Shown here: positions 1 through 45,761 of the stretch, piece after piece
How the letters are laid out: the number at the start of each line of letters is the position of its first letter
How positions within the stretch are numbered: the first letter of the stretch is position 1
Source: Sphingobacteriales bacterium
Lineage (GTDB): Bacteria > Bacteroidota > Bacteroidia > Sphingobacteriales > Sphingobacteriaceae
Direction of reading: 5' to 3'
Assembly (NCBI GenBank): GCA_015654985.1
Contig: JAATFW010000275.1
Coordinates: 1-45,761 of the forward strand
Length of the DNA stretch: 45,761 nt
Translations under genes and position numbers: made by a program
Notes under the pieces: model-generated
Database searches by the model: none
The model's input: the letters and a program-made list of their open reading frames with translations, nothing else
What the model was told of the DNA's origin: nothing

Positions 1-1
1 A

Positions 2-145
2 TTGGTTACAGGTGGAACTAAGGGTCTTGGTAGAGCTATCGCAGAGCGTTTGCTAAAAGCCGGCGCTACTGTAGTCATTACAGCCAGGAACAAACCAGCT
101 GGCGACAGTGGCATCCAGGATTTTATTCAGGCCGATCTAATTTAG
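2..145 (+). pseudogene. SDR-family oxidoreductase, N-terminal fragment
   Basis: The frame enters from the left edge and reads LVTGGTKGLGRAIAERLLKA and on to an in-frame TAG at 143-145. This is the first beta-alpha-beta unit of a short-chain dehydrogenase, with the TGGxxGxG NAD(P)-binding loop and the later D-L that contacts the adenine. A normal SDR continues for about 200 more residues with the catalytic Tyr-x-x-x-Lys. Nothing of that kind follows, so the gene is cut off after roughly 50 residues. It lies just beyond the 3' end of the tmRNA gene, a common integration target, which could explain the truncation (inference). The true start lies outside the window. Confidence 0.75.
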
Positions 146-190
146 AACTGTTGGATCATATTCCTTGTTAAATGCCAAGTTAGTTGCTGA

Positions 191-240
191 TTTTAAAAGG
201 AAGCGACCGCTCTTTTGGGAGCAGCCGTTTTCTTTTTTGA
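191..240. terminator. bidirectional rho-independent terminator after tmRNA
   Basis: A 9-bp stem (204-212 with 219-227, including G-U pairs on the transcript) closes a 6-nt loop. T-rich sequence follows on both strands: TTTTCTTTTTT to the right, CTTCCTTTT to the left. It sits about 25 nt past the tmRNA 3' end on the minus strand and can also stop rightward transcription from the SDR remnant. Confidence 0.7.
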
Positions 241-252
241 TGATTTCATCAG

Positions 253-617
253 TGGACCCGGAGAGATTCGAACTCTCGTCCAGATATGGAACAAATTATG
301 CTTTCTACATGCTTATCTGCCATTTAATTGTAGGGAAGGGGAAGGCTGGCAAATTGCCTGTACCGTCTTCCTTAGATGCTTTATCTCGTTCGGTTTTCGC
401 ACCCTTAACCAAACCAGTTCTGTTGATCGATGCCCCGTATGCTGATATAACAGAACAGAATACCAGCGGGACAAAAGCTGAGCTAATTCTAAATTAGGCA
501 GCTAAGGCGTAGTTATTTTCGCCAATTGTTGTTTGAGAGTTCAGATTTAAGCGCTAGTCTCACAACGCGCTGCATGCTTACATACCTGCCGCCATCCTGT
601 CAATTCCGGTCGGGCCC
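253..617 (-). ncRNA. ssrA: tmRNA (transfer-messenger RNA)
   Basis: The minus-strand transcript begins GGGCCCGACCGGAATTGACA and ends with a T-arm (GAGAGTTCGAATCTCTC) followed by CGGGTCC and a discriminator A. The two ends pair as a 7-bp acceptor stem with one G-U pair. The internal reading frame at 523-494 is GGC GAA AAT AAC TAC GCC TTA GCT GCC TAA, encoding the tag GENNYALAA, which ends in the usual ALAA proteolysis signal. The 365-nt length fits the family. No CCA is encoded. The RNA rescues stalled ribosomes together with SmpB. The gene starts 18 bp after the aminotransferase stop codon, so its promoter must lie in the 3' end of that gene or it is co-transcribed. Confidence 0.95.
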
Positions 618-635
618 AGTATATATAATTCTGTA

Positions 636-1895
636 TTAATTTATAATTCCTATCTTTTCGGCAACTACCGGTTGCCCGTTAACAGCCTTCTCTTTTATTA
701 CCACTCTGCCCGGATAAGCTATTAACGCTTTTTCCAGGCAAATCATTGCCTTCGACAAATCTTCTTTGTTCAAAACATATGCCAAACGTACTTCATCTCT
801 TCCTGCGCCTTCAGAACAGTAAAACCCTGCCGCAGGAGCCATCATTACTGTCTGATTGTCATAAGAAAACTTTTCGAGGATCCACTGGCAGAACTTTTCC
901 GTGTCATCTACAGGCAGGCGGGCAACCACATAAAAGGCTCCTTTCGGGTTAGGACAAAATACCCCTTCCATTTTATTAAGGGCCTGTACAAGAAGGTCCC
1001 GCCGTTCAATATATTCCTTATTTACAACTTCAAAGTATGAATCAGGAGTGTCTGTTCCTGCTTCTGCAGCGATCTGATCTACCATGCCGGGGCTTAACCG
1101 TGCCTGCGCAAATTTCAATGCCGTAGCAAGCACCTGCCTGTTTTTGGTAACAAAACATCCTATACGTGCTCCGCAGGCACTGTACCGTTTCGAAATACTG
1201 TCAAAAATAATTACGTTCTGATCTATTCCTTCCAGGTGCATCGGTGAGTAGAACTTGTTTCCATCGTAACAAAATTCGCGGTATGCCTCGTCTGCAAACA
1301 GGTAGAGATCATACTTCAGGCAGAGCTTCTTTAATTCTACAAGTTCTTCGTAAGAGTAAAGATATCCTGAAGGATTATTGGGATTGCAGATAAATATCGC
1401 CCGGGTCTTATTGGTAATAAGTTTTTCAAACTCACTGACCGGAGGCAGGGAAAATCCTGTTTCAATAAAGGACAATACCGGTCTGATTACGGCACCGCTC
1501 ATCCAGGCGAAAGCACTGTAGTTCGCATAGAAGGGTTCGGGAATGATAATTTCATCTCCTTCATCCAGGCATGATTGCATTGCAATTACAATGGCTTCCG
1601 ACGCGCCGCAGGTTACCAGAATATCTTCAGGACTTACATTATAACCTGCACGGTTGTAATATTCTGCAAGTTTTGTACGATAAGATTCTGTTCCTTCAGA
1701 TTGTGTGTAAGCCCAAACATCGAAATCCACAGACCGTATGGCGTCCATCATCACCTGGGGCGTTTCAATATCAGGCTGGCCAATATTCAGATGAAAAACC
1801 TTCTTTCCCTCATGTTTTGCCTGTTCTGCGTAAGGTGTGAGCTTACGGATGGGAGAAGCCGGCATTCCATTCCCCTTATTTGAAATTTTTGGCAT
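636..1895 (-). CDS. PLP-dependent class I aminotransferase (aspartate/aromatic type)
   Basis: The 419-residue protein has the fold-type I aminotransferase layout: N-terminal substrate segment (LNIGQPDIETP, about 36-46), CGASEA near 96-101, NPNNPSG near 171-177, DEAY near 202-205, and the PLP lysine K236 in SISKRYSACGARIG. It should transfer amino groups between an amino acid and 2-oxoglutarate in the cytosol. The exact substrate cannot be read from sequence; aspartate, phenylalanine or tyrosine are candidates because aromatic biosynthesis genes lie on the same strand nearby. A TATTTTTG box lies 5 nt before the ATG, suggesting a nearly leaderless mRNA from a promoter that overlaps the preceding gene's terminator. 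Confidence 0.9.
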   Translation of the reverse strand: MPKISNKGNGMPASPIRKLTPYAEQAKHEGKKVFHLNIGQPDIETPQVMMDAIRSVDFDVWAYTQSEGTESYRTKLAEYYNRAGYNVSPEDILVTCGASEAIVIAMQSCLDEGDEIIIPEPFYANYSAFAWMSGAVIRPVLSFIETGFSLPPVSEFEKLITNKTRAIFICNPNNPSGYLYSYEELVELKKLCLKYDLYLFADEAYREFCYDGNKFYSPMHLEGIDQNVIIFDSISKRYSACGARIGCFVTKNRQVLATALKFAQARLSPGMVDQIAAEAGTDTPDSYFEVVNKEYIERRDLLVQALNKMEGVFCPNPKGAFYVVARLPVDDTEKFCQWILEKFSYDNQTVMMAPAAGFYCSEGAGRDEVRLAYVLNKEDLSKAMICLEKALIAYPGRVVIKEKAVNGQPVVAEKIGIIN

Positions 1896-1900
1896 GGGTG

Positions 1901-1908
1901 CAAAAATA
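1901..1908 (-). promoter_or_regulatory. TAnnTTTG -7 box for the aminotransferase
   Basis: The minus strand reads TATTTTTG followed by CACCC and the ATG. It matches the Bacteroidota -7 consensus. No clear TTTG is seen at the -33 distance, and the box is built from the T-tract of the adjacent terminator, so it may be a chance match. Confidence 0.4.
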
Positions 1909-1910
1909 AA

Positions 1911-1939
1911 AAAACCTCTCTGTTTACAGAGAGGTTTTT
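1911..1939 (-). terminator. rho-independent terminator of the DUF1573 gene
   Basis: An 8-bp perfect stem CCTCTCTG/CAGAGAGG (1915-1922, 1927-1934) has a 4-nt loop and is followed on the minus strand by seven Ts. Its position 22-50 nt past the DUF1573 stop codon fits termination of that leftward gene. The plus strand also has five Ts after the stem. Confidence 0.85.
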
Positions 1940-1960
1940 AGTTCTTTTCAGTTTTTTATT

Positions 1961-2353
1961 TTATTTCGTCTCTGATGTTACTACCTCTCCTTTAATGTAC
2001 AGATACTTAACAGGTGTTTTCGCATTGGATTTAATTGTTAAGGCTTTATTAAATGAGCCCGGGGCGGCGGCGTTGTAAGTAACAGAAATTACGCCCGTTT
2101 CACCCTTTTTAATAGGTGTGCTGGTAAATTTAGGTACGGTACAACCACAACTCGACTGTACATCTCCGATAATTAAAGGCTGATCGCCGAGGTTGGTGAA
2201 TTTGAAATCATAACTTACCGGCTTTCCCTGTGCAATTTTACCAAAGTCGTTTGTTTCTTTTTCAAATTTAAATTCAGGCTGCTGATCTGCACGCAGGGCA
2301 GTCATTACTGCAAACCCCATGATTACGGCACATACTGTTATAAATTTTTTCAT
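1961..2353 (-). CDS. DUF1573 domain protein, secreted
   Basis: The product is about 130 residues when read from the ATG at 2353 (MKKFITVC...); three codons upstream only a TTG is available. An N-terminal signal peptide with a hydrophobic stretch ends near ALRADQQ. The rest is a single DUF1573 domain, an Ig-like ASH/PapD-type fold, recognisable from the F-DFG-I-G segment, the FTN-G...PL and SSCGC motifs, and V-Y-A-PG-F-K near the end. Bacteroidota encode many of these envelope proteins. Their function is unknown. The gene is monocistronic, with its own terminator. Confidence 0.85.
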   Translation of the reverse strand: MKKFITVCAVIMGFAVMTALRADQQPEFKFEKETNDFGKIAQGKPVSYDFKFTNLGDQPLIIGDVQSSCGCTVPKFTSTPIKKGETGVISVTYNAAAPGSFNKALTIKSNAKTPVKYLYIKGEVVTSETK

Positions 2354-2447
2354 TCTTATCAATTTATATAATTTACTGTAAAAGTATTAAGTATTTTATT
2401 CATTCAAAAATAATACCACAATAGTTTACGTAACAATAATCTTAAGG

Positions 2448-2477
2448 TTTCATTATGCGTGTATTTTATTAATTTTG
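2448..2477 (+). promoter_or_regulatory. probable promoter of the E1 gene
   Basis: TAATTTTG at 2470-2477 matches the Bacteroidota -7 consensus, and TTT(C) at 2448-2451 stands close to the -33 position. This predicts a 5' UTR of about 25 nt before the ATG at 2509. The -33 element is imperfect. Confidence 0.45.
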
Positions 2478-2508
2478 AAAAATTGACATTGAAGGATATT
2501 CAGCAAAT

Positions 2509-4911
2509 ATGAAAGCAACAAATCAGACGAATATTTCTGAGTTAAGCTTTGAAGATTTCAAACAAATCGTGATAGATGATTATCGCATTTGTTTTGAGAG
2601 CCGACAAGCAAGTTTACTGGGACGGAAGGAAGTATTAACAGGGCAGGCTAAGTTCGGGATCTTTGGAGATGGTAAAGAGGTAGCACAGGTTGCTATGGCT
2701 AAAGCTTTCAAAAAGGGTGACTGGCGATCCGGGTATTACCGGGATCAGACTTTTATGTTTGCAGCAGGTATGCTTACCATAACTGAGTTTTTTGCCCAGT
2801 TATATGCAACCACGGATGTTAATGCCGAGCCTTCTTCTGCCGGACGGCAAATGAACAGTCATTATGCTACCCGGTTCCTTAATGACGATGGAAGCTGGAA
2901 AGATCAGACGCAAACAAAAAATGCATCTTCGGATATTTCTACTACCGGGGGCCAGATGGCACGGCTGGTGGGCCTTGCTTATGCATCGAAACTTTACCGG
3001 GAAAATACCGGCCTTAAATACCTTACCCATTTTTCGGCAGACGGAAATGAAGTGGCTTTCGGTACCATAGGCAACGGGGCAACTTCAGAAGGGGTGTTTT
3101 TTGAAGCGATCAACGCGGCCGGTGTGCTTCAGATACCGATGGCTATTTCTATCTGGGACGACGCTTATGCGATATCCGTACCTTCAGAACTTCAAACGAC
3201 AAAACAGGATATCTCTGAAATATTAAAGGGCTTTCAACGCGATGAAAAGGGCGATGGCTTTGAAATATTTAAGGTGAAGGGCTGGGATTATCCGGGTTTA
3301 TGCGAGACTTATGAAAAGGCAATTCAGATCTGCCGTGAAAAGCATATTCCGGTAATGATCCATGTCTATCAGCTTACGCAGCCGCAGGGCCATTCAACCT
3401 CCGGTTCTCACGAACGGTATAAGAGCAAAGAACGGCTCGACTGGGAACTGGAATATGATTGCCTGATCCAAATGCGCAAGTGGATGCTGGAGTCGGCTAT
3501 TTCCACAGAAGATGAGCTTTCGGAACTTGAGAGCGTAGCCAAAGAATATGTCCGCAATTGCCGGAAAAATGCCAGGAATAATTTTCAGGCTGTTCTTAAG
3601 AGCGAGGCTGCGGAAGCTTCGCAATTACTCGTAAATTTCGGCCGTGAAGATTTTCAGCAGTTTGCAGATCATCTCAGGTCACTTGCAGAGGTTTCCCGCC
3701 GCGATATTATGGAAGCGGTACGAAAGGCCATCCGCCTGCTTGCCGGAACTGATTCTCCGGAATTGCTGGCGCTGAAGAACTGGTACCATCGGCAGATGGA
3801 GCTTAATAACGAAAGATATCATTCAAAGCTCTTTACTGATTCGGCAGATTCTCCCGCAAATATTCCGGTAGTTCCTGCAGAATATGATGAAAATGCTAAA
3901 ATGATCGATGGGCGGGAAGTGCTGAATGCATGCTTTGATGCAAATATAAGCCGCGATCCGCGTATTATCGCCTTTGGTGAAGATGTTGGAAGTATCGGGG
4001 ATGTAAACCAGGGCTTTGCCGGCTTGCAGCAGAAGTATGGTAAACTGAGGGTTGCAGATACCGGGATCAGGGAAAGCACCATCATTGGTCAGGGCATAGG
4101 TTTGGCCATGAGAGGCCTCAGGCCTATTGCGGAAGTTCAGTATCTTGATTATTTGTTATATGCGATCAACGTTATAAGTGATGACCTTGCCAGTTTAAGC
4201 TACCGGACGAAAGCAGGGCAGAAGGCCCCTGTAATTGTCAGGACAAGAGGGCACCGGCTTGAAGGGGTATGGCATTCCGGCTCGCCAATGGCAATGATCC
4301 TTGGTATTATGCGGGGAGTACATATCTGTGTCCCCCGTAATATGACGCAGGCTGCAGGGTTGTATAACACCTTGCTGAGAGGAGATGAGCCTGCTTTGAT
4401 GGTTGAATGTCTGAACGGATACAGGCTGAAAGAAAAACTACCTTCAAATGCAGGAGAATTTACAATTCCCCTGGGTCATGCGGAAGTGACCAAAGAGGGA
4501 ACTGATATTACCATAGTATCCTATGGCTCTACATTAAGGATTGCCGAGGAGGCTGCAGAAGAGCTGGAAAGAATGGGGATCTCTGTTGAGATAGTGGATC
4601 CTCAAACGCTTCATCCATTTGATCTGAATGATGTTTGCGGAACTTCCCTGAAGAAAACGAATAAATTAATAGTTGCTGATGAGGATGTTCCCGGGGGAGC
4701 GTCGGCATTTATTTTGCAGCAGATACTTGAAAGGCAGAAAGGATATTACAGCCTTGACAGTGCACCAAAAACGATTACGGCACATGAGCACCGCCCTCCG
4801 TATGGTTCAGACGGTGATTACTTTACCAAGCCTTCAACGGATGATATTATAGAGGCGGTTTATGAAGTGATGAGTGAGGCTGATCCTGTAAAGTTTCCGC
4901 CGATATTTTAA
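2509..4911 (+). CDS. 2-oxoacid dehydrogenase E1, alpha-beta fusion
   Basis: The 800-residue protein joins the two E1 subunits that most bacteria make separately. Residues about 1-440 are the alpha (thiamine diphosphate) half, with IGNGATSEG...EAINAAGVLQIP and AYAISVP. Residues about 465-800 are the beta (transketolase Pyr/C) half, with GEDVG, FAGLQQKYG, DTGIRESTIIGQG and the C-terminal TLHPFD and DEDVPGGASAF. It catalyses TPP-dependent oxidative decarboxylation of a 2-oxo acid and transfer to an E2 lipoyl domain. Branched-chain oxo acids or pyruvate are the usual assignments. The fused form is common in Bacteroidota. No E2 or E3 gene is adjacent. The usual GDG...NN of the TPP motif reads GNG...DD here. 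Confidence 0.9.
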   Translation: MKATNQTNISELSFEDFKQIVIDDYRICFESRQASLLGRKEVLTGQAKFGIFGDGKEVAQVAMAKAFKKGDWRSGYYRDQTFMFAAGMLTITEFFAQLYATTDVNAEPSSAGRQMNSHYATRFLNDDGSWKDQTQTKNASSDISTTGGQMARLVGLAYASKLYRENTGLKYLTHFSADGNEVAFGTIGNGATSEGVFFEAINAAGVLQIPMAISIWDDAYAISVPSELQTTKQDISEILKGFQRDEKGDGFEIFKVKGWDYPGLCETYEKAIQICREKHIPVMIHVYQLTQPQGHSTSGSHERYKSKERLDWELEYDCLIQMRKWMLESAISTEDELSELESVAKEYVRNCRKNARNNFQAVLKSEAAEASQLLVNFGREDFQQFADHLRSLAEVSRRDIMEAVRKAIRLLAGTDSPELLALKNWYHRQMELNNERYHSKLFTDSADSPANIPVVPAEYDENAKMIDGREVLNACFDANISRDPRIIAFGEDVGSIGDVNQGFAGLQQKYGKLRVADTGIRESTIIGQGIGLAMRGLRPIAEVQYLDYLLYAINVISDDLASLSYRTKAGQKAPVIVRTRGHRLEGVWHSGSPMAMILGIMRGVHICVPRNMTQAAGLYNTLLRGDEPALMVECLNGYRLKEKLPSNAGEFTIPLGHAEVTKEGTDITIVSYGSTLRIAEEAAEELERMGISVEIVDPQTLHPFDLNDVCGTSLKKTNKLIVADEDVPGGASAFILQQILERQKGYYSLDSAPKTITAHEHRPPYGSDGDYFTKPSTDDIIEAVYEVMSEADPVKFPPIF

Positions 4912-4949
4912 AAGAAGATCAGAAATCTGATTCCGGATCTCCGATATTC

Positions 4950-6041
4950 TTATTTATACGCTTCCTGCCTCAGCAAATGATCTGCAATCACCAGTGCCGC
5001 CATTGCTTCAACAATAGCAACTGCGCGGGGTACTACACAAGGGTCGTGGCGTCCTTTACCTTTTATTTCGGCAGCATTTCCTTCCTTATCAATGGTTTGC
5101 TGACTTTGCATGATAGTAGCAACAGGCTTAAATGCAACGCGGAACGTAATGTCCATTCCATTTGATATCCCCCCCTGGATCCCTCCTGAAAAGTTGGTTA
5201 GGGTAGTAACAGGGTTGCCGGCATCTGCCGGTTTAAAAATATCATTATGTTCGGAGCCTTTCATTTCTGAACCGGTAAATCCTGAGCCGTATTCAAATCC
5301 ATGAACAGCATTGATGCTTAACATTGCTTTGCCCAGGTCGGCATGTAATTTATCGAATACCGGTTCTCCCAGGCCGGCAGGGCAATTCCTTATTATACAG
5401 GATATTTTACCTCCAATTGTATCACCCTGTTTACGGATGCTGTCAATCAGCTCAATCATTTCGCCGGCTGCAGCAGGATCTGCGCAGCGAACAATATTGC
5501 TTTCGCGGATCTCAAGTAACTTTGTCAGATCAGTTGCGTTCAGGTCAGGGGCATCGATAGTACCGGCGGAAGATACGTGTCCGAAAATTTCAATCCCCTT
5601 TTGTTTCAGGAATAATTTGGCTACAGCGCCTGCAGCCACACGTGCTGCTGTTTCGCGTGCAGACGAACGGCCGCCGCCGCGATAATCGCGGATGCCGTAC
5701 TTCGCCTCGTAAGTGTAATCGGCATGTGAGGGCCTGAAAATATCTTTATTATGGTCATAGTCCTTAGACCGCTGATCTTCATTCGGGATGATCATGGCGA
5801 GCGGGGTACCCGTGCTTTTCCCTTCAAACACTCCCGATAAGATCTGTGCCGTATCGCTTTCTTTCCTTTGGGTGGTAATCCTCGACTGTCCCGGCTTACG
5901 TTTGTCAAGTTCAGCCTGTATAAATTCAAGGTCAATTGAAACATCAGGGGGACATCCGTCGATAATTACCCCGATAGCAGCGCCGTGTGATTCTCCGAAA
6001 GTAGTGATGCGGAATAGTTGTCCGAATGAGTTTCCTGCCAT
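4950..6041 (-). CDS. aroC: chorismate synthase
   Basis: The 363-residue length is typical. Signature motifs include [17 protein letters not shown] at the N-terminus, [34 protein letters not shown] and, near the C-terminus, [12 protein letters not shown]. The enzyme converts 5-enolpyruvylshikimate 3-phosphate to chorismate using reduced FMN, the last step of the shikimate pathway. It is the last gene of the leftward pheA-aroG-aroA-aroC set. It is separated from aroA by about 185 bp holding two heptamer arrays in opposite orientation, so its transcription from the upstream genes may be modulated there (inference). It converges with the E1 gene. Confidence 0.97.
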
Positions 6042-6045
6042 TTAT

Positions 6046-6136
6046 GTTGAAAGTTAAAAGTTGAAAGTTGAAAGTTGAAAGTTGAAAGTTGTGGGTTGTG
6101 GGTTGAAAGTTGAAAGTTGAAAGTTGTGGGTTGAAA
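6046..6136. repeat. heptanucleotide tandem array (GTTGAAA/GTTGTGG)
   Basis: Thirteen consecutive 7-bp units are readable: GTTGAAA nine times, GTTAAAA once and GTTGTGG three times, with two unit types interspersed. The array starts 4 bp from the aroC start codon, within its 5' region, and decays into AT-rich sequence by about 6165. Such short heptamer repeats usually arise by slippage. Confidence 0.9.
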
Positions 6137-6195
6137 AACAAGTGTGAAGTTAAAAGTTAAAGTTTGACAAACAAAACATGTTTGCTTATTTAAGC

Positions 6196-6235
6196 TTTCA
6201 ACCCGCAACCCGCAACCCACCACCTTCAACCCGCA
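6196..6235. repeat. second heptamer array, opposite orientation
   Basis: Units TTTCAAC, CCGCAAC, CCGCAAC, CCACCAC, CTTCAAC and CCGCAAA follow one another. They are the reverse complement type of the array at 6046-6136, so the two can pair in RNA. The array runs into the 3' end of aroA and supplies its TGA stop codon at 6226-6228. Confidence 0.8.
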
Positions 6236-7491
6236 AAGAACCCTGCCTTTTGAAGATCTTCCCAGAAGGAAGGATATGATTTTCCAACTACTTCAGGTTC
6301 CTCTATTCCAAGCTGAGCAACTTTTAAAGCCAGCGGGGCAAAAGCCATAGCCATGCGGTGGTCTTCATACGTTTTAATAGTTATGCTTTTTGGAAAATGC
6401 AGACCTGAGCAGTCTAAATGGTAGAGTTCGTTCTCTTCAATGAGGTTCACCCCGATTTTAGAGAGTTCGTTCTGTAAAGCCTTAATTCTGTCGGTCTCTT
6501 TGATCTTTAATGTTTCTAAACCCGTAAAAGTTGCATTATGACCCGAAGCTGCGCAGCAAACTATTACTGTTTGTGCCAGATCAGGACAGTCTTTCAGATC
6601 AAAAAAATTACTCTTTATATCGCCAGACTCTTTGCAGATCTCAATCCCTTTTTCAGTAAAGATTGTTTCAACTCCAAAGTCTTTCATAATATTGCTGATC
6701 CTGCTATCGCCCTGAAGACTGTTTTTCTTTAGCCGGGGCAATTTGATTGCAGCTTTATCAGACAAAGCCACGATAGAATACCAGTAGGATGCAGCGCTCC
6801 AGTCGGGCTCGATCGTAATAACCGACGAACTGAATTGCTGAGGAAGGATTGAAATGGAAGGGCCCTGCCATTGATACTCTATCCCTGCCTCCTTAAGCAT
6901 GGATAAAGTCATTTCTACATAGGGTCCTGAAGTCAGATCGCCTTCAATATGAAGCTCCATTCCTTCCGGGAGAGAAGCGGCAACCAGCAGCAAAGCAGTG
7001 ATATACTGCGAACTTACATTGCCCCGGATGGTGATTTTCCTGCTTTTCTGCTGAAATCCCTTATGAAAGCGGAGAGGAGGGAAACCTTCTTTTTCTGTAT
7101 ACTCAACCTCTGCTCCTAATTCCCTTAAAGCATCAACCAGGATGCTCATAGGCCGCTGTTTCATTCTTTCAGAACCTGTGAGGATTGTCTCTGTGCCGGT
7201 AACCGCAAAATAAGCGCTGAGAAAACGCATGGCCGTTCCGGCAGGGCCAATGTTGATTACGGGAAGCCCTGATCCGTCAGATTGTTCTGCGTAGCTGCCG
7301 GCGTTTGTATGAAGGCTCTTTTGCAGTACTGCCGTATCCTCAGCAGAAGAAAGGTTCTCAACCACTACCTTTCCTTTGCTGAGAGCATTCAGTATCAGGG
7401 CACGGTTACTTTCGCTTTTAGATCCCGTAAGTTCAACCGTACAGGCAATACCGGCAGATGGCTTTGAAAGGGTTAACCTCTGGACCGTCAT
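6226..7491 (-). CDS. aroA: 3-phosphoshikimate 1-carboxyvinyltransferase (EPSP synthase)
   Basis: The 421-residue protein carries the EPSP synthase signatures: TGSKSESNRALIL at about 22-34 (shikimate-3-phosphate site), GPAGTAMRFLSAYFA, VSSQYITALLL, EPDWSAASYWY, and KETDRI with YEDHRMAMAFAPLAL near the C-terminus. It joins PEP to shikimate 3-phosphate. The ATG overlaps the end of the upstream DAHP synthase/chorismate mutase gene by 4 bp, which points to translational coupling. Its C-terminus (FFAG, stop) lies inside a heptamer array, so the last residues may have been changed by repeat expansion. Confidence 0.97.
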   Translation of the reverse strand: MTVQRLTLSKPSAGIACTVELTGSKSESNRALILNALSKGKVVVENLSSAEDTAVLQKSLHTNAGSYAEQSDGSGLPVINIGPAGTAMRFLSAYFAVTGTETILTGSERMKQRPMSILVDALRELGAEVEYTEKEGFPPLRFHKGFQQKSRKITIRGNVSSQYITALLLVAASLPEGMELHIEGDLTSGPYVEMTLSMLKEAGIEYQWQGPSISILPQQFSSSVITIEPDWSAASYWYSIVALSDKAAIKLPRLKKNSLQGDSRISNIMKDFGVETIFTEKGIEICKESGDIKSNFFDLKDCPDLAQTVIVCCAASGHNATFTGLETLKIKETDRIKALQNELSKIGVNLIEENELYHLDCSGLHFPKSITIKTYEDHRMAMAFAPLALKVAQLGIEEPEVVGKSYPSFWEDLQKAGFFAG

Positions 7492-8597
7492 TTTTCCGTT
7501 ACAGGAGTTTTAGTATTCATGATCACAGTCTGCCTGCGGATAGACTCGGCATGGATCAGTTCAAGCATCTTGGTTGTAAATTCCTCATCAAGCTTCAATG
7601 CTTTTCCAAAACTTGCACGTTTTTTGATGATCTCATCCCAGCGGTTCAACTGCAGGATAGTAATACCGTTATCCCTTTTGTACTCGCCGATTTTTTCAAC
7701 CACCGACATTCTTTCAGCAAGCTTCTGGATCACCAGATCGTCGATCTTGTCGATCTGCTTACGCAGTTCAGCAAGTTTATCAGATACAACACTGTTAACC
7801 GGCTCGGGCTGGCGCACCGTAAGAAGGTCGATAATATCTGATAATGCTGCCGGTGTTAGCTGCTGCTTTGCATCTGTCCATGCCACAGAGGGATCAATAT
7901 GCGACTCGATCATCAATCCCTGCATTTCAAGGTCAAGCGCTTTCTGAGAAATATAAGGGATCAGTTCACGGTTCCCGCAAATGTGACTGGGATCGCAGAT
8001 TACCGGTAATTCAGGACAAAGCGTTTTAAGCTGGATAGTGAGTTCCCACATAGGTTCATTTCTGAAAGCCGACTTTTCGTATGATGAAAATCCGCGGGAA
8101 ATAGCTGCCAGCTTAGTGATGCCGGCGTTATTGATCCGCTCAAGAGCGCCGATCCATAAAGAAAGGTCGGGATTAACCGGGTTTTTAACCATTACCGGTA
8201 TGTCAATTCCCTTAAGGGCATCGGCAATTTCCTGAACGGTAAAGGGATTCACCGTAGAACGTGCACCTACCCATAGGATATCTACCCCTGCAGCTAAGGC
8301 TTCTTCCACATGTTTACCTGTAGCTACTTCTACTGCTACCGGCAGGCCTGTTTCAAATTTAGCACGTCTCAGCCATTTCAACCCTACGCTTCCAATTCCT
8401 TCAAATTCGCCGGGACGGGTGCGTGGTTTCCAGATCCCTGCCCTGAGAACCGAGATTTTACCTGTTTTTGCTAAAAGATTAGCGGTTGCCAGAAGTTGTT
8501 CTTCTGTTTCGGCACTGCATGGGCCTGCAATAACAAGAGGCTGATGTGTGGGTTTCAGCCAGTTGCTTAATGGTTCTATATTAAGATTAAGTTTCAT
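7488..8597 (-). CDS. bifunctional DAHP synthase / chorismate mutase
   Basis: Read from the ATG at 8597 (MKLNLNIEPLSNW) the protein has about 369 residues; the frame is open for 17 more codons upstream, but they look non-coding. Residues about 20-265 are a type I-beta DAHP synthase (IAGPCSAE, WKPRTRPGEFEGIG, GARSTVN, CDPSHICGNRE), which condenses PEP and erythrose 4-phosphate. Residues about 275-360 are an AroQ-type chorismate mutase (LAELRKQIDKIDDLVIQKLA). This fusion is typical of Bacteroidota and lets the mutase act as a feedback-sensing domain. It lies between pheA and aroA, so the operon contains both the entry step and the branch to prephenate. Confidence 0.93.
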   Translation of the reverse strand: MKLNLNIEPLSNWLKPTHQPLVIAGPCSAETEEQLLATANLLAKTGKISVLRAGIWKPRTRPGEFEGIGSVGLKWLRRAKFETGLPVAVEVATGKHVEEALAAGVDILWVGARSTVNPFTVQEIADALKGIDIPVMVKNPVNPDLSLWIGALERINNAGITKLAAISRGFSSYEKSAFRNEPMWELTIQLKTLCPELPVICDPSHICGNRELIPYISQKALDLEMQGLMIESHIDPSVAWTDAKQQLTPAALSDIIDLLTVRQPEPVNSVVSDKLAELRKQIDKIDDLVIQKLAERMSVVEKIGEYKRDNGITILQLNRWDEIIKKRASFGKALKLDEEFTTKMLELIHAESIRRQTVIMNTKTPVTEK

Positions 8598-8668
8598 ACT
8601 ATTTGTTATGTTAAAGATAAAATGACTTGTTACATTTTTATAAAACAAAGAATTTCAGGCGATTTATT

Positions 8669-8703
8669 ACTTACAACTTACAACTTACAACTTACAACTT
8701 ATT
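8669..8703. repeat. heptanucleotide array ACTTACA x4-5
   Basis: Four perfect ACTTACA units and a fifth degenerate one (ACTTATT) fill the spacer between pheA and the DAHP synthase gene, ending 7 bp from the pheA stop codon. The unit length equals that of the arrays between aroA and aroC, although the sequence differs. Confidence 0.85.
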
Positions 8704-8709
8704 ACTTTG

Positions 8710-9540
8710 TTAAACACGGTCATTTTTAAGGTATTCGCCCATCAGGGTAAAGTTTACAGTGTGCCGTAATGCTTTATTAATGGCTTCCTGGTACTGATCA
8801 TTATTACTCCAATCTATATCCACATAAAAATTATACTCATTTCTTTTCCCTAAGACAGGCATCGATTGTATTTTGCTCAGGTTTACCTGGTGTTCAGCAA
8901 AAATATTCAGCACTTTGGCGAGCGAGCCTACTTCATCTGTTGTCTGGAAAGACAGAGATGCTTTATTGGCATTTTGAATATAGGAATCCTGGTGGTCTGT
9001 CAGTATCAGGAAGCGGGTATAGTTTTTCTTATTCGATTCTATACGGCGTTCCATAATTTCGAGGCCATATAATTTAGCTGCCAACTGGTTAGCTATGGCC
9101 ACGGTATCAGTAAGCTGCTCATCGCGGATCCTCTTGGCACAGGCTGCGGTATCGACGCTTTCCTTAATGTTTAAATGCGGGTATTCATCAAAGAAATCAA
9201 TGCACTGGCGTATAGCAATAGGATGTGACTCCACATTTTTAATCTGTTCAAATTTTACTCCTGGTAATGCAAGAAGATGCAATTGGATGCGCAGGTAAAC
9301 TTCACCAATGATAGAAAAGCGATAATCGCGCAGCAGAGTATAATTAGGCAGCAGGCTTCCGGCAATAGAGTTTTCAATGGCCATCACCACGTAGTCTGCT
9401 TTTTTGTTCTTCAAAGCTTCACAGGTTTGCTTAAAGGAGCTGCATTCTATCGTTTCTATGTTTTCACCAAAAAACTTTAATGCGGCTTCTTCATGAAAGG
9501 AGGCCCTGATTCCCTGTATTGCTACTCTTTTTTTATCCAT
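8710..9540 (-). CDS. pheA: prephenate dehydratase
   Basis: The 276-residue protein has a PDT domain (residues about 5-180: AIQGIRASFHEEAALKFF, VMAIENSIAGSL, SHPIAIRQC, NYTRFLIL) followed by an ACT regulatory domain (about 190-270) with SLAKVLNIFAEHQVNLSKIQSMP. Phenylalanine binding to the ACT domain is the usual feedback control. It converts prephenate to phenylpyruvate. It is the first structural gene of the leftward aromatic operon. Its start codon lies only 11 nt after the T-tract of a strong terminator with a Phe/Tyr leader peptide upstream, so expression is very likely controlled by attenuation. Confidence 0.96.
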   Translation of the reverse strand: MDKKRVAIQGIRASFHEEAALKFFGENIETIECSSFKQTCEALKNKKADYVVMAIENSIAGSLLPNYTLLRDYRFSIIGEVYLRIQLHLLALPGVKFEQIKNVESHPIAIRQCIDFFDEYPHLNIKESVDTAACAKRIRDEQLTDTVAIANQLAAKLYGLEIMERRIESNKKNYTRFLILTDHQDSYIQNANKASLSFQTTDEVGSLAKVLNIFAEHQVNLSKIQSMPVLGKRNEYNFYVDIDWSNNDQYQEAINKALRHTVNFTLMGEYLKNDRV

Positions 9541-9548
9541 TATGCAGT

Positions 9549-9583
9549 AAAAAAAAAAGTCCCGGCTGTTAGGCCGGGACTTT
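9549..9583 (-). terminator. pheA attenuator terminator hairpin
   Basis: On the minus strand AAAGTCCCGGC (9583-9573) pairs perfectly over 11 bp with GCCGGGACTTT (9566-9556) across a 6-nt loop, followed by a run of ten Ts. It stands between the leader peptide and the pheA ATG and would stop transcription before the operon when formed. Confidence 0.93.
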
Positions 9584-9612
9584 ATATATAGTTCTTTTGG
9601 TCAAAACATATC

Positions 9613-9624
9613 AGTCCCGGCTTT
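9613..9624 (-). promoter_or_regulatory. antiterminator arm of the pheA leader
   Basis: The minus strand reads AAGCCGGGACT directly after the leader stop codon. AGCCGGGACT repeats the 3' arm of the terminator, so it can instead pair with the 5' arm (9583-9573) and prevent the terminator from forming. A ribosome at the leader stop codon would mask this arm; a ribosome stalled on the Phe/Tyr codons would leave it free. Confidence 0.8.
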
Positions 9625-9674
9625 TACCTAAAGTAGTAAAAGTAACCAAACCGATATATTGTGTTATTGCTCAT
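9624..9674 (-). CDS. Phe/Tyr-rich leader peptide of the pheA operon
   Basis: An ATG at 9674 opens a 16-codon frame encoding MSNNTIYRFGYFYYFR and ending TAA. Seven of the last ten residues are Phe or Tyr (F9, Y11, F12, Y13, Y14, F15, plus Y7), far above chance. It starts about 10-18 nt after a well-matched promoter and ends exactly where the antiterminator arm begins. This is the design of classical pheL/trpL control: scarce Phe- or Tyr-tRNA stalls the ribosome and allows readthrough into pheA. It is too short for ordinary gene finders. No strong ribosome binding site is visible, which is usual in this phylum. Confidence 0.85.
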   Translation of the reverse strand: MSNNTIYRFGYFYYFR

Positions 9675-9691
9675 TGCTTATTTATTGAGGT

Positions 9692-9721
9692 CAAATATAC
9701 GTCTATATTTTTATGTGTCAA
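9692..9721 (-). promoter_or_regulatory. promoter of the aromatic operon
   Basis: On the minus strand TTG (9721-9719) and TATATTTG (9699-9692) are separated by 19 nt, a full match to the Bacteroidota sigma factor consensus. Transcription would start about 10 nt before the leader peptide ATG. Confidence 0.75.
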
Positions 9722-9991
9722 GAAAAAAACGAAAAAATAGAAGTGCCCGGCAGGGGCTTGTATTGCTGTTAACGCTTCACCGGCCTCTTATCTGTCTTTG
9801 ATGAAAAGTTTAAAGATGAAATATTGATATTATATTTTGTTATTAATTGTTTTTTATTTTACTTTGAATTTAACAAACCGAAATAAATTATTATAAATCG
9901 TAACGTTTATTTTGTCGGGTATAATGATATACAAACCGGAAAGCACACGATAAACAGCACTGTTAAATACAATATAAGCCAGTTAAGCAGG

Positions 9992-11491
9992 ATGGAAAAT
10001 TATATTTTGGCTCTTGATCAGGGCACTACAAGCTCCCGGGCTATTATTTTTGATCACAACGGAGAGATTAAATCAATTGCACAAAAAGAATTTACACAGA
10101 TCTTCCCTCAACCGGGGTGGGTTGAGCACGATCCGGATGAAATATGGTCAACACAGGCCGGTGTAGCGGCTGAAGCAACGGTTAAACTGGGGCTCAACGG
10201 AACAAATATTAAAGCCATCGGCATTACAAATCAGCGGGAAACGACGATCGTGTGGAACCGGAAGACCGGGGAACCCGTATATAATGCAATTGTATGGCAA
10301 GACCGCCGGACTGCAGTTTTTTGCGAACAATTAAAAAGTGAAGGTTTTACAGACACAATACGTTCTAAGACCGGGCTGGTTATAGATTCCTATTTTTCTG
10401 CCACCAAAATCAGATGGATCCTCGATAATGTAGAAGGGGCAAGGGAAAAAGCCAATGCAGGCGAGCTGGCTTTTGGAACTGTCGATAGTTGGCTTATCTG
10501 GAAACTTACCCGTGGACGCGTTCATGTTACAGATGTTACGAATGCCAGCCGCACTATGCTTTTTAACATCCGGACACAGCAATGGGACTCTCAATTACTT
10601 GAAATTTTTGATATTCCTCAAAGTATGCTCCCTGAAGTTAAACAATCCAGTGAGATCTACGGGGAAACAGCCACAACCATCTTTGCCTCTAAAATTCCGA
10701 TTGCCGGAATAGCAGGAGACCAGCAGGCCGCACTTTTTGGCCAGATGTGTATTGATAAGGCCATGGTTAAAAACACCTATGGAACCGGTTGCTTTATGTT
10801 AATGAATATAGGAGATGAATTTATTGAATCTAAAAATAATCTCTTGACTACTATTGCCTGGAAGGTGAACGGAAAGATCCAGTATGCATTTGAGGGAAGT
10901 ATTTTTATCGGAGGGGCAGTGGTTCAATGGCTTCGTGATGGTTTGGGAATTATTAAAAACTCTGCCGAAATCGAGGATCTGGCACTAAGTGTAGCAGATA
11001 CAGGCGGTTTGTTTTTTGTTCCTGCATTTGCCGGGCTGGGGGCTCCTTACTGGAACCCGGAGGTTCGCGGAACGATTGTGGGAATTACCAGGGGAACCAC
11101 CTCAGGGCATTTGGCCCGTGCAGCCATAGAATCTATCGCCCTGCAAACCATGGATGTATTAAAGGCGATGGAAGCGGATGCCGGTATGAGAATTCTGGAG
11201 CTGAGAGTGGATGGGGGAGCTGTTGTTAATGACCTCCTGATGCAATTCCAGGCGGATCTTTTAAACTGTAAGGTAATAAGACCTGAAATTGTTGAAACAA
11301 CGGCTCTTGGTGCCGCTTACCTGGCTGGTTTGGCTGTGGGTTACTGGAAGAATATAGAAGAAATACAACAATTATGGCAGGCCGAAAGAGCGTTTATCCC
11401 GGCTCCTGATACTCAGGAGATGCAGAAAACTATCAAAGGATGGAAAAAAGCAATTCATGTTGCACGGTGCTGGTGTGATGATCAGGACTGA
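9992..11491 (+). CDS. glpK: glycerol kinase
   Basis: The 499-residue length and motifs are those of FGGY-family glycerol kinase: [16 protein letters not shown] at the N-terminus, [69 protein letters not shown] and the C-terminal [20 protein letters not shown]. It phosphorylates glycerol to glycerol 3-phosphate with ATP in the cytosol. The glycerol facilitator follows 35 bp downstream in the same direction. No repressor gene is adjacent. The 270 bp upstream, shared with the aromatic operon, is AT-rich; no promoter there is convincing by eye. Confidence 0.97.
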
Positions 11492-11526
11492 ATGTCAGAA
11501 TTTATTCACTTTAAACTTTCATAAAA

Positions 11527-12255
11527 ATGTCGCCGTTTATAGCCGAATTAATTGGAACCATGTTGCTCATCCTGTTAGGCGATGGAGTTGTGGCCAATGT
11601 TGTTTTAAATGATACCAAAGGCAGCAATAGCGGCTGGATGGTAATTACGACAGCCTGGGGACTTGCGGTATTTGTGGGAGTGGTTGTGGCCGGCCCATAC
11701 AGTGGAGCGCATCTTAACCCTGCCGTTACGATAGGTCTTGCCCTTACCGGCAAGTTCGCCTGGGCATCTGTGCTGCCATATATTAGCGCACAGATGCTTG
11801 GCGGATGTTTGGGCGCCTTTCTGGTTTGGGTAATGTATTATGACCATTTTCAACGGACAAACAAGCCCGATTCTATATTAGCAGTTTTTTGCACAGGCCC
11901 TGCCGTGCGTAATTATGTTTCAAATATCTCGAGTGAAATCATAGGGGCTTTTGTTCTTATTTTTACCGTATTTTATATTTCGGGCGCAGAGATCATACCC
12001 AGCAAAACGCCGGTTGGCTTAGGGTCTGTCGGGGCGCTGCCGGTTGCCTTTCTGGTTTGGGTAATCGGATTATCACTCGGAGGGACCACGGGGTATGCGA
12101 TTAATCCGGCCCGTGATCTGGGTCCGCGTATTATGCACGCAATTTTGCCTATTAAGAGTAAAGGCAGCAGCGACTGGGCTTATTCATGGATTCCGATAGC
12201 AGGGCCGCTTATTGGTGCCGCTATTGCCGCCTGGCTTTATATGCAATTGACATAA
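11527..12255 (+). CDS. glpF: glycerol uptake facilitator (MIP/aquaporin family)
   Basis: The 242-residue membrane protein has six predicted helices and the two half-helix NPA motifs of the MIP family: SGAHLNPAVTIG (about 58-69) and YAINPARDLGPR (about 190-201). The Asp after the second NPAR is typical of glycerol-conducting members. It allows passive glycerol entry, with GlpK trapping the substrate. The gene lies directly after glpK, almost certainly in one operon, and converges with aroB. Confidence 0.93.
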   Translation: MSPFIAELIGTMLLILLGDGVVANVVLNDTKGSNSGWMVITTAWGLAVFVGVVVAGPYSGAHLNPAVTIGLALTGKFAWASVLPYISAQMLGGCLGAFLVWVMYYDHFQRTNKPDSILAVFCTGPAVRNYVSNISSEIIGAFVLIFTVFYISGAEIIPSKTPVGLGSVGALPVAFLVWVIGLSLGGTTGYAINPARDLGPRIMHAILPIKSKGSSDWAYSWIPIAGPLIGAAIAAWLYMQLT

Positions 12256-12275
12256 ACCGGATTGCAGGTTTTTCA

Positions 12276-12307
12276 CTTTCGTCCCTTCTATGCCGGAAGA
12301 ACGAAAG
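12276..12307. terminator. stem-loop between convergent glpF and aroB
   Basis: CTTTCGT (12276-12282) pairs with ACGAAAG (12301-12307), and a short inner CTTC/GAAG stem is possible. It lies 20 bp after the glpF stop codon and just before the aroB 3' end. The T-tracts are weak, so activity is uncertain. Confidence 0.4.
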
Positions 12308-12314
12308 GAATACT

Positions 12315-13382
12315 TTATTTTTTTATGATGCCCTTATAATATTCCAGCCCCTCAATAATCTCCTCTTCTTTGAGATAAATGTTGTATCCGCAGCAGCCTA
12401 TACTGCTCAGCAATGCGAATCCAATATTGCCGCTGCTGTTCTTTTTATCGTTCTTCATAAATTCCATCACATCCGGATATGATGAAGAGCTTAAAGCATA
12501 ATCAGGAAAAACGAAACGGATATAACGGATGATTTCCTGCAACTCAATTTCATCTAATCCATTGTATTTATGAGAGAGGTAAGCTTCGCAAATCATTCCC
12601 AAAGCAATAGCTTCTCCATGTAAAAGAGGATCTTTGTCGTTTTTAAGGGAATAGGTTTCTACTGCATGCCCAATAGTATGGCCAAAATTCAGTGTCTTGC
12701 GAATTCCCTTTTCAAAAGGATCGGCAGTAACAACCTGATTTTTTATTTCTACCGAGCGGTAAATAATTTCGGGGGGCAACTTTTCTAAGCTTATCCCCTG
12801 GATTTGAGCGTAATACTCCTTATCGGCAATCAGGCCATGTTTTACGATTTCGGCAAAGCCGGATACCAACTGACGGTGGTCTAAGGTCTTCAGGAAGTCT
12901 GTGGAAATCAGAACCGCTTTTGGCTGCGTAAATGTGCCGATGATGTTTTTTATATTTCCGAGGTCTATACCTGTTTTACCGCCAACAGAAGCGTCTACCT
13001 GCGAAAGCAGGGTGGTTGGTACCTGCACGAAATCAATCCCCCGTTTAAAAGTAGAAGCGGCAAAGCCTCCCATGTCTGTAATCACTCCTCCTCCGAGATT
13101 GATCAGCAGGCTGTTACGGTCGGCTCCGAAATCAAGCAGCATTTGCCATACGCCGATACAGAAATCTATATTTTTATTTTCTTCTCCCGGATCAATCTCT
13201 ATAATATCGTAATTGTCGAGTTCAGGAAGGAGTTTATTAACCACGGGCAGGCAATGCTCCGATGTATTTAGATCTGTAAGAAAAAATACTTTTGAATAGG
13301 CAGCATTATCGATAAAGTTTTTAAGCTCTGTAAGGCTGTTATCAAAAAAAACGGAATACCCGTTACTTTTTATCGGAAGCAT
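12315..13382 (-). CDS. aroB: 3-dehydroquinate synthase
   Basis: The 355-residue protein shows NAD-binding and catalytic signatures of AroB: NLGGGVITDMGGFAASTFKRG, QVPTTLLSQVDASVGGKTGI, a Zn site with E-I-V-K-H-G, and LNFGHTIGHAVE with HGEAIALGM. It cyclises DAHP to 3-dehydroquinate, the second shikimate step, and so complements the separate pheA-aroC set. It lies 2 bp after a small S4-domain gene and is likely translated from the same mRNA. Confidence 0.96.
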   Translation of the reverse strand: MLPIKSNGYSVFFDNSLTELKNFIDNAAYSKVFFLTDLNTSEHCLPVVNKLLPELDNYDIIEIDPGEENKNIDFCIGVWQMLLDFGADRNSLLINLGGGVITDMGGFAASTFKRGIDFVQVPTTLLSQVDASVGGKTGIDLGNIKNIIGTFTQPKAVLISTDFLKTLDHRQLVSGFAEIVKHGLIADKEYYAQIQGISLEKLPPEIIYRSVEIKNQVVTADPFEKGIRKTLNFGHTIGHAVETYSLKNDKDPLLHGEAIALGMICEAYLSHKYNGLDEIELQEIIRYIRFVFPDYALSSSSYPDVMEFMKNDKKNSSGNIGFALLSSIGCCGYNIYLKEEEIIEGLEYYKGIIKK

Positions 13383-13384
13383 AA

Positions 13385-13591
13385 TTATTTTACTGTAATG
13401 GTTTTATTGTCAAATTCCACTGTATCTCCCCGTTTTACTTTAAAGCGCTTTCTGTATTCAATCTCTCCGTTGCATTTTACCAGGCCCTCAGAAACAACAA
13501 TCTGTGCTTCTCCCCCTGTTTGCACCAGATTGGTAGCCTTCAGCAACTGGATCAATGGAATAAAGTCGCCCGCAAGATGAAATTCTATCAT
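13385..13591 (-). CDS. small S4-domain RNA-binding protein
   Basis: The 68-residue protein consists of one S4 domain: an alphaL-type segment (FIPLIQLLKATNLVQTGGEAQ), then the basic GLVKCNGEIEYRKRFKVKRGDTVEF, as in the YbcJ/RQC-P-related family. It should bind structured RNA. It directly precedes aroB by 2 bp; the link may only be operon packing. A TAAGTTTG box stands 4 nt before its ATG, so the mRNA is probably leaderless. Confidence 0.85.
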   Translation of the reverse strand: MIEFHLAGDFIPLIQLLKATNLVQTGGEAQIVVSEGLVKCNGEIEYRKRFKVKRGDTVEFDNKTITVK

Positions 13592-13595
13592 AGTG

Positions 13596-13603
13596 CAAAC
13601 TTA
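13596..13603 (-). promoter_or_regulatory. -7 box of the S4-aroB operon
   Basis: The minus strand reads TAAGTTTG, then CACT, then the ATG at 13591. The match to TAnnTTTG is complete. A -33 TTG is not evident. The spacing predicts a transcript start at or next to the start codon. Confidence 0.55.
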
Positions 13604-13754
13604 ATAAAATAGTTTTATATGTAATTTTCTCTGTAAAGTAGTTCTTCAATGGCTAAATAGATAGGTCTGGAACAATTTTATCAGTATTTTTCAGCTTTAA
13701 GGCTTAAATGTGTGTTTTTAATAAACTTATTTTTCATTTTTCCTCTTTTCCATG

Positions 13755-13762
13755 TAAGTTTG
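13755..13762 (+). promoter_or_regulatory. -7 box of the proline dehydrogenase gene
   Basis: TAAGTTTG, then TTCA, then the ATG at 13767. The consensus match is complete, with only a T-rich stretch at the -33 position. It predicts a leaderless or near-leaderless mRNA. Confidence 0.55.
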
Positions 13763-13766
13763 TTCA

Positions 13767-14969
13767 ATGATTCAGAGTAGTTCAGACGTACACCATACAA
13801 ATACAAGCCATCCTGATTTTAATAATACAGAGATCGCTTTTAAAGGGAAAACAGATAAGGACCTTAACCGTGCATATTGGTTGTTTAAGATCATTAGCAG
13901 TAGCTTTTTAACCAAAATAGGGCCCGTTCTTGCGAATACAGCCATAAAAACGGGCTTGCCCGTATTCCCTCTGATTAAGAAAACCATCTTTGCACAATTT
14001 TGCGGTGGTGAAACAATAGAAGAATGTAATGCTACTATTGAGCAGTTAGCCAAAGGGGGAGTAGGGACGATCCTCGACTATTCTGTAGAAGGCGGGCAGC
14101 AGGAGGAAAGTTTCATCCATACAGCCGAAGAGATCCTGGCAATTATCCGTAAAGCGAAAAACGACCCGCAAATACCTCTGACGGTGTTTAAGCCAACCGG
14201 CATCATCCGCTTTGAACTGCTTGAAAAGGTAAGTGCTAAAGATGCGCTTACAGTGGCCGAACAGGCAGAATACTTTAAAGCAAAGGCGCGCATCAACCAG
14301 ATCTGCAGGCTTGCCTATGATCTGGACGTTCCGGTGATGATCGATGCGGAGGAATCGTGGATACAGAATGCCATAGACGACATTTCCACCGAAATGATGA
14401 GGATGTATAACAGGGATAGGGCAATTGTGTACAATACGTATCAGCTTTACAGAAATGATAAACTTTCATCCCTTAAAGCGGATATTTTTCTTGCCGAAGC
14501 AGACGGCTTTATTATGGGCGCCAAGCTTGTCAGGGGAGCCTATATGGAAAAAGAGCGTGAAAGGGCGTTGAATATGGGATACCCTTCACCCATTAATACA
14601 GATAAAACAGCTACTGACAATGATTATGATGAAGCCGTTAAATTTTGTGTTGAACATATTGAACATACAGCCCTGGTTGCCGGCACACATAATGAGCAGA
14701 GCTGCAGGTTGCTTGTAAACCTTATCGATCAGCATGGGCTGCCCCATAACCATCCGCATATTTACTTTTCGCAGTTGCTGGGAATGAGCGACCATTTAAG
14801 TTTTAATCTTGGAAACGCCGGTTATAATGTGGTAAAGTATGTGCCCTACGGGCCTGTAAGGTCTGTGTTACCCTACCTGTTTCGCCGGGCAGAAGAAAAT
14901 ACATCCATTGCAGGCCAGACAGGAAGGGAACTAAAGCTTATAATGATTGAGAAGAAAAGGCGCCGGTAA
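13767..14969 (+). CDS. proline dehydrogenase
   Basis: The 400-residue protein is a stand-alone PRODH of the PutA beta-alpha barrel family: FNNTEIAFKGKTDKDLNRAYWLFK at the start, TILDYSVEG, KPTGIIRF, VPVMIDAEESW, NTYQLY, GAKLVRGAYMEKER, AGTHNEQSCRLL, and YVPYGPVRSVLPYLFRRAEEN at the C-terminus. The LVRGAY and Y-x-x-R-R motifs are the proline and FAD contacts. It oxidises proline to pyrroline 5-carboxylate, passing electrons to the quinone pool at the membrane surface. It is monocistronic and divergent from the S4-aroB pair. Confidence 0.93.
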   Translation: MIQSSSDVHHTNTSHPDFNNTEIAFKGKTDKDLNRAYWLFKIISSSFLTKIGPVLANTAIKTGLPVFPLIKKTIFAQFCGGETIEECNATIEQLAKGGVGTILDYSVEGGQQEESFIHTAEEILAIIRKAKNDPQIPLTVFKPTGIIRFELLEKVSAKDALTVAEQAEYFKAKARINQICRLAYDLDVPVMIDAEESWIQNAIDDISTEMMRMYNRDRAIVYNTYQLYRNDKLSSLKADIFLAEADGFIMGAKLVRGAYMEKERERALNMGYPSPINTDKTATDNDYDEAVKFCVEHIEHTALVAGTHNEQSCRLLVNLIDQHGLPHNHPHIYFSQLLGMSDHLSFNLGNAGYNVVKYVPYGPVRSVLPYLFRRAEENTSIAGQTGRELKLIMIEKKRRR

Positions 14970-14971
14970 GA

Positions 14972-15277
14972 TCACTCCGGAGTATTCAGTTTCTTCAAAA
15001 GTTCTTCAGAAATATCATCAGAATAGACACCATAGGCATTTACAAATACGCCTTTGACGTTGTATTTTTCAGATGCTATTCCATAAACAATAGAATTATC
15101 AGCAGGATCTGACATCCCTTCGAAACGGTGTACTTCGCAAATGCGGAAGTCTTCAGGCTGGAGGACAATATTCTCCGTGCTGTTATGGAGCACTCCGTTC
15201 GCGAGGTTAAAGTCGAGCGTATACCCGCGTTTTTTTAAGTCGTTGAGTGCTTCGACCATTGTTTGATAATTTTCCAT
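14972..15277 (-). CDS. small conserved protein annotated as PRPP synthetase-like in Bacteroidota
   Basis: The product is about 101 residues from the ATG at 15277 (MENYQTMVEALNDLKKRGY); 28 extra upstream codons look non-coding. The conserved pattern is an N-terminal helix, DFNL, a PEDF-I-E-HRFEGMSDP motif and A-Y-GVYSDDISEELLKKL at the end. Members of this family often carry the name phosphoribosylpyrophosphate synthetase, but the protein is far too short and lacks the PRPP-binding motif, so that name is not evidence of function. The stop codon lies 2 bp from the convergent proline dehydrogenase stop. Confidence 0.75.
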   Translation of the reverse strand: MENYQTMVEALNDLKKRGYTLDFNLANGVLHNSTENIVLQPEDFRICEVHRFEGMSDPADNSIVYGIASEKYNVKGVFVNAYGVYSDDISEELLKKLNTPE

Positions 15278-15423
15278 ACGACGATAACAAAGAAGCGTAG
15301 ATTTTTGTTTATGCTGTAAATGAAACGATAGAAATGTCTGAATAAGCCGGGGTATGATCATTTACCATACTGCCTTAACTATTTTGCGCTGCTTTCGATA
15401 TCTTTTGCCAGTCCCGGCGTACC

Positions 15424-16071
15424 TCAGATACTTTTTGAATCCAGTAAGCCCGACCGGTATAAAAATTTTTCAAGGGAGTCATCTTTTGTCATCAGATGGG
15501 TATGAAGACCAAGTTCCTGAGCGGTTTTGAGATGCTGAGGGCTGTCGTCTATGAATAATGTCTCTGAAGGCTCCAGATGGTTCTCATTTAATACCAGTTC
15601 AAAGATCTCCTTCTTCGGTTTACGAATACCCACCAGGTGCGAGTAATATACTTTTTCAAAAAAGATATCGTTGGATTCTACCTGATGCTCGCGCTTTAAA
15701 TAACCGGAGATATAGTTAAGGTGAATTTCATTGATATTGCTGAGCAGGAAAGTACGGTATTGTTTCTTTGCTTTAAGCAGCAGCCCGTGGTTTACAGGGG
15801 GAACTCCGATAAGGAGACTTGTCCAGGCATTGTCAATCTGCTCATCGCTCAATTCTGGTCTTTCTGTTATCCTCCTGATGCCATCCCTGAATTCTGCAGA
15901 AGAAATCCTGCCTTCCTCAAACTGGTCGAACAACGGATCGTGACCGCTGTGAGCAAAGAAGCGCTCCACATTTTTAATACCCAGATCCGTAAACGTGTGT
16001 TGTGTTTTAAGGAAATCGATCAGGAAGATCACATTGCCATAATCGAAAATAATATTTTTAATATGCTGCAT
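15424..16071 (-). CDS. HAD-family phosphatase (YihX-like)
   Basis: The 215-residue protein begins IKNIIFDYGNVIFLIDF, a HAD motif I in which the usual DxD is DYG-N as in YihX/epoxide-hydrolase-N-like members. Motif II is LLSNIN, the motif III lysine is in VGIRKPKKEIFE, and motif IV is TLFIDDSPQHL. A helical cap (about 20-90) carries the substrate-specificity loop. It should hydrolyse a small phosphorylated metabolite such as a sugar phosphate. A TACCTTTG box precedes the ATG by 4 nt, suggesting a leaderless mRNA. Confidence 0.88.
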   Translation of the reverse strand: MQHIKNIIFDYGNVIFLIDFLKTQHTFTDLGIKNVERFFAHSGHDPLFDQFEEGRISSAEFRDGIRRITERPELSDEQIDNAWTSLLIGVPPVNHGLLLKAKKQYRTFLLSNINEIHLNYISGYLKREHQVESNDIFFEKVYYSHLVGIRKPKKEIFELVLNENHLEPSETLFIDDSPQHLKTAQELGLHTHLMTKDDSLEKFLYRSGLLDSKSI

Positions 16072-16075
16072 AATG

Positions 16076-16083
16076 CAAAGGTA
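16076..16083 (-). promoter_or_regulatory. -7 box of the HAD phosphatase gene
   Basis: The minus strand reads TACCTTTG, then CATT, then the ATG at 16071. The TAnnTTTG match is complete; the -33 region is only T-rich. Confidence 0.5.
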
Positions 16084-16178
16084 ACGGCATTGGATAAAAA
16101 AACATGTAAAGGGATGCGTGTTTTTAGGAAAAGAGGTTCGCCCGGGAAATTCCTTTTAAAGCTTTTTGAAATACTTTT

Positions 16179-16209
16179 TTTGCGAAATTAAAATGAATAA
16201 TTACATTTG
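16179..16209 (+). promoter_or_regulatory. promoter of the tRNA gene
   Basis: TTTG (16179-16182) and TACATTTG (16202-16209) are 19 nt apart, a complete match to the Bacteroidota promoter consensus, 30 nt before the mature tRNA 5' end. Confidence 0.8.
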
Positions 16210-16239
16210 CACACGCAAAAAACGACTGTCTTAGCAGTA

Positions 16240-16313
16240 GCGCCTATAGCTCAGTTGGTTAGAGTAGAAGAGTCATAATCTTTTGGTCCCTGGTTCGAGC
16301 CCAGGTGGGCGCA
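16240..16313 (+). tRNA. tRNA with CAT anticodon (Met, elongator-like)
   Basis: GCGCCTA pairs with TGGGCGC as a 7-bp acceptor stem (one G-U pair). The D-arm is GCTC...GAGT, the anticodon stem GAAGA/TCTTT encloses GTCATAA, and the T-arm is CCTGG-TTCGAGC-CCAGG. The anticodon is CAT at loop positions 34-36. No CCA is encoded. It lacks the C1-A72 mismatch of an initiator, so it is elongator Met or, if its C34 is modified to lysidine, Ile2. The sequence alone does not settle this. Confidence 0.93.
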
Positions 16314-16316
16314 CAA

Positions 16317-16345
16317 AAAAAGAGGTAGTTTTAAAAGCTCTTTTT
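16317..16345 (+). terminator. terminator after the tRNA
   Basis: AAAAAGAG (16317-16324) pairs with CTCTTTTT (16338-16345) across a 13-nt loop, immediately after the tRNA. The stem is AT-rich but ends in a T-tract. Confidence 0.55.
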
Positions 16346-16352
16346 ACGATCC

Positions 16353-16509
16353 AAATGAGGCTGTATCATAAGTGATTTCAGCCTCTTTTTTATTGATGTT
16401 ATTTTAATTGAGGCTTCTATCGGCTATCATTCTCATAAAAAATCCAGCAGAAAACTAACAATCTTTCATCGGGTTTTCATGGAAGGCGATTTATGATACA
16501 GCCTCATTT
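16353..16509. mobile_element. MITE-like element with 19-bp terminal inverted repeats
   Basis: AAATGAGGCTGTATCATAA at 16353-16371 is repeated perfectly inverted at 16491-16509, enclosing 119 bp without a gene. The GAGGCTGT...CATAA termini resemble the ends of transposase-bearing IS elements of Bacteroidota (family recalled, not searched). The 157-bp size and lack of coding capacity suggest a non-autonomous derivative. A nested GAGGCTG...CAGCCTC hairpin with a T6 tract (16357-16389) could also act as a terminator. No target duplication is obvious. The following stretch 16510-16741 has no convincing gene. Confidence 0.55.
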
Positions 16510-16741
16510 CTGTTAAAAATAATGGCTTTTCTGCCGCCCAGCTTATTTAGATCCGGTGCGATCGCCCTGCATTACCAAAAAATGAATAACAGCAGCGTCT
16601 TAAAGCGCTATGCAGAATATGACAAGTCAGGCGGAACTCGTTGGGGCCGTCCCTTACGAACGGCGGTTAGCTGTATTACATTAGTCTTGGATTAGTCCGA
16701 TCCGTATGATTCAATCCTTTCCTGATAAGTAGTAACTCTAT

Positions 16742-17107
16742 TTATGAGCCTCGCAATATCTTCTCCATCTTTCTTCCCTTCGCCAACTCATCTACCAGCT
16801 TATCCAAATACCGGACCTGCTGCGTCAAAGGATTCCCGATTTCCTCTACACGATACCCGCATATTACTCCAGTGATGAGGTATGCATTGGAATTTAGCGA
16901 AGCCTGCCCGAAGAATGTTTCAAAAGTTGCATTTTTTTCAATCAAGTCTTTTAATTTTTCGTTGTTGAAGCCGGTTAGCCACGTTATGACCTGATGCAAC
17001 TCCTCTTTTGTTCTGCCTTTCTTCTCCACTTTTGCAAGATACATAGGATAGACCGAGGCAAAGGTCATTTTTGCAATACGTTCATGGTGTGTGTTGGTGT
17101 TGTTCAT
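16742..17107 (-). CDS. DUF2200 family protein
   Basis: The product is about 121 residues from the ATG at 17107 ([20 protein letters not shown]); the open frame extends 35 codons further, but those residues are unlike the family. Conserved features are the [28 protein letters not shown] N-terminal half, LTGF, and the C-terminal [31 protein letters not shown]. The function is unknown. It stands alone between the MITE-like element and an AraC regulator. Confidence 0.85.
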   Translation of the reverse strand: [121 protein letters not shown]

Positions 17108-17222
17108 AAACTGTTTTAAAGCATCTGTAACAATATACATAAAAATATTTAATAAAAATATTGCACAGCCAAATGATCGCGTTTGTATTTGACAGCCATT
17201 TGATTGCATCATAATTGAAAGA

Positions 17223-17309
17223 AGGGATGTGTTTCAGGCCTTACTTGCTAAAAAGATCGATGCGGTTAATATGGAATATGTCAAAGCAGACATCAGACGG
17301 TTCATTTAA
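17223..17309 (+). pseudogene. possible AbiEii/AbiGii toxin C-terminal remnant
   Basis: A 28-codon open stretch reads RDVFQALLAKKIDAVNMEYV and then KADIRRFI before TAA, which resembles the C-terminal helix and K-D-V-x-P-F end of AbiEii-type nucleotidyltransferase toxins. There is no start codon or upstream domain. The likeness is short, so this is a weak call. The rest of 17213-17466 holds nothing else recognisable. Confidence 0.25.
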
Positions 17310-17466
17310 GATCATCATATGCTAATTCAACACACGAATGGCCGGGCCATGTCAAATCGGTGCATTAGAAAATTCAAAACGTATCCAGGTATGTTGATAA
17401 AGAAGCTTGCCTGGAATTAGAAACATAAGTCACATGGGCTATAAGAACAAAAGATTTAAGTAAAAA

Positions 17467-18357
17467 TTATAGCGAACAATCTTCCTTGCCTATTTTAAGC
17501 GCCTTTATTGTTCTGTTAAAATAGGTTTTTGGCGGTACACCGGAAAACCGCCGGAAATCCTTTATAAAATGATTATCATCATAATAACCATTATCTAAAG
17601 CAATTTGTAAAAGATCTTTTGAGGCCAAAGAATCCAAATCCATGTAAGCGTTCAGAAAACGTCTTATTAAGAGGTAGCTTTGAGGAGAAATTCCTAAATG
17701 TTTTTTAAAGTTTCTTTCCAGCCATTTATAGTTCAGGCGAACTGTATAGGCATCCAAAATATCTCTTACTGTGAGGTTAACCCGCCTGTCGATATAATTC
17801 TGTATATCGACCAGTACTTTTGGATAAGAATAGATACTCATCTTCTCTGAAAGAAAACTTATTATTATTTTCATTCTTTCTTCAGGGGAGGAGCAACCAT
17901 AATAAGCTTCCTTAAACTTCTCAAAACCATATCCGGCTATTTCAGAAAGATCAAAAACCTGCTTCTTTTGAAAACAATCTTCATCAATACCAAATAATTT
18001 AAAGAAAGTTACAGCGTGAAACCGAATAACTAAGCAATCCCCGAAATCAATCTCAGATTCACAATAAATATTCCTTAGCACACCTCCGCAAACCCATGTG
18101 TTACCTACACATTTTGTATGTCCATTTATACTCACTCTTACGTTTTCGTTTCTGTTTTGCATAAGAGCTATCACAGGGTAACCGTCGTTAAAGAATAGTT
18201 CTCTTTCCCCCTGATGGCCTGCTTTAAATACGTAAAAGCCTTCCACAACCTCCCTTAAATGCTCAGGAGGAACAATTCTGAGAATATGATCGCCATTTTG
18301 ATTAGCTAAATGTTTAAAAAAATGGATGGGCATAAAGACAAATATATTCAATTTCAT
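17467..18357 (-). CDS. AraC-family transcriptional regulator
   Basis: Read from the ATG at 18357 (MKLNIFVFMPIHFFKHLANQ) the protein has about 296 residues. The C-terminal third has two helix-turn-helix motifs of AraC/XylS type: VRDILDAYTVRLNYKWLERNFKKHLGISPQSYLLIRRF and LLQIALDNGYYDDNHFIKDFRRFSGVPPKTYF. The N-terminal part (residues about 15-180) resembles the ligand-sensing domain found in many Bacteroidota AraC proteins (DUF6597-like). It is divergent from the methionine aminopeptidase gene with 81 bp between starts, so it may regulate that gene (inference). Confidence 0.85.
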   Translation of the reverse strand: MKLNIFVFMPIHFFKHLANQNGDHILRIVPPEHLREVVEGFYVFKAGHQGERELFFNDGYPVIALMQNRNENVRVSINGHTKCVGNTWVCGGVLRNIYCESEIDFGDCLVIRFHAVTFFKLFGIDEDCFQKKQVFDLSEIAGYGFEKFKEAYYGCSSPEERMKIIISFLSEKMSIYSYPKVLVDIQNYIDRRVNLTVRDILDAYTVRLNYKWLERNFKKHLGISPQSYLLIRRFLNAYMDLDSLASKDLLQIALDNGYYDDNHFIKDFRRFSGVPPKTYFNRTIKALKIGKEDCSL

Positions 18358-18438
18358 CGCCGAAAAAACTTTAAATGTCCAACTTATACTATCGGGAAGG
18401 TTACATATCCCATAATTTCGGGCCAACAAGAAAGATTT

Positions 18439-19203
18439 ATGATCATAACGAATGAAACAGATCTTACCGGAATGGAAAAAGTCAGTGATGCTGTCGCATT
18501 AACTTTAAAGGAAATGCGCGTATATGCCTGTCCGGGAATGAGTACTAAAGAATTGGATAATTATGGCGGCAGATTGCTGGAAAAATTTGGTGCAAAGTCT
18601 GCACCTTATCTAACCTATAAGTTTCCCGGCCATACCTGTATCAGTGTCAATAATGAAATATGCCATGGTATACCTTCAACTGATAGAATTATTCAGGAAG
18701 GCGATTTACTGAATATCGACGTTTCTGCTGAATTGGCGGGTTTTTGGTCTGACAATGGTGGCTCATTTATTGTTGGTCAGGATATCCATAAGAAAACAAA
18801 CCTGATCGATACTTCCAGGAAGATACTGAGAAAAGCTATCAACATGATCAGGGGAGGCGTTAAAATAAACGAAATCGGCGGGTTGATCGAAAATGAAGCA
18901 AAAAAAAATGGCTACAAAGTCATTAAGAACCTGGGCGGTCATGGAATAGGCAGGGCTCTGCACGAACGTCCTGACGGAATTTTGAATTACCGGGACCGGT
19001 TGGATCAACAAAGATTCCGCAAGAATACCGTCGTGGCTATCGAGACGTTTATAACAACTGATTCTTCCTGGGCTGTAGAGCTTCCCGATGGTTTTACCTT
19101 AGTTGGTGACAAAGGTGGTTTTAGTGTGCAGCACGAGCATACGATAGTCGTAACGGATGGACTTCCGATTATTCTGACTGAACAAAACGGGATTTGGGAT
19201 TAA
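18439..19203 (+). CDS. map: type I methionine aminopeptidase
   Basis: The likely start is the ATG at 18439 (MIITNETDLTGMEKVSDAVA), giving about 254 residues; the upstream open codons overlap the divergent regulator. The metal ligands fit the pita-bread fold: D in NIDVSAEL, D in WSDNGGSF, H in NLGGHGIGRALHE, E in VVAIETF and E in VQHEHTIVV. The substrate-positioning H of GHTCISVNNEICHGIP is present. It removes the initiator methionine from nascent proteins. This copy stands outside a ribosomal operon beside an AraC regulator, so it may be an accessory paralogue. Confidence 0.9.
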   Translation: MIITNETDLTGMEKVSDAVALTLKEMRVYACPGMSTKELDNYGGRLLEKFGAKSAPYLTYKFPGHTCISVNNEICHGIPSTDRIIQEGDLLNIDVSAELAGFWSDNGGSFIVGQDIHKKTNLIDTSRKILRKAINMIRGGVKINEIGGLIENEAKKNGYKVIKNLGGHGIGRALHERPDGILNYRDRLDQQRFRKNTVVAIETFITTDSSWAVELPDGFTLVGDKGGFSVQHEHTIVVTDGLPIILTEQNGIWD

Positions 19204-19336
19204 AATCGTAAAATAAAGGCTATCTGTATTGCCGGCGCCTGTATTACACTGAATATTTTGGGTGAGGAAAGGCACCCGGTGAAAAAATGACGGTACTGCC
19301 TCCCGGTTATAGCTGCTTAGATTTGGCTTATGTGTG

Positions 19337-20260
19337 TCAGCTAAATGACCGTCTGAATTCTAATGGCGAAATGTTAGTTTTTGCTTTGAATAACTTATTG
19401 AAAGACTGCGGATGTTCAAAGCCTAACGCATAAGCAACTTCACTTACGGATAAACTGGTGGTAGATAACTTCTCTTTTGCTTTTTCTATTAGTTTATTGT
19501 GTATGTGCTGCTGTGCATTTTGCCCGGTGAGCGAACGCAGCATGTCGCTTAGGTAACTTGGTGACAAATTTAACTTTTCAGCAAGATATTGAACTGTTGG
19601 TGTACCCTGATTTAAAGACTTTTCATCCGCAAAATAAGCGTCCAGAATGCTTTCCAATTGTTGTAAAAGGTCGCTGTTAACTGTTTTGCGGGTAATAAAC
19701 TGGCGTTTGTAAAAACGATCAGCGTAGGTTAGCAATAATTCAATCTGAGAAATGACCACATCCTGACTAAGGTCATCTATCCTGCTGTTTAACTCTTCTT
19801 CTATGATTTTAAAAATGGAAATGATGGTTGCCTTCTCCTTGTCTGAAAGATGCAGCGTTTCATTTGCCGCATAAGAAAAGAAGCCGTATTGCCTGATCTT
19901 TTTTGCCAGGGGATAATTCCACAAAAAATCCGGGTGTATCAGCAAAGTGTATTGAGAACATATCTCCGCATCATTGTTCGCATGGTTGCCAATAATCTGG
20001 TTAGGGGCCGCAAATAACAAGCCTCCTTCATCAAAATCGTAATAACCCTGACCATATTTTAACTTGCCGCCCAGGCTTGGCTTATAGGAAATTTTATAGA
20101 AATTTAATACATGAGAGTGGGGCAGCCTGCTTAGGATGACCCGGTTCGTTGCGCCGTCTATCAAGCTGATTAACGGATGAGCCGGTGCAGGCAGACCGAA
20201 GGCCCGGTGCATATCCGATAACGATTCCATTTTAACATGGACTATCTCTTCCTTTTTCAT
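19337..20260 (-). CDS. AraC-family transcriptional regulator
   Basis: The 307-residue protein ends with the AraC double HTH: VQYLAEKLNLSPSYLSDMLRSLTGQNAQQHIHNKLI and SVSEVAYALGFEHPQSFNKLFKAKTNISPLEFR. The N-terminal half has a cupin-like effector domain (HSHVLNFYKISYKPSLGGKLKYG...DFDEGGLLFAAPNQI). Regulators of this type often sit next to the oxidoreductase they control. Here the SDR gene is immediately upstream on the same strand, and direct repeats before that gene look like its operator. Confidence 0.88.
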   Translation of the reverse strand: MKKEEIVHVKMESLSDMHRAFGLPAPAHPLISLIDGATNRVILSRLPHSHVLNFYKISYKPSLGGKLKYGQGYYDFDEGGLLFAAPNQIIGNHANNDAEICSQYTLLIHPDFLWNYPLAKKIRQYGFFSYAANETLHLSDKEKATIISIFKIIEEELNSRIDDLSQDVVISQIELLLTYADRFYKRQFITRKTVNSDLLQQLESILDAYFADEKSLNQGTPTVQYLAEKLNLSPSYLSDMLRSLTGQNAQQHIHNKLIEKAKEKLSTTSLSVSEVAYALGFEHPQSFNKLFKAKTNISPLEFRRSFS

Positions 20261-20276
20261 TTATTAAAGTTAACAC

Positions 20277-20315
20277 AATTATAACCGGCAATGCTGTTCA
20301 ATACCGGTTATAATT
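20277..20315. repeat. 12-bp inverted repeat between SDR and AraC genes
   Basis: AATTATAACCGG (20277-20288) and its exact inverse (20304-20315) flank a 15-nt loop in the 72-bp spacer. It could form a transcript hairpin that partly terminates or stabilises the SDR mRNA, or serve as a protein site. No long T-tract follows. Confidence 0.6.
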
Positions 20316-20332
20316 AATTATTTACCGGAAGA

Positions 20333-21187
20333 TTACTTTGAAATACCCTGGGCTGCTGTGGAAACAGCATCCCATTCTTCCCAGGTGGCCAGTCTTTCGG
20401 CATAAGCGGTGCGCACCCACGGCAAATTATTACTGCCCAAATTAATTCGTAAAGGCGGGTTCTCTGCATCAACCACCTTAAAGATCGCTTCAGGCGTTGC
20501 ATTAGGATCGCCTCTTTCCATTTCAGTTAACCCGTTAAAAAATTGCGATTTAAAATCCTGGTAAATATCAAGGCCTGCTGCAAATTTTAAGGACTCCCGG
20601 CTCCCGAACTCGGTTGCATAAGCACCCGGCTCTATGATAGTTACTTTAATTCCGAAAGCTTTAACTTCTAAGGCTAAACTTTCGTGAATTGCCTCGAATG
20701 CCCATTTTGAAGAACAATAGTAGCCGATAACCGGTAATGTTACATGGCCGAGATTGCTGGATGTCCCGAGGATGTGGCCGCCACCTTGCTTGCGTAACAA
20801 AGGCAAAGCAGCCTGGATAACAGCAACCGGACCTAAAACGTTGGTTTCATACAGCCTTCGGATATCATCTGCGTTGGCTTCTTCTATCGTACCTACTAAT
20901 GAGTAGCCTGCATTATTTAGCACGATATCCAATCTGCCGAAGTGAGCGTGAGCTTGCTCTACTGCGGCCTTAACCTGATCGGCATTTGTTACATCCAGTT
21001 CCAAAGTCAGCACATTTGCGCCGTATTTTTCTTTCAAACCGGCAATACTTTCCAGCTTGCGGGCGGTAGCCGCTACCTTATCGCCCCGCTTTAGCGCAGC
21101 ATCGGCCCAAACGCGTCCAAAACCCCGGGAACTGCCCGTAATGAACCAAACTTTATTTACACCTGAATTAGCATTTTGATGCGTCAT
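20333..21187 (-). CDS. SDR-family NAD(P)-dependent oxidoreductase
   Basis: The 284-residue classical SDR has the cofactor loop TGSSRGFG (about 18-25), the adenine-binding LDVTN, NNAG (about 91-94), a catalytic Ser in GTSSNLG, and Y-x-x-x-K in YYCSSKWAFEAI. TARK after the second strand favours NADP. The substrate is unknown; relatives are often annotated as oxidoreductases of the DltE/YqjQ type. It precedes an AraC regulator gene by 72 bp. Confidence 0.9.
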   Translation of the reverse strand: MTHQNANSGVNKVWFITGSSRGFGRVWADAALKRGDKVAATARKLESIAGLKEKYGANVLTLELDVTNADQVKAAVEQAHAHFGRLDIVLNNAGYSLVGTIEEANADDIRRLYETNVLGPVAVIQAALPLLRKQGGGHILGTSSNLGHVTLPVIGYYCSSKWAFEAIHESLALEVKAFGIKVTIIEPGAYATEFGSRESLKFAAGLDIYQDFKSQFFNGLTEMERGDPNATPEAIFKVVDAENPPLRINLGSNNLPWVRTAYAERLATWEEWDAVSTAAQGISK

Positions 21188-21242
21188 GATTTTATGTTTT
21201 AAATAAATAACATAACAAAGGTCAGCAGATGCGGTTGCTTAC

Positions 21243-21302
21243 TTGTAGCCTAACTGAGGGTTTTTGTAGCCGAAATGAGAAAGTGAGTATAAAGTTGTAG
21301 CC
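21243..21302 (-). promoter_or_regulatory. phased direct repeats, likely AraC-type operator
   Basis: TTGTAGCC occurs at 21243-21250, 21264-21271 and 21295-21302, 21 and 31 bp apart (about two and three helical turns). The first two share the longer pattern TTGTAGCC-N4-TGAG. They lie 56-115 bp upstream of the SDR start. AraC-family dimers typically bind direct repeats at this spacing. Regulation by the neighbouring AraC protein is inferred. Confidence 0.6.
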
Positions 21303-21413
21303 GCCATCAATTCTTTCGCTTTTTCAAGCAACTTATGGCGAATATATTTTGTCCGGTGAGCTTTTTAAGTGTGTCACTCCGATAATTTTCCAGATCTTTC
21401 ACGTTTACCAGCG

Positions 21414-21513
21414 CTATTTACTCCTGAATGATTTATAGAATTCGCGTATATCTTCAGCAAACAACTCTGGTTCTTCCATGGCCGTAAAATGTCCTCTTGT
21501 TTTATATGTAAGT
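21414..21513 (-). pseudogene. alpha/beta hydrolase (epoxide hydrolase-like), C-terminal remnant
   Basis: The minus strand reads TRGHFTAMEEPELFAEDIRE and then FYKSFRSK before TAG at 21414. This is the characteristic C-terminal block of epoxide-hydrolase-like alpha/beta hydrolases, in which GHF supplies the catalytic histidine. The remaining 250 or so residues are missing: upstream sequence switches within a few codons to an acyltransferase fragment on the other strand. Confidence 0.6.
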
Positions 21514-21605
21514 TCAATCTGCAAACAAAAAAGCATTTTGAAACCCTCAACGGATTACGGGGCATTGCCGCTCTGGCCGTTGTAACATTTATTTTATGGA
21601 ATGGA
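21510..21605 (+). pseudogene. acyltransferase 3 family, N-terminal remnant
   Basis: The plus strand reads KKHFETLNGLRGIAALAVVT, the highly conserved start of OafA/NodX-type acyltransferases (F-x-x-L-x-GLRGIAA). The similarity ends after about 30 residues, and the frame runs on into the hypC 3' end without membrane helices. Together with the hydrolase remnant that abuts it, this marks a rearrangement junction. Confidence 0.55.
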
Positions 21606-21669
21606 CTTATACCGATCCCGGCAAGAACTTTATCGGACACGGTTGCTTCCTCTGCCTTTTCAAAGGCCC

Positions 21670-21927
21670 TTACCCGGGCGTATCTTCAAGCTCCTCCACC
21701 TCGCCCATGGCTTTCAGGTAGTCGAATACTTTTAAGGCTTCCTCTTCGTCTATTTTACTGATAGCAACCCCTACATGTACCAGTACATAGTCGCCCAATT
21801 GCGCATCGGGAACCATGCACAGGTTTATTTCTTTTTGGATACCGCCAAATGAAACTTTCGCTGTTCTGAAAATATCATCGAATTCCGCGTTGATCTCTAT
21901 TATTTTACCGGGAATAGCAAGGCACAT
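21670..21927 (-). CDS. hypC: hydrogenase maturation chaperone HypC
   Basis: The 85-residue protein starts MCLAIPGKIIEI, with the essential Cys2 that HypC/HybG exposes after Met removal. The rest is the OB-like fold with LGDYVLVHVGVAISKIDEEEA, typical of the family. HypC carries the Fe(CN)2CO moiety with HypD and delivers it to the large subunit precursor. It is the last of three leftward genes, hypA-hypB-hypC, divergent from the hydrogenase structural genes. Confidence 0.95.
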   Translation of the reverse strand: MCLAIPGKIIEINAEFDDIFRTAKVSFGGIQKEINLCMVPDAQLGDYVLVHVGVAISKIDEEEALKVFDYLKAMGEVEELEDTPG

Positions 21928-21991
21928 AATCTGATTATAAATAGTCCTTTTTAGAAGATGTTTTACAAATAATTCACAATGTTTTGTATTG

Positions 21992-22858
21992 TCAGCTTAC
22001 GGCGACTGTTAATACTTTTGATTTAAGCCACTCATACCATAACGGCAATCCTTCGCCGGAAGTACAGCTAAGTTCTATAATCTCTAAATGCGGGTTGATC
22101 TTCTTCGCATTTAGTTTTACTTTTTCTATATCGAATGGAACATAGGGCAGAAGATCTGTTTTATTGATAATACATAGCGTTGACGTGTGGAACATATCCG
22201 GATACTTCAACGGCTTGTCGTCACCTTCCGTCACGCTAATGATCACCACTCTTTCTTTCTCTCCAAGATCGAACATTGCCGGACAAACCAGGTTTCCTAC
22301 ATTTTCAATAAACAGAACTGAATTTTCTGCAGGTTTTAGCTGCTGTACAGCCTGTAATATCATTTGTGAATCCAAATGGCAGCCTTTACCTGTATTAATC
22401 TGCAGAACCCGTGTATCCGTTGCCAGGATACGATCCGCATCATTAGTGGTTTGCTGATCGCCTTCAATCACCGCAAATCTAAGATCTCCCTTAAGATCGT
22501 TCAGTGTTCTTTCCAGCAAAGATGTTTTACCCGACCCCGGTGAGCTGACCAGATTCAGAGCCAGTATATTCTTTGCGTCAAAATAGCCGCGATTTCTCTC
22601 GGCCAGCAAGTTATTTTGATGTAATACGTCCTGCTCCACATCAATGACGGTTCTTTGATGCGGATGCTGGTGTGAATGATCGTGCAGGAGGCCTTGATGA
22701 TCATCATGTGAGTGTTGATGCAAGTGATCATCGCTATGGGAATGTGAATGATCGTGTCCGTGGCTATGCGATTGAATATAACCATGTTGCGGTTGATCAT
22801 TATCCAGAAGATAAAAAGTTGACTTGCTGCCTGAATCGCAGCCACATGTTGCACACAT
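21992..22858 (-). CDS. hypB: hydrogenase nickel incorporation GTPase HypB
   Basis: The 288-residue protein begins MCATCGCDSG, the CxxCGC high-affinity Ni site. Residues about 26-68 form a long His-rich stretch (HGYIQSHSHGHDHSHSHSDD and on), a nickel-storage feature. The GTPase core has SSPGSGKTSLLE (P-loop), IEGDQQTTNDADR, the metal ligand Cys in NTGKGCHLD, ENVGNLVCPAMFDLGE and NKTDLLPY. With HypA it inserts nickel into the large subunit. Storage capacity fits the nickel transporter at the far end of the locus. Confidence 0.97.
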   Translation of the reverse strand: MCATCGCDSGSKSTFYLLDNDQPQHGYIQSHSHGHDHSHSHSDDHLHQHSHDDHQGLLHDHSHQHPHQRTVIDVEQDVLHQNNLLAERNRGYFDAKNILALNLVSSPGSGKTSLLERTLNDLKGDLRFAVIEGDQQTTNDADRILATDTRVLQINTGKGCHLDSQMILQAVQQLKPAENSVLFIENVGNLVCPAMFDLGEKERVVIISVTEGDDKPLKYPDMFHTSTLCIINKTDLLPYVPFDIEKVKLNAKKINPHLEIIELSCTSGEGLPLWYEWLKSKVLTVAVS

Positions 22859-22909
22859 AAATTTTGTTTTTATATTTTCAACTAAACCATTTTGAAGAAA
22901 AAGCAGGTT

Positions 22910-23251
22910 TTAAGAAACCAGCAGGGACTTTACCCTGAGTTCTTTCCCCTGTAAAATATTTAATAGATGTTCACCGCAGGCCGGGCAGGCATCGTCATAC
23001 TTTTCAATGGTAAATTCTGTATCACAATCCAGGCACTTTGCCTTTGCCTCTATTCTGTTGATCTTCCTCAGGCTGTCTTGAAGCATTGTCTGTTTGACCG
23101 CTTGCTGCCAGGCAAACTCCAAAGCATCCATTGCCACTCCGCTGAGTGTACCAATGTCGAGTTCTATTTCTTCAATTACCGAAGCATTGGCCGCTTTAGC
23201 CTGCTTTTCTGCGATTTCAATAATGCTCATCACAATGGAAAGTTCATGCAT
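22910..23251 (-). CDS. hypA: hydrogenase nickel metallochaperone HypA
   Basis: The 113-residue protein begins MHELSIVMSI, with the N-terminal Met-His Ni site, and has a zinc ribbon CLDC...CPAC at about residues 75-95. It passes nickel to the hydrogenase large subunit with HypB. It is the first gene of the leftward trio, 51 bp before hypB, and starts 196 bp from the divergent small-subunit gene. Confidence 0.95.
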   Translation of the reverse strand: MHELSIVMSIIEIAEKQAKAANASVIEEIELDIGTLSGVAMDALEFAWQQAVKQTMLQDSLRKINRIEAKAKCLDCDTEFTIEKYDDACPACGEHLLNILQGKELRVKSLLVS

Positions 23252-23346
23252 GGCCTGTTTTGAATGGCTAAAAAGATTATATTCTGTTATAGTACCCTTA
23301 TTACTTTTTTTCAGCTCAAAAATACCGAGATATAGATTGTTTTTAA

Positions 23347-23360
23347 GTGATTTACATCAC
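23347..23360. promoter_or_regulatory. CRP/FNR-type palindrome GTGA-N6-TCAC
   Basis: GTGATTTACATCAC is a perfect-arm CRP/FNR-family site in the 196-bp region between hypA and the hydrogenase small subunit gene. It lies 96 bp from hypA and 87 bp from the small-subunit ATG, so it could serve either direction. The family member that would bind is not known. Confidence 0.5.
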
Positions 23361-23366
23361 TGGAGA

Positions 23367-23422
23367 TTATAACATGGGTTACTTTTTATATGATCGTTAA
23401 GGGATAAATTTACATGTTATAA
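23367..23422. promoter_or_regulatory. 10-bp inverted repeat TTATAACATG in the hyp/hya promoter region
   Basis: TTATAACATG at 23367-23376 recurs inverted as CATGTTATAA at 23413-23422, 46 bp centre to centre. Two half sites on the same side of the small-subunit gene could bind a regulator cooperatively or form a looped structure. It is not a transcript hairpin of known type. Confidence 0.4.
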
Positions 23423-23447
23423 CAATCAAATTTCTAAAATTCTCATT

Positions 23448-24578
23448 ATGAAAAATGATAATGCTTTGGTATCACAACCCACTTATTATGAGGAGGTTCA
23501 ACGAAAAGGATACTCCCGTCGTGATTTTGTAAAGTTTGTAAGCATGATGACTGCCTTCATCGGTCTGGAACAATCTGCTATCGGACAGGTGGCAAAAGCT
23601 TTAGAAACCAAACAAAGAATGCCGGTTATCTGGCTGCATTTCCAGGAATGTACCTGTTGCAGCGAAAGTTTTCTCCGTTCTTCGCACCCGATAGTAGCTG
23701 ATATCCTGCTGGATAAAATCTCACTGGATTACAGTGAAACCCTGATGGCCGCCTCCGGCACACAGGCAGAAGACGTATTGAAAAATACGATGGCCAAATA
23801 TAAAGGTCAGTATCTGTTATGCATAGAAGGCAGCGTACCAATGGGGGCAGATGGTGTTTACTGTATGATAGGAGGCAAAACTTCATTCCAGATCCTGCAG
23901 GAAGTGTCTGAAGGTGCTGCCGCCATCATAGCGTGGGGAAGCTGCGCAAGCAATGGCTGCGTTCAGTCTGCCAAACCTAATCCAACTGGGGCAACGCCAA
24001 TTCATAAATTGATAAAAGGAAAACCTATTATAAAAGTCCCTGGCTGCCCGCCAATTGGCGAGGTGATGGCCGGCGTGATCGTTCACTATTTAACTTTCGG
24101 CAGAATCCCCGAATTAGACAGGTTGGGACGGCCAAAAGCATTCTACAACAAACGCGTCCACGATACCTGCTACCGCCGCCCCTTTTATGATGCAGGTTTG
24201 TTTGTTGAAACTTTCGATGATGAAAACGCCAAAAAAGGATATTGCCTGTATAAGGTAGGCTGTAAAGGGCCCTCTACTTACAATGCATGTGCAGTGACAA
24301 AATGGAATGGCGGAACAAGCTTCCCGATCCAGTCTGGCCATCCCTGTATCGGCTGCAGTGAAGAAAACTTCTGGGATAACGGACGACTGTACGACCGGGC
24401 TTCTTCTTTTTCCGGCTTTGGTATTGAAGCCAATGCAGACGACCTGGGTAAAGTTGCTTTGGGTGTTACCGCCGCAGGCCTGGCAGTACATGCCATTGCC
24501 ACAAATTTTGGTAAGTCTAAACTGATACACGACCATGAGACCGAAGGCAAAGAGAGTGAGCAGGAGCTGGATTCGTAA
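23448..24578 (+). CDS. hyaA: [NiFe]-hydrogenase small subunit, O2-tolerant type
   Basis: The 376-residue protein has a twin-arginine signal (SRRDFVKF, R24-R25) followed by a hydrophobic stretch. The proximal cluster ligands include C68 and C71 (ECTCCSESF), C166 and the extra cysteines C70 and C171 (WGSCASNGC). Six cysteines in this arrangement bind the [4Fe-3S] cluster of O2-tolerant group 1d enzymes. Distal (H-x-x-C...C...C) and medial (ACAVTKW...HPCIGC) cluster ligands follow, and a C-terminal helix ([18 protein letters not shown]) anchors it in the membrane. It transfers electrons from H2 oxidation to the cytochrome b. It starts a rightward operon of seven or eight genes. Confidence 0.97.
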
Positions 24579-24605
24579 CCGATATATCGCATAAAATATA
24601 AAATC

Positions 24606-26330
24606 ATGAGTAAAAGAATTGTTGTAGACCCCGTTACCAGGATTGAAGGACACTTACGTATAGAAGCAGATATCGAGAATGGAAAAGTAACAGATGCTTA
24701 TAGTAGCGGCACCATGGTGCGGCTGCTTGAAGAAATACTTCGGGGCAGGGACCCCAGGGATGCATGGGCCTTTGTTGGCCGCGTTTGTGGCGTATGTACG
24801 TCTATCCACTCCCTAACGTCTGCCAGATGTGTGGAAGATGCGCTGGATATTGTCATACCACCCAACGCAGAGCTGGTTCGTAATATTATGTTTTGCACGT
24901 CGTACATGCACGACCATGTGGTGCATTTCTACCATTTGCATGCGATGGACTGGGTGGATATTATGAATGCATTGAAAGCAGACCCTAAGAAAACATCGGA
25001 GCTTGCCCAAAGTATATCGAAATGGTCAAAAAGCTCACCAGGGTATTTCAGCGACATTCAAAACAGGATTAAAAAGTTTGCCAGCAGCGGACAGCTGGGC
25101 ATCTTTTCTAACGGTTATTGGGGTCATTCTGCCTATAAGCTCCCTGCAGAACTGAACCTGATTGGCCTTGCCCACTACCTTGAAGCACTGGAATGGCAAA
25201 AAGAAATTGTAAAGATACATGCCATTTTTGGAGGTAAAAATCCCCATCCTAATTATCTGGTGGGGGGTATGGCATGTGCAATTAACCTGGATGACGTAAG
25301 TGGTATTAACGCAGAGCGGCTGGCTTATGTGGGTCAGTTATTACAACAGGGAAAAGAATTTGTAGAACAGGTATATATCCCGGATCTGATGGCTATCGCT
25401 TCATTTTATAAGGACTGGGGTTCTATTGGCGGGGGACTGGGGAATTATCTTGTTTATGGTGATCTGCCTGTTAATGGCTATCGCGATATTTCGGCGTATA
25501 AATTTCAGGGAGGAGCAATACTGAATAAGGACCTGAGCAGGATCCATGAAGTAGACCTGAAGAAGGATGACGAAGTTCAGGAGTTTATTACGCACTCCTG
25601 GTATGAATATGAAGAAGGAAATGATAAAGGCCTGCACCCATGGAAAGGGGAGAGCAAGGTTAAATATACAGGACCTAAACCCCCGTTTGCAAACTTAGAA
25701 ACCGATCAGAAATATAGCTACCTGAAAACACCGCGCTGGAAAGGAAATGCCATGGAAGTTGGCCCTCTGGCCAGAGTGCTTGTGGGTTATGGCCGGGGAA
25801 GGGAAGATTTTAAAGAAGTGGTTGATAAAGCACTTAAAGACCTCAATGTTCCTGTAGATGCTTTGTTTTCTACGTTGGGAAGAACCGCTGCCCGTGGACT
25901 GGAAAGTCAGTTGACAGCACAATGGGGGTTGGATTTCTATGATCAATTGCTAACGAATATTAAAAATGGTGATACGAGAATGGCAGACATGAGTAAGTTT
26001 GATCCCGCAACCTGGCCGAAATCGGCTTTTGGAGTAGGGCATACCGAAGCACCGCGCGGTGCTCTTGCCCATTGGATTAATATCAAAGACGAAAAAATCG
26101 CTAATTACCAACTGGTTGTACCCACAACCTGGAATGCATCGCCAAGAGATCATAAAGGACAAAAATCGGCTTATGAAGCTTCTCTCATCGATACTCCTGT
26201 TGCTGATGAAACTCAGCCATTAGAAATTTTAAGAACATTACACAGCTTCGATCCATGTATGGCCTGCAGTGTGCATTTGTACGACGAAAAAGGAAATACC
26301 ATCAGTAAGGTCAGCGTATTAGGTGATTAA
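24606..26330 (+). CDS. hyaB: [NiFe]-hydrogenase large subunit
   Basis: The 574-residue protein holds the catalytic NiFe(CN)2CO centre, bound by the N-terminal RVCGVCTSIHSL and the C-terminal DPCMACSVH cysteine pairs. RIEGH near the start and GRGREDF...GRTAARG are typical of group 1 enzymes. The endoprotease should cut after H557, removing 17 residues (LYDEKGN...LGD) once nickel is in place. It is exported through the Tat signal of the small subunit. The gap to the small-subunit gene is 27 bp. Confidence 0.97.
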   Translation: MSKRIVVDPVTRIEGHLRIEADIENGKVTDAYSSGTMVRLLEEILRGRDPRDAWAFVGRVCGVCTSIHSLTSARCVEDALDIVIPPNAELVRNIMFCTSYMHDHVVHFYHLHAMDWVDIMNALKADPKKTSELAQSISKWSKSSPGYFSDIQNRIKKFASSGQLGIFSNGYWGHSAYKLPAELNLIGLAHYLEALEWQKEIVKIHAIFGGKNPHPNYLVGGMACAINLDDVSGINAERLAYVGQLLQQGKEFVEQVYIPDLMAIASFYKDWGSIGGGLGNYLVYGDLPVNGYRDISAYKFQGGAILNKDLSRIHEVDLKKDDEVQEFITHSWYEYEEGNDKGLHPWKGESKVKYTGPKPPFANLETDQKYSYLKTPRWKGNAMEVGPLARVLVGYGRGREDFKEVVDKALKDLNVPVDALFSTLGRTAARGLESQLTAQWGLDFYDQLLTNIKNGDTRMADMSKFDPATWPKSAFGVGHTEAPRGALAHWINIKDEKIANYQLVVPTTWNASPRDHKGQKSAYEASLIDTPVADETQPLEILRTLHSFDPCMACSVHLYDEKGNTISKVSVLGD

Positions 26331-26343
26331 ATAATATAAATTT

Positions 26344-27108
26344 ATGGCAAATAAATATTTACATATACCGCGGCTAAGAAGGGTATATGTGTGGGAGTTA
26401 CCAGTGAGGATTTATCACTGGCTAAATGCACTGGCTATTGTGGTACTGATTATTACCGGTTTTTATATCTCCAACCCGGTTGCTTTGCTGAGCAGTAAGG
26501 ATGCCTCGCAGCAATATATCATGGGATGGTTCAGGTATATACATTTTGCCGCTGCCTATATTTTCTTTTTTAATTTTTTATTTCGCCTGTACTGGGGATT
26601 TGTGGGTAATAAATATGCAAACTGGAAACAGTTTATACCTACGTCAAAACGGTTCTTCCATGAAATCTGGGCTGTGTTTAAGATAGATATCCTGATGCTG
26701 AAAAAAAATGGTAAGGAGCAGGAGCATTTGAGTATAGGCCATAATGCAATGGCAGGTATTATCTATTTCATGACTTTCCTTGCCTTTTTAGTACAATGCC
26801 TCACAGGTTTCGGCTTGTATGCCCGGATGTCGTCATGGTGGTTACCCAAATTGTTTGCCTGGGTACCTGTCTTGCTCGGTGGCGATATCCTGACCAGGAA
26901 AATCCATCATTGGTCAATGTGGTATTTTATCATATTTACAGTAATCCATGTTTACCTGGTATTTTATCATGATTATGTAGAAGGCCGCGGGGAAACAAGC
27001 AGCATGGTTGGCGGATGGAAGTTTATTGAAGAGGACGTATTTGAAAAGAACCTGCACCAAACTCCTAATCCGGAGAAAACGGAGGTTGAGGAAATCACTA
27101 AACATTGA
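26344..27108 (+). CDS. hyaC: Ni/Fe-hydrogenase b-type cytochrome subunit
   Basis: The 254-residue membrane protein has four predicted helices, beginning VYVWELPVRIYHWLNALAIVVLIITGFYI. Haem-ligand histidines occur in IYHWL, FRYIHFAAAY and near the C-terminus in HHWSMWYFIIFTVIHVYLVFYHDYVEGRG, all family hallmarks. It takes electrons from the distal cluster of the small subunit and reduces menaquinone, which makes the enzyme a respiratory uptake hydrogenase. It is 13 bp after the large subunit gene and overlaps or abuts the protease gene. Confidence 0.95.
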   Translation: MANKYLHIPRLRRVYVWELPVRIYHWLNALAIVVLIITGFYISNPVALLSSKDASQQYIMGWFRYIHFAAAYIFFFNFLFRLYWGFVGNKYANWKQFIPTSKRFFHEIWAVFKIDILMLKKNGKEQEHLSIGHNAMAGIIYFMTFLAFLVQCLTGFGLYARMSSWWLPKLFAWVPVLLGGDILTRKIHHWSMWYFIIFTVIHVYLVFYHDYVEGRGETSSMVGGWKFIEEDVFEKNLHQTPNPEKTEVEEITKH

Positions 27109-27116
27109 ACCCCGTG

Positions 27117-27638
27117 ATGATGAAGACAGTTGGAGAAATATTGATACTTGGCATTGGGAACTACTTAATGGGCGATGAGGGGGTTGGTGTACATCTCGCT
27201 AACCGCATGGAGAAAGCGGTGTTGCCTGCCGGAGTGGATGTGTTGGATGGGGGCACCGGCGGTTTTCACCTGCTGGAGTATTTTGAAGATTATGCCTGTG
27301 TTATTTTGGTAGATGCTACATTAGATGGCCGGGAACCCGGCACCATACGGTTGATAAAGCCGCGTTTTGCCGCTGATTTTCCGCCGGCAATGAGTACGCA
27401 CGATATCGGCCTGAAAGACCTGGTGAGTGCTTTACAGCTCCTTGGCAGAATGCCCGAAATTGATCTTTTTGTAGTGAGCATAGCTTCTGTTCAGCAACAG
27501 GGAATAGTCCTCACCGCAGAAATTGAAGGTGTAATGCCTTTGTTAATAGAAAAAGTAAAAGAGTTAGTGCTTAAAAACCAGGCGGCTACTTCTATTGATA
27601 AAGCCGGCGGCGTTAAATTAGTATCTGTCACTTTATAA
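27117..27638 (+). CDS. hyaD: hydrogenase maturation endopeptidase
   Basis: About 173 residues from the ATG at 27117. A TTG at 27105 overlapping the upstream stop codon is possible but less likely, and a second ATG follows at 27120. Family motifs: LGIGNYLMGDEGVGVHLANRM (acidic Ni ligand), DGGTGGFHLLEYF...VILVDA (Asp ligand) and STHDIGLKDLV (His ligand). It senses nickel in the large subunit and removes the C-terminal extension. The tight packing with hyaC and hypF supports one operon. Confidence 0.94.
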   Translation: MMKTVGEILILGIGNYLMGDEGVGVHLANRMEKAVLPAGVDVLDGGTGGFHLLEYFEDYACVILVDATLDGREPGTIRLIKPRFAADFPPAMSTHDIGLKDLVSALQLLGRMPEIDLFVVSIASVQQQGIVLTAEIEGVMPLLIEKVKELVLKNQAATSIDKAGGVKLVSVTL

Positions 27639-27645
27639 ATTACAG

Positions 27646-30072
27646 GTGGAAACGTATCATATTCATTTAAATGGGATTGTGCAGGGCGTAGGCTTCAGAC
27701 CACTGGTCTACCGCCTGGCACTGAATAACGGGCTGAATGGGTATGTGAGAAATGACAGTAACGGCCTGAATGTATTTTTTAATGCACCGGCATCACAGGC
27801 CGCTTTATTCTTTGCGCAGATAAAACAGTGTGCACCCCCAAGAGCAACGATTTTGAGGTCTGCTTTGTACAGAATTGCAGATCGGACTTATCCTGATTTT
27901 TCAATCCTGGTGGCCGGTGAGATCAGTGCAAAGGAGGAAGATCTGACAGCCAGTGAAATAATACCGGATACTTCTGAAACCGATGATACCGCCGCGGCCA
28001 AAATCTTAAAAAAACAAGTATTAATATCGCCGGATATTGCTATTTGTCAAGTTTGCCTTAAAGAGCTGCATGATGTCGGTAACCGCCGCTATCGTTACCC
28101 TTTTATTACTTGTACACAATGCGGGCCCCGCTATTCCATTATTAACCAATTGCCGTATGAAAGGCAGGCTACAGCCATGCATCGCTTTTTAATGTGCAAA
28201 AGCTGTGGAAGGGAATATGCGGATACGGCAGACCGGAGATTTTTTTCGCAGACAAACTCCTGTTCTGATTGCGGCATCTCGCTTAGCCTGTTTGAAAATC
28301 CGGCGGGGTTGATATCAAATGATAATGAAACGGTATTGGTGCAAATTAAAGAGTTTTTGCAGCAAGGGAAGGTCCTTGCTGTAAAAGGCATAGGCGGATA
28401 TATTTTATTGGCCGACGCTGGCAACAGGCAAACCATTCAACGCTTAAGGAGCCGGAAGCACCGGCCTCAGAAACCTTTTGCGCTGCTGTATCCCGGCCTT
28501 GCCGAAGTGCAAAAAGATTTTCATTTAAATGATCAGGAAAGGGAAATATTGGAAAGTCCGGCGGCGCCTATTATGTTGCTGTCTCCTAAAGCTACAGCTT
28601 TTATGGAGCTCGCAGTTGATGATATTGCTCCTGGTTTAGCAAGATTAGGGGTAATGATCCCCTATAATCCTCTGTTTGATTTAATTGCATGCGATTTTGC
28701 CAGGCCTTTAATTGCTACCAGTGCCAATGTTTCAGGTTCCCCGATTATTTATCAGGAACATGATGCGCTCAGCTACTTATTTGATATAGCTGATTATGTG
28801 GTTAGCCATAACCGCGAAATTAGCATCCCGCAGGACGACAGTGTTATCCAGCTTTCAAAGTATTCAGGTCAGCAGATCGTTTTACGAAGATCCAGAGGTT
28901 ATGCGCCTTCATTGTTTAATTATAAATCCAGCGGCAGCCTTTGTGTTTTAGCTACAGGTGCTTTTTTGAAGAGCACTTTTAGCCTGGCGATAAATGGGAA
29001 TGTTTTTGTAAGCCAGTTTTTAGGAAGTGCTGAAAGCTATGAGTCGCAGGTGATGTATACCAATGCCATTAATCATTGGCTTCAACTGTATGCTATTCAG
29101 CCCGAAATGATTGTTACAGACTTACACTCCGGTTATTTTTCACACCAGTTTGCACTTGAGTTTGCCCAAAAAACAGGAGTTAAGCTGAAGCTTGTGCAAC
29201 ACCATGAAGCACATTTTGCTGCGGTACTGGCGGAAAATAACCTCTTGCACAGGAAGGACCTATATGAAAAAGATGTTGTTTTGGGGGTGATATGGGACGG
29301 CACGGGTTTAGGCCATGATGGCCATATCTGGGGTGGTGAGTTTTTTAAATATACGCATAATGAAATGCAGCGCTGTGGGCATTTCGACTATTTTCCCGCT
29401 GTTGCGGGAGATAAAATGGCTATTGAACCGCGTATTGCCGCACTTTGCGCTACCAAAAGTGTTTGGCCATTGTCTGCTGCGCTTCATGAGTTGTCAGACG
29501 TTCAGCTAAGAGAAAAATTTACTGCTGCAGAATGGAACAATTATCAGTCACTCATGAACAGTACAAATTTATTTACTTCATCTGCCGGACGGATTTTTGA
29601 CGCTGTAGCGTCGCTGCTTGGAGTGGGCGACAAGCAAAGCTATGAAGGCGAGGCAGCGATGTATTTGCAGCATATGGCTGAAGAATATGTGGCTATAAAT
29701 GGCTTTTTAATGAACGGGTCTTATGTAGAGAAGGAACTTTCTTCTGCTGTTATACCCACTGCTGCTTTGATGCTGGGGATACTTACAGATATAGAAAAAG
29801 GCGAAGACAGAAAATATATCGCGGCAAAGTTCCATTACAGTTTGGTTTGTGTAATTGGCAATGTGGCCCGGAAAATGAATATTGATCATATCTGCTTCAG
29901 TGGCGGTGTTTTTCAAAATGCTTTGCTGGTAGACTGGATAAAGTGCAAATATACAGGTGAATATCAATTGTATTTCCATGCAGACCTATCGCCTAACGAT
30001 GAGAACATTTCATTCGGGCAGCTGGTATACGGGGAAAATAATATCCAAAATAATTATCACACGATGTTATGA
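27646..30072 (+). CDS. hypF: carbamoyltransferase HypF
   Basis: The start is a GTG at 27646, eight bases after hyaD. The 808 residues are in the usual order: acylphosphatase domain (IVQGVGFRPLVYRLA, 1-90), two zinc fingers (CQVC...CTQC; CKSC...CSDC, about 130-215), a YrdC-like domain (SRKHRPQKPFALL, SANVSG, about 230-420) and a Kae1-like carbamoyltransferase domain (QHHEAHFAAVLAENN, GVIWDGTGLGHDGHIWGGEFF, SGGVFQNALL). It makes the cyanide ligands from carbamoyl phosphate with HypE. At 808 residues it is slightly longer than the 750-780 usual; residues about 105-120 hold an extra acidic stretch. Confidence 0.97.
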   Translation: METYHIHLNGIVQGVGFRPLVYRLALNNGLNGYVRNDSNGLNVFFNAPASQAALFFAQIKQCAPPRATILRSALYRIADRTYPDFSILVAGEISAKEEDLTASEIIPDTSETDDTAAAKILKKQVLISPDIAICQVCLKELHDVGNRRYRYPFITCTQCGPRYSIINQLPYERQATAMHRFLMCKSCGREYADTADRRFFSQTNSCSDCGISLSLFENPAGLISNDNETVLVQIKEFLQQGKVLAVKGIGGYILLADAGNRQTIQRLRSRKHRPQKPFALLYPGLAEVQKDFHLNDQEREILESPAAPIMLLSPKATAFMELAVDDIAPGLARLGVMIPYNPLFDLIACDFARPLIATSANVSGSPIIYQEHDALSYLFDIADYVVSHNREISIPQDDSVIQLSKYSGQQIVLRRSRGYAPSLFNYKSSGSLCVLATGAFLKSTFSLAINGNVFVSQFLGSAESYESQVMYTNAINHWLQLYAIQPEMIVTDLHSGYFSHQFALEFAQKTGVKLKLVQHHEAHFAAVLAENNLLHRKDLYEKDVVLGVIWDGTGLGHDGHIWGGEFFKYTHNEMQRCGHFDYFPAVAGDKMAIEPRIAALCATKSVWPLSAALHELSDVQLREKFTAAEWNNYQSLMNSTNLFTSSAGRIFDAVASLLGVGDKQSYEGEAAMYLQHMAEEYVAINGFLMNGSYVEKELSSAVIPTAALMLGILTDIEKGEDRKYIAAKFHYSLVCVIGNVARKMNIDHICFSGGVFQNALLVDWIKCKYTGEYQLYFHADLSPNDENISFGQLVYGENNIQNNYHTML

Positions 30073-31175
30073 AATATGTATCAGAGTTCCGTTCACCGGA
30101 AATAGTGGATGCCCTCTTAAAACAAATCAGGCAAATTGCAAAAGGTAACTGGAATATCATGGAAGTGTGCGGAGGACAGACACATTCACTGGTTAAGAAT
30201 GGCCTGCTTAGTATGCTGCCTTCAAATATACAGATGGTACACGGTCCGGGATGCCCGGTATGTGTTACGCCGGTCAATTTGATCGATAAAGCAGTTTATT
30301 TAGCTATAGAACAAAAGGTAATACTATGTTCTTACGGAGATATGATCAGGGTTCCGGGCAGTAACATGAGCCTGCTGGAAGCAAAATCAAAAGGAGCAGA
30401 CGTACGTATTTTGTACTCCCCATTGGAAGCCGTTAAAATAGCGAGGGAAAATCCGGAAAGGGAAGTGGTTTTTTTTGCTGTTGGTTTCGAAACAACGGCT
30501 CCGGCAAATGCATTGTCTGTTATTCATGCACATCGTGAAGGGATCAGGAATTATTCCATCCTAACCTCGCATGTGCTGGTGCCACCGGCCATGGATGCCA
30601 TCATGAGCGATAGTGAATGCCGGGTTGATGCTTTTTTAGGCGCAGGACATGTTTGTGCTATTATGGGGATGCAGGAATACTACCCGATAGTTGAAAAATA
30701 TAAAATACCTGTTGTGATTACTGGTTTTGAGCCTGTTGATCTGCTGGAAGGGATTTTTATGACTGTAAAGCAATTGGAATGCGGCCAATATAAACTTGAA
30801 AACCAATATGCCCGTGTTGTGGAAGCGAATGGAAACAGGCCGGCCATTAAGGCTATTGATGAAATATTTGAGGTGACTAATCGTGAGTGGCGCGGAATAG
30901 GTGAAATACCTTGCAGTGGTTATGGTGTGAAAGCAAAGTACAGCAGCTATGATGCAACCAGGAAATTCAAAATTGATATTTCCGGGTCGCATGAGGATCT
31001 TACCTGCTTATCCGGCGATATCATGAAGGGAAAGATTAAGCCCCGGTATTGCCCTAACTTTGGAGAGAAATGCACTCCTGTGCATCCTTTGGGTGCTCCA
31101 ATGGTGAGCAGTGAAGGTGCATGTGCTGCTTACTATCATTTTAACATGTCGGCCGCTGGTATGTACCGGGATTAA
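30069..31175 (+). CDS. hypD: hydrogenase maturation protein HypD
   Basis: The 368-residue protein overlaps hypF by 4 bp (ATGA), implying coupled translation. It has the conserved CGGQTHSLVKNGL, HGPGCPVCVTP and CSYGDMIRVPGS motifs, GFETTAPANA, GAGHVCAIMG, and the C-terminal 4Fe-4S ligand cysteines in CLSGDIMKGKIKPRYCPNF followed by CTPVHPLGAPMVSSEGAC. With HypC it is the scaffold on which the Fe(CN)2CO group is built. Confidence 0.97.
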   Translation: MKYVSEFRSPEIVDALLKQIRQIAKGNWNIMEVCGGQTHSLVKNGLLSMLPSNIQMVHGPGCPVCVTPVNLIDKAVYLAIEQKVILCSYGDMIRVPGSNMSLLEAKSKGADVRILYSPLEAVKIARENPEREVVFFAVGFETTAPANALSVIHAHREGIRNYSILTSHVLVPPAMDAIMSDSECRVDAFLGAGHVCAIMGMQEYYPIVEKYKIPVVITGFEPVDLLEGIFMTVKQLECGQYKLENQYARVVEANGNRPAIKAIDEIFEVTNREWRGIGEIPCSGYGVKAKYSSYDATRKFKIDISGSHEDLTCLSGDIMKGKIKPRYCPNFGEKCTPVHPLGAPMVSSEGACAAYYHFNMSAAGMYRD

Positions 31176-31231
31176 AAAATCATTACCGCTGCCGGCGCCG
31201 CAATTATTCTGTTCAATATAAAAAATTTAAA

Positions 31232-32269
31232 ATGAATCTTTCTTGTCCGATTCCCAAATTCGATTTCGACACCATTAACCTGGGGCATGGCAGCGGCGGT
31301 ACTTTAACGAGCCAGCTGTTGGATGCAGGTGTTTTCAAGCTGCTTGAAAATGACTTGCTCAACAAAAAACACGACGGTGCTGTTTTTAGCCTCAATGGAA
31401 AAGTTGCCATGAGTACAGATACTTATGTCGTATCGCCTGTATTCTTTGAAGGCGGCAATATTGGCGATCTTGCTGTAAACGGCACTGTAAATGATCTGGC
31501 TATGTGCGGGGCAGCAGCAAAGTATCTTACCCTAAGTTTTGTATTGGAAGAGGGACTGAAAATGACCGAGTTCTGGGAGATATTGGTCAGTATAAAAACT
31601 GCCTGTGATGCAGCCGGGGTTATTGTAATTACGGGTGACACCAAAGTAGTTGAGAGAGGCAAAGGCGACAAGATTTTTATTAATACTACAGGCATAGGCC
31701 TGGTTCATCCCAGGGCAAATATTGATATAGACAATATTAAACCGGGAGATAGAATTATTTTAAGTGGCCCGCTAGCAAGGCATGGCATTACTATTATCAG
31801 CCATCGCGAAGGGCTGCAGTTTGAAACTACGATCAGCAGCGATACGCGCCCGCTTAATCAAATAGTTTCAGCGCTGCTGGATGAATTTGGCGAATACATC
31901 CATCTATTGCGCGACCCTACACGCGGCGGACTGGCTACGGTATTGAATGAAATTGCTGCACAGGCAAATCTGGGTATCAGCATCTCACAGAAAAATATCC
32001 CTGTAGAAGAAGAAGTGGATGGCGCATGTGAAATGCTCGGGTTCGATCCCTTATATGTAGCTAATGAAGGCTTGTTTGTTGCCATTGTTGACGCTTCAAT
32101 AGCCGGTGAACTGTTAAAGCGGCTGCAAGCCTGGGAATACGGTGCGATGGCCGGCATTGTAGGAGAAGTTACTGCTGACCATCCCTGCAAGGTAATCATG
32201 AAAAGTACTATTGGCGGCCACAGGGTAGTGAATATGCTTGCAGGCGAACAATTGCCCAGGATTTGCTGA
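31232..32269 (+). CDS. hypE: hydrogenase maturation protein HypE
   Basis: The 345-residue ATP-dependent dehydratase belongs to the PurM/SelD superfamily: GHGSGGTLTSQLL at the N-terminus, DGAVF, STDTYVVSP, GDTKVVERGKGDK and RDPTRGGLATVLNEIA. It ends in PRIC, the C-terminal cysteine that is carbamoylated by HypF and dehydrated to thiocyanate. It completes the hypA-F set. Spacing from hypD is 56 bp. Confidence 0.97.
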   Translation: MNLSCPIPKFDFDTINLGHGSGGTLTSQLLDAGVFKLLENDLLNKKHDGAVFSLNGKVAMSTDTYVVSPVFFEGGNIGDLAVNGTVNDLAMCGAAAKYLTLSFVLEEGLKMTEFWEILVSIKTACDAAGVIVITGDTKVVERGKGDKIFINTTGIGLVHPRANIDIDNIKPGDRIILSGPLARHGITIISHREGLQFETTISSDTRPLNQIVSALLDEFGEYIHLLRDPTRGGLATVLNEIAAQANLGISISQKNIPVEEEVDGACEMLGFDPLYVANEGLFVAIVDASIAGELLKRLQAWEYGAMAGIVGEVTADHPCKVIMKSTIGGHRVVNMLAGEQLPRIC

Positions 32270-32326
32270 TTTATATTTTTTATACAAACCGTGTCTTTTT
32301 AACGCAAAATTATTATTAAACCCGAT

Positions 32327-33076
32327 ATGTTTACGTTTCCCCTTTTACTTACTATTTACGCCGGGTTTACCCACGCTTTCGAAGCCGATCATTTACTTGC
32401 TGTAAGCAGCATTGTGTCGCAGCGCAATCACTCCTGGTTGTCTATGAAAGACGGCGTCTTCTGGGGACTTGGTCATTCATCAACTATTTTTATTATTGGC
32501 ATACTGATGATACTTTTTAAAATAGGTATTTCAGAACAGTATTTTCATTATTTTGAGGCAGCAGTAGGCCTAATGCTCATTGTTCTGGCTATTTACCGTT
32601 TAATGGAGTTTATGCGGGGCAAGAAATTAATTATCCATCAGCACTACCACTTACATAAAGATGAAGTACATCAGCATTTGCATATTCATTTTAACCCGAA
32701 AAAGGCTGCAGGCCCAATGCATATCCATCAGCATCTTCAGGCACATGAACACACCTTTGATCATACACATCCTCACACGCATCAACTTGCTTATGGAGTA
32801 GGTTTAGTACACGGTCTTGCAGGCAGCGGTGCATTGGCTGTACTGGTGATGGCTCAAATCAGCAGCCCGTTTGAGGGTTTGGCTTATCTTTTGATATTCT
32901 GCGGCGGTTGTATCGGAGGGATGCTTGTTGCAGCAGGATTATTCAGCGTGCCCTTCTCCAAAAAAATAATTCAGGCACCCAAGTTGCAAAATGCACTCGT
33001 AATCGGGTCGTCATTACTCTGTTTACTATATGGCGGAAAAGTGGTATTTGAGAATTTAGCAGGATTTATAGTGTGA
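32327..33076 (+). CDS. NicO/UreH-type nickel transporter
   Basis: The 249-residue membrane protein has about six helices and an early HAFEADHLLA segment, which matches the HX4DH nickel-binding signature of nickel/cobalt permeases. Residues about 104-153 form a cytoplasmic or periplasmic loop with some twenty histidines (HQHYHLHKDEVHQHLHIH and on). A second GVGLVHGLAGSGA segment repeats the His-containing pattern. Placed 57 bp after hypE, it most likely supplies nickel for the hydrogenase. Annotations as UreH or sulfite-exporter-like are alternatives for the same fold. Confidence 0.85.
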   Translation: MFTFPLLLTIYAGFTHAFEADHLLAVSSIVSQRNHSWLSMKDGVFWGLGHSSTIFIIGILMILFKIGISEQYFHYFEAAVGLMLIVLAIYRLMEFMRGKKLIIHQHYHLHKDEVHQHLHIHFNPKKAAGPMHIHQHLQAHEHTFDHTHPHTHQLAYGVGLVHGLAGSGALAVLVMAQISSPFEGLAYLLIFCGGCIGGMLVAAGLFSVPFSKKIIQAPKLQNALVIGSSLLCLLYGGKVVFENLAGFIV

Positions 33077-33261
33077 TAAAGGTCCTCTTTTCAAGCTCAA
33101 AACTCCAATCGAAAAGGCCAGGACGGTGTGAACCTGCCGGTATCTAGTTGTTCTTTGTCTGATGCCGGAGGCAGGGTTATTAAGTGCTAATCTGGAAACC
33201 GGGCTGCACAGCCCAAAATCACCTTGGCTCAAACGCCCCCCTTATTCGTCGCGAATAACCC

Positions 33262-33292
33262 TTGCTCAATTTCATATCATAACTTACTTTTG
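33262..33292 (+). promoter_or_regulatory. promoter of the DHFR-like gene
   Basis: TTG (33262-33264) and TACTTTTG (33285-33292) are 20 nt apart, and the ATG follows after AAGT at 33297, predicting a leaderless mRNA. The preceding intergenic stretch from 33077 has only a short GGGCTG-CA-CAGCCC palindrome (33209-33222). Confidence 0.65.
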
Positions 33293-33296
33293 AAGT

Positions 33297-33848
33297 ATGA
33301 GGACAGTAACATTTGCTATGAACATTAGTGTGGACGGTTATTGCGGCCACACCATATTTAACCCAGGTGAAGAACTGATGGACTATTTCACCGCTATGAT
33401 GTATGATATTGATCTGCTCTTTTATGGCCGCGTCATGTATCAGTTAATGTTCCCCTATTGGGCCGATGTTGCAATAGATAAATCGGGTTCAGAAGCAGAG
33501 ATCAGATTTGCAGAAAGGCTGAGTGCAATTGATAGCGTTGTTGTCTCAACAACCCTCAATAGTGAGGAGGCGAAAACGCGCATTGTCCGTAGCAACCCGG
33601 CAGAAGAACTGTTAAAGTTGAAACAACAGCCAGGTAAGAAAATATCTGTAGATAGTGTAAGTCTGCTGCCCGAATTGATAACCGCAGGCTTGATTGATGA
33701 GTTTCACTTAGTGGTTCACCCGATTATTGCGGGACAGGGGCGGCAGCTTTTCCCCGCCGGAAGTCTTAATGAATTACTAAATCTGAGATTATTAAAAACT
33801 AAAACTTTCCAGAACGGATGCGTAGCGCATCATTATGCGAGGCAGTAA
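33297..33848 (+). CDS. dihydrofolate reductase family protein (RibD C-terminal-like)
   Basis: The 183-residue protein has the RibD_C/DHFR-like fold: MRTVTFAMNISVDGYCGHT at the N-terminus, DLLFYGRVMYQLMFPYW, a central VVVSTTL strand, and GLIDEFHLVVHPIIAGQGRQLFP near the C-terminus. Most proteins of this YyaP/YwjB type are NADPH-dependent reductases of unknown substrate; it is not the house-keeping folA. It is followed by a VOC-family gene 23 bp downstream. Confidence 0.88.
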   Translation: MRTVTFAMNISVDGYCGHTIFNPGEELMDYFTAMMYDIDLLFYGRVMYQLMFPYWADVAIDKSGSEAEIRFAERLSAIDSVVVSTTLNSEEAKTRIVRSNPAEELLKLKQQPGKKISVDSVSLLPELITAGLIDEFHLVVHPIIAGQGRQLFPAGSLNELLNLRLLKTKTFQNGCVAHHYARQ

Positions 33849-33871
33849 ATTGAAAACTTAAAAATAAAATT

Positions 33872-34300
33872 ATGAGAACAATCAATCCGTGGATCAACTT
33901 CAATGGCAACGCCGAAGAAGCGTTCTCCTTTTACAAATCAGTTTTTGGCGGAGAGTTCACAAAGATCATTCGCTTCAGGAATCTGTCGGGGCCCGAATTT
34001 CAGGTTGCAGAAAACGAAGCAAATAAAATAATGCACATTGGTTTACCTATCGGCAAGCACAATGTATTAATAGCCAATGATATTCCGGAATTTATGGGAC
34101 GGGTAAACGAAAACGAAAACAGGTCTAAAATATTTGTGAGCACTGAAAGCCGTGAAGAAGCCGACAAAATATTTAACGGACTATCAGCAGGAGGAGAGGT
34201 TGAAGGGCCCATGGGCGACAGTCCCTGGAGTACATACGCCGGAATGTTTAGAGACAAATATGGTATTGAATGGATTGTGGAATTTGACCCGGGCTTATGA
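33872..34300 (+). CDS. VOC-family (PhnB-like) protein
   Basis: The 142-residue protein has the two beta-alpha-beta-beta-beta modules of the vicinal oxygen chelate fold in PhnB-type order: PWINFNGNAEEAFSFYKSVFGGEF at the start, MHIGLPIGKHNVLIANDIP in the middle, and WSTYAGMFRDKYGIEWIVEFDP at the end. The C-terminal module resembles 3-demethylubiquinone methyltransferase-like domains, but there is no methyltransferase. Its role is unknown; relatives include glyoxalase- and resistance-type proteins. Probably co-transcribed with the DHFR-like gene. Confidence 0.87.
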   Translation: MRTINPWINFNGNAEEAFSFYKSVFGGEFTKIIRFRNLSGPEFQVAENEANKIMHIGLPIGKHNVLIANDIPEFMGRVNENENRSKIFVSTESREEADKIFNGLSAGGEVEGPMGDSPWSTYAGMFRDKYGIEWIVEFDPGL

Positions 34301-34336
34301 ATTTGTTGCTCCTAATCATCAATCGGCGATTGGCGG

Positions 34337-34537
34337 TATCGAGCCGCCGGTAGAAAGGTCAGGCGAAAGATCGAATACTATAATCTGGGCATCATTATTT
34401 CGGTAGGATACAGGGTGAAATCGGTAAGAGGCACCCAATTTCGTCGATGGACAATCCAACGCTTGGAAGATTACCTCGTTCAGGGTTACATCATCAACGA
34501 AAAGCGGTTAGCACAAAAGCAGCAAGAAGAGATCTGA
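34337..34537 (+). pseudogene. RhuM-family protein, internal fragment
   Basis: The frame reads RRKIEYYNLGIIISVGYRVK, then SVRGTQFRRWTIQRLEDYLV with QGYIINEKRL, then TGA at 34535-34537. This is the conserved core of RhuM (Fic-associated or virulence RhuM family) proteins, which are about 330 residues long. Both ends are missing. The remainder of 34301-34708 holds no other recognisable gene. It marks the start of the accessory region. Confidence 0.65.
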
Positions 34538-34708
34538 GCGTTCATTTAAGAATCAGGAAAATATCGCCGGTTCCAGAGCCAGTAAAAAAGTTGTATACTA
34601 TTTTTATAGCAGCAAGATCAGGCAATTAGTCCAAAGAATGGATGAGGGCGACGACATTTGATCACCCAAACCCACTGAAAACGATACCAGTCAATAGGAG
34701 GTCTATAG

Positions 34709-35761
34709 ATGAAAATGGCCCCCTTGTCCCTGTATGCCGCTTATATAAGCTTGCATATAAAAGCGAGATTATCTAAGTTTGGCCTGACCAATCCAAATCT
34801 TTCAATGACTGTAATAAGGCGTGATGACGCATTATGGAAATCCGTTCTGGAGACCATATTTGCCGAGTTCCTGTTGTTTTTCTATCCGGATGCAAAGAAA
34901 CTGTTCGATTTTTCCAAAGGTTTTGTCTATTTGGATAAGGAATTTGACTTGCTGTTCCCTCCGGAGGAAGGTAAAAAGGGTATTCGTTTTGTGGATAAAC
35001 TGGTAAAGGTGTTCCTCAGGGATGGCAGTGAGAAGTTTGTCCTGGTGCATGTGGAAGTACAGTCGCAGAAGGGAAAGAATGACCTGGAGGCCAGGATGTT
35101 CAATTACTGGTACCTTGTCAGAGATAAATATAAGGTGCCCGTTACCGCCATTGCTATATTGGCCGACGGCAACAAAAATTATCGGCCAAAGATATATGTC
35201 GAAGAGTTCCTGCGTACACGCCTCACGTATGAGTTTGATACTTATAAAATTATCGATCAGGATGAGGCTTCCCTGAGGGCTAATCCCAACCCGTTTTCAG
35301 TAGTGGTGCTTACTTCCCTGCTGGCCATCCGGAACAGGAACCTGGGAGATGACAGGTTAAAGAGCATGAAGCATAATCTGTATGCCGAGATGATGAATCG
35401 CAGGATGACCAGGGAAAAGCGGAAAGGGATCTATGATTTTTTAACCTATTTTGTACTGTTTCAAAATCCGGAAATGTTTCGTATTTTTGAGAAAGAGTTA
35501 CTGGAAAACAAAGGAAAAAGCGTAACTATGGGAACACAGGAATATTTACTGGATAAGGCCGAAAAGAAGGGGCTTGAAAAAGGTAAACGGGAAGAACAGG
35601 CCAGAGCTAAGAAGCTATTGGCTGAAGAACGGACCAAAGCTGAAGCGGAAATGCTCGAAGAGAAACGCAATATTGCACGGGAATTTAAGAAGCTGGGTGT
35701 TCCTATTGCAGATATCGCAAAAGGTACCGGCTTGTCTATCGAAGAAATAGAAAAGTTGTAA
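34709..35761 (+). CDS. Rpn-family PD-(D/E)XK nuclease / putative transposase
   Basis: The 350-residue protein has an N-terminal PD-(D/E)XK-like domain with D80 (KEFDLLF) and E116-x-Q118 (VHVEVQSQK) as likely catalytic residues, then a helical middle, a Lys/Glu-rich coiled coil (about 290-325) and a C-terminal tail LGVPIADIAKGTGLSIEEIEKL that resembles an HTH. Rpn proteins promote RecA-independent recombination. The ATG at 34709 has a strong AGGAGG 7 nt upstream, unusual for this phylum, which argues for this start over the internal Met33. Two other family members at 36308 and 41510 are damaged. Confidence 0.8.
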   Translation: MKMAPLSLYAAYISLHIKARLSKFGLTNPNLSMTVIRRDDALWKSVLETIFAEFLLFFYPDAKKLFDFSKGFVYLDKEFDLLFPPEEGKKGIRFVDKLVKVFLRDGSEKFVLVHVEVQSQKGKNDLEARMFNYWYLVRDKYKVPVTAIAILADGNKNYRPKIYVEEFLRTRLTYEFDTYKIIDQDEASLRANPNPFSVVVLTSLLAIRNRNLGDDRLKSMKHNLYAEMMNRRMTREKRKGIYDFLTYFVLFQNPEMFRIFEKELLENKGKSVTMGTQEYLLDKAEKKGLEKGKREEQARAKKLLAEERTKAEAEMLEEKRNIAREFKKLGVPIADIAKGTGLSIEEIEKL

Positions 35762-35816
35762 TCAATATCCCAGGCAAAATATTTAAGCCGCCCCTTGCGC
35801 AGCTTTTTTTGTTTTT
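35652..35816 (+). repeat. 160-bp direct repeat, copy 1 (Rpn 3' end plus terminator)
   Basis: The last about 110 bp of the intact Rpn gene and 50 bp beyond its stop codon recur at 36753-36906 with only about a dozen differences. Copy 1 ends with an imperfect AGCCGC...GCAGCT hairpin and a T7 tract (35786-35810) that should act as terminator. Between the copies the genes differ. Confidence 0.85.
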
Positions 35817-35964
35817 TATCGTCATAAGGTTATTGCCGCCTTGCACCAGATGTTGTCCTGCCGAAGCCGTTATACCCTAAAAAATAGCAATATTAATTTC
35901 CGGGGAGAAAAATTGGCTTCTGGCCCGGCTCTGATAGTGATTTGAGAATCCTCCGTAATGGTAT

Positions 35965-36018
35965 CGTAATGCTGCCGTACATCTTCGATCGACGGCGAGG
36001 TTGTACGGCAGCATTACG
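35965..36018. repeat. 17-bp inverted repeat in the Rpn spacer
   Basis: CGTAATGCTGCCGTACA at 35965-35981 is repeated perfectly inverted at 36002-36018 around a 20-bp centre. The flanks contain extra CCGTAATG and TTACGGCAGCC pieces, so the palindrome may be wider. No T-tract follows, so it is not a simple terminator. It is in the gene-free stretch 35817-36307, which otherwise shows only a small GGGCA...TGCCC hairpin near 36149. Confidence 0.8.
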
Positions 36019-36307
36019 GCAGCCTAACGAAGGCAATATTGCAGGGTCTCAAATGTGGGTCAGAACAGGGGTAGGGCACTTTTTACTATCCAACTTTGAT
36101 TATTTACGTTATTTGCCTGTTTTGTTTCGTATACTCCCCATTCTAAACGGGCACTCTGATGCCCCCATATTTGCGAGTAAATGACTTCGTTCATGGTGCA
36201 TAAGTAAGGAAAAATCATAATTCAACGATAATATGCAGAGGCTTATCCCACCATTATTGTGACTTTTTTTAAACCCCGCTCCTTCACTTTCCCGTTTTCA
36301 CAGCATT

Positions 36308-36859
36308 ATGCTGATGCGGAGGTACAAACTCCCGGTACGGCAGTATGTGATCTTCCTTCGTAAAAGACGGCCGTCGATGCAAACGTTCATAAACACCGAA
36401 CATCATAAGTTCAGCTACCAGCTTCTGCTGATTTCAGAGATGAACTATCGTTTGTTCCTGAGTTCTGAGAACCCGGAAGTGAAGATGCTTGCCCTTCTTG
36501 CCGATCTTTCAAACACCGACAGCTATTCAGTTGTAAAAGAGGTAGTAGAAGAGATAAAGGAGCATGCCGGAGGAGATTTTGCAGAGAGCAGATATTTCAA
36601 ACAATTACGTATCTTTGTACAGCTACGAAGCAGTATACAACCACAATTTGAAAAGGTTATGCAAACAGTAAGTCAGTTTTTCAGGGAAGAGAAAGATTTT
36701 CTCTTCAAAAGAGGAGTCGAAAAAGAGCGTGCCAGGGCCGAGGCTAAAGTTCTGGAAGAGAAACGCAACATCGCCCGGGAGTTTAAGAAGCTGGGTGTTC
36801 CTATTGCAGATATATCAAAAGGTACTGACTTGTCTATTGAAGAAATAGAAAAGTTGTAA
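36308..36859 (+). pseudogene. Rpn-family nuclease, 5'-truncated copy
   Basis: The 183-residue frame begins MLMRRYKLPVRQYVIFLR, a stretch that lies in the middle of the domain: the copy at 41510 has about 50 residues before it, including an HIEFQ motif. The nuclease residues are therefore absent. The C-terminal half has a coiled coil and the shared tail EFKKLGVPIADISKGTDL plus SIEEIEKL. It differs clearly from the 34709 protein in its middle, so two relatives have exchanged or inherited the same 3' end. Translation from this ATG is possible, but activity as a nuclease is not. Confidence 0.65.
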
Positions 36860-36906
36860 TCAATATCCCAAGCAAAATATTTAGCCGCCCTTGCGCGGCT
36901 TTTTTT
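36753..36906 (+). repeat. 160-bp direct repeat, copy 2, with terminator
   Basis: Homologous to 35652-35816. It ends with a perfect AGCCGC/GCGGCT hairpin (36883-36900) and a T7 tract, a good rho-independent terminator for the truncated Rpn frame. Confidence 0.85.
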
Positions 36907-36917
36907 GAAAAGAATAG

Positions 36918-37115
36918 ATTTCCAAGGTAGTGTTATACCCCTCCGGCAGAACGCTCCCAGACCGCTGGCTAACAGGTTCGACCCTCGGCCGACCCCTCCG
37001 GCAGACGGCTTCGGCAAAATGGTATAAAATTAAAAAACCAGTATACCGGCAGGGCAGAAGCGAAGCAGGCCGCCTTTATATGCCTCCTCCGCCGGTTCAG
37101 TATAATCCCCCTTAC
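36918..37115. repeat. dispersed element, copy A (at the zeta toxin 3' end)
   Basis: It starts ATTTCCAAGGTAGTGTTATA and ends TCAGTATAATCCCCCTTACG. The same element is at 43883-44024. This copy is about 55 bp longer through an internal partial duplication around CCCCTCCGGC. It overlaps the last 50 codons of the zeta toxin frame on the minus strand. Confidence 0.8.
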
Positions 37116-37550
37116 GTAGTATTTTTCAAACCAAGTCCGCTTGTCGGCGTTACACTGGGTATCCCAAATTTTGACACCGTCTGTCTTCTTAAAGTGCCCT
37201 ATAAGTTGGAAAGGTGCTTCCGCTGTTGAATTATCAAAGAAAAAAGCCTGATATGCTATCTGCGATGCACGATAAAGCAGACTAAGTGAAGCATAGTAGC
37301 GACTTTCTATCTTGTTGGTTGGCACATCATGTCCCCCCTGCGTTTTGCGCAGCAAAACGCGATATTTATTAATCTCGGGGGATTCAGCACACGCAATATC
37401 GTCCGCATTGACATAAGTACCCAGGTCAATTAAACGCCCGGAAGATTCAGATTCACGGATGGACTTTATTACGGTACTTTTCCCCGATTCATTCGGACCG
37501 GCAAAAACGCGAAGACGAAGTTGAGCGTTGAGAGGTTTTTCTGATGCCAT
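36969..37550 (-). pseudogene. zeta-toxin-like ATPase with internal deletion and altered C-terminus
   Basis: Residues 14-30 (RVFAGPNESGKSTVIKS) are the Walker A loop of zeta/UDP-GlcNAc kinase toxins and VNADDIA follows near 48. Then the frame jumps within about 10 residues to SPEINKYRVLLRKTQGGHDV and SRYYASLSLL...FFFDNS, which in complete relatives lies some 80-90 residues further on. The core between the Walker A region and the GGH-V-P motif is thus missing. After WFEKYY, where the family normally ends, about 50 residues are encoded by the dispersed element (36918-37115). The toxin is probably inactive. It follows a 70-residue partner by 15 bp. Confidence 0.7.
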
Positions 37551-37565
37551 TAAGAACGGAAAGGA

Positions 37566-37778
37566 CTAAATTTCCTGTAGCTGTTCGGTATTTCCATCAG
37601 CGTATTGTTTTACAACCCAACCATCTTTAACGGTTACAACGAAGCCCATTAGACCCATTGCATCCTGGGAGGCAATTACACCGGCACTTTTCGCCTTGTT
37701 CACTAACAAGCGTTTGGTAAGATAAGAGTAGCCGTCACTGGTTACGTGATTTGATGTCTTGCGCTTTTTACCTGGCAT
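37566..37778 (-). CDS. small conserved partner of the zeta-like toxin (possible antitoxin)
   Basis: The 70-residue basic protein begins MPGKKRKTSNHVTSDGYSYL and ends VVKQYADGNTEQLQEI. It is soluble and without a known domain. It precedes the zeta-like gene by 15 bp on the same strand, the usual antitoxin-toxin order, and similar small proteins stand before zeta genes in other Bacteroidota (recalled, not searched). An antitoxin role is inferred only from position. Unlike the toxin, this frame shows no sign of damage. Confidence 0.55.
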   Translation of the reverse strand: MPGKKRKTSNHVTSDGYSYLTKRLLVNKAKSAGVIASQDAMGLMGFVVTVKDGWVVKQYADGNTEQLQEI

Positions 37779-37941
37779 AATAGTAAAGATATGAATAAAA
37801 TAAAGCAGAATCTTGCCTGAATGAAATTAAAAATATCAGCAAAAAGCCGGCAATAAATAGAATGCGTTTTAAACCACCTTAGGTCATACAGGTCTGCTTG
37901 TTGGTTTTTCAAAAAAAGGCTCAGGCTCCATTTAACTTGAC

Positions 37942-37949
37942 TATATTTG
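37942..37949 (+). promoter_or_regulatory. -7 box upstream of the TPR gene
   Basis: TATATTTG matches the -7 consensus, 51 nt before the ATG at 38001. No good -33 element is seen at the expected distance. Confidence 0.4.
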
Positions 37950-38000
37950 TTAATATATAAGAATTAAATTACTGGTGCGGGGAATAAGATACTGGTTCAA

Positions 38001-38687
38001 ATGAGATACGCAATCACCATCTTTCTTTTAGCTATTTCCACAATCTCTTTCGGACAAGCTAATTCATATTCAGCGTGGAAAGAAGAAGCAAAAAGCAACA
38101 TAAGACTTCTGCCCCAATATGGTGGAGCAGAAAAGACACAGGAGCAGAAGAAAGCAGACCAGGAACTGATACATACCTATGCGGCCCAGGAAGGCAGCCG
38201 TAGAAAAGGTTCTGAGCTTTTAGTAAAGTTTGGTTTTGATTATTTATACAAAGGCGACTTAAAAACCGCAATGTACCGGTTTAACCAGGCCTGGATCCTG
38301 GATCCTGGTAATGCAAATGCTTATTGGGGGTTTGGAGCGGTTTATTTTTCTTTCGGAGATTTCGATAATGCCCTGAAGCAATACGATCAGGGATTGAAAG
38401 TAAATGAGAACAGTGCTAATATCTTGACTGATAAAGCTACAATCTACATGACAGGTTACATGAATGGTGAAAACGAAAGTGATTATAACCAGGCATTAAC
38501 CCTCTTTAGAAAGTCTTATTCCATAGATCCCAAAAATCAAAACACCCTTTTCAAACTTTCAGCATGTTACTTCGTTAAAAAGGACTGTGAAAATGCCTGG
38601 AAGTACTACAACGAATGTCAGAAACTCGGCGGCCGCCCGATAACAAAGGAATATACAGAAGCTTTAACTCAAGGATGTAAAAAATAA
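38001..38687 (+). CDS. secreted TPR-repeat protein
   Basis: The 228-residue protein has a signal peptide (MRYAITIFLLAISTISFGQA, cleavage likely after GQA). Residues about 75-220 form three or four tetratricopeptide repeats: LVKFGFDYLYKGDLKTAMYR, NAYWGFGAVYFSFGDFDNAL, ANILTDKATIYMTGYM and TLFKLSACYFVKKDCENAWK. It should act as a protein-binding scaffold in the periplasm. It is the first of four tightly spaced genes that also encode a coiled-coil membrane protein, a MotB/OmpA-like protein and a nuclease lipoprotein. Confidence 0.85.
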   Translation: MRYAITIFLLAISTISFGQANSYSAWKEEAKSNIRLLPQYGGAEKTQEQKKADQELIHTYAAQEGSRRKGSELLVKFGFDYLYKGDLKTAMYRFNQAWILDPGNANAYWGFGAVYFSFGDFDNALKQYDQGLKVNENSANILTDKATIYMTGYMNGENESDYNQALTLFRKSYSIDPKNQNTLFKLSACYFVKKDCENAWKYYNECQKLGGRPITKEYTEALTQGCKK

Positions 38688-38700
38688 GGAGCAAGTTACC

Positions 38701-39126
38701 ATTAGCCAGCTTAGGATTAATGCAATAGATATCGATAAGTATTTCTCAGAGATGTTCACAGAAATTTCTTTCAAGTTTAGCAAGTTGTTTGAAGAGGAGA
38801 GGGGCAACTTCGGCGATCTGAAGAAGCTGCACGATATAACCGCACTGCTTACAGAACTGAAGGATATTTCCGGAAAGCAGAATGGGCAACTTGAAACCCT
38901 GGCGGTTTCCATCAAGCAGTTAGCCGTTACGCAAACCGGAATTCAGCATGCGGGGCCCGTTGCTACCTCACCGGCAAATATGGCAGCCCTCCTTCTCCAG
39001 TCAATATGGAAGAGCCTGCCGAAGCCGGTTGCTTATATCGCTATAGGCTGTCTGGGCAGCGGAGCCGTGATCGGTACCGGTTTTATCATATACAAATTAG
39101 TTGATTGGATAAACCTGATTTTTTAA
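38701..39126 (+). CDS. coiled-coil protein with one C-terminal membrane helix
   Basis: From the first ATG (38752) the product has 124 residues: a charged coiled coil (about 1-60), a linker and one membrane segment (about 90-115: KPVAYIAIGCLGSGAVIGTG). The frame is open upstream to 38664, and AAGGAG at 38686-38691 stands 9 nt before an in-frame ATT at 38701, which would add 17 residues (ISQLRINAIDIDKYFSE). ATT may be the real rare start or a mutated ATG. No family is recognised. It lies 9 bp before the MotB-like gene, in the place where a MotA/ZorA-type channel partner would be expected, but it lacks the multiple helices of those proteins. Confidence 0.6.
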   Translation: MSQLRINAIDIDKYFSEMFTEISFKFSKLFEEERGNFGDLKKLHDITALLTELKDISGKQNGQLETLAVSIKQLAVTQTGIQHAGPVATSPANMAALLLQSIWKSLPKPVAYIAIGCLGSGAVIGTGFIIYKLVDWINLIF

Positions 39127-39135
39127 TCCCGCATC

Positions 39136-39795
39136 ATGTCGAAAAGGACTAATTTTTTCTGGGCCAGTTACTCCGATTTAATGACCAGCCTGTTTTTTGT
39201 AATGCTGGTACTTTTTGTACTCACCATCGTCATGCTCAAGAAGCAGGCAAAAGCGTCAGAAGATGCTATAAAAAAGGTAAATGAGGTTGCCGAAGCGCTC
39301 AAGAAGTTAAATCAGGATTACTACACCTACGATGAACATACTAAACGATTCAAACTGAATGTTGATGTTCAATTCCGTCCCAACCAATCCAACATCAGTA
39401 CCGCGGTAGGCTTTACCCTCAACGAATCAAAACTTGAAGATGTCGGAAGAGACTTATATAACCTGATGAAGAGTATCACAGATAAGGATAACAGCATCAA
39501 TTATCTCCTGATCGTAGAAGGGAATACACAAAGAGCAGCACCCGGCGGCAAATGGAATTATCAAACAGATCCCAACCTCGGTTACAGGCTAAGCTATCAG
39601 AGGGCCCTTGCCCTTGTAAACTTCTGGAAATCCAAGCATATTAACTTCGATAATTTCAGAAATTGTGAGATTCTGATTTGCGGAAGCGGTTATTTCGGAA
39701 AAAGCCGGACACCAATGGCAGGGACAAAGGACTCTGACAGCAACCGGAAGTTCTCCATCCAAATAACCCCTAAACTTGGTAAAATCGAAATTTAA
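39136..39795 (+). CDS. MotB/ZorB-like protein with OmpA-type domain
   Basis: The 219-residue protein has an N-terminal membrane segment FFWASYSDLMTSLFFVML, which matches the MotB plug/helix, with D14 at the position of the proton-binding aspartate (D32 of E. coli MotB). A short coiled coil (about 35-60) leads to an OmpA/MotB-like peptidoglycan-binding domain (about 70-215: FRPNQSNIS, LLIVEGNTQR, GYRLSYQRALALVNFW, SGYFGKSRT, DSNRKFSIQI). In Zorya and flagellar stators such a protein works with a MotA-type partner. None is seen here; the upstream gene encodes only one helix. Confidence 0.85.
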   Translation: MSKRTNFFWASYSDLMTSLFFVMLVLFVLTIVMLKKQAKASEDAIKKVNEVAEALKKLNQDYYTYDEHTKRFKLNVDVQFRPNQSNISTAVGFTLNESKLEDVGRDLYNLMKSITDKDNSINYLLIVEGNTQRAAPGGKWNYQTDPNLGYRLSYQRALALVNFWKSKHINFDNFRNCEILICGSGYFGKSRTPMAGTKDSDSNRKFSIQITPKLGKIEI

Positions 39796-39808
39796 GGCAG
39801 GAAGAAGA

Positions 39809-40273
39809 ATGATCCATTTGAATACGATACAAATGTCTCTTATAGTAGCCTTAATAGGCTCTCTGTTACTGTTTCATTCCTGTCGCAACCGTAATGATCG
39901 TGATAGTAAACGAAATTACGTTTCGGGTAAAGTAGTGTCAATTATCGATGGCGATACCTATGACCTCCTGGTCAGCAATAATCACCTGCTGAGAATAAGA
40001 ATGGAGGGGATAGATGCACCTGAAAGAGGAATGCCGTTTTATAAAGTTTCAAAACGATATCTGGGCCAGCTATGCTCTAACAAAAAAGTGTCTGTGAAAA
40101 TAAGCGGAAAAGACAACTATGACAGGTTTCTCGGTTTTACCTGTTTAGATAACATGACAGAGCTTAGCCATGAAATGACGGTGGTCATACCAGATCCGTT
40201 TAAATCTGCTATTGAAACCTGGCAAACACCTCCCGTTCTTTCTGAAGATATTTTTTTCACGCAATTAAGTTAA
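39809..40273 (+). CDS. thermonuclease (SNase)-like lipoprotein, altered C-terminus
   Basis: From the ATG at 39809, preceded by GGAAGAAG, the product has 154 residues. A lipoprotein signal ends LLLFHSC, with C25 as the lipidated cysteine. The SNase domain has D47-G-D49 (calcium), R64, D69 and E72 (RMEGIDAPE) and R106 (DNYDRFLGF), all the catalytic residues. After LSHEM the usual G-A-W-H-Y...Y...E...AR region is replaced by 31 unrelated residues (TVVIPDPFKSAIETW...), so the fold is incomplete. A frameshift or recombination is likely. It lies 13 bp after the MotB-like gene. Confidence 0.7.
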   Translation: MIHLNTIQMSLIVALIGSLLLFHSCRNRNDRDSKRNYVSGKVVSIIDGDTYDLLVSNNHLLRIRMEGIDAPERGMPFYKVSKRYLGQLCSNKKVSVKISGKDNYDRFLGFTCLDNMTELSHEMTVVIPDPFKSAIETWQTPPVLSEDIFFTQLS

Positions 40274-40688
40274 GCAATTTTATAGATGATCAAGTAACTG
40301 CAACTCATTTGCCGTAGCAGTACTAACGGCGTTGATGGCTATCCGGCATACTGGGGCGGATGATGGTCAGTTACCATGTCATACGTTTTCCTGGGAGAAG
40401 CAAATTTCAAAAGCTATACCGGCACCAAGCCGATGAATATAGAATGGCAGTTGGCGGAGCCTATGCCCGCATATTTATGGAAAGAGAGTGGTAAGTTGGC
40501 GGTGGGGTAAGAACTGCAATCCACAGGGATAGAGCAAGCCCTTTTGAGAAGGTACATGCTGACGATTATGATTTTTTTGGTTTGACAAGTTATTACAGTT
40601 CTTTAAATTAGCAGTAATTTTAGTTTATGTCGTGCGGAAGTATTTTATCCCTTAACATATCAATGAATATCATATTGCCAGTATAGCT
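40274..40688. other. gene-poor stretch with a possible remnant
   Basis: A 44-codon frame at 40377-40511 reads MSYVFLGEANFKSYTGTKPM and then NIEWQLAEPMPAYLWKES before a stop. The composition looks protein-like, and the bases before it continue as GVDGYPAYWGG in another frame, separated by a stop. The parent gene is not recognised. Nothing else is visible. Confidence 0.3.
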
Positions 40689-41513
40689 ATGGCGAAGAAC
40701 AAAACCATCAAAGTAAGAGGAACGATAGTTAGTCTATATGAAAACAGAGATGAGGATTATATAAGCCTTACAGACATAGCCAGGTACCGGGATTCTGAAA
40801 GAAGTGATTATATCCTGCAGAACTGGATGCGTAATCGTAGTACCATTGAATTTATTGGGCTTTGGGAACAATTCAATAATCCCGATTTTAATTCCATCGA
40901 ATTCGATGGAATTAAAAATATGGCCGGATCCAACAGTTTTTCTTTAACTCCGAAACGTTGGATTGAAATTACAAATGCTATTGGCATCATATCGAAAACA
41001 GGTCGGTATGGAGGTACCTTTGCCCATAAAGATATAGCCTTTGAATTTGCCTCCTGGTTAAGCGCTGAATTTAAGTTCTACCTGATAAGAGAATTTCAGC
41101 GTCTGAAAGAAGAAGAAAATAATCGGCTGAAACTGGAATGGAACATACAGCGGACCCTGGCTAAAATTAATTACCGAATTCATACAGATGCGATAAAGGA
41201 AAATCTGATCCCCCCAACTCTTCTAAAGGACAAAATCAATTTCGTGTATGCTGATGAAGCTGATATGCTGAACATGGCCTTGTTTGGAATCACTGCAAAA
41301 CAATGGCGGGAGGCCCATCCAGAAGCAGAGGGAAACCTTCGCGACGCAGCAACAATTGAGCAACTGGTAGTTTTGAGCAATATGGAAAGTATCAATGCTG
41401 TACTTATCCGACAAGGCTTAGACCAAAGCGAACGGCTTGAACAGTTAAACAAAATTGCCATTACGCAGATGCGATCTCTTTTGAATAACACAGGTAGAAA
41501 CAAACTTAGATAA
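40689..41513 (+). CDS. KilA-N domain protein
   Basis: The 274-residue protein starts with a KilA-N domain (residues about 5-125): YISLTDIARYRDSERSDYILQNWMRNRSTIEFIGLWE, SLTPKRWIEITNAIGI and KTGRYGGTFAHKDIAFEFASWLSAEFKFYLIREFQRLK. This is a DNA-binding module from phages and mobile elements. The C-terminal half (MLNMALFGITAKQWREAHPEA...IEQLVVLSNMESINAVLI) is shared by chromosomal members of this Bacteroidota family. It is probably a phage-derived regulator. The stop codon is followed directly by a damaged Rpn copy. Confidence 0.88.
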   Translation: MAKNKTIKVRGTIVSLYENRDEDYISLTDIARYRDSERSDYILQNWMRNRSTIEFIGLWEQFNNPDFNSIEFDGIKNMAGSNSFSLTPKRWIEITNAIGIISKTGRYGGTFAHKDIAFEFASWLSAEFKFYLIREFQRLKEEENNRLKLEWNIQRTLAKINYRIHTDAIKENLIPPTLLKDKINFVYADEADMLNMALFGITAKQWREAHPEAEGNLRDAATIEQLVVLSNMESINAVLIRQGLDQSERLEQLNKIAITQMRSLLNNTGRNKLR

Positions 41514-41986
41514 TTCCAAAAGACGCTAGGTCAGCTACCCGTTACCTCGATGAGCTGCCCGATGCCCTTAAGAAGATCATTACCGTTAGCGGCGAAACCT
41601 TCCTGTTTCATATAGAGTTCCAGGTAGAAGACGAGGATGAGATGGTATTCCGGATGGCCGAATATTATATTATGCTCATGCGCCGGTATCACCTCCCGGT
41701 GCGGCAATATGTGATCTTTCTTCGCGACAAGAAACCTTTGATGGCAAAATCTCTCCATACAGAAAGGATTACATTCAGTTACGAACTTTTGGAGATTTCA
41801 ACCATAAATTACAGGCTGTTTTTGAATGCCTCAAACCCGGAAGTGAAGATGCTGGCCATCCTGGCAGACTTTGCCAGCAACGATAGTTATTCGGTTGTTA
41901 AAGAGATCGTAGAAGATATCAGAGGAGGCAAAGAGAGTGATTTCGCAGAAAGCAGATATTTCAAACAATGGCTTTTCCTTTTATAA
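41510..41986 (+). pseudogene. Rpn-family nuclease, truncated at both ends
   Basis: The frame has no start codon at its 5' end (previous in-frame stop at 41507-41509) and reads RYLDELPDALKKIITVSGET, then FLFHIEFQVEDEDEMVFRMA and on to ESRYFKQWLFLL before a stop. It contains the E-x-Q part of the nuclease core but not the first catalytic Asp, and lacks the coiled coil and tail. It is closest to the frame at 36308, sharing MLMRRY-LPVRQYVIFLR and NPEVKMLA-LAD. The break at ESRYFKQ falls where the two copies diverge. Confidence 0.7.
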
Positions 41987-42096
41987 AGAAGAGTGGCAAA
42001 AGGCCTCCATCGGTTTTCAGTTTCAGAGTTACGATAAAGAATTGGTTTACGGGGTAATTCGTGTACAATGGCACTCTATGTTTAGGTATTTTTTCA

Positions 42097-42216
42097 GTAA
42101 ATACTAATAATAGCACAACAATATTTACTAATTTTACCACAACCGTAAATACTAATAATAGCACAACAATATTTGCTAGTTTAAGCACTGCGGCATTTGC
42201 TAGTTATAGTACAATA
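42097..42216. repeat. 24-bp tandem array (five units) upstream of fic
   Basis: Five consecutive 24-bp units start at 42097, 42121, 42145, 42169 and 42193. Units 1 and 3 are identical; units 2, 4 and 5 share the central CTA-T...AG-AC pattern, as in GTAAATACTAATAATAGCAC and ATTTGCTAGTTATAGTAC. There are no spacers, so it is not a CRISPR array. It ends 40 bp before the fic start codon and could be an iterated operator. Confidence 0.85.
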
Positions 42217-42255
42217 AATTACCTGTAACAACAATAAAGTTTAGAGAGGAAGCAT

Positions 42256-43818
42256 ATGGCAACACCAAGGGAAAAATTTGTTGAAGCATTAAAGCTTTTA
42301 AAAGAAATACAAGACAAAGGGCAAATAGCGATATATACTGAGGAAATTCCAAGCCGGGTCTATAGGGAAATCCTTGTGAAAAACGGATTCCTTAAAGAAG
42401 TAACCAAAGGATGGTATATTGCGGCCGATCCCACGGAGCGTGAGGGGGAAACCACATCATGGTATAGTTCTTACTGGGAATTTTGCGCCAGGTTTCTTGA
42501 ATATAAATATGACTCTGATTGGTGTTTATCAGCAGATCAATCGGTTCTTATCCACGCCGGTAACTGGTCTGTACCGCCACAACTGTTTATCCGGTCACCA
42601 CAGGCGAACAACAAGCCTACACCGTTACCTCATAACACCTCTCTGTTTAATCTGAAAGCTGATCTCCCACAAAAAAACCAACAAGTGATTAAACGGGGAA
42701 TAAGAATGTACAATTTACAAGCTTCACTAATTTATAGCACCGCAAGTATTTATGGTAAAAGCAGTGTAGATGCAAGAACTGCAGTATCATTGATAAGAGA
42801 TGCATCTGAACTGCTGCCGGTGTTATTAGAAAACGGACATAGCACAATTGGAGGGAGATTAGTTGGGGCCTTTAGAAATATTCAAAGGGACAAAATAGCA
42901 GACCAGATCATGGATACCATGAAACAGGCCGGATACGACATTCGTGAAGAAGACCCTTTTGAAGATAAACTGGCCATTAATCTTTCAGTCCGCGAACATT
43001 CTCCTTTTGTCAACAGGATCAAACTAATGTGGCAACAAATGAGGGAAATTATTATAAAGGATTTCCCTGAAGCACCAGGCATTCCTAAAGATCATGAGGC
43101 CTACCTGAGAAACGTAGATGAGGCCTACGTAACAGATGCTTACCACTCTCTCTCTATAGAGCGATACAAGGTAACCCCGGAATTAATTGAGCGAGTGAGT
43201 AGCGGACAGTGGGACAATAACGAAAACGACGAAGATAAAAAACAAAAAGATGCGATGGCAGCACGGGGGTACTATCAGGCGTTTCAAGTAGTTAAAGAAA
43301 CCATAGTTCAGCAGCTGAACTATGCAAATCCGGGTAGCCAAAGTGAAAAAGACCATCAAAGATGGTATCGCGAACTCTTTGGTCCGAGTGTAGGTGCCGG
43401 CATTTTGAAGACAACAGATCTCGCGGGTTATCGCAGCCACCCGGTATACATTGGTGGTTCCAAGCATGTCCCGTTGAGTGTTGATTCTATGCGCGATACT
43501 ATGCCGGTTCTATTCGAATTGCTAAGGGCCGAGCCGGAAGCTTCTGTAAGAGCCGTACTTGGTCACTTTATTTTTGTATTCATACACCCATATATGGATG
43601 GAAACGGGAGAATGGGCAGATTTTTAATGAATGTCATGCTTGCATCCGGCGGCTATCCCTGGACCGTGATTCCCGTTGAAAAACGGACAGAATATATGGC
43701 AGCCCTGGAAAAGGCGAGCGTTGAATCCGACATAAGCGCCTTTTCTAAGTTTATAGCTTATTTGGTAAATGAAGGATTGAAAGGCAAACCAATTGCAACT
43801 CTGCCAGAGACTAAATAA
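42256..43818 (+). CDS. Fic-family protein with AbiEi-like N-terminal domain
   Basis: The 520-residue protein has an N-terminal winged-helix region (about 5-160) like the AbiEi antitoxin or transcriptional regulator (IPSRVYREILVKNGFLKEVTKGWYI, WCLSADQSVLIHAGNW). The Fic core (about 290-510) has the catalytic HPYMDGNGRMGR at 444-455. A helix with S298-L-S-I-E302-R matches the class II inhibitory motif (S/T)xxxE(G/N) except that the last residue is Arg. Fic enzymes usually AMPylate target proteins. The DNA-binding half suggests autoregulation, and the 24-bp tandem array upstream is an attractive site. AGAGGAAG precedes the ATG. Confidence 0.9.
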   Translation: MATPREKFVEALKLLKEIQDKGQIAIYTEEIPSRVYREILVKNGFLKEVTKGWYIAADPTEREGETTSWYSSYWEFCARFLEYKYDSDWCLSADQSVLIHAGNWSVPPQLFIRSPQANNKPTPLPHNTSLFNLKADLPQKNQQVIKRGIRMYNLQASLIYSTASIYGKSSVDARTAVSLIRDASELLPVLLENGHSTIGGRLVGAFRNIQRDKIADQIMDTMKQAGYDIREEDPFEDKLAINLSVREHSPFVNRIKLMWQQMREIIIKDFPEAPGIPKDHEAYLRNVDEAYVTDAYHSLSIERYKVTPELIERVSSGQWDNNENDEDKKQKDAMAARGYYQAFQVVKETIVQQLNYANPGSQSEKDHQRWYRELFGPSVGAGILKTTDLAGYRSHPVYIGGSKHVPLSVDSMRDTMPVLFELLRAEPEASVRAVLGHFIFVFIHPYMDGNGRMGRFLMNVMLASGGYPWTVIPVEKRTEYMAALEKASVESDISAFSKFIAYLVNEGLKGKPIATLPETK

Positions 43819-43882
43819 AAAAATATGATAGAGTGCACTGGCGTTAATAATGCCGGTGACGCTATACCTGTAGTTTCCTCTT

Positions 43883-44024
43883 ATTTCCAAGGTAGTGTTA
43901 TACCCCTCCGGCCGACCGCTTCGGTAAAATGCTATAAAATTTAAAATCCAGTCTGCCACCAGGGTAGAAGCGAAGCAGGACGCCTTTATATACCTCCGCC
44001 GCCGGTTCAGTATAATCCCCTTAC
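43883..44024. repeat. dispersed element, copy B (at the fic 3' end)
   Basis: Same element as 36918-37115, sharing ATTTCCAAGGTAGTGTTATA, AGAAGCGAAGCAGG and GCCGGTTCAGTATAATCCCC, but about 55 bp shorter. It starts 65 bp after the fic stop codon. The rest of 43819-44222 holds a GCTTTGAAT-ACA-ATTCAAAGC palindrome (44060-44080), an AAATGAT-CACC-ATCATTT hairpin with a T-tract (44113-44133) and an AACTTTC-AC-GAAAGTT inverted repeat (44152-44167). Confidence 0.8.
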
Positions 44025-44222
44025 GGTTTCCCGTAAAAACAAACCCAAATCCCTCCATAGCTTTGAATACAATTCAAAGCCATACCCACATGAAACCACA
44101 AAAAACACCCAAAAATGATCACCATCATTTTTTTCTATTAACACACCATGTAACTTTCACGAAAGTTTTATTAATAAAGCAGAAAGAAACTAACTAACGC
44201 TCAACCAAGGCCAATCACAATT

Positions 44223-44777
44223 ATGGATTTCCGACATTCAATACTGCTGTCAAAAGAGCTCTCCAACCCGGCAGAAGAATTCGTGCGGTACTTTGCCAAA
44301 AAAGCATATCCCTCTGTGGTTACCCAGAAGGAGCCCGGACAGTTCAGCACCATCACCAAAAGGGCCTTCAACCTGATCGTGAGCGACCTCATTAACCACC
44401 GCCTCAAGCCGGCCCTCAAAACAGAAACCGCCAAGGCCAGGCCGCTAACCGGGGAGCAGCCAGACAAGCAGGAGACAAAGCCCGAAAACGGAATCGAAAC
44501 CACGCAGGAAGAAATTGAAGCATCCCTCATCGTCAAATCGGTTCTCCGGCAGAAGATCGACCTCCAGCGGATCCATTTAAGAGATGCCCAGTCGTATTGC
44601 GCCATCCTGTTTGACGATAACAACCGGAAGCCCATCTGCAGGCTCTATTTTAACGGGAAGAAGAAGTTTGTGGATATCCCCGATGAGAACAAGAAGTTCG
44701 TGAGGAATGAGATCCAGGCGCTGGATAATATTTTCGGGTTGGGGGATAAGTTGATGGAGGTGGCGGAGGGGGTTTGA
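44223..44777 (+). CDS. C-terminal half of a type I restriction-like endonuclease
   Basis: The 184-residue frame matches the C-terminal part of the Bacteroidota family of HsdR-N-like endonucleases: ELSNPAEEFVRYFAKKAYPS and RLKPAL, then a linker rich in Gln and Glu, then TTQEEIEASLIVKSVL, RIHLRDAQSYCAILFDDNNRKPICRLYFN and the ENKKFVRNEI end. Complete proteins are around 350 residues and start with a PD-(D/E)XK nuclease domain (E-x-K), which is missing here. The ATG fits, but nothing upstream encodes the nuclease. It is either a 5'-truncated relic or a nuclease-free domain protein. Confidence 0.65.
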   Translation: MDFRHSILLSKELSNPAEEFVRYFAKKAYPSVVTQKEPGQFSTITKRAFNLIVSDLINHRLKPALKTETAKARPLTGEQPDKQETKPENGIETTQEEIEASLIVKSVLRQKIDLQRIHLRDAQSYCAILFDDNNRKPICRLYFNGKKKFVDIPDENKKFVRNEIQALDNIFGLGDKLMEVAEGV

Positions 44778-44888
44778 GAGTTCGATTTCTGAGGGATTAA
44801 AGTTCATTACTGATTTGCTGGCTTATAAGTTAAGCTCTAATAGCGAATGCAAAAAACTGCTAAAAATTATTCTAATAAATTAATCATT

Positions 44889-45203
44889 ATGGCTACATAC
44901 AGAATTTCAGGTGTTTGGAAAAATACAAATAATGTAATTACCGCTTACGCCTTTCATGAGGTAGGGGAAAATAGCACGTCAAGAGCAGTAAAGAAGACAA
45001 AAGCAGAAGCAATTGCTATTGTAGAAACGAGAGGTAATCTTGTCTATACATGGCAATGGAATTACTCAACTGCTTCTTGGGTTGTTGGAGAAAGAGTAGA
45101 AGTAGTTAATGGAAATAATGGGAAATATCTCAGATCGAACCCTGATAACAAATTGACGGACAATTTAGAACATTTGATAGATTTTGACTGGATTCAACCT
45201 TAA
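44889..45203 (+). CDS. DUF3892 family protein
   Basis: From the ATG at 44889 the product has 104 residues: MATYRISGVWKNTNNVITAY, a middle KAEAIAIVETRGN, WQWNYSTASWVVGERVEVVNG and a C-terminal KYLRSNPDNKLTDNLEHLI. This is a complete DUF3892 domain, found in many Bacteroidota and Firmicutes. Its function is unknown. Fourteen upstream open codons are less likely to be translated. It is followed directly by a small unknown gene. Confidence 0.85.
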   Translation: MATYRISGVWKNTNNVITAYAFHEVGENSTSRAVKKTKAEAIAIVETRGNLVYTWQWNYSTASWVVGERVEVVNGNNGKYLRSNPDNKLTDNLEHLIDFDWIQP

Positions 45204-45204
45204 T

Positions 45205-45414
45205 ATGAGGAACTATGTCAAGGGTATTGGCTGGAAAATTAAAACGGGCCTGTTTCTTATTGCAGAATATAAGGATTATGCAGCCGTTATAAGAAAAAAT
45301 GTCTCTGGGATAGATGCTTTATATGATTATGTAGAGCCGAAAGACTACTCTATTCTAGCAAATTTTCTTGTAGCAGAAAATAGTAAATTTGAAAAGGTTC
45401 TTCCAGCAATTTAA
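45205..45414 (+). CDS. unknown small protein, possibly frameshifted
   Basis: From the ATG at 45205, one base after the DUF3892 stop codon, the product has 69 residues (MRNYVKGIGWKIKTGLFLIA...), without a recognised domain or membrane segment. Immediately past its stop, another frame (45408-45500) reads NTAEDAIHTCVSEAKDLKGI and then FSRFSRLN, which looks coding. A single frameshift near 45405 would join both into a protein of about 97 residues. The short spacing suggests co-transcription with the DUF3892 gene. Confidence 0.5.
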   Translation: MRNYVKGIGWKIKTGLFLIAEYKDYAAVIRKNVSGIDALYDYVEPKDYSILANFLVAENSKFEKVLPAI

Positions 45415-45540
45415 ATACAGCTGAAGATGCGATACACACCTGTGTGTCCGAGGCAAAGGATTTAAAGGGAATATTTTCCAGATTTAGTCGATTAAATTAA
45501 TTGTTGGGAGCAACAGAACATTATAGTTAAGTAGGAACTG

Positions 45541-45669
45541 ATGGATATAATTAAAAAGACAAGATGCGCGTGTTGTGGTTTTTCGACAATTGAGAATGGT
45601 GTTATTTCAGATATTTGCCCAGGAGTATTTATTATAATAATATTACCTTTGAATCTACAGACCTTATAA
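45541..45669 (+). pseudogene. CPCC-type cysteine-rich protein, truncated
   Basis: The 42-residue frame begins MDIIKKTRCACCGFSTIENG and continues VISDICPGVF, matching the start of CPCC family proteins (C-P/A-C-C-G-F-x-T...DICPVCFWEDD). After DICP the second cysteine and the acidic motif are lost and the frame becomes hydrophobic, as from a frameshift. The stop codon at 45667-45669 is followed immediately by the next ATG. Confidence 0.55.
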
Positions 45670-45761
45670 ATGGAGGAAGGACTCTACGAACAACTCATAA
45701 CAAAACTGCTTGCCAATAAGCTGGACACCCAGTTGCCAGAGCAGTATTATATTAAAAGCAG
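45670..45761 (+). CDS. N-terminus of a DUF3427-type DEAD/DEAH helicase (partial)
   Basis: The frame starts MEEGLYEQLITKLLANKLDT and continues QLPEQYYIKS to the right edge. This start resembles that of large helicases with an N-terminal phospholipase D-like nuclease domain and a DUF3427 C-terminus, which begin M-x-x-GLYE-L-T. Only about 30 residues are available, so the assignment rests on this short match and on the defence-gene context. Confidence 0.5.
   Translation, partial: MEEGLYEQLITKLLANKLDTQLPEQYYIKS

Follow-up and report, generated by a model that had tools for sequence, protein, structure and literature searches.

A probable four-segment Phe/Tyr leader-peptide attenuator in front of the pheA-aroG/CM-aroA-aroC operon of Sphingobacteriaceae

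How might a member of the Sphingobacteriaceae match an operon that unites genes of the Phe branch with genes of the shared aromatic trunk to its supply of aromatic amino acids? This question is raised by the region upstream of pheA in the window, i.e. the whole stretch of 45,761 nucleotides analysed here. The operon comprises four genes:

8710..9540, minus strand: pheA, prephenate dehydratase with ACT domain (PF00800 and PF01842 above cut-off)
7488..8648, minus strand: aroG/CM, DAHP synthase fused to chorismate mutase (PF00793 and PF01817 above cut-off), an open reading frame with uncertain start codon
6226..7491, minus strand: aroA, EPSP synthase (PF00275; TIGR01356 over cut-off), with an ATG that overlaps the aroG stop codon
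4950..6041, minus strand: aroC, chorismate synthase (PF01264; TIGR00033 over cut-off)

Short tandem repeats (ACAACTT-like and CAACTTT-like) occupy the gaps between pheA and aroG (about 8650-8710) and between aroA and aroC (6042-6225). Elsewhere, the window carries a tmRNA (250-617, minus strand) and a tRNA gene (16240-16313, plus strand).

An earlier note on this DNA had placed a Phe/Tyr leader-peptide attenuator in front of these genes. The region concerned, 9721-9549, lies between pheA and a divergent gene (9992-11491), which we take to be glycerol-kinase-like, and very probably constitutes a classic four-segment, ribosome-mediated transcription attenuator of the operon. It combines a short Phe/Tyr-rich frame with three competing RNA helices:

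9719..9721, minus strand: TTG, -33 element of the candidate promoter (from sequence and conservation)
9692..9699, minus strand: TATATTTG, -7 element (from sequence and conservation), separated from the TTG by a 19-nt spacer
9624..9674, minus strand: leader frame MSNNTIYRFGYFYYFR plus TAA (from sequence and the codon table of 62 aligned loci)
9648..9660, minus strand: segment 1, inside leader codons 5-9; its partner is 9617-9605 (protector helix 1:2)
9605..9621, minus strand: segment 2, of which 9621-9613 pairs with segment 3 (antiterminator 2:3) and 9617-9605 with segment 1
9573..9581, minus strand: segment 3, the partner of either segment 2 or segment 4
9556..9583, minus strand: terminator stem-loop 3:4 with 11 perfect pairs, seven of them G-C; segment 4 is 9566-9556
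9549..9558, minus strand: run of ten Ts (from sequence), the first three within the terminator stem

The TTG is presumably part of the promoter type familiar from Bacteroidota. All four parts described in the earlier note, namely promoter, 16-codon frame with seven Phe/Tyr residues, arm, and 11-pair terminator with ten Ts, were recovered on the minus strand. The frame extends from the ATG at 9674 to the TAA at 9624 and holds its aromatic residues as Y7, F9, Y11, F12, Y13, Y14 and F15. The arm AGCCGGGACT (9622-9613) begins one base 3' of the leader stop codon and is an exact 10-nt match to the terminator's 3' arm (9567-9558), as had been asserted. Eight bases separate the last T of the terminator from the pheA ATG at 9540.

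Two sets of relatives were compared with the window. The first stems from a pheA protein search of 60 related genomes, which gave matches in 40 (33 within the window's family); 30 of the family loci were kept and the three further family matches were examined separately. No pheA match was obtained by this protein search in four of 37 family genomes. The second set was limited to the best 80 of 290 records; most carry the names Pedobacter, Mucilaginibacter, Daejeonella, Arcticibacter or those of relatives, and some are metagenome bins whose titles are doubtful. Identical loci link the genus of the window to Pararcticibacter and Arcticibacter, and hence to the Sphingobacteriaceae. A Phe/Tyr-rich leader precedes pheA in all 30 loci of the first set and in 78 of the 80 loci of the second, the two misses (L082 and L089) being contig ends with only 144 nt upstream. 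Two of the three further family genomes carry the leader as well (MTLISNNRFYFYFFNKPHRDLL and MRTISNNWFYFYFFNKPHRDLL), and the third has the frame MNSINSYWYACWFFFRTRGIVMLMN with five Phe/Tyr and, by eye, two Trp residues. Terminators were detected by script in 102 of 108 leaders and by eye in the remaining six. Behind pheA, aroG/CM follows in 110 of 110 loci (including the best 80 of 290). The full order pheA-aroG/CM-aroA-aroC is present in 73 of the 80 loci with long flanks (best 80 of 290), the other 30 loci extending just 1.5 kb beyond pheA. Five of the seven loci without the full order end at a contig edge; in the other two, which no contig end cuts, aroC was not detected within 4.8 kb (L036), nor were aroA and aroC (L102). 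Hence, the proposed attenuator is backed by a frame, aromatic codons, alternative pairings and an operon order that recur in relatives.

For codon-level comparison, the 110 loci were reduced by L082 and L089, which are too short, and by seven identical copies to 101, and then thinned to 62 leaders below 88% identity (alignment A1). The search for conserved aromatic codons upstream of pheA, suggested in the earlier note, had a clear outcome: one column is Phe in 62 of 62 leaders (TTT 61, TTC 1), and the next position is Tyr in all 62 (TAC 55, TAT 7). At other positions, Phe and Tyr interchange and both third bases are used; for instance, columns 110-112 encode 38 Phe and 22 Tyr. One further position is Trp, Tyr or Phe in 54 of 62. 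Every aligned leader contains both Phe and Tyr, with 6 to 10 in total, and 20 of the 62 contain Trp in addition. Judged by its synonymous changes and Phe/Tyr swaps, the frame is constrained at the amino acid level.

Phe and Tyr codons together do not necessarily mean that both amino acids are read. Conceivably, the leader answers chiefly to one of them, such as Tyr, which is the more frequent in the window's leader, and the other codons are retained only for pairing or as neighbours. The Tyr codon at columns 83-85 (Tyr in 58 of 62) indeed belongs to helix 1:2, and Tyr is invariant elsewhere in the frame. However, Phe and Tyr replace each other at several positions, including columns 110-112 outside helix 1:2, which suggests that either serves, and another position is Phe without exception. 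A response to a single amino acid is thus unlikely, albeit the best placed of the alternatives to joint sensing of Phe and Tyr.

The genome comparison is less clear on the use of sensing Tyr. Of 61 family genomes, 20 have a prephenate dehydrogenase match above 100 bits, but not one of the four genomes of the window's genus (G000, G001, G003 and G005) does. There, the only matches score 24-27 bits, the frames being 430-452 codons long; the 26.5 cut-off is barely passed in three of the four. Likewise, a biopterin-dependent hydroxylase was detected in 28 of 61 family genomes and in none of these four. The idea that Tyr is sensed since the operon feeds a Tyr route in the same genus is therefore unsupported, as neither kind of match revealed a clear Tyr-making enzyme in the four genomes, and the use of Tyr sensing in this genus is unclear for that reason.

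Alignment A1 also bears on the RNA helices, for which the earlier note had recommended a search for covarying arms. Terminator 3:4 has 97.2% of cells paired; double-sided changes occur in 25 cells versus 3.7 in shuffles, and no shuffle reaches 25. Antiterminator 2:3 is paired in 93.9% of cells versus 18-55% when slid, but covaries weakly, with four double-sided cells versus 1.5 in shuffles (25 of 500 shuffles reach four) and two covarying pairs (matched by 197 of 500 shuffles); at each of four outer pairs, five to eight rows are unpaired. Helix 2:3 is thus supported by conservation more than by covariation, perhaps because segment 3 is also bound to segment 4. Protector 1:2 gives a mixed picture. 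It is paired in 84.0% of cells versus 31-49% when slid, and its 28 double-sided cells compare with 17.7 in shuffles (6 of 500 as high). Twenty of these 28 cells fall on one pair, at which a leader codon ACA or GCA is mirrored by the opposite base (G-C 21, A-U 20, G-U 8 and unpaired 13 over 62 rows). In 1:2, shuffles do as well in the number of covarying pairs and of pair types (354 and 433 of 500, respectively), and the inner pairs 87-134 and 88-133 are often broken (23 and 37 rows). In one row, L065, A1 is off by one base at segment 2, where by eye the arm CTGGG still pairs with CCCAG.

These data revise one aspect of the earlier note, which had described a minimal three-segment device and overlooked the helix of 9660-9648 with 9617-9605, located partly inside the leader frame. 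Because helix 1:2 is conserved, the window and its relatives carry the classic set of 1:2, 2:3 and 3:4, i.e. four segments rather than three. The position of the arm needs a similar adjustment. A location right after the stop codon is correct for the window but not as the general form: the stop codon stands two bases before segment 2 in 12 of 62 leaders, the window included, and at or past the end of segment 2 in 50 of 62, in which the arm begins within the frame and encodes its last residues, e.g. KSRD.

A conserved alternative structure would also be expected if a protein or a small molecule switched the terminator and arms, the frame being incidental. Yet, the frame keeps its amino acids through synonymous change, the amino acid tracks the operon (see the class-wide comparison below), and no T-box or riboswitch family matches, which renders another sensor very improbable. 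In particular, a T-box or amino acid riboswitch was rejected, as no such family exceeded its gathering score or occurred among 16 weak matches. More generally, no family of Rfam 15 reaches threshold at the pheA site or in 12 related loci, and the only over-threshold matches in the window are the tmRNA and the tRNA. At the site, Phe_leader (RF01859) scores 22.6 bits against a gathering score of 55, and Bacteroid-trp (RF01692) reaches its gathering score neither in the window nor in the 12 related loci.

A ribosome-mediated attenuator, the favoured explanation, requires a leader rich in codons for the operon's product, which applies here to Phe, Tyr being a product of the wider pathway. Its terminator should stand between frame and first gene, its antiterminator should exclude the terminator, and its protector should involve leader codons; this is the arrangement of 3:4, 2:3 and 1:2 before pheA. 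With charged tRNA-Phe and tRNA-Tyr, a ribosome translating the frame would get to the stop codon and mask segment 2, 3:4 would form and the operon would be off. If tRNA-Phe or tRNA-Tyr were scarce, the ribosome would halt on the Phe/Tyr run and keep helix 1:2 open. The free segment 2 could then grab segment 3 before segment 4 exists, and RNA polymerase would read into the operon. In an untranslated leader, 1:2 would sequester segment 2 and the terminator would form. With the Phe branch, the operon unites the first trunk gene (DAHP synthase) and the two final ones (aroA and aroC), so that the supply of Phe and Tyr would set the flow into the whole aromatic pathway.

The remaining hallmark, a ribosome that masks segment 2 at the stop codon and spares it at the control codons, is a matter of geometry. 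A footprint from 17 nt before the A-site codon to 12 nt after it was assumed; a ribosome reach of 12 nt past the stop codon is mentioned in a passage of PMC4833913. With this assumed footprint, 7 or more bases of segment 2 would be masked once the ribosome has reached the stop codon; this holds for 61 of 62 leaders, the exception being L065 with a stop codon well beyond segment 2. At least five Phe/Tyr codons per leader (range 5-10) leave at least 7 bases of segment 2 free when the ribosome stalls on them, in 62 of 62. The geometry is hence consistent with the earlier suggestion that a finishing ribosome would cover the arm and a stalled one would free it. It also speaks against a plain terminator that yields a trans-acting short RNA, with frame and arm copy playing no part in the control of pheA. 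A short terminated RNA would arise in that case, too, but 108 of 110 loci (including the best 80 of 290) carry the set upstream of pheA, and the location of segment 2 would bring it under a terminating ribosome in 61 of 62 leaders, a placement that a trans-acting RNA does not need. Such a role is more doubtful still than switching by another sensor.

Over 62 leaders, the median folding energies of 1:2, 2:3 and 3:4 are -16.6, -18.5 and -18.9 kcal/mol. Helix 2:3 is the weaker of 2:3 and 3:4 in 32 of the 62, and the window has -21.4, -21.1 and -19.8 kcal/mol, respectively. The computation of competing folds that the earlier note had called for gave a divided answer. In the window, with segment 3 just made, 2:3 prevails with the ribosome's A site on codons 7-14 (P(2:3)=1.00), and its probability drops to 0.57 at codon 15, 0.01 at codon 16 and 0.00 at the stop codon. 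For the whole leader at equilibrium, however, the terminator is favoured at every ribosome position (P(3:4) at least 0.97). Antitermination would therefore have to be kinetic, with 2:3 forming first and lasting long enough. The trpL switch is likewise held to be kinetic. The model also yields P(2:3)=1.00 without a ribosome or with a ribosome on codons 1-6 when segment 3 has just been made, and so the off state of an untranslated leader depends on earlier formation of 1:2.

To estimate how readily such an arrangement arises by accident, the 410-nt intergenic stretch was shuffled 3000 times with its dinucleotides preserved. A Phe/Tyr-rich frame turned up in 20 shuffles, a terminator in 8 and the arm copy in none; the ordered set of frame, arm copy and terminator occurred in 0 of 3000. 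Among 444 overlapping tiles covering both strands of the window, the ordered set passes only in the two that hold the pheA leader site. In addition, the 191-nt leader RNA folds with -50.2 kcal/mol versus -29.7 +/- 3.6 in shuffles, i.e. 5.7 s.d. lower. A chance or low-complexity product of AT-rich DNA, to which the T-rich Phe and Tyr codons of this AT-rich region might hint, is practically negligible in view of the 0 of 3000 shuffles and the conservation in relatives. A simple promoter scan by itself was not above chance (five found versus 5.9 expected); the promoter call rests on conservation. A TAnnTTTG/A -7 box is present in 97 of 97 correctly placed distinct leaders (98 minus L039, which is wrongly placed and a copy of L013), and a TTG stands 18-22 bases upstream of it in 94 of the 97, at 19 bases in 84 of those.

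A covariance model built from A1 was run on 198 genomes of the class and matched 78 at E 0.01 or better. Several of the examples turned out to be bare terminators on reading, and many of the 78 may be of this kind; none were counted as relatives. The better matches comprise Trp leaders (WWW) before trpE, His leaders (HHHH) before hisG, a Phe/Tyr leader before a DAHP synthase-like gene, and an Ile/Thr leader, MIFNTSIITTIIITTGINQRG, before an aspartokinase-like gene; except for trpE and hisG, genes in the class were named from protein starts. Ile/Val-rich leaders precede a branched-chain aminotransferase-like gene (L120 in G123) and an ilvD-like gene (L124 in G185). Upstream of an aspartokinase-like gene in G018 and G207 (L161 and L162), the leader begins with MIFNTSIITTIIITTG, which resembles the make-up of the enterobacterial thr leader. 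In G129 (L127) and G160 (L134) of class family f15, a leader beginning with MLITAAIYFTFFYFYFRSQ precedes a DAHP synthase-like gene; pheA lies about 3.5 kb downstream of this Phe/Tyr leader on the same strand and has no leader of its own.

As a control for specificity, frames dense in F/Y, His or Trp were sought within 420 nt upstream of pheA (52 loci, from 52 of 52 genomes with a match), hisG (30 loci from 47 genomes) and trpE (30 of 33 strong places, with three loci of less than 200 nt upstream kept in the denominator). F/Y-dense frames precede 32 of 52 pheA, 1 of 30 hisG and 0 of 30 trpE genes. The corresponding numbers for His-dense frames are 1 of 52, 21 of 30 and 0 of 30, and those for Trp-dense frames 6 of 52, 7 of 30 and 24 of 30, the shuffle background amounting to 0-1.3% for F/Y and His frames and 12-15% for Trp. 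Leader codons follow the operon's product across the class; no frame over threshold was found upstream of 20 of the 52 pheA genes. An intrinsic terminator precedes the gene in 26 of 32 pheA, 14 of 21 hisG and 18 of 24 trpE leaders. At p 0.05 or better, automatic testing assigned a segment-2 pairing to 16 of 26 pheA, 6 of 14 hisG and 4 of 18 trpE leaders among these terminator-bearing ones, and to 11 of 20 such pheA leaders outside the family. This test uses a fixed window around the stop codon, which arms deep inside the frame escape. As segment-2 pairing was found in part of the leaders, the arm is not demonstrated everywhere in the class.

Further leaders are encoded in the genome of the window itself. 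Before trpE (L149, about 713-860), the leader MLNAGHTQNWWWHANRSAGNRYVYTA is present, and GCGCCGGG is, by eye, repeated in the terminator that follows. This leader appears to be a Trp attenuator of the same layout as the pheA leader, with its arm so deep in the frame that the fixed-window test misses it. Upstream of hisG (L148), the leader MTVLHVYHHHLHHRFAAI contains six His codons. No intrinsic terminator was detected between L148 and hisG, and the same test likewise found none in 7 of 21 His leaders of the class; His leaders of this kind may work without 3:4. A second copy of the pheA type in the same genome was considered and rejected: the next match has 37.9 bits (E 0.011), lies near a contig end and is by eye a bare terminator.

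Taken together, the leaders for His, Trp, Thr/Ile and Ile/Val found in relatives suggest that the class possesses a whole set of attenuators; the examples examined reach the threshold of no Rfam family. A broader proposition, to which we give an even chance, has two halves. First, one leader peptide would respond jointly to a shortage of Phe and Tyr, as well as of Trp in a third of the aligned leaders, and thereby set both the entry and the exit of the shikimate trunk throughout the family. Second, this leader would represent one version of a cassette made up of a TTG-N19-TAnnTTTG promoter, a mini-frame that is almost leaderless, an arm beneath the stop codon and a terminator, which is reused in Bacteroidia with swapped codons for Phe/Tyr, Trp, His, Thr/Ile or Ile/Val, so that attenuation would be a main route of amino acid control in the class. 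A leader that reads two amino acids of the pathway and precedes DAHP synthase, aroA and aroC in addition to pheA would put the shared trunk under product hunger via RNA alone. The alignment of relatives allows precise and cheap tests, for example, by codon swaps and arm swaps.

Among known systems, pheL-pheA of Escherichia coli combines a short Phe-rich leader, alternative hairpins and an intrinsic terminator before a prephenate dehydratase gene. The window shares its short leader, alternative hairpins, intrinsic terminator and prephenate dehydratase gene, but its leader mixes Phe with Tyr codons, and its operon spans four genes, among them DAHP synthase, aroA and aroC. The amino acid leaders of enterobacteria further include thrL, hisL and trpL, and the Thr/Ile, His and Trp leaders of related genomes would follow the same principle, common descent not being claimed.

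Within the phylum, the Bacteroid-trp RNA (RF01692) is described in a part of PMC2864571 as a predicted cis-regulatory element of Bacteroidetes, and a passage of PMC6414381 compares it to the E. coli trp leader. In contrast to the predicted pheA attenuator, Bacteroid-trp belongs to the trp operon. The closest precedent is found in sections of PMC9723704 on Flavobacterium psychrophilum, which describe strong hints of attenuation by leader peptides in front of amino acid operons, as well as conserved structured pheA and hisG elements in Flavobacteriaceae that have no Rfam hits. Phylum and gene are shared with this pheA 5' element, but the family differs, and the passages concerned mention neither a leader peptide sequence nor a Phe/Tyr reading, helices or a trunk operon. 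Short frames within long 5' UTRs of Bacteroides thetaiotaomicron are covered in a passage of PMC7366714, and attenuators of Actinobacteria in one of PMC1262725. PMC4833913 cites a 2010 attenuation survey by Lopatovskaya and others, which may already include examples from this phylum. Besides these papers, no description of a Sphingobacteriaceae pheA leader was found among open-access titles and abstract openings, and no measured Phe/Tyr response of the pheA leader in the open literature searched. It is well supported that the pheA leader represents a further instance of a known attenuator type, related elements of which have previously been noted in the phylum.
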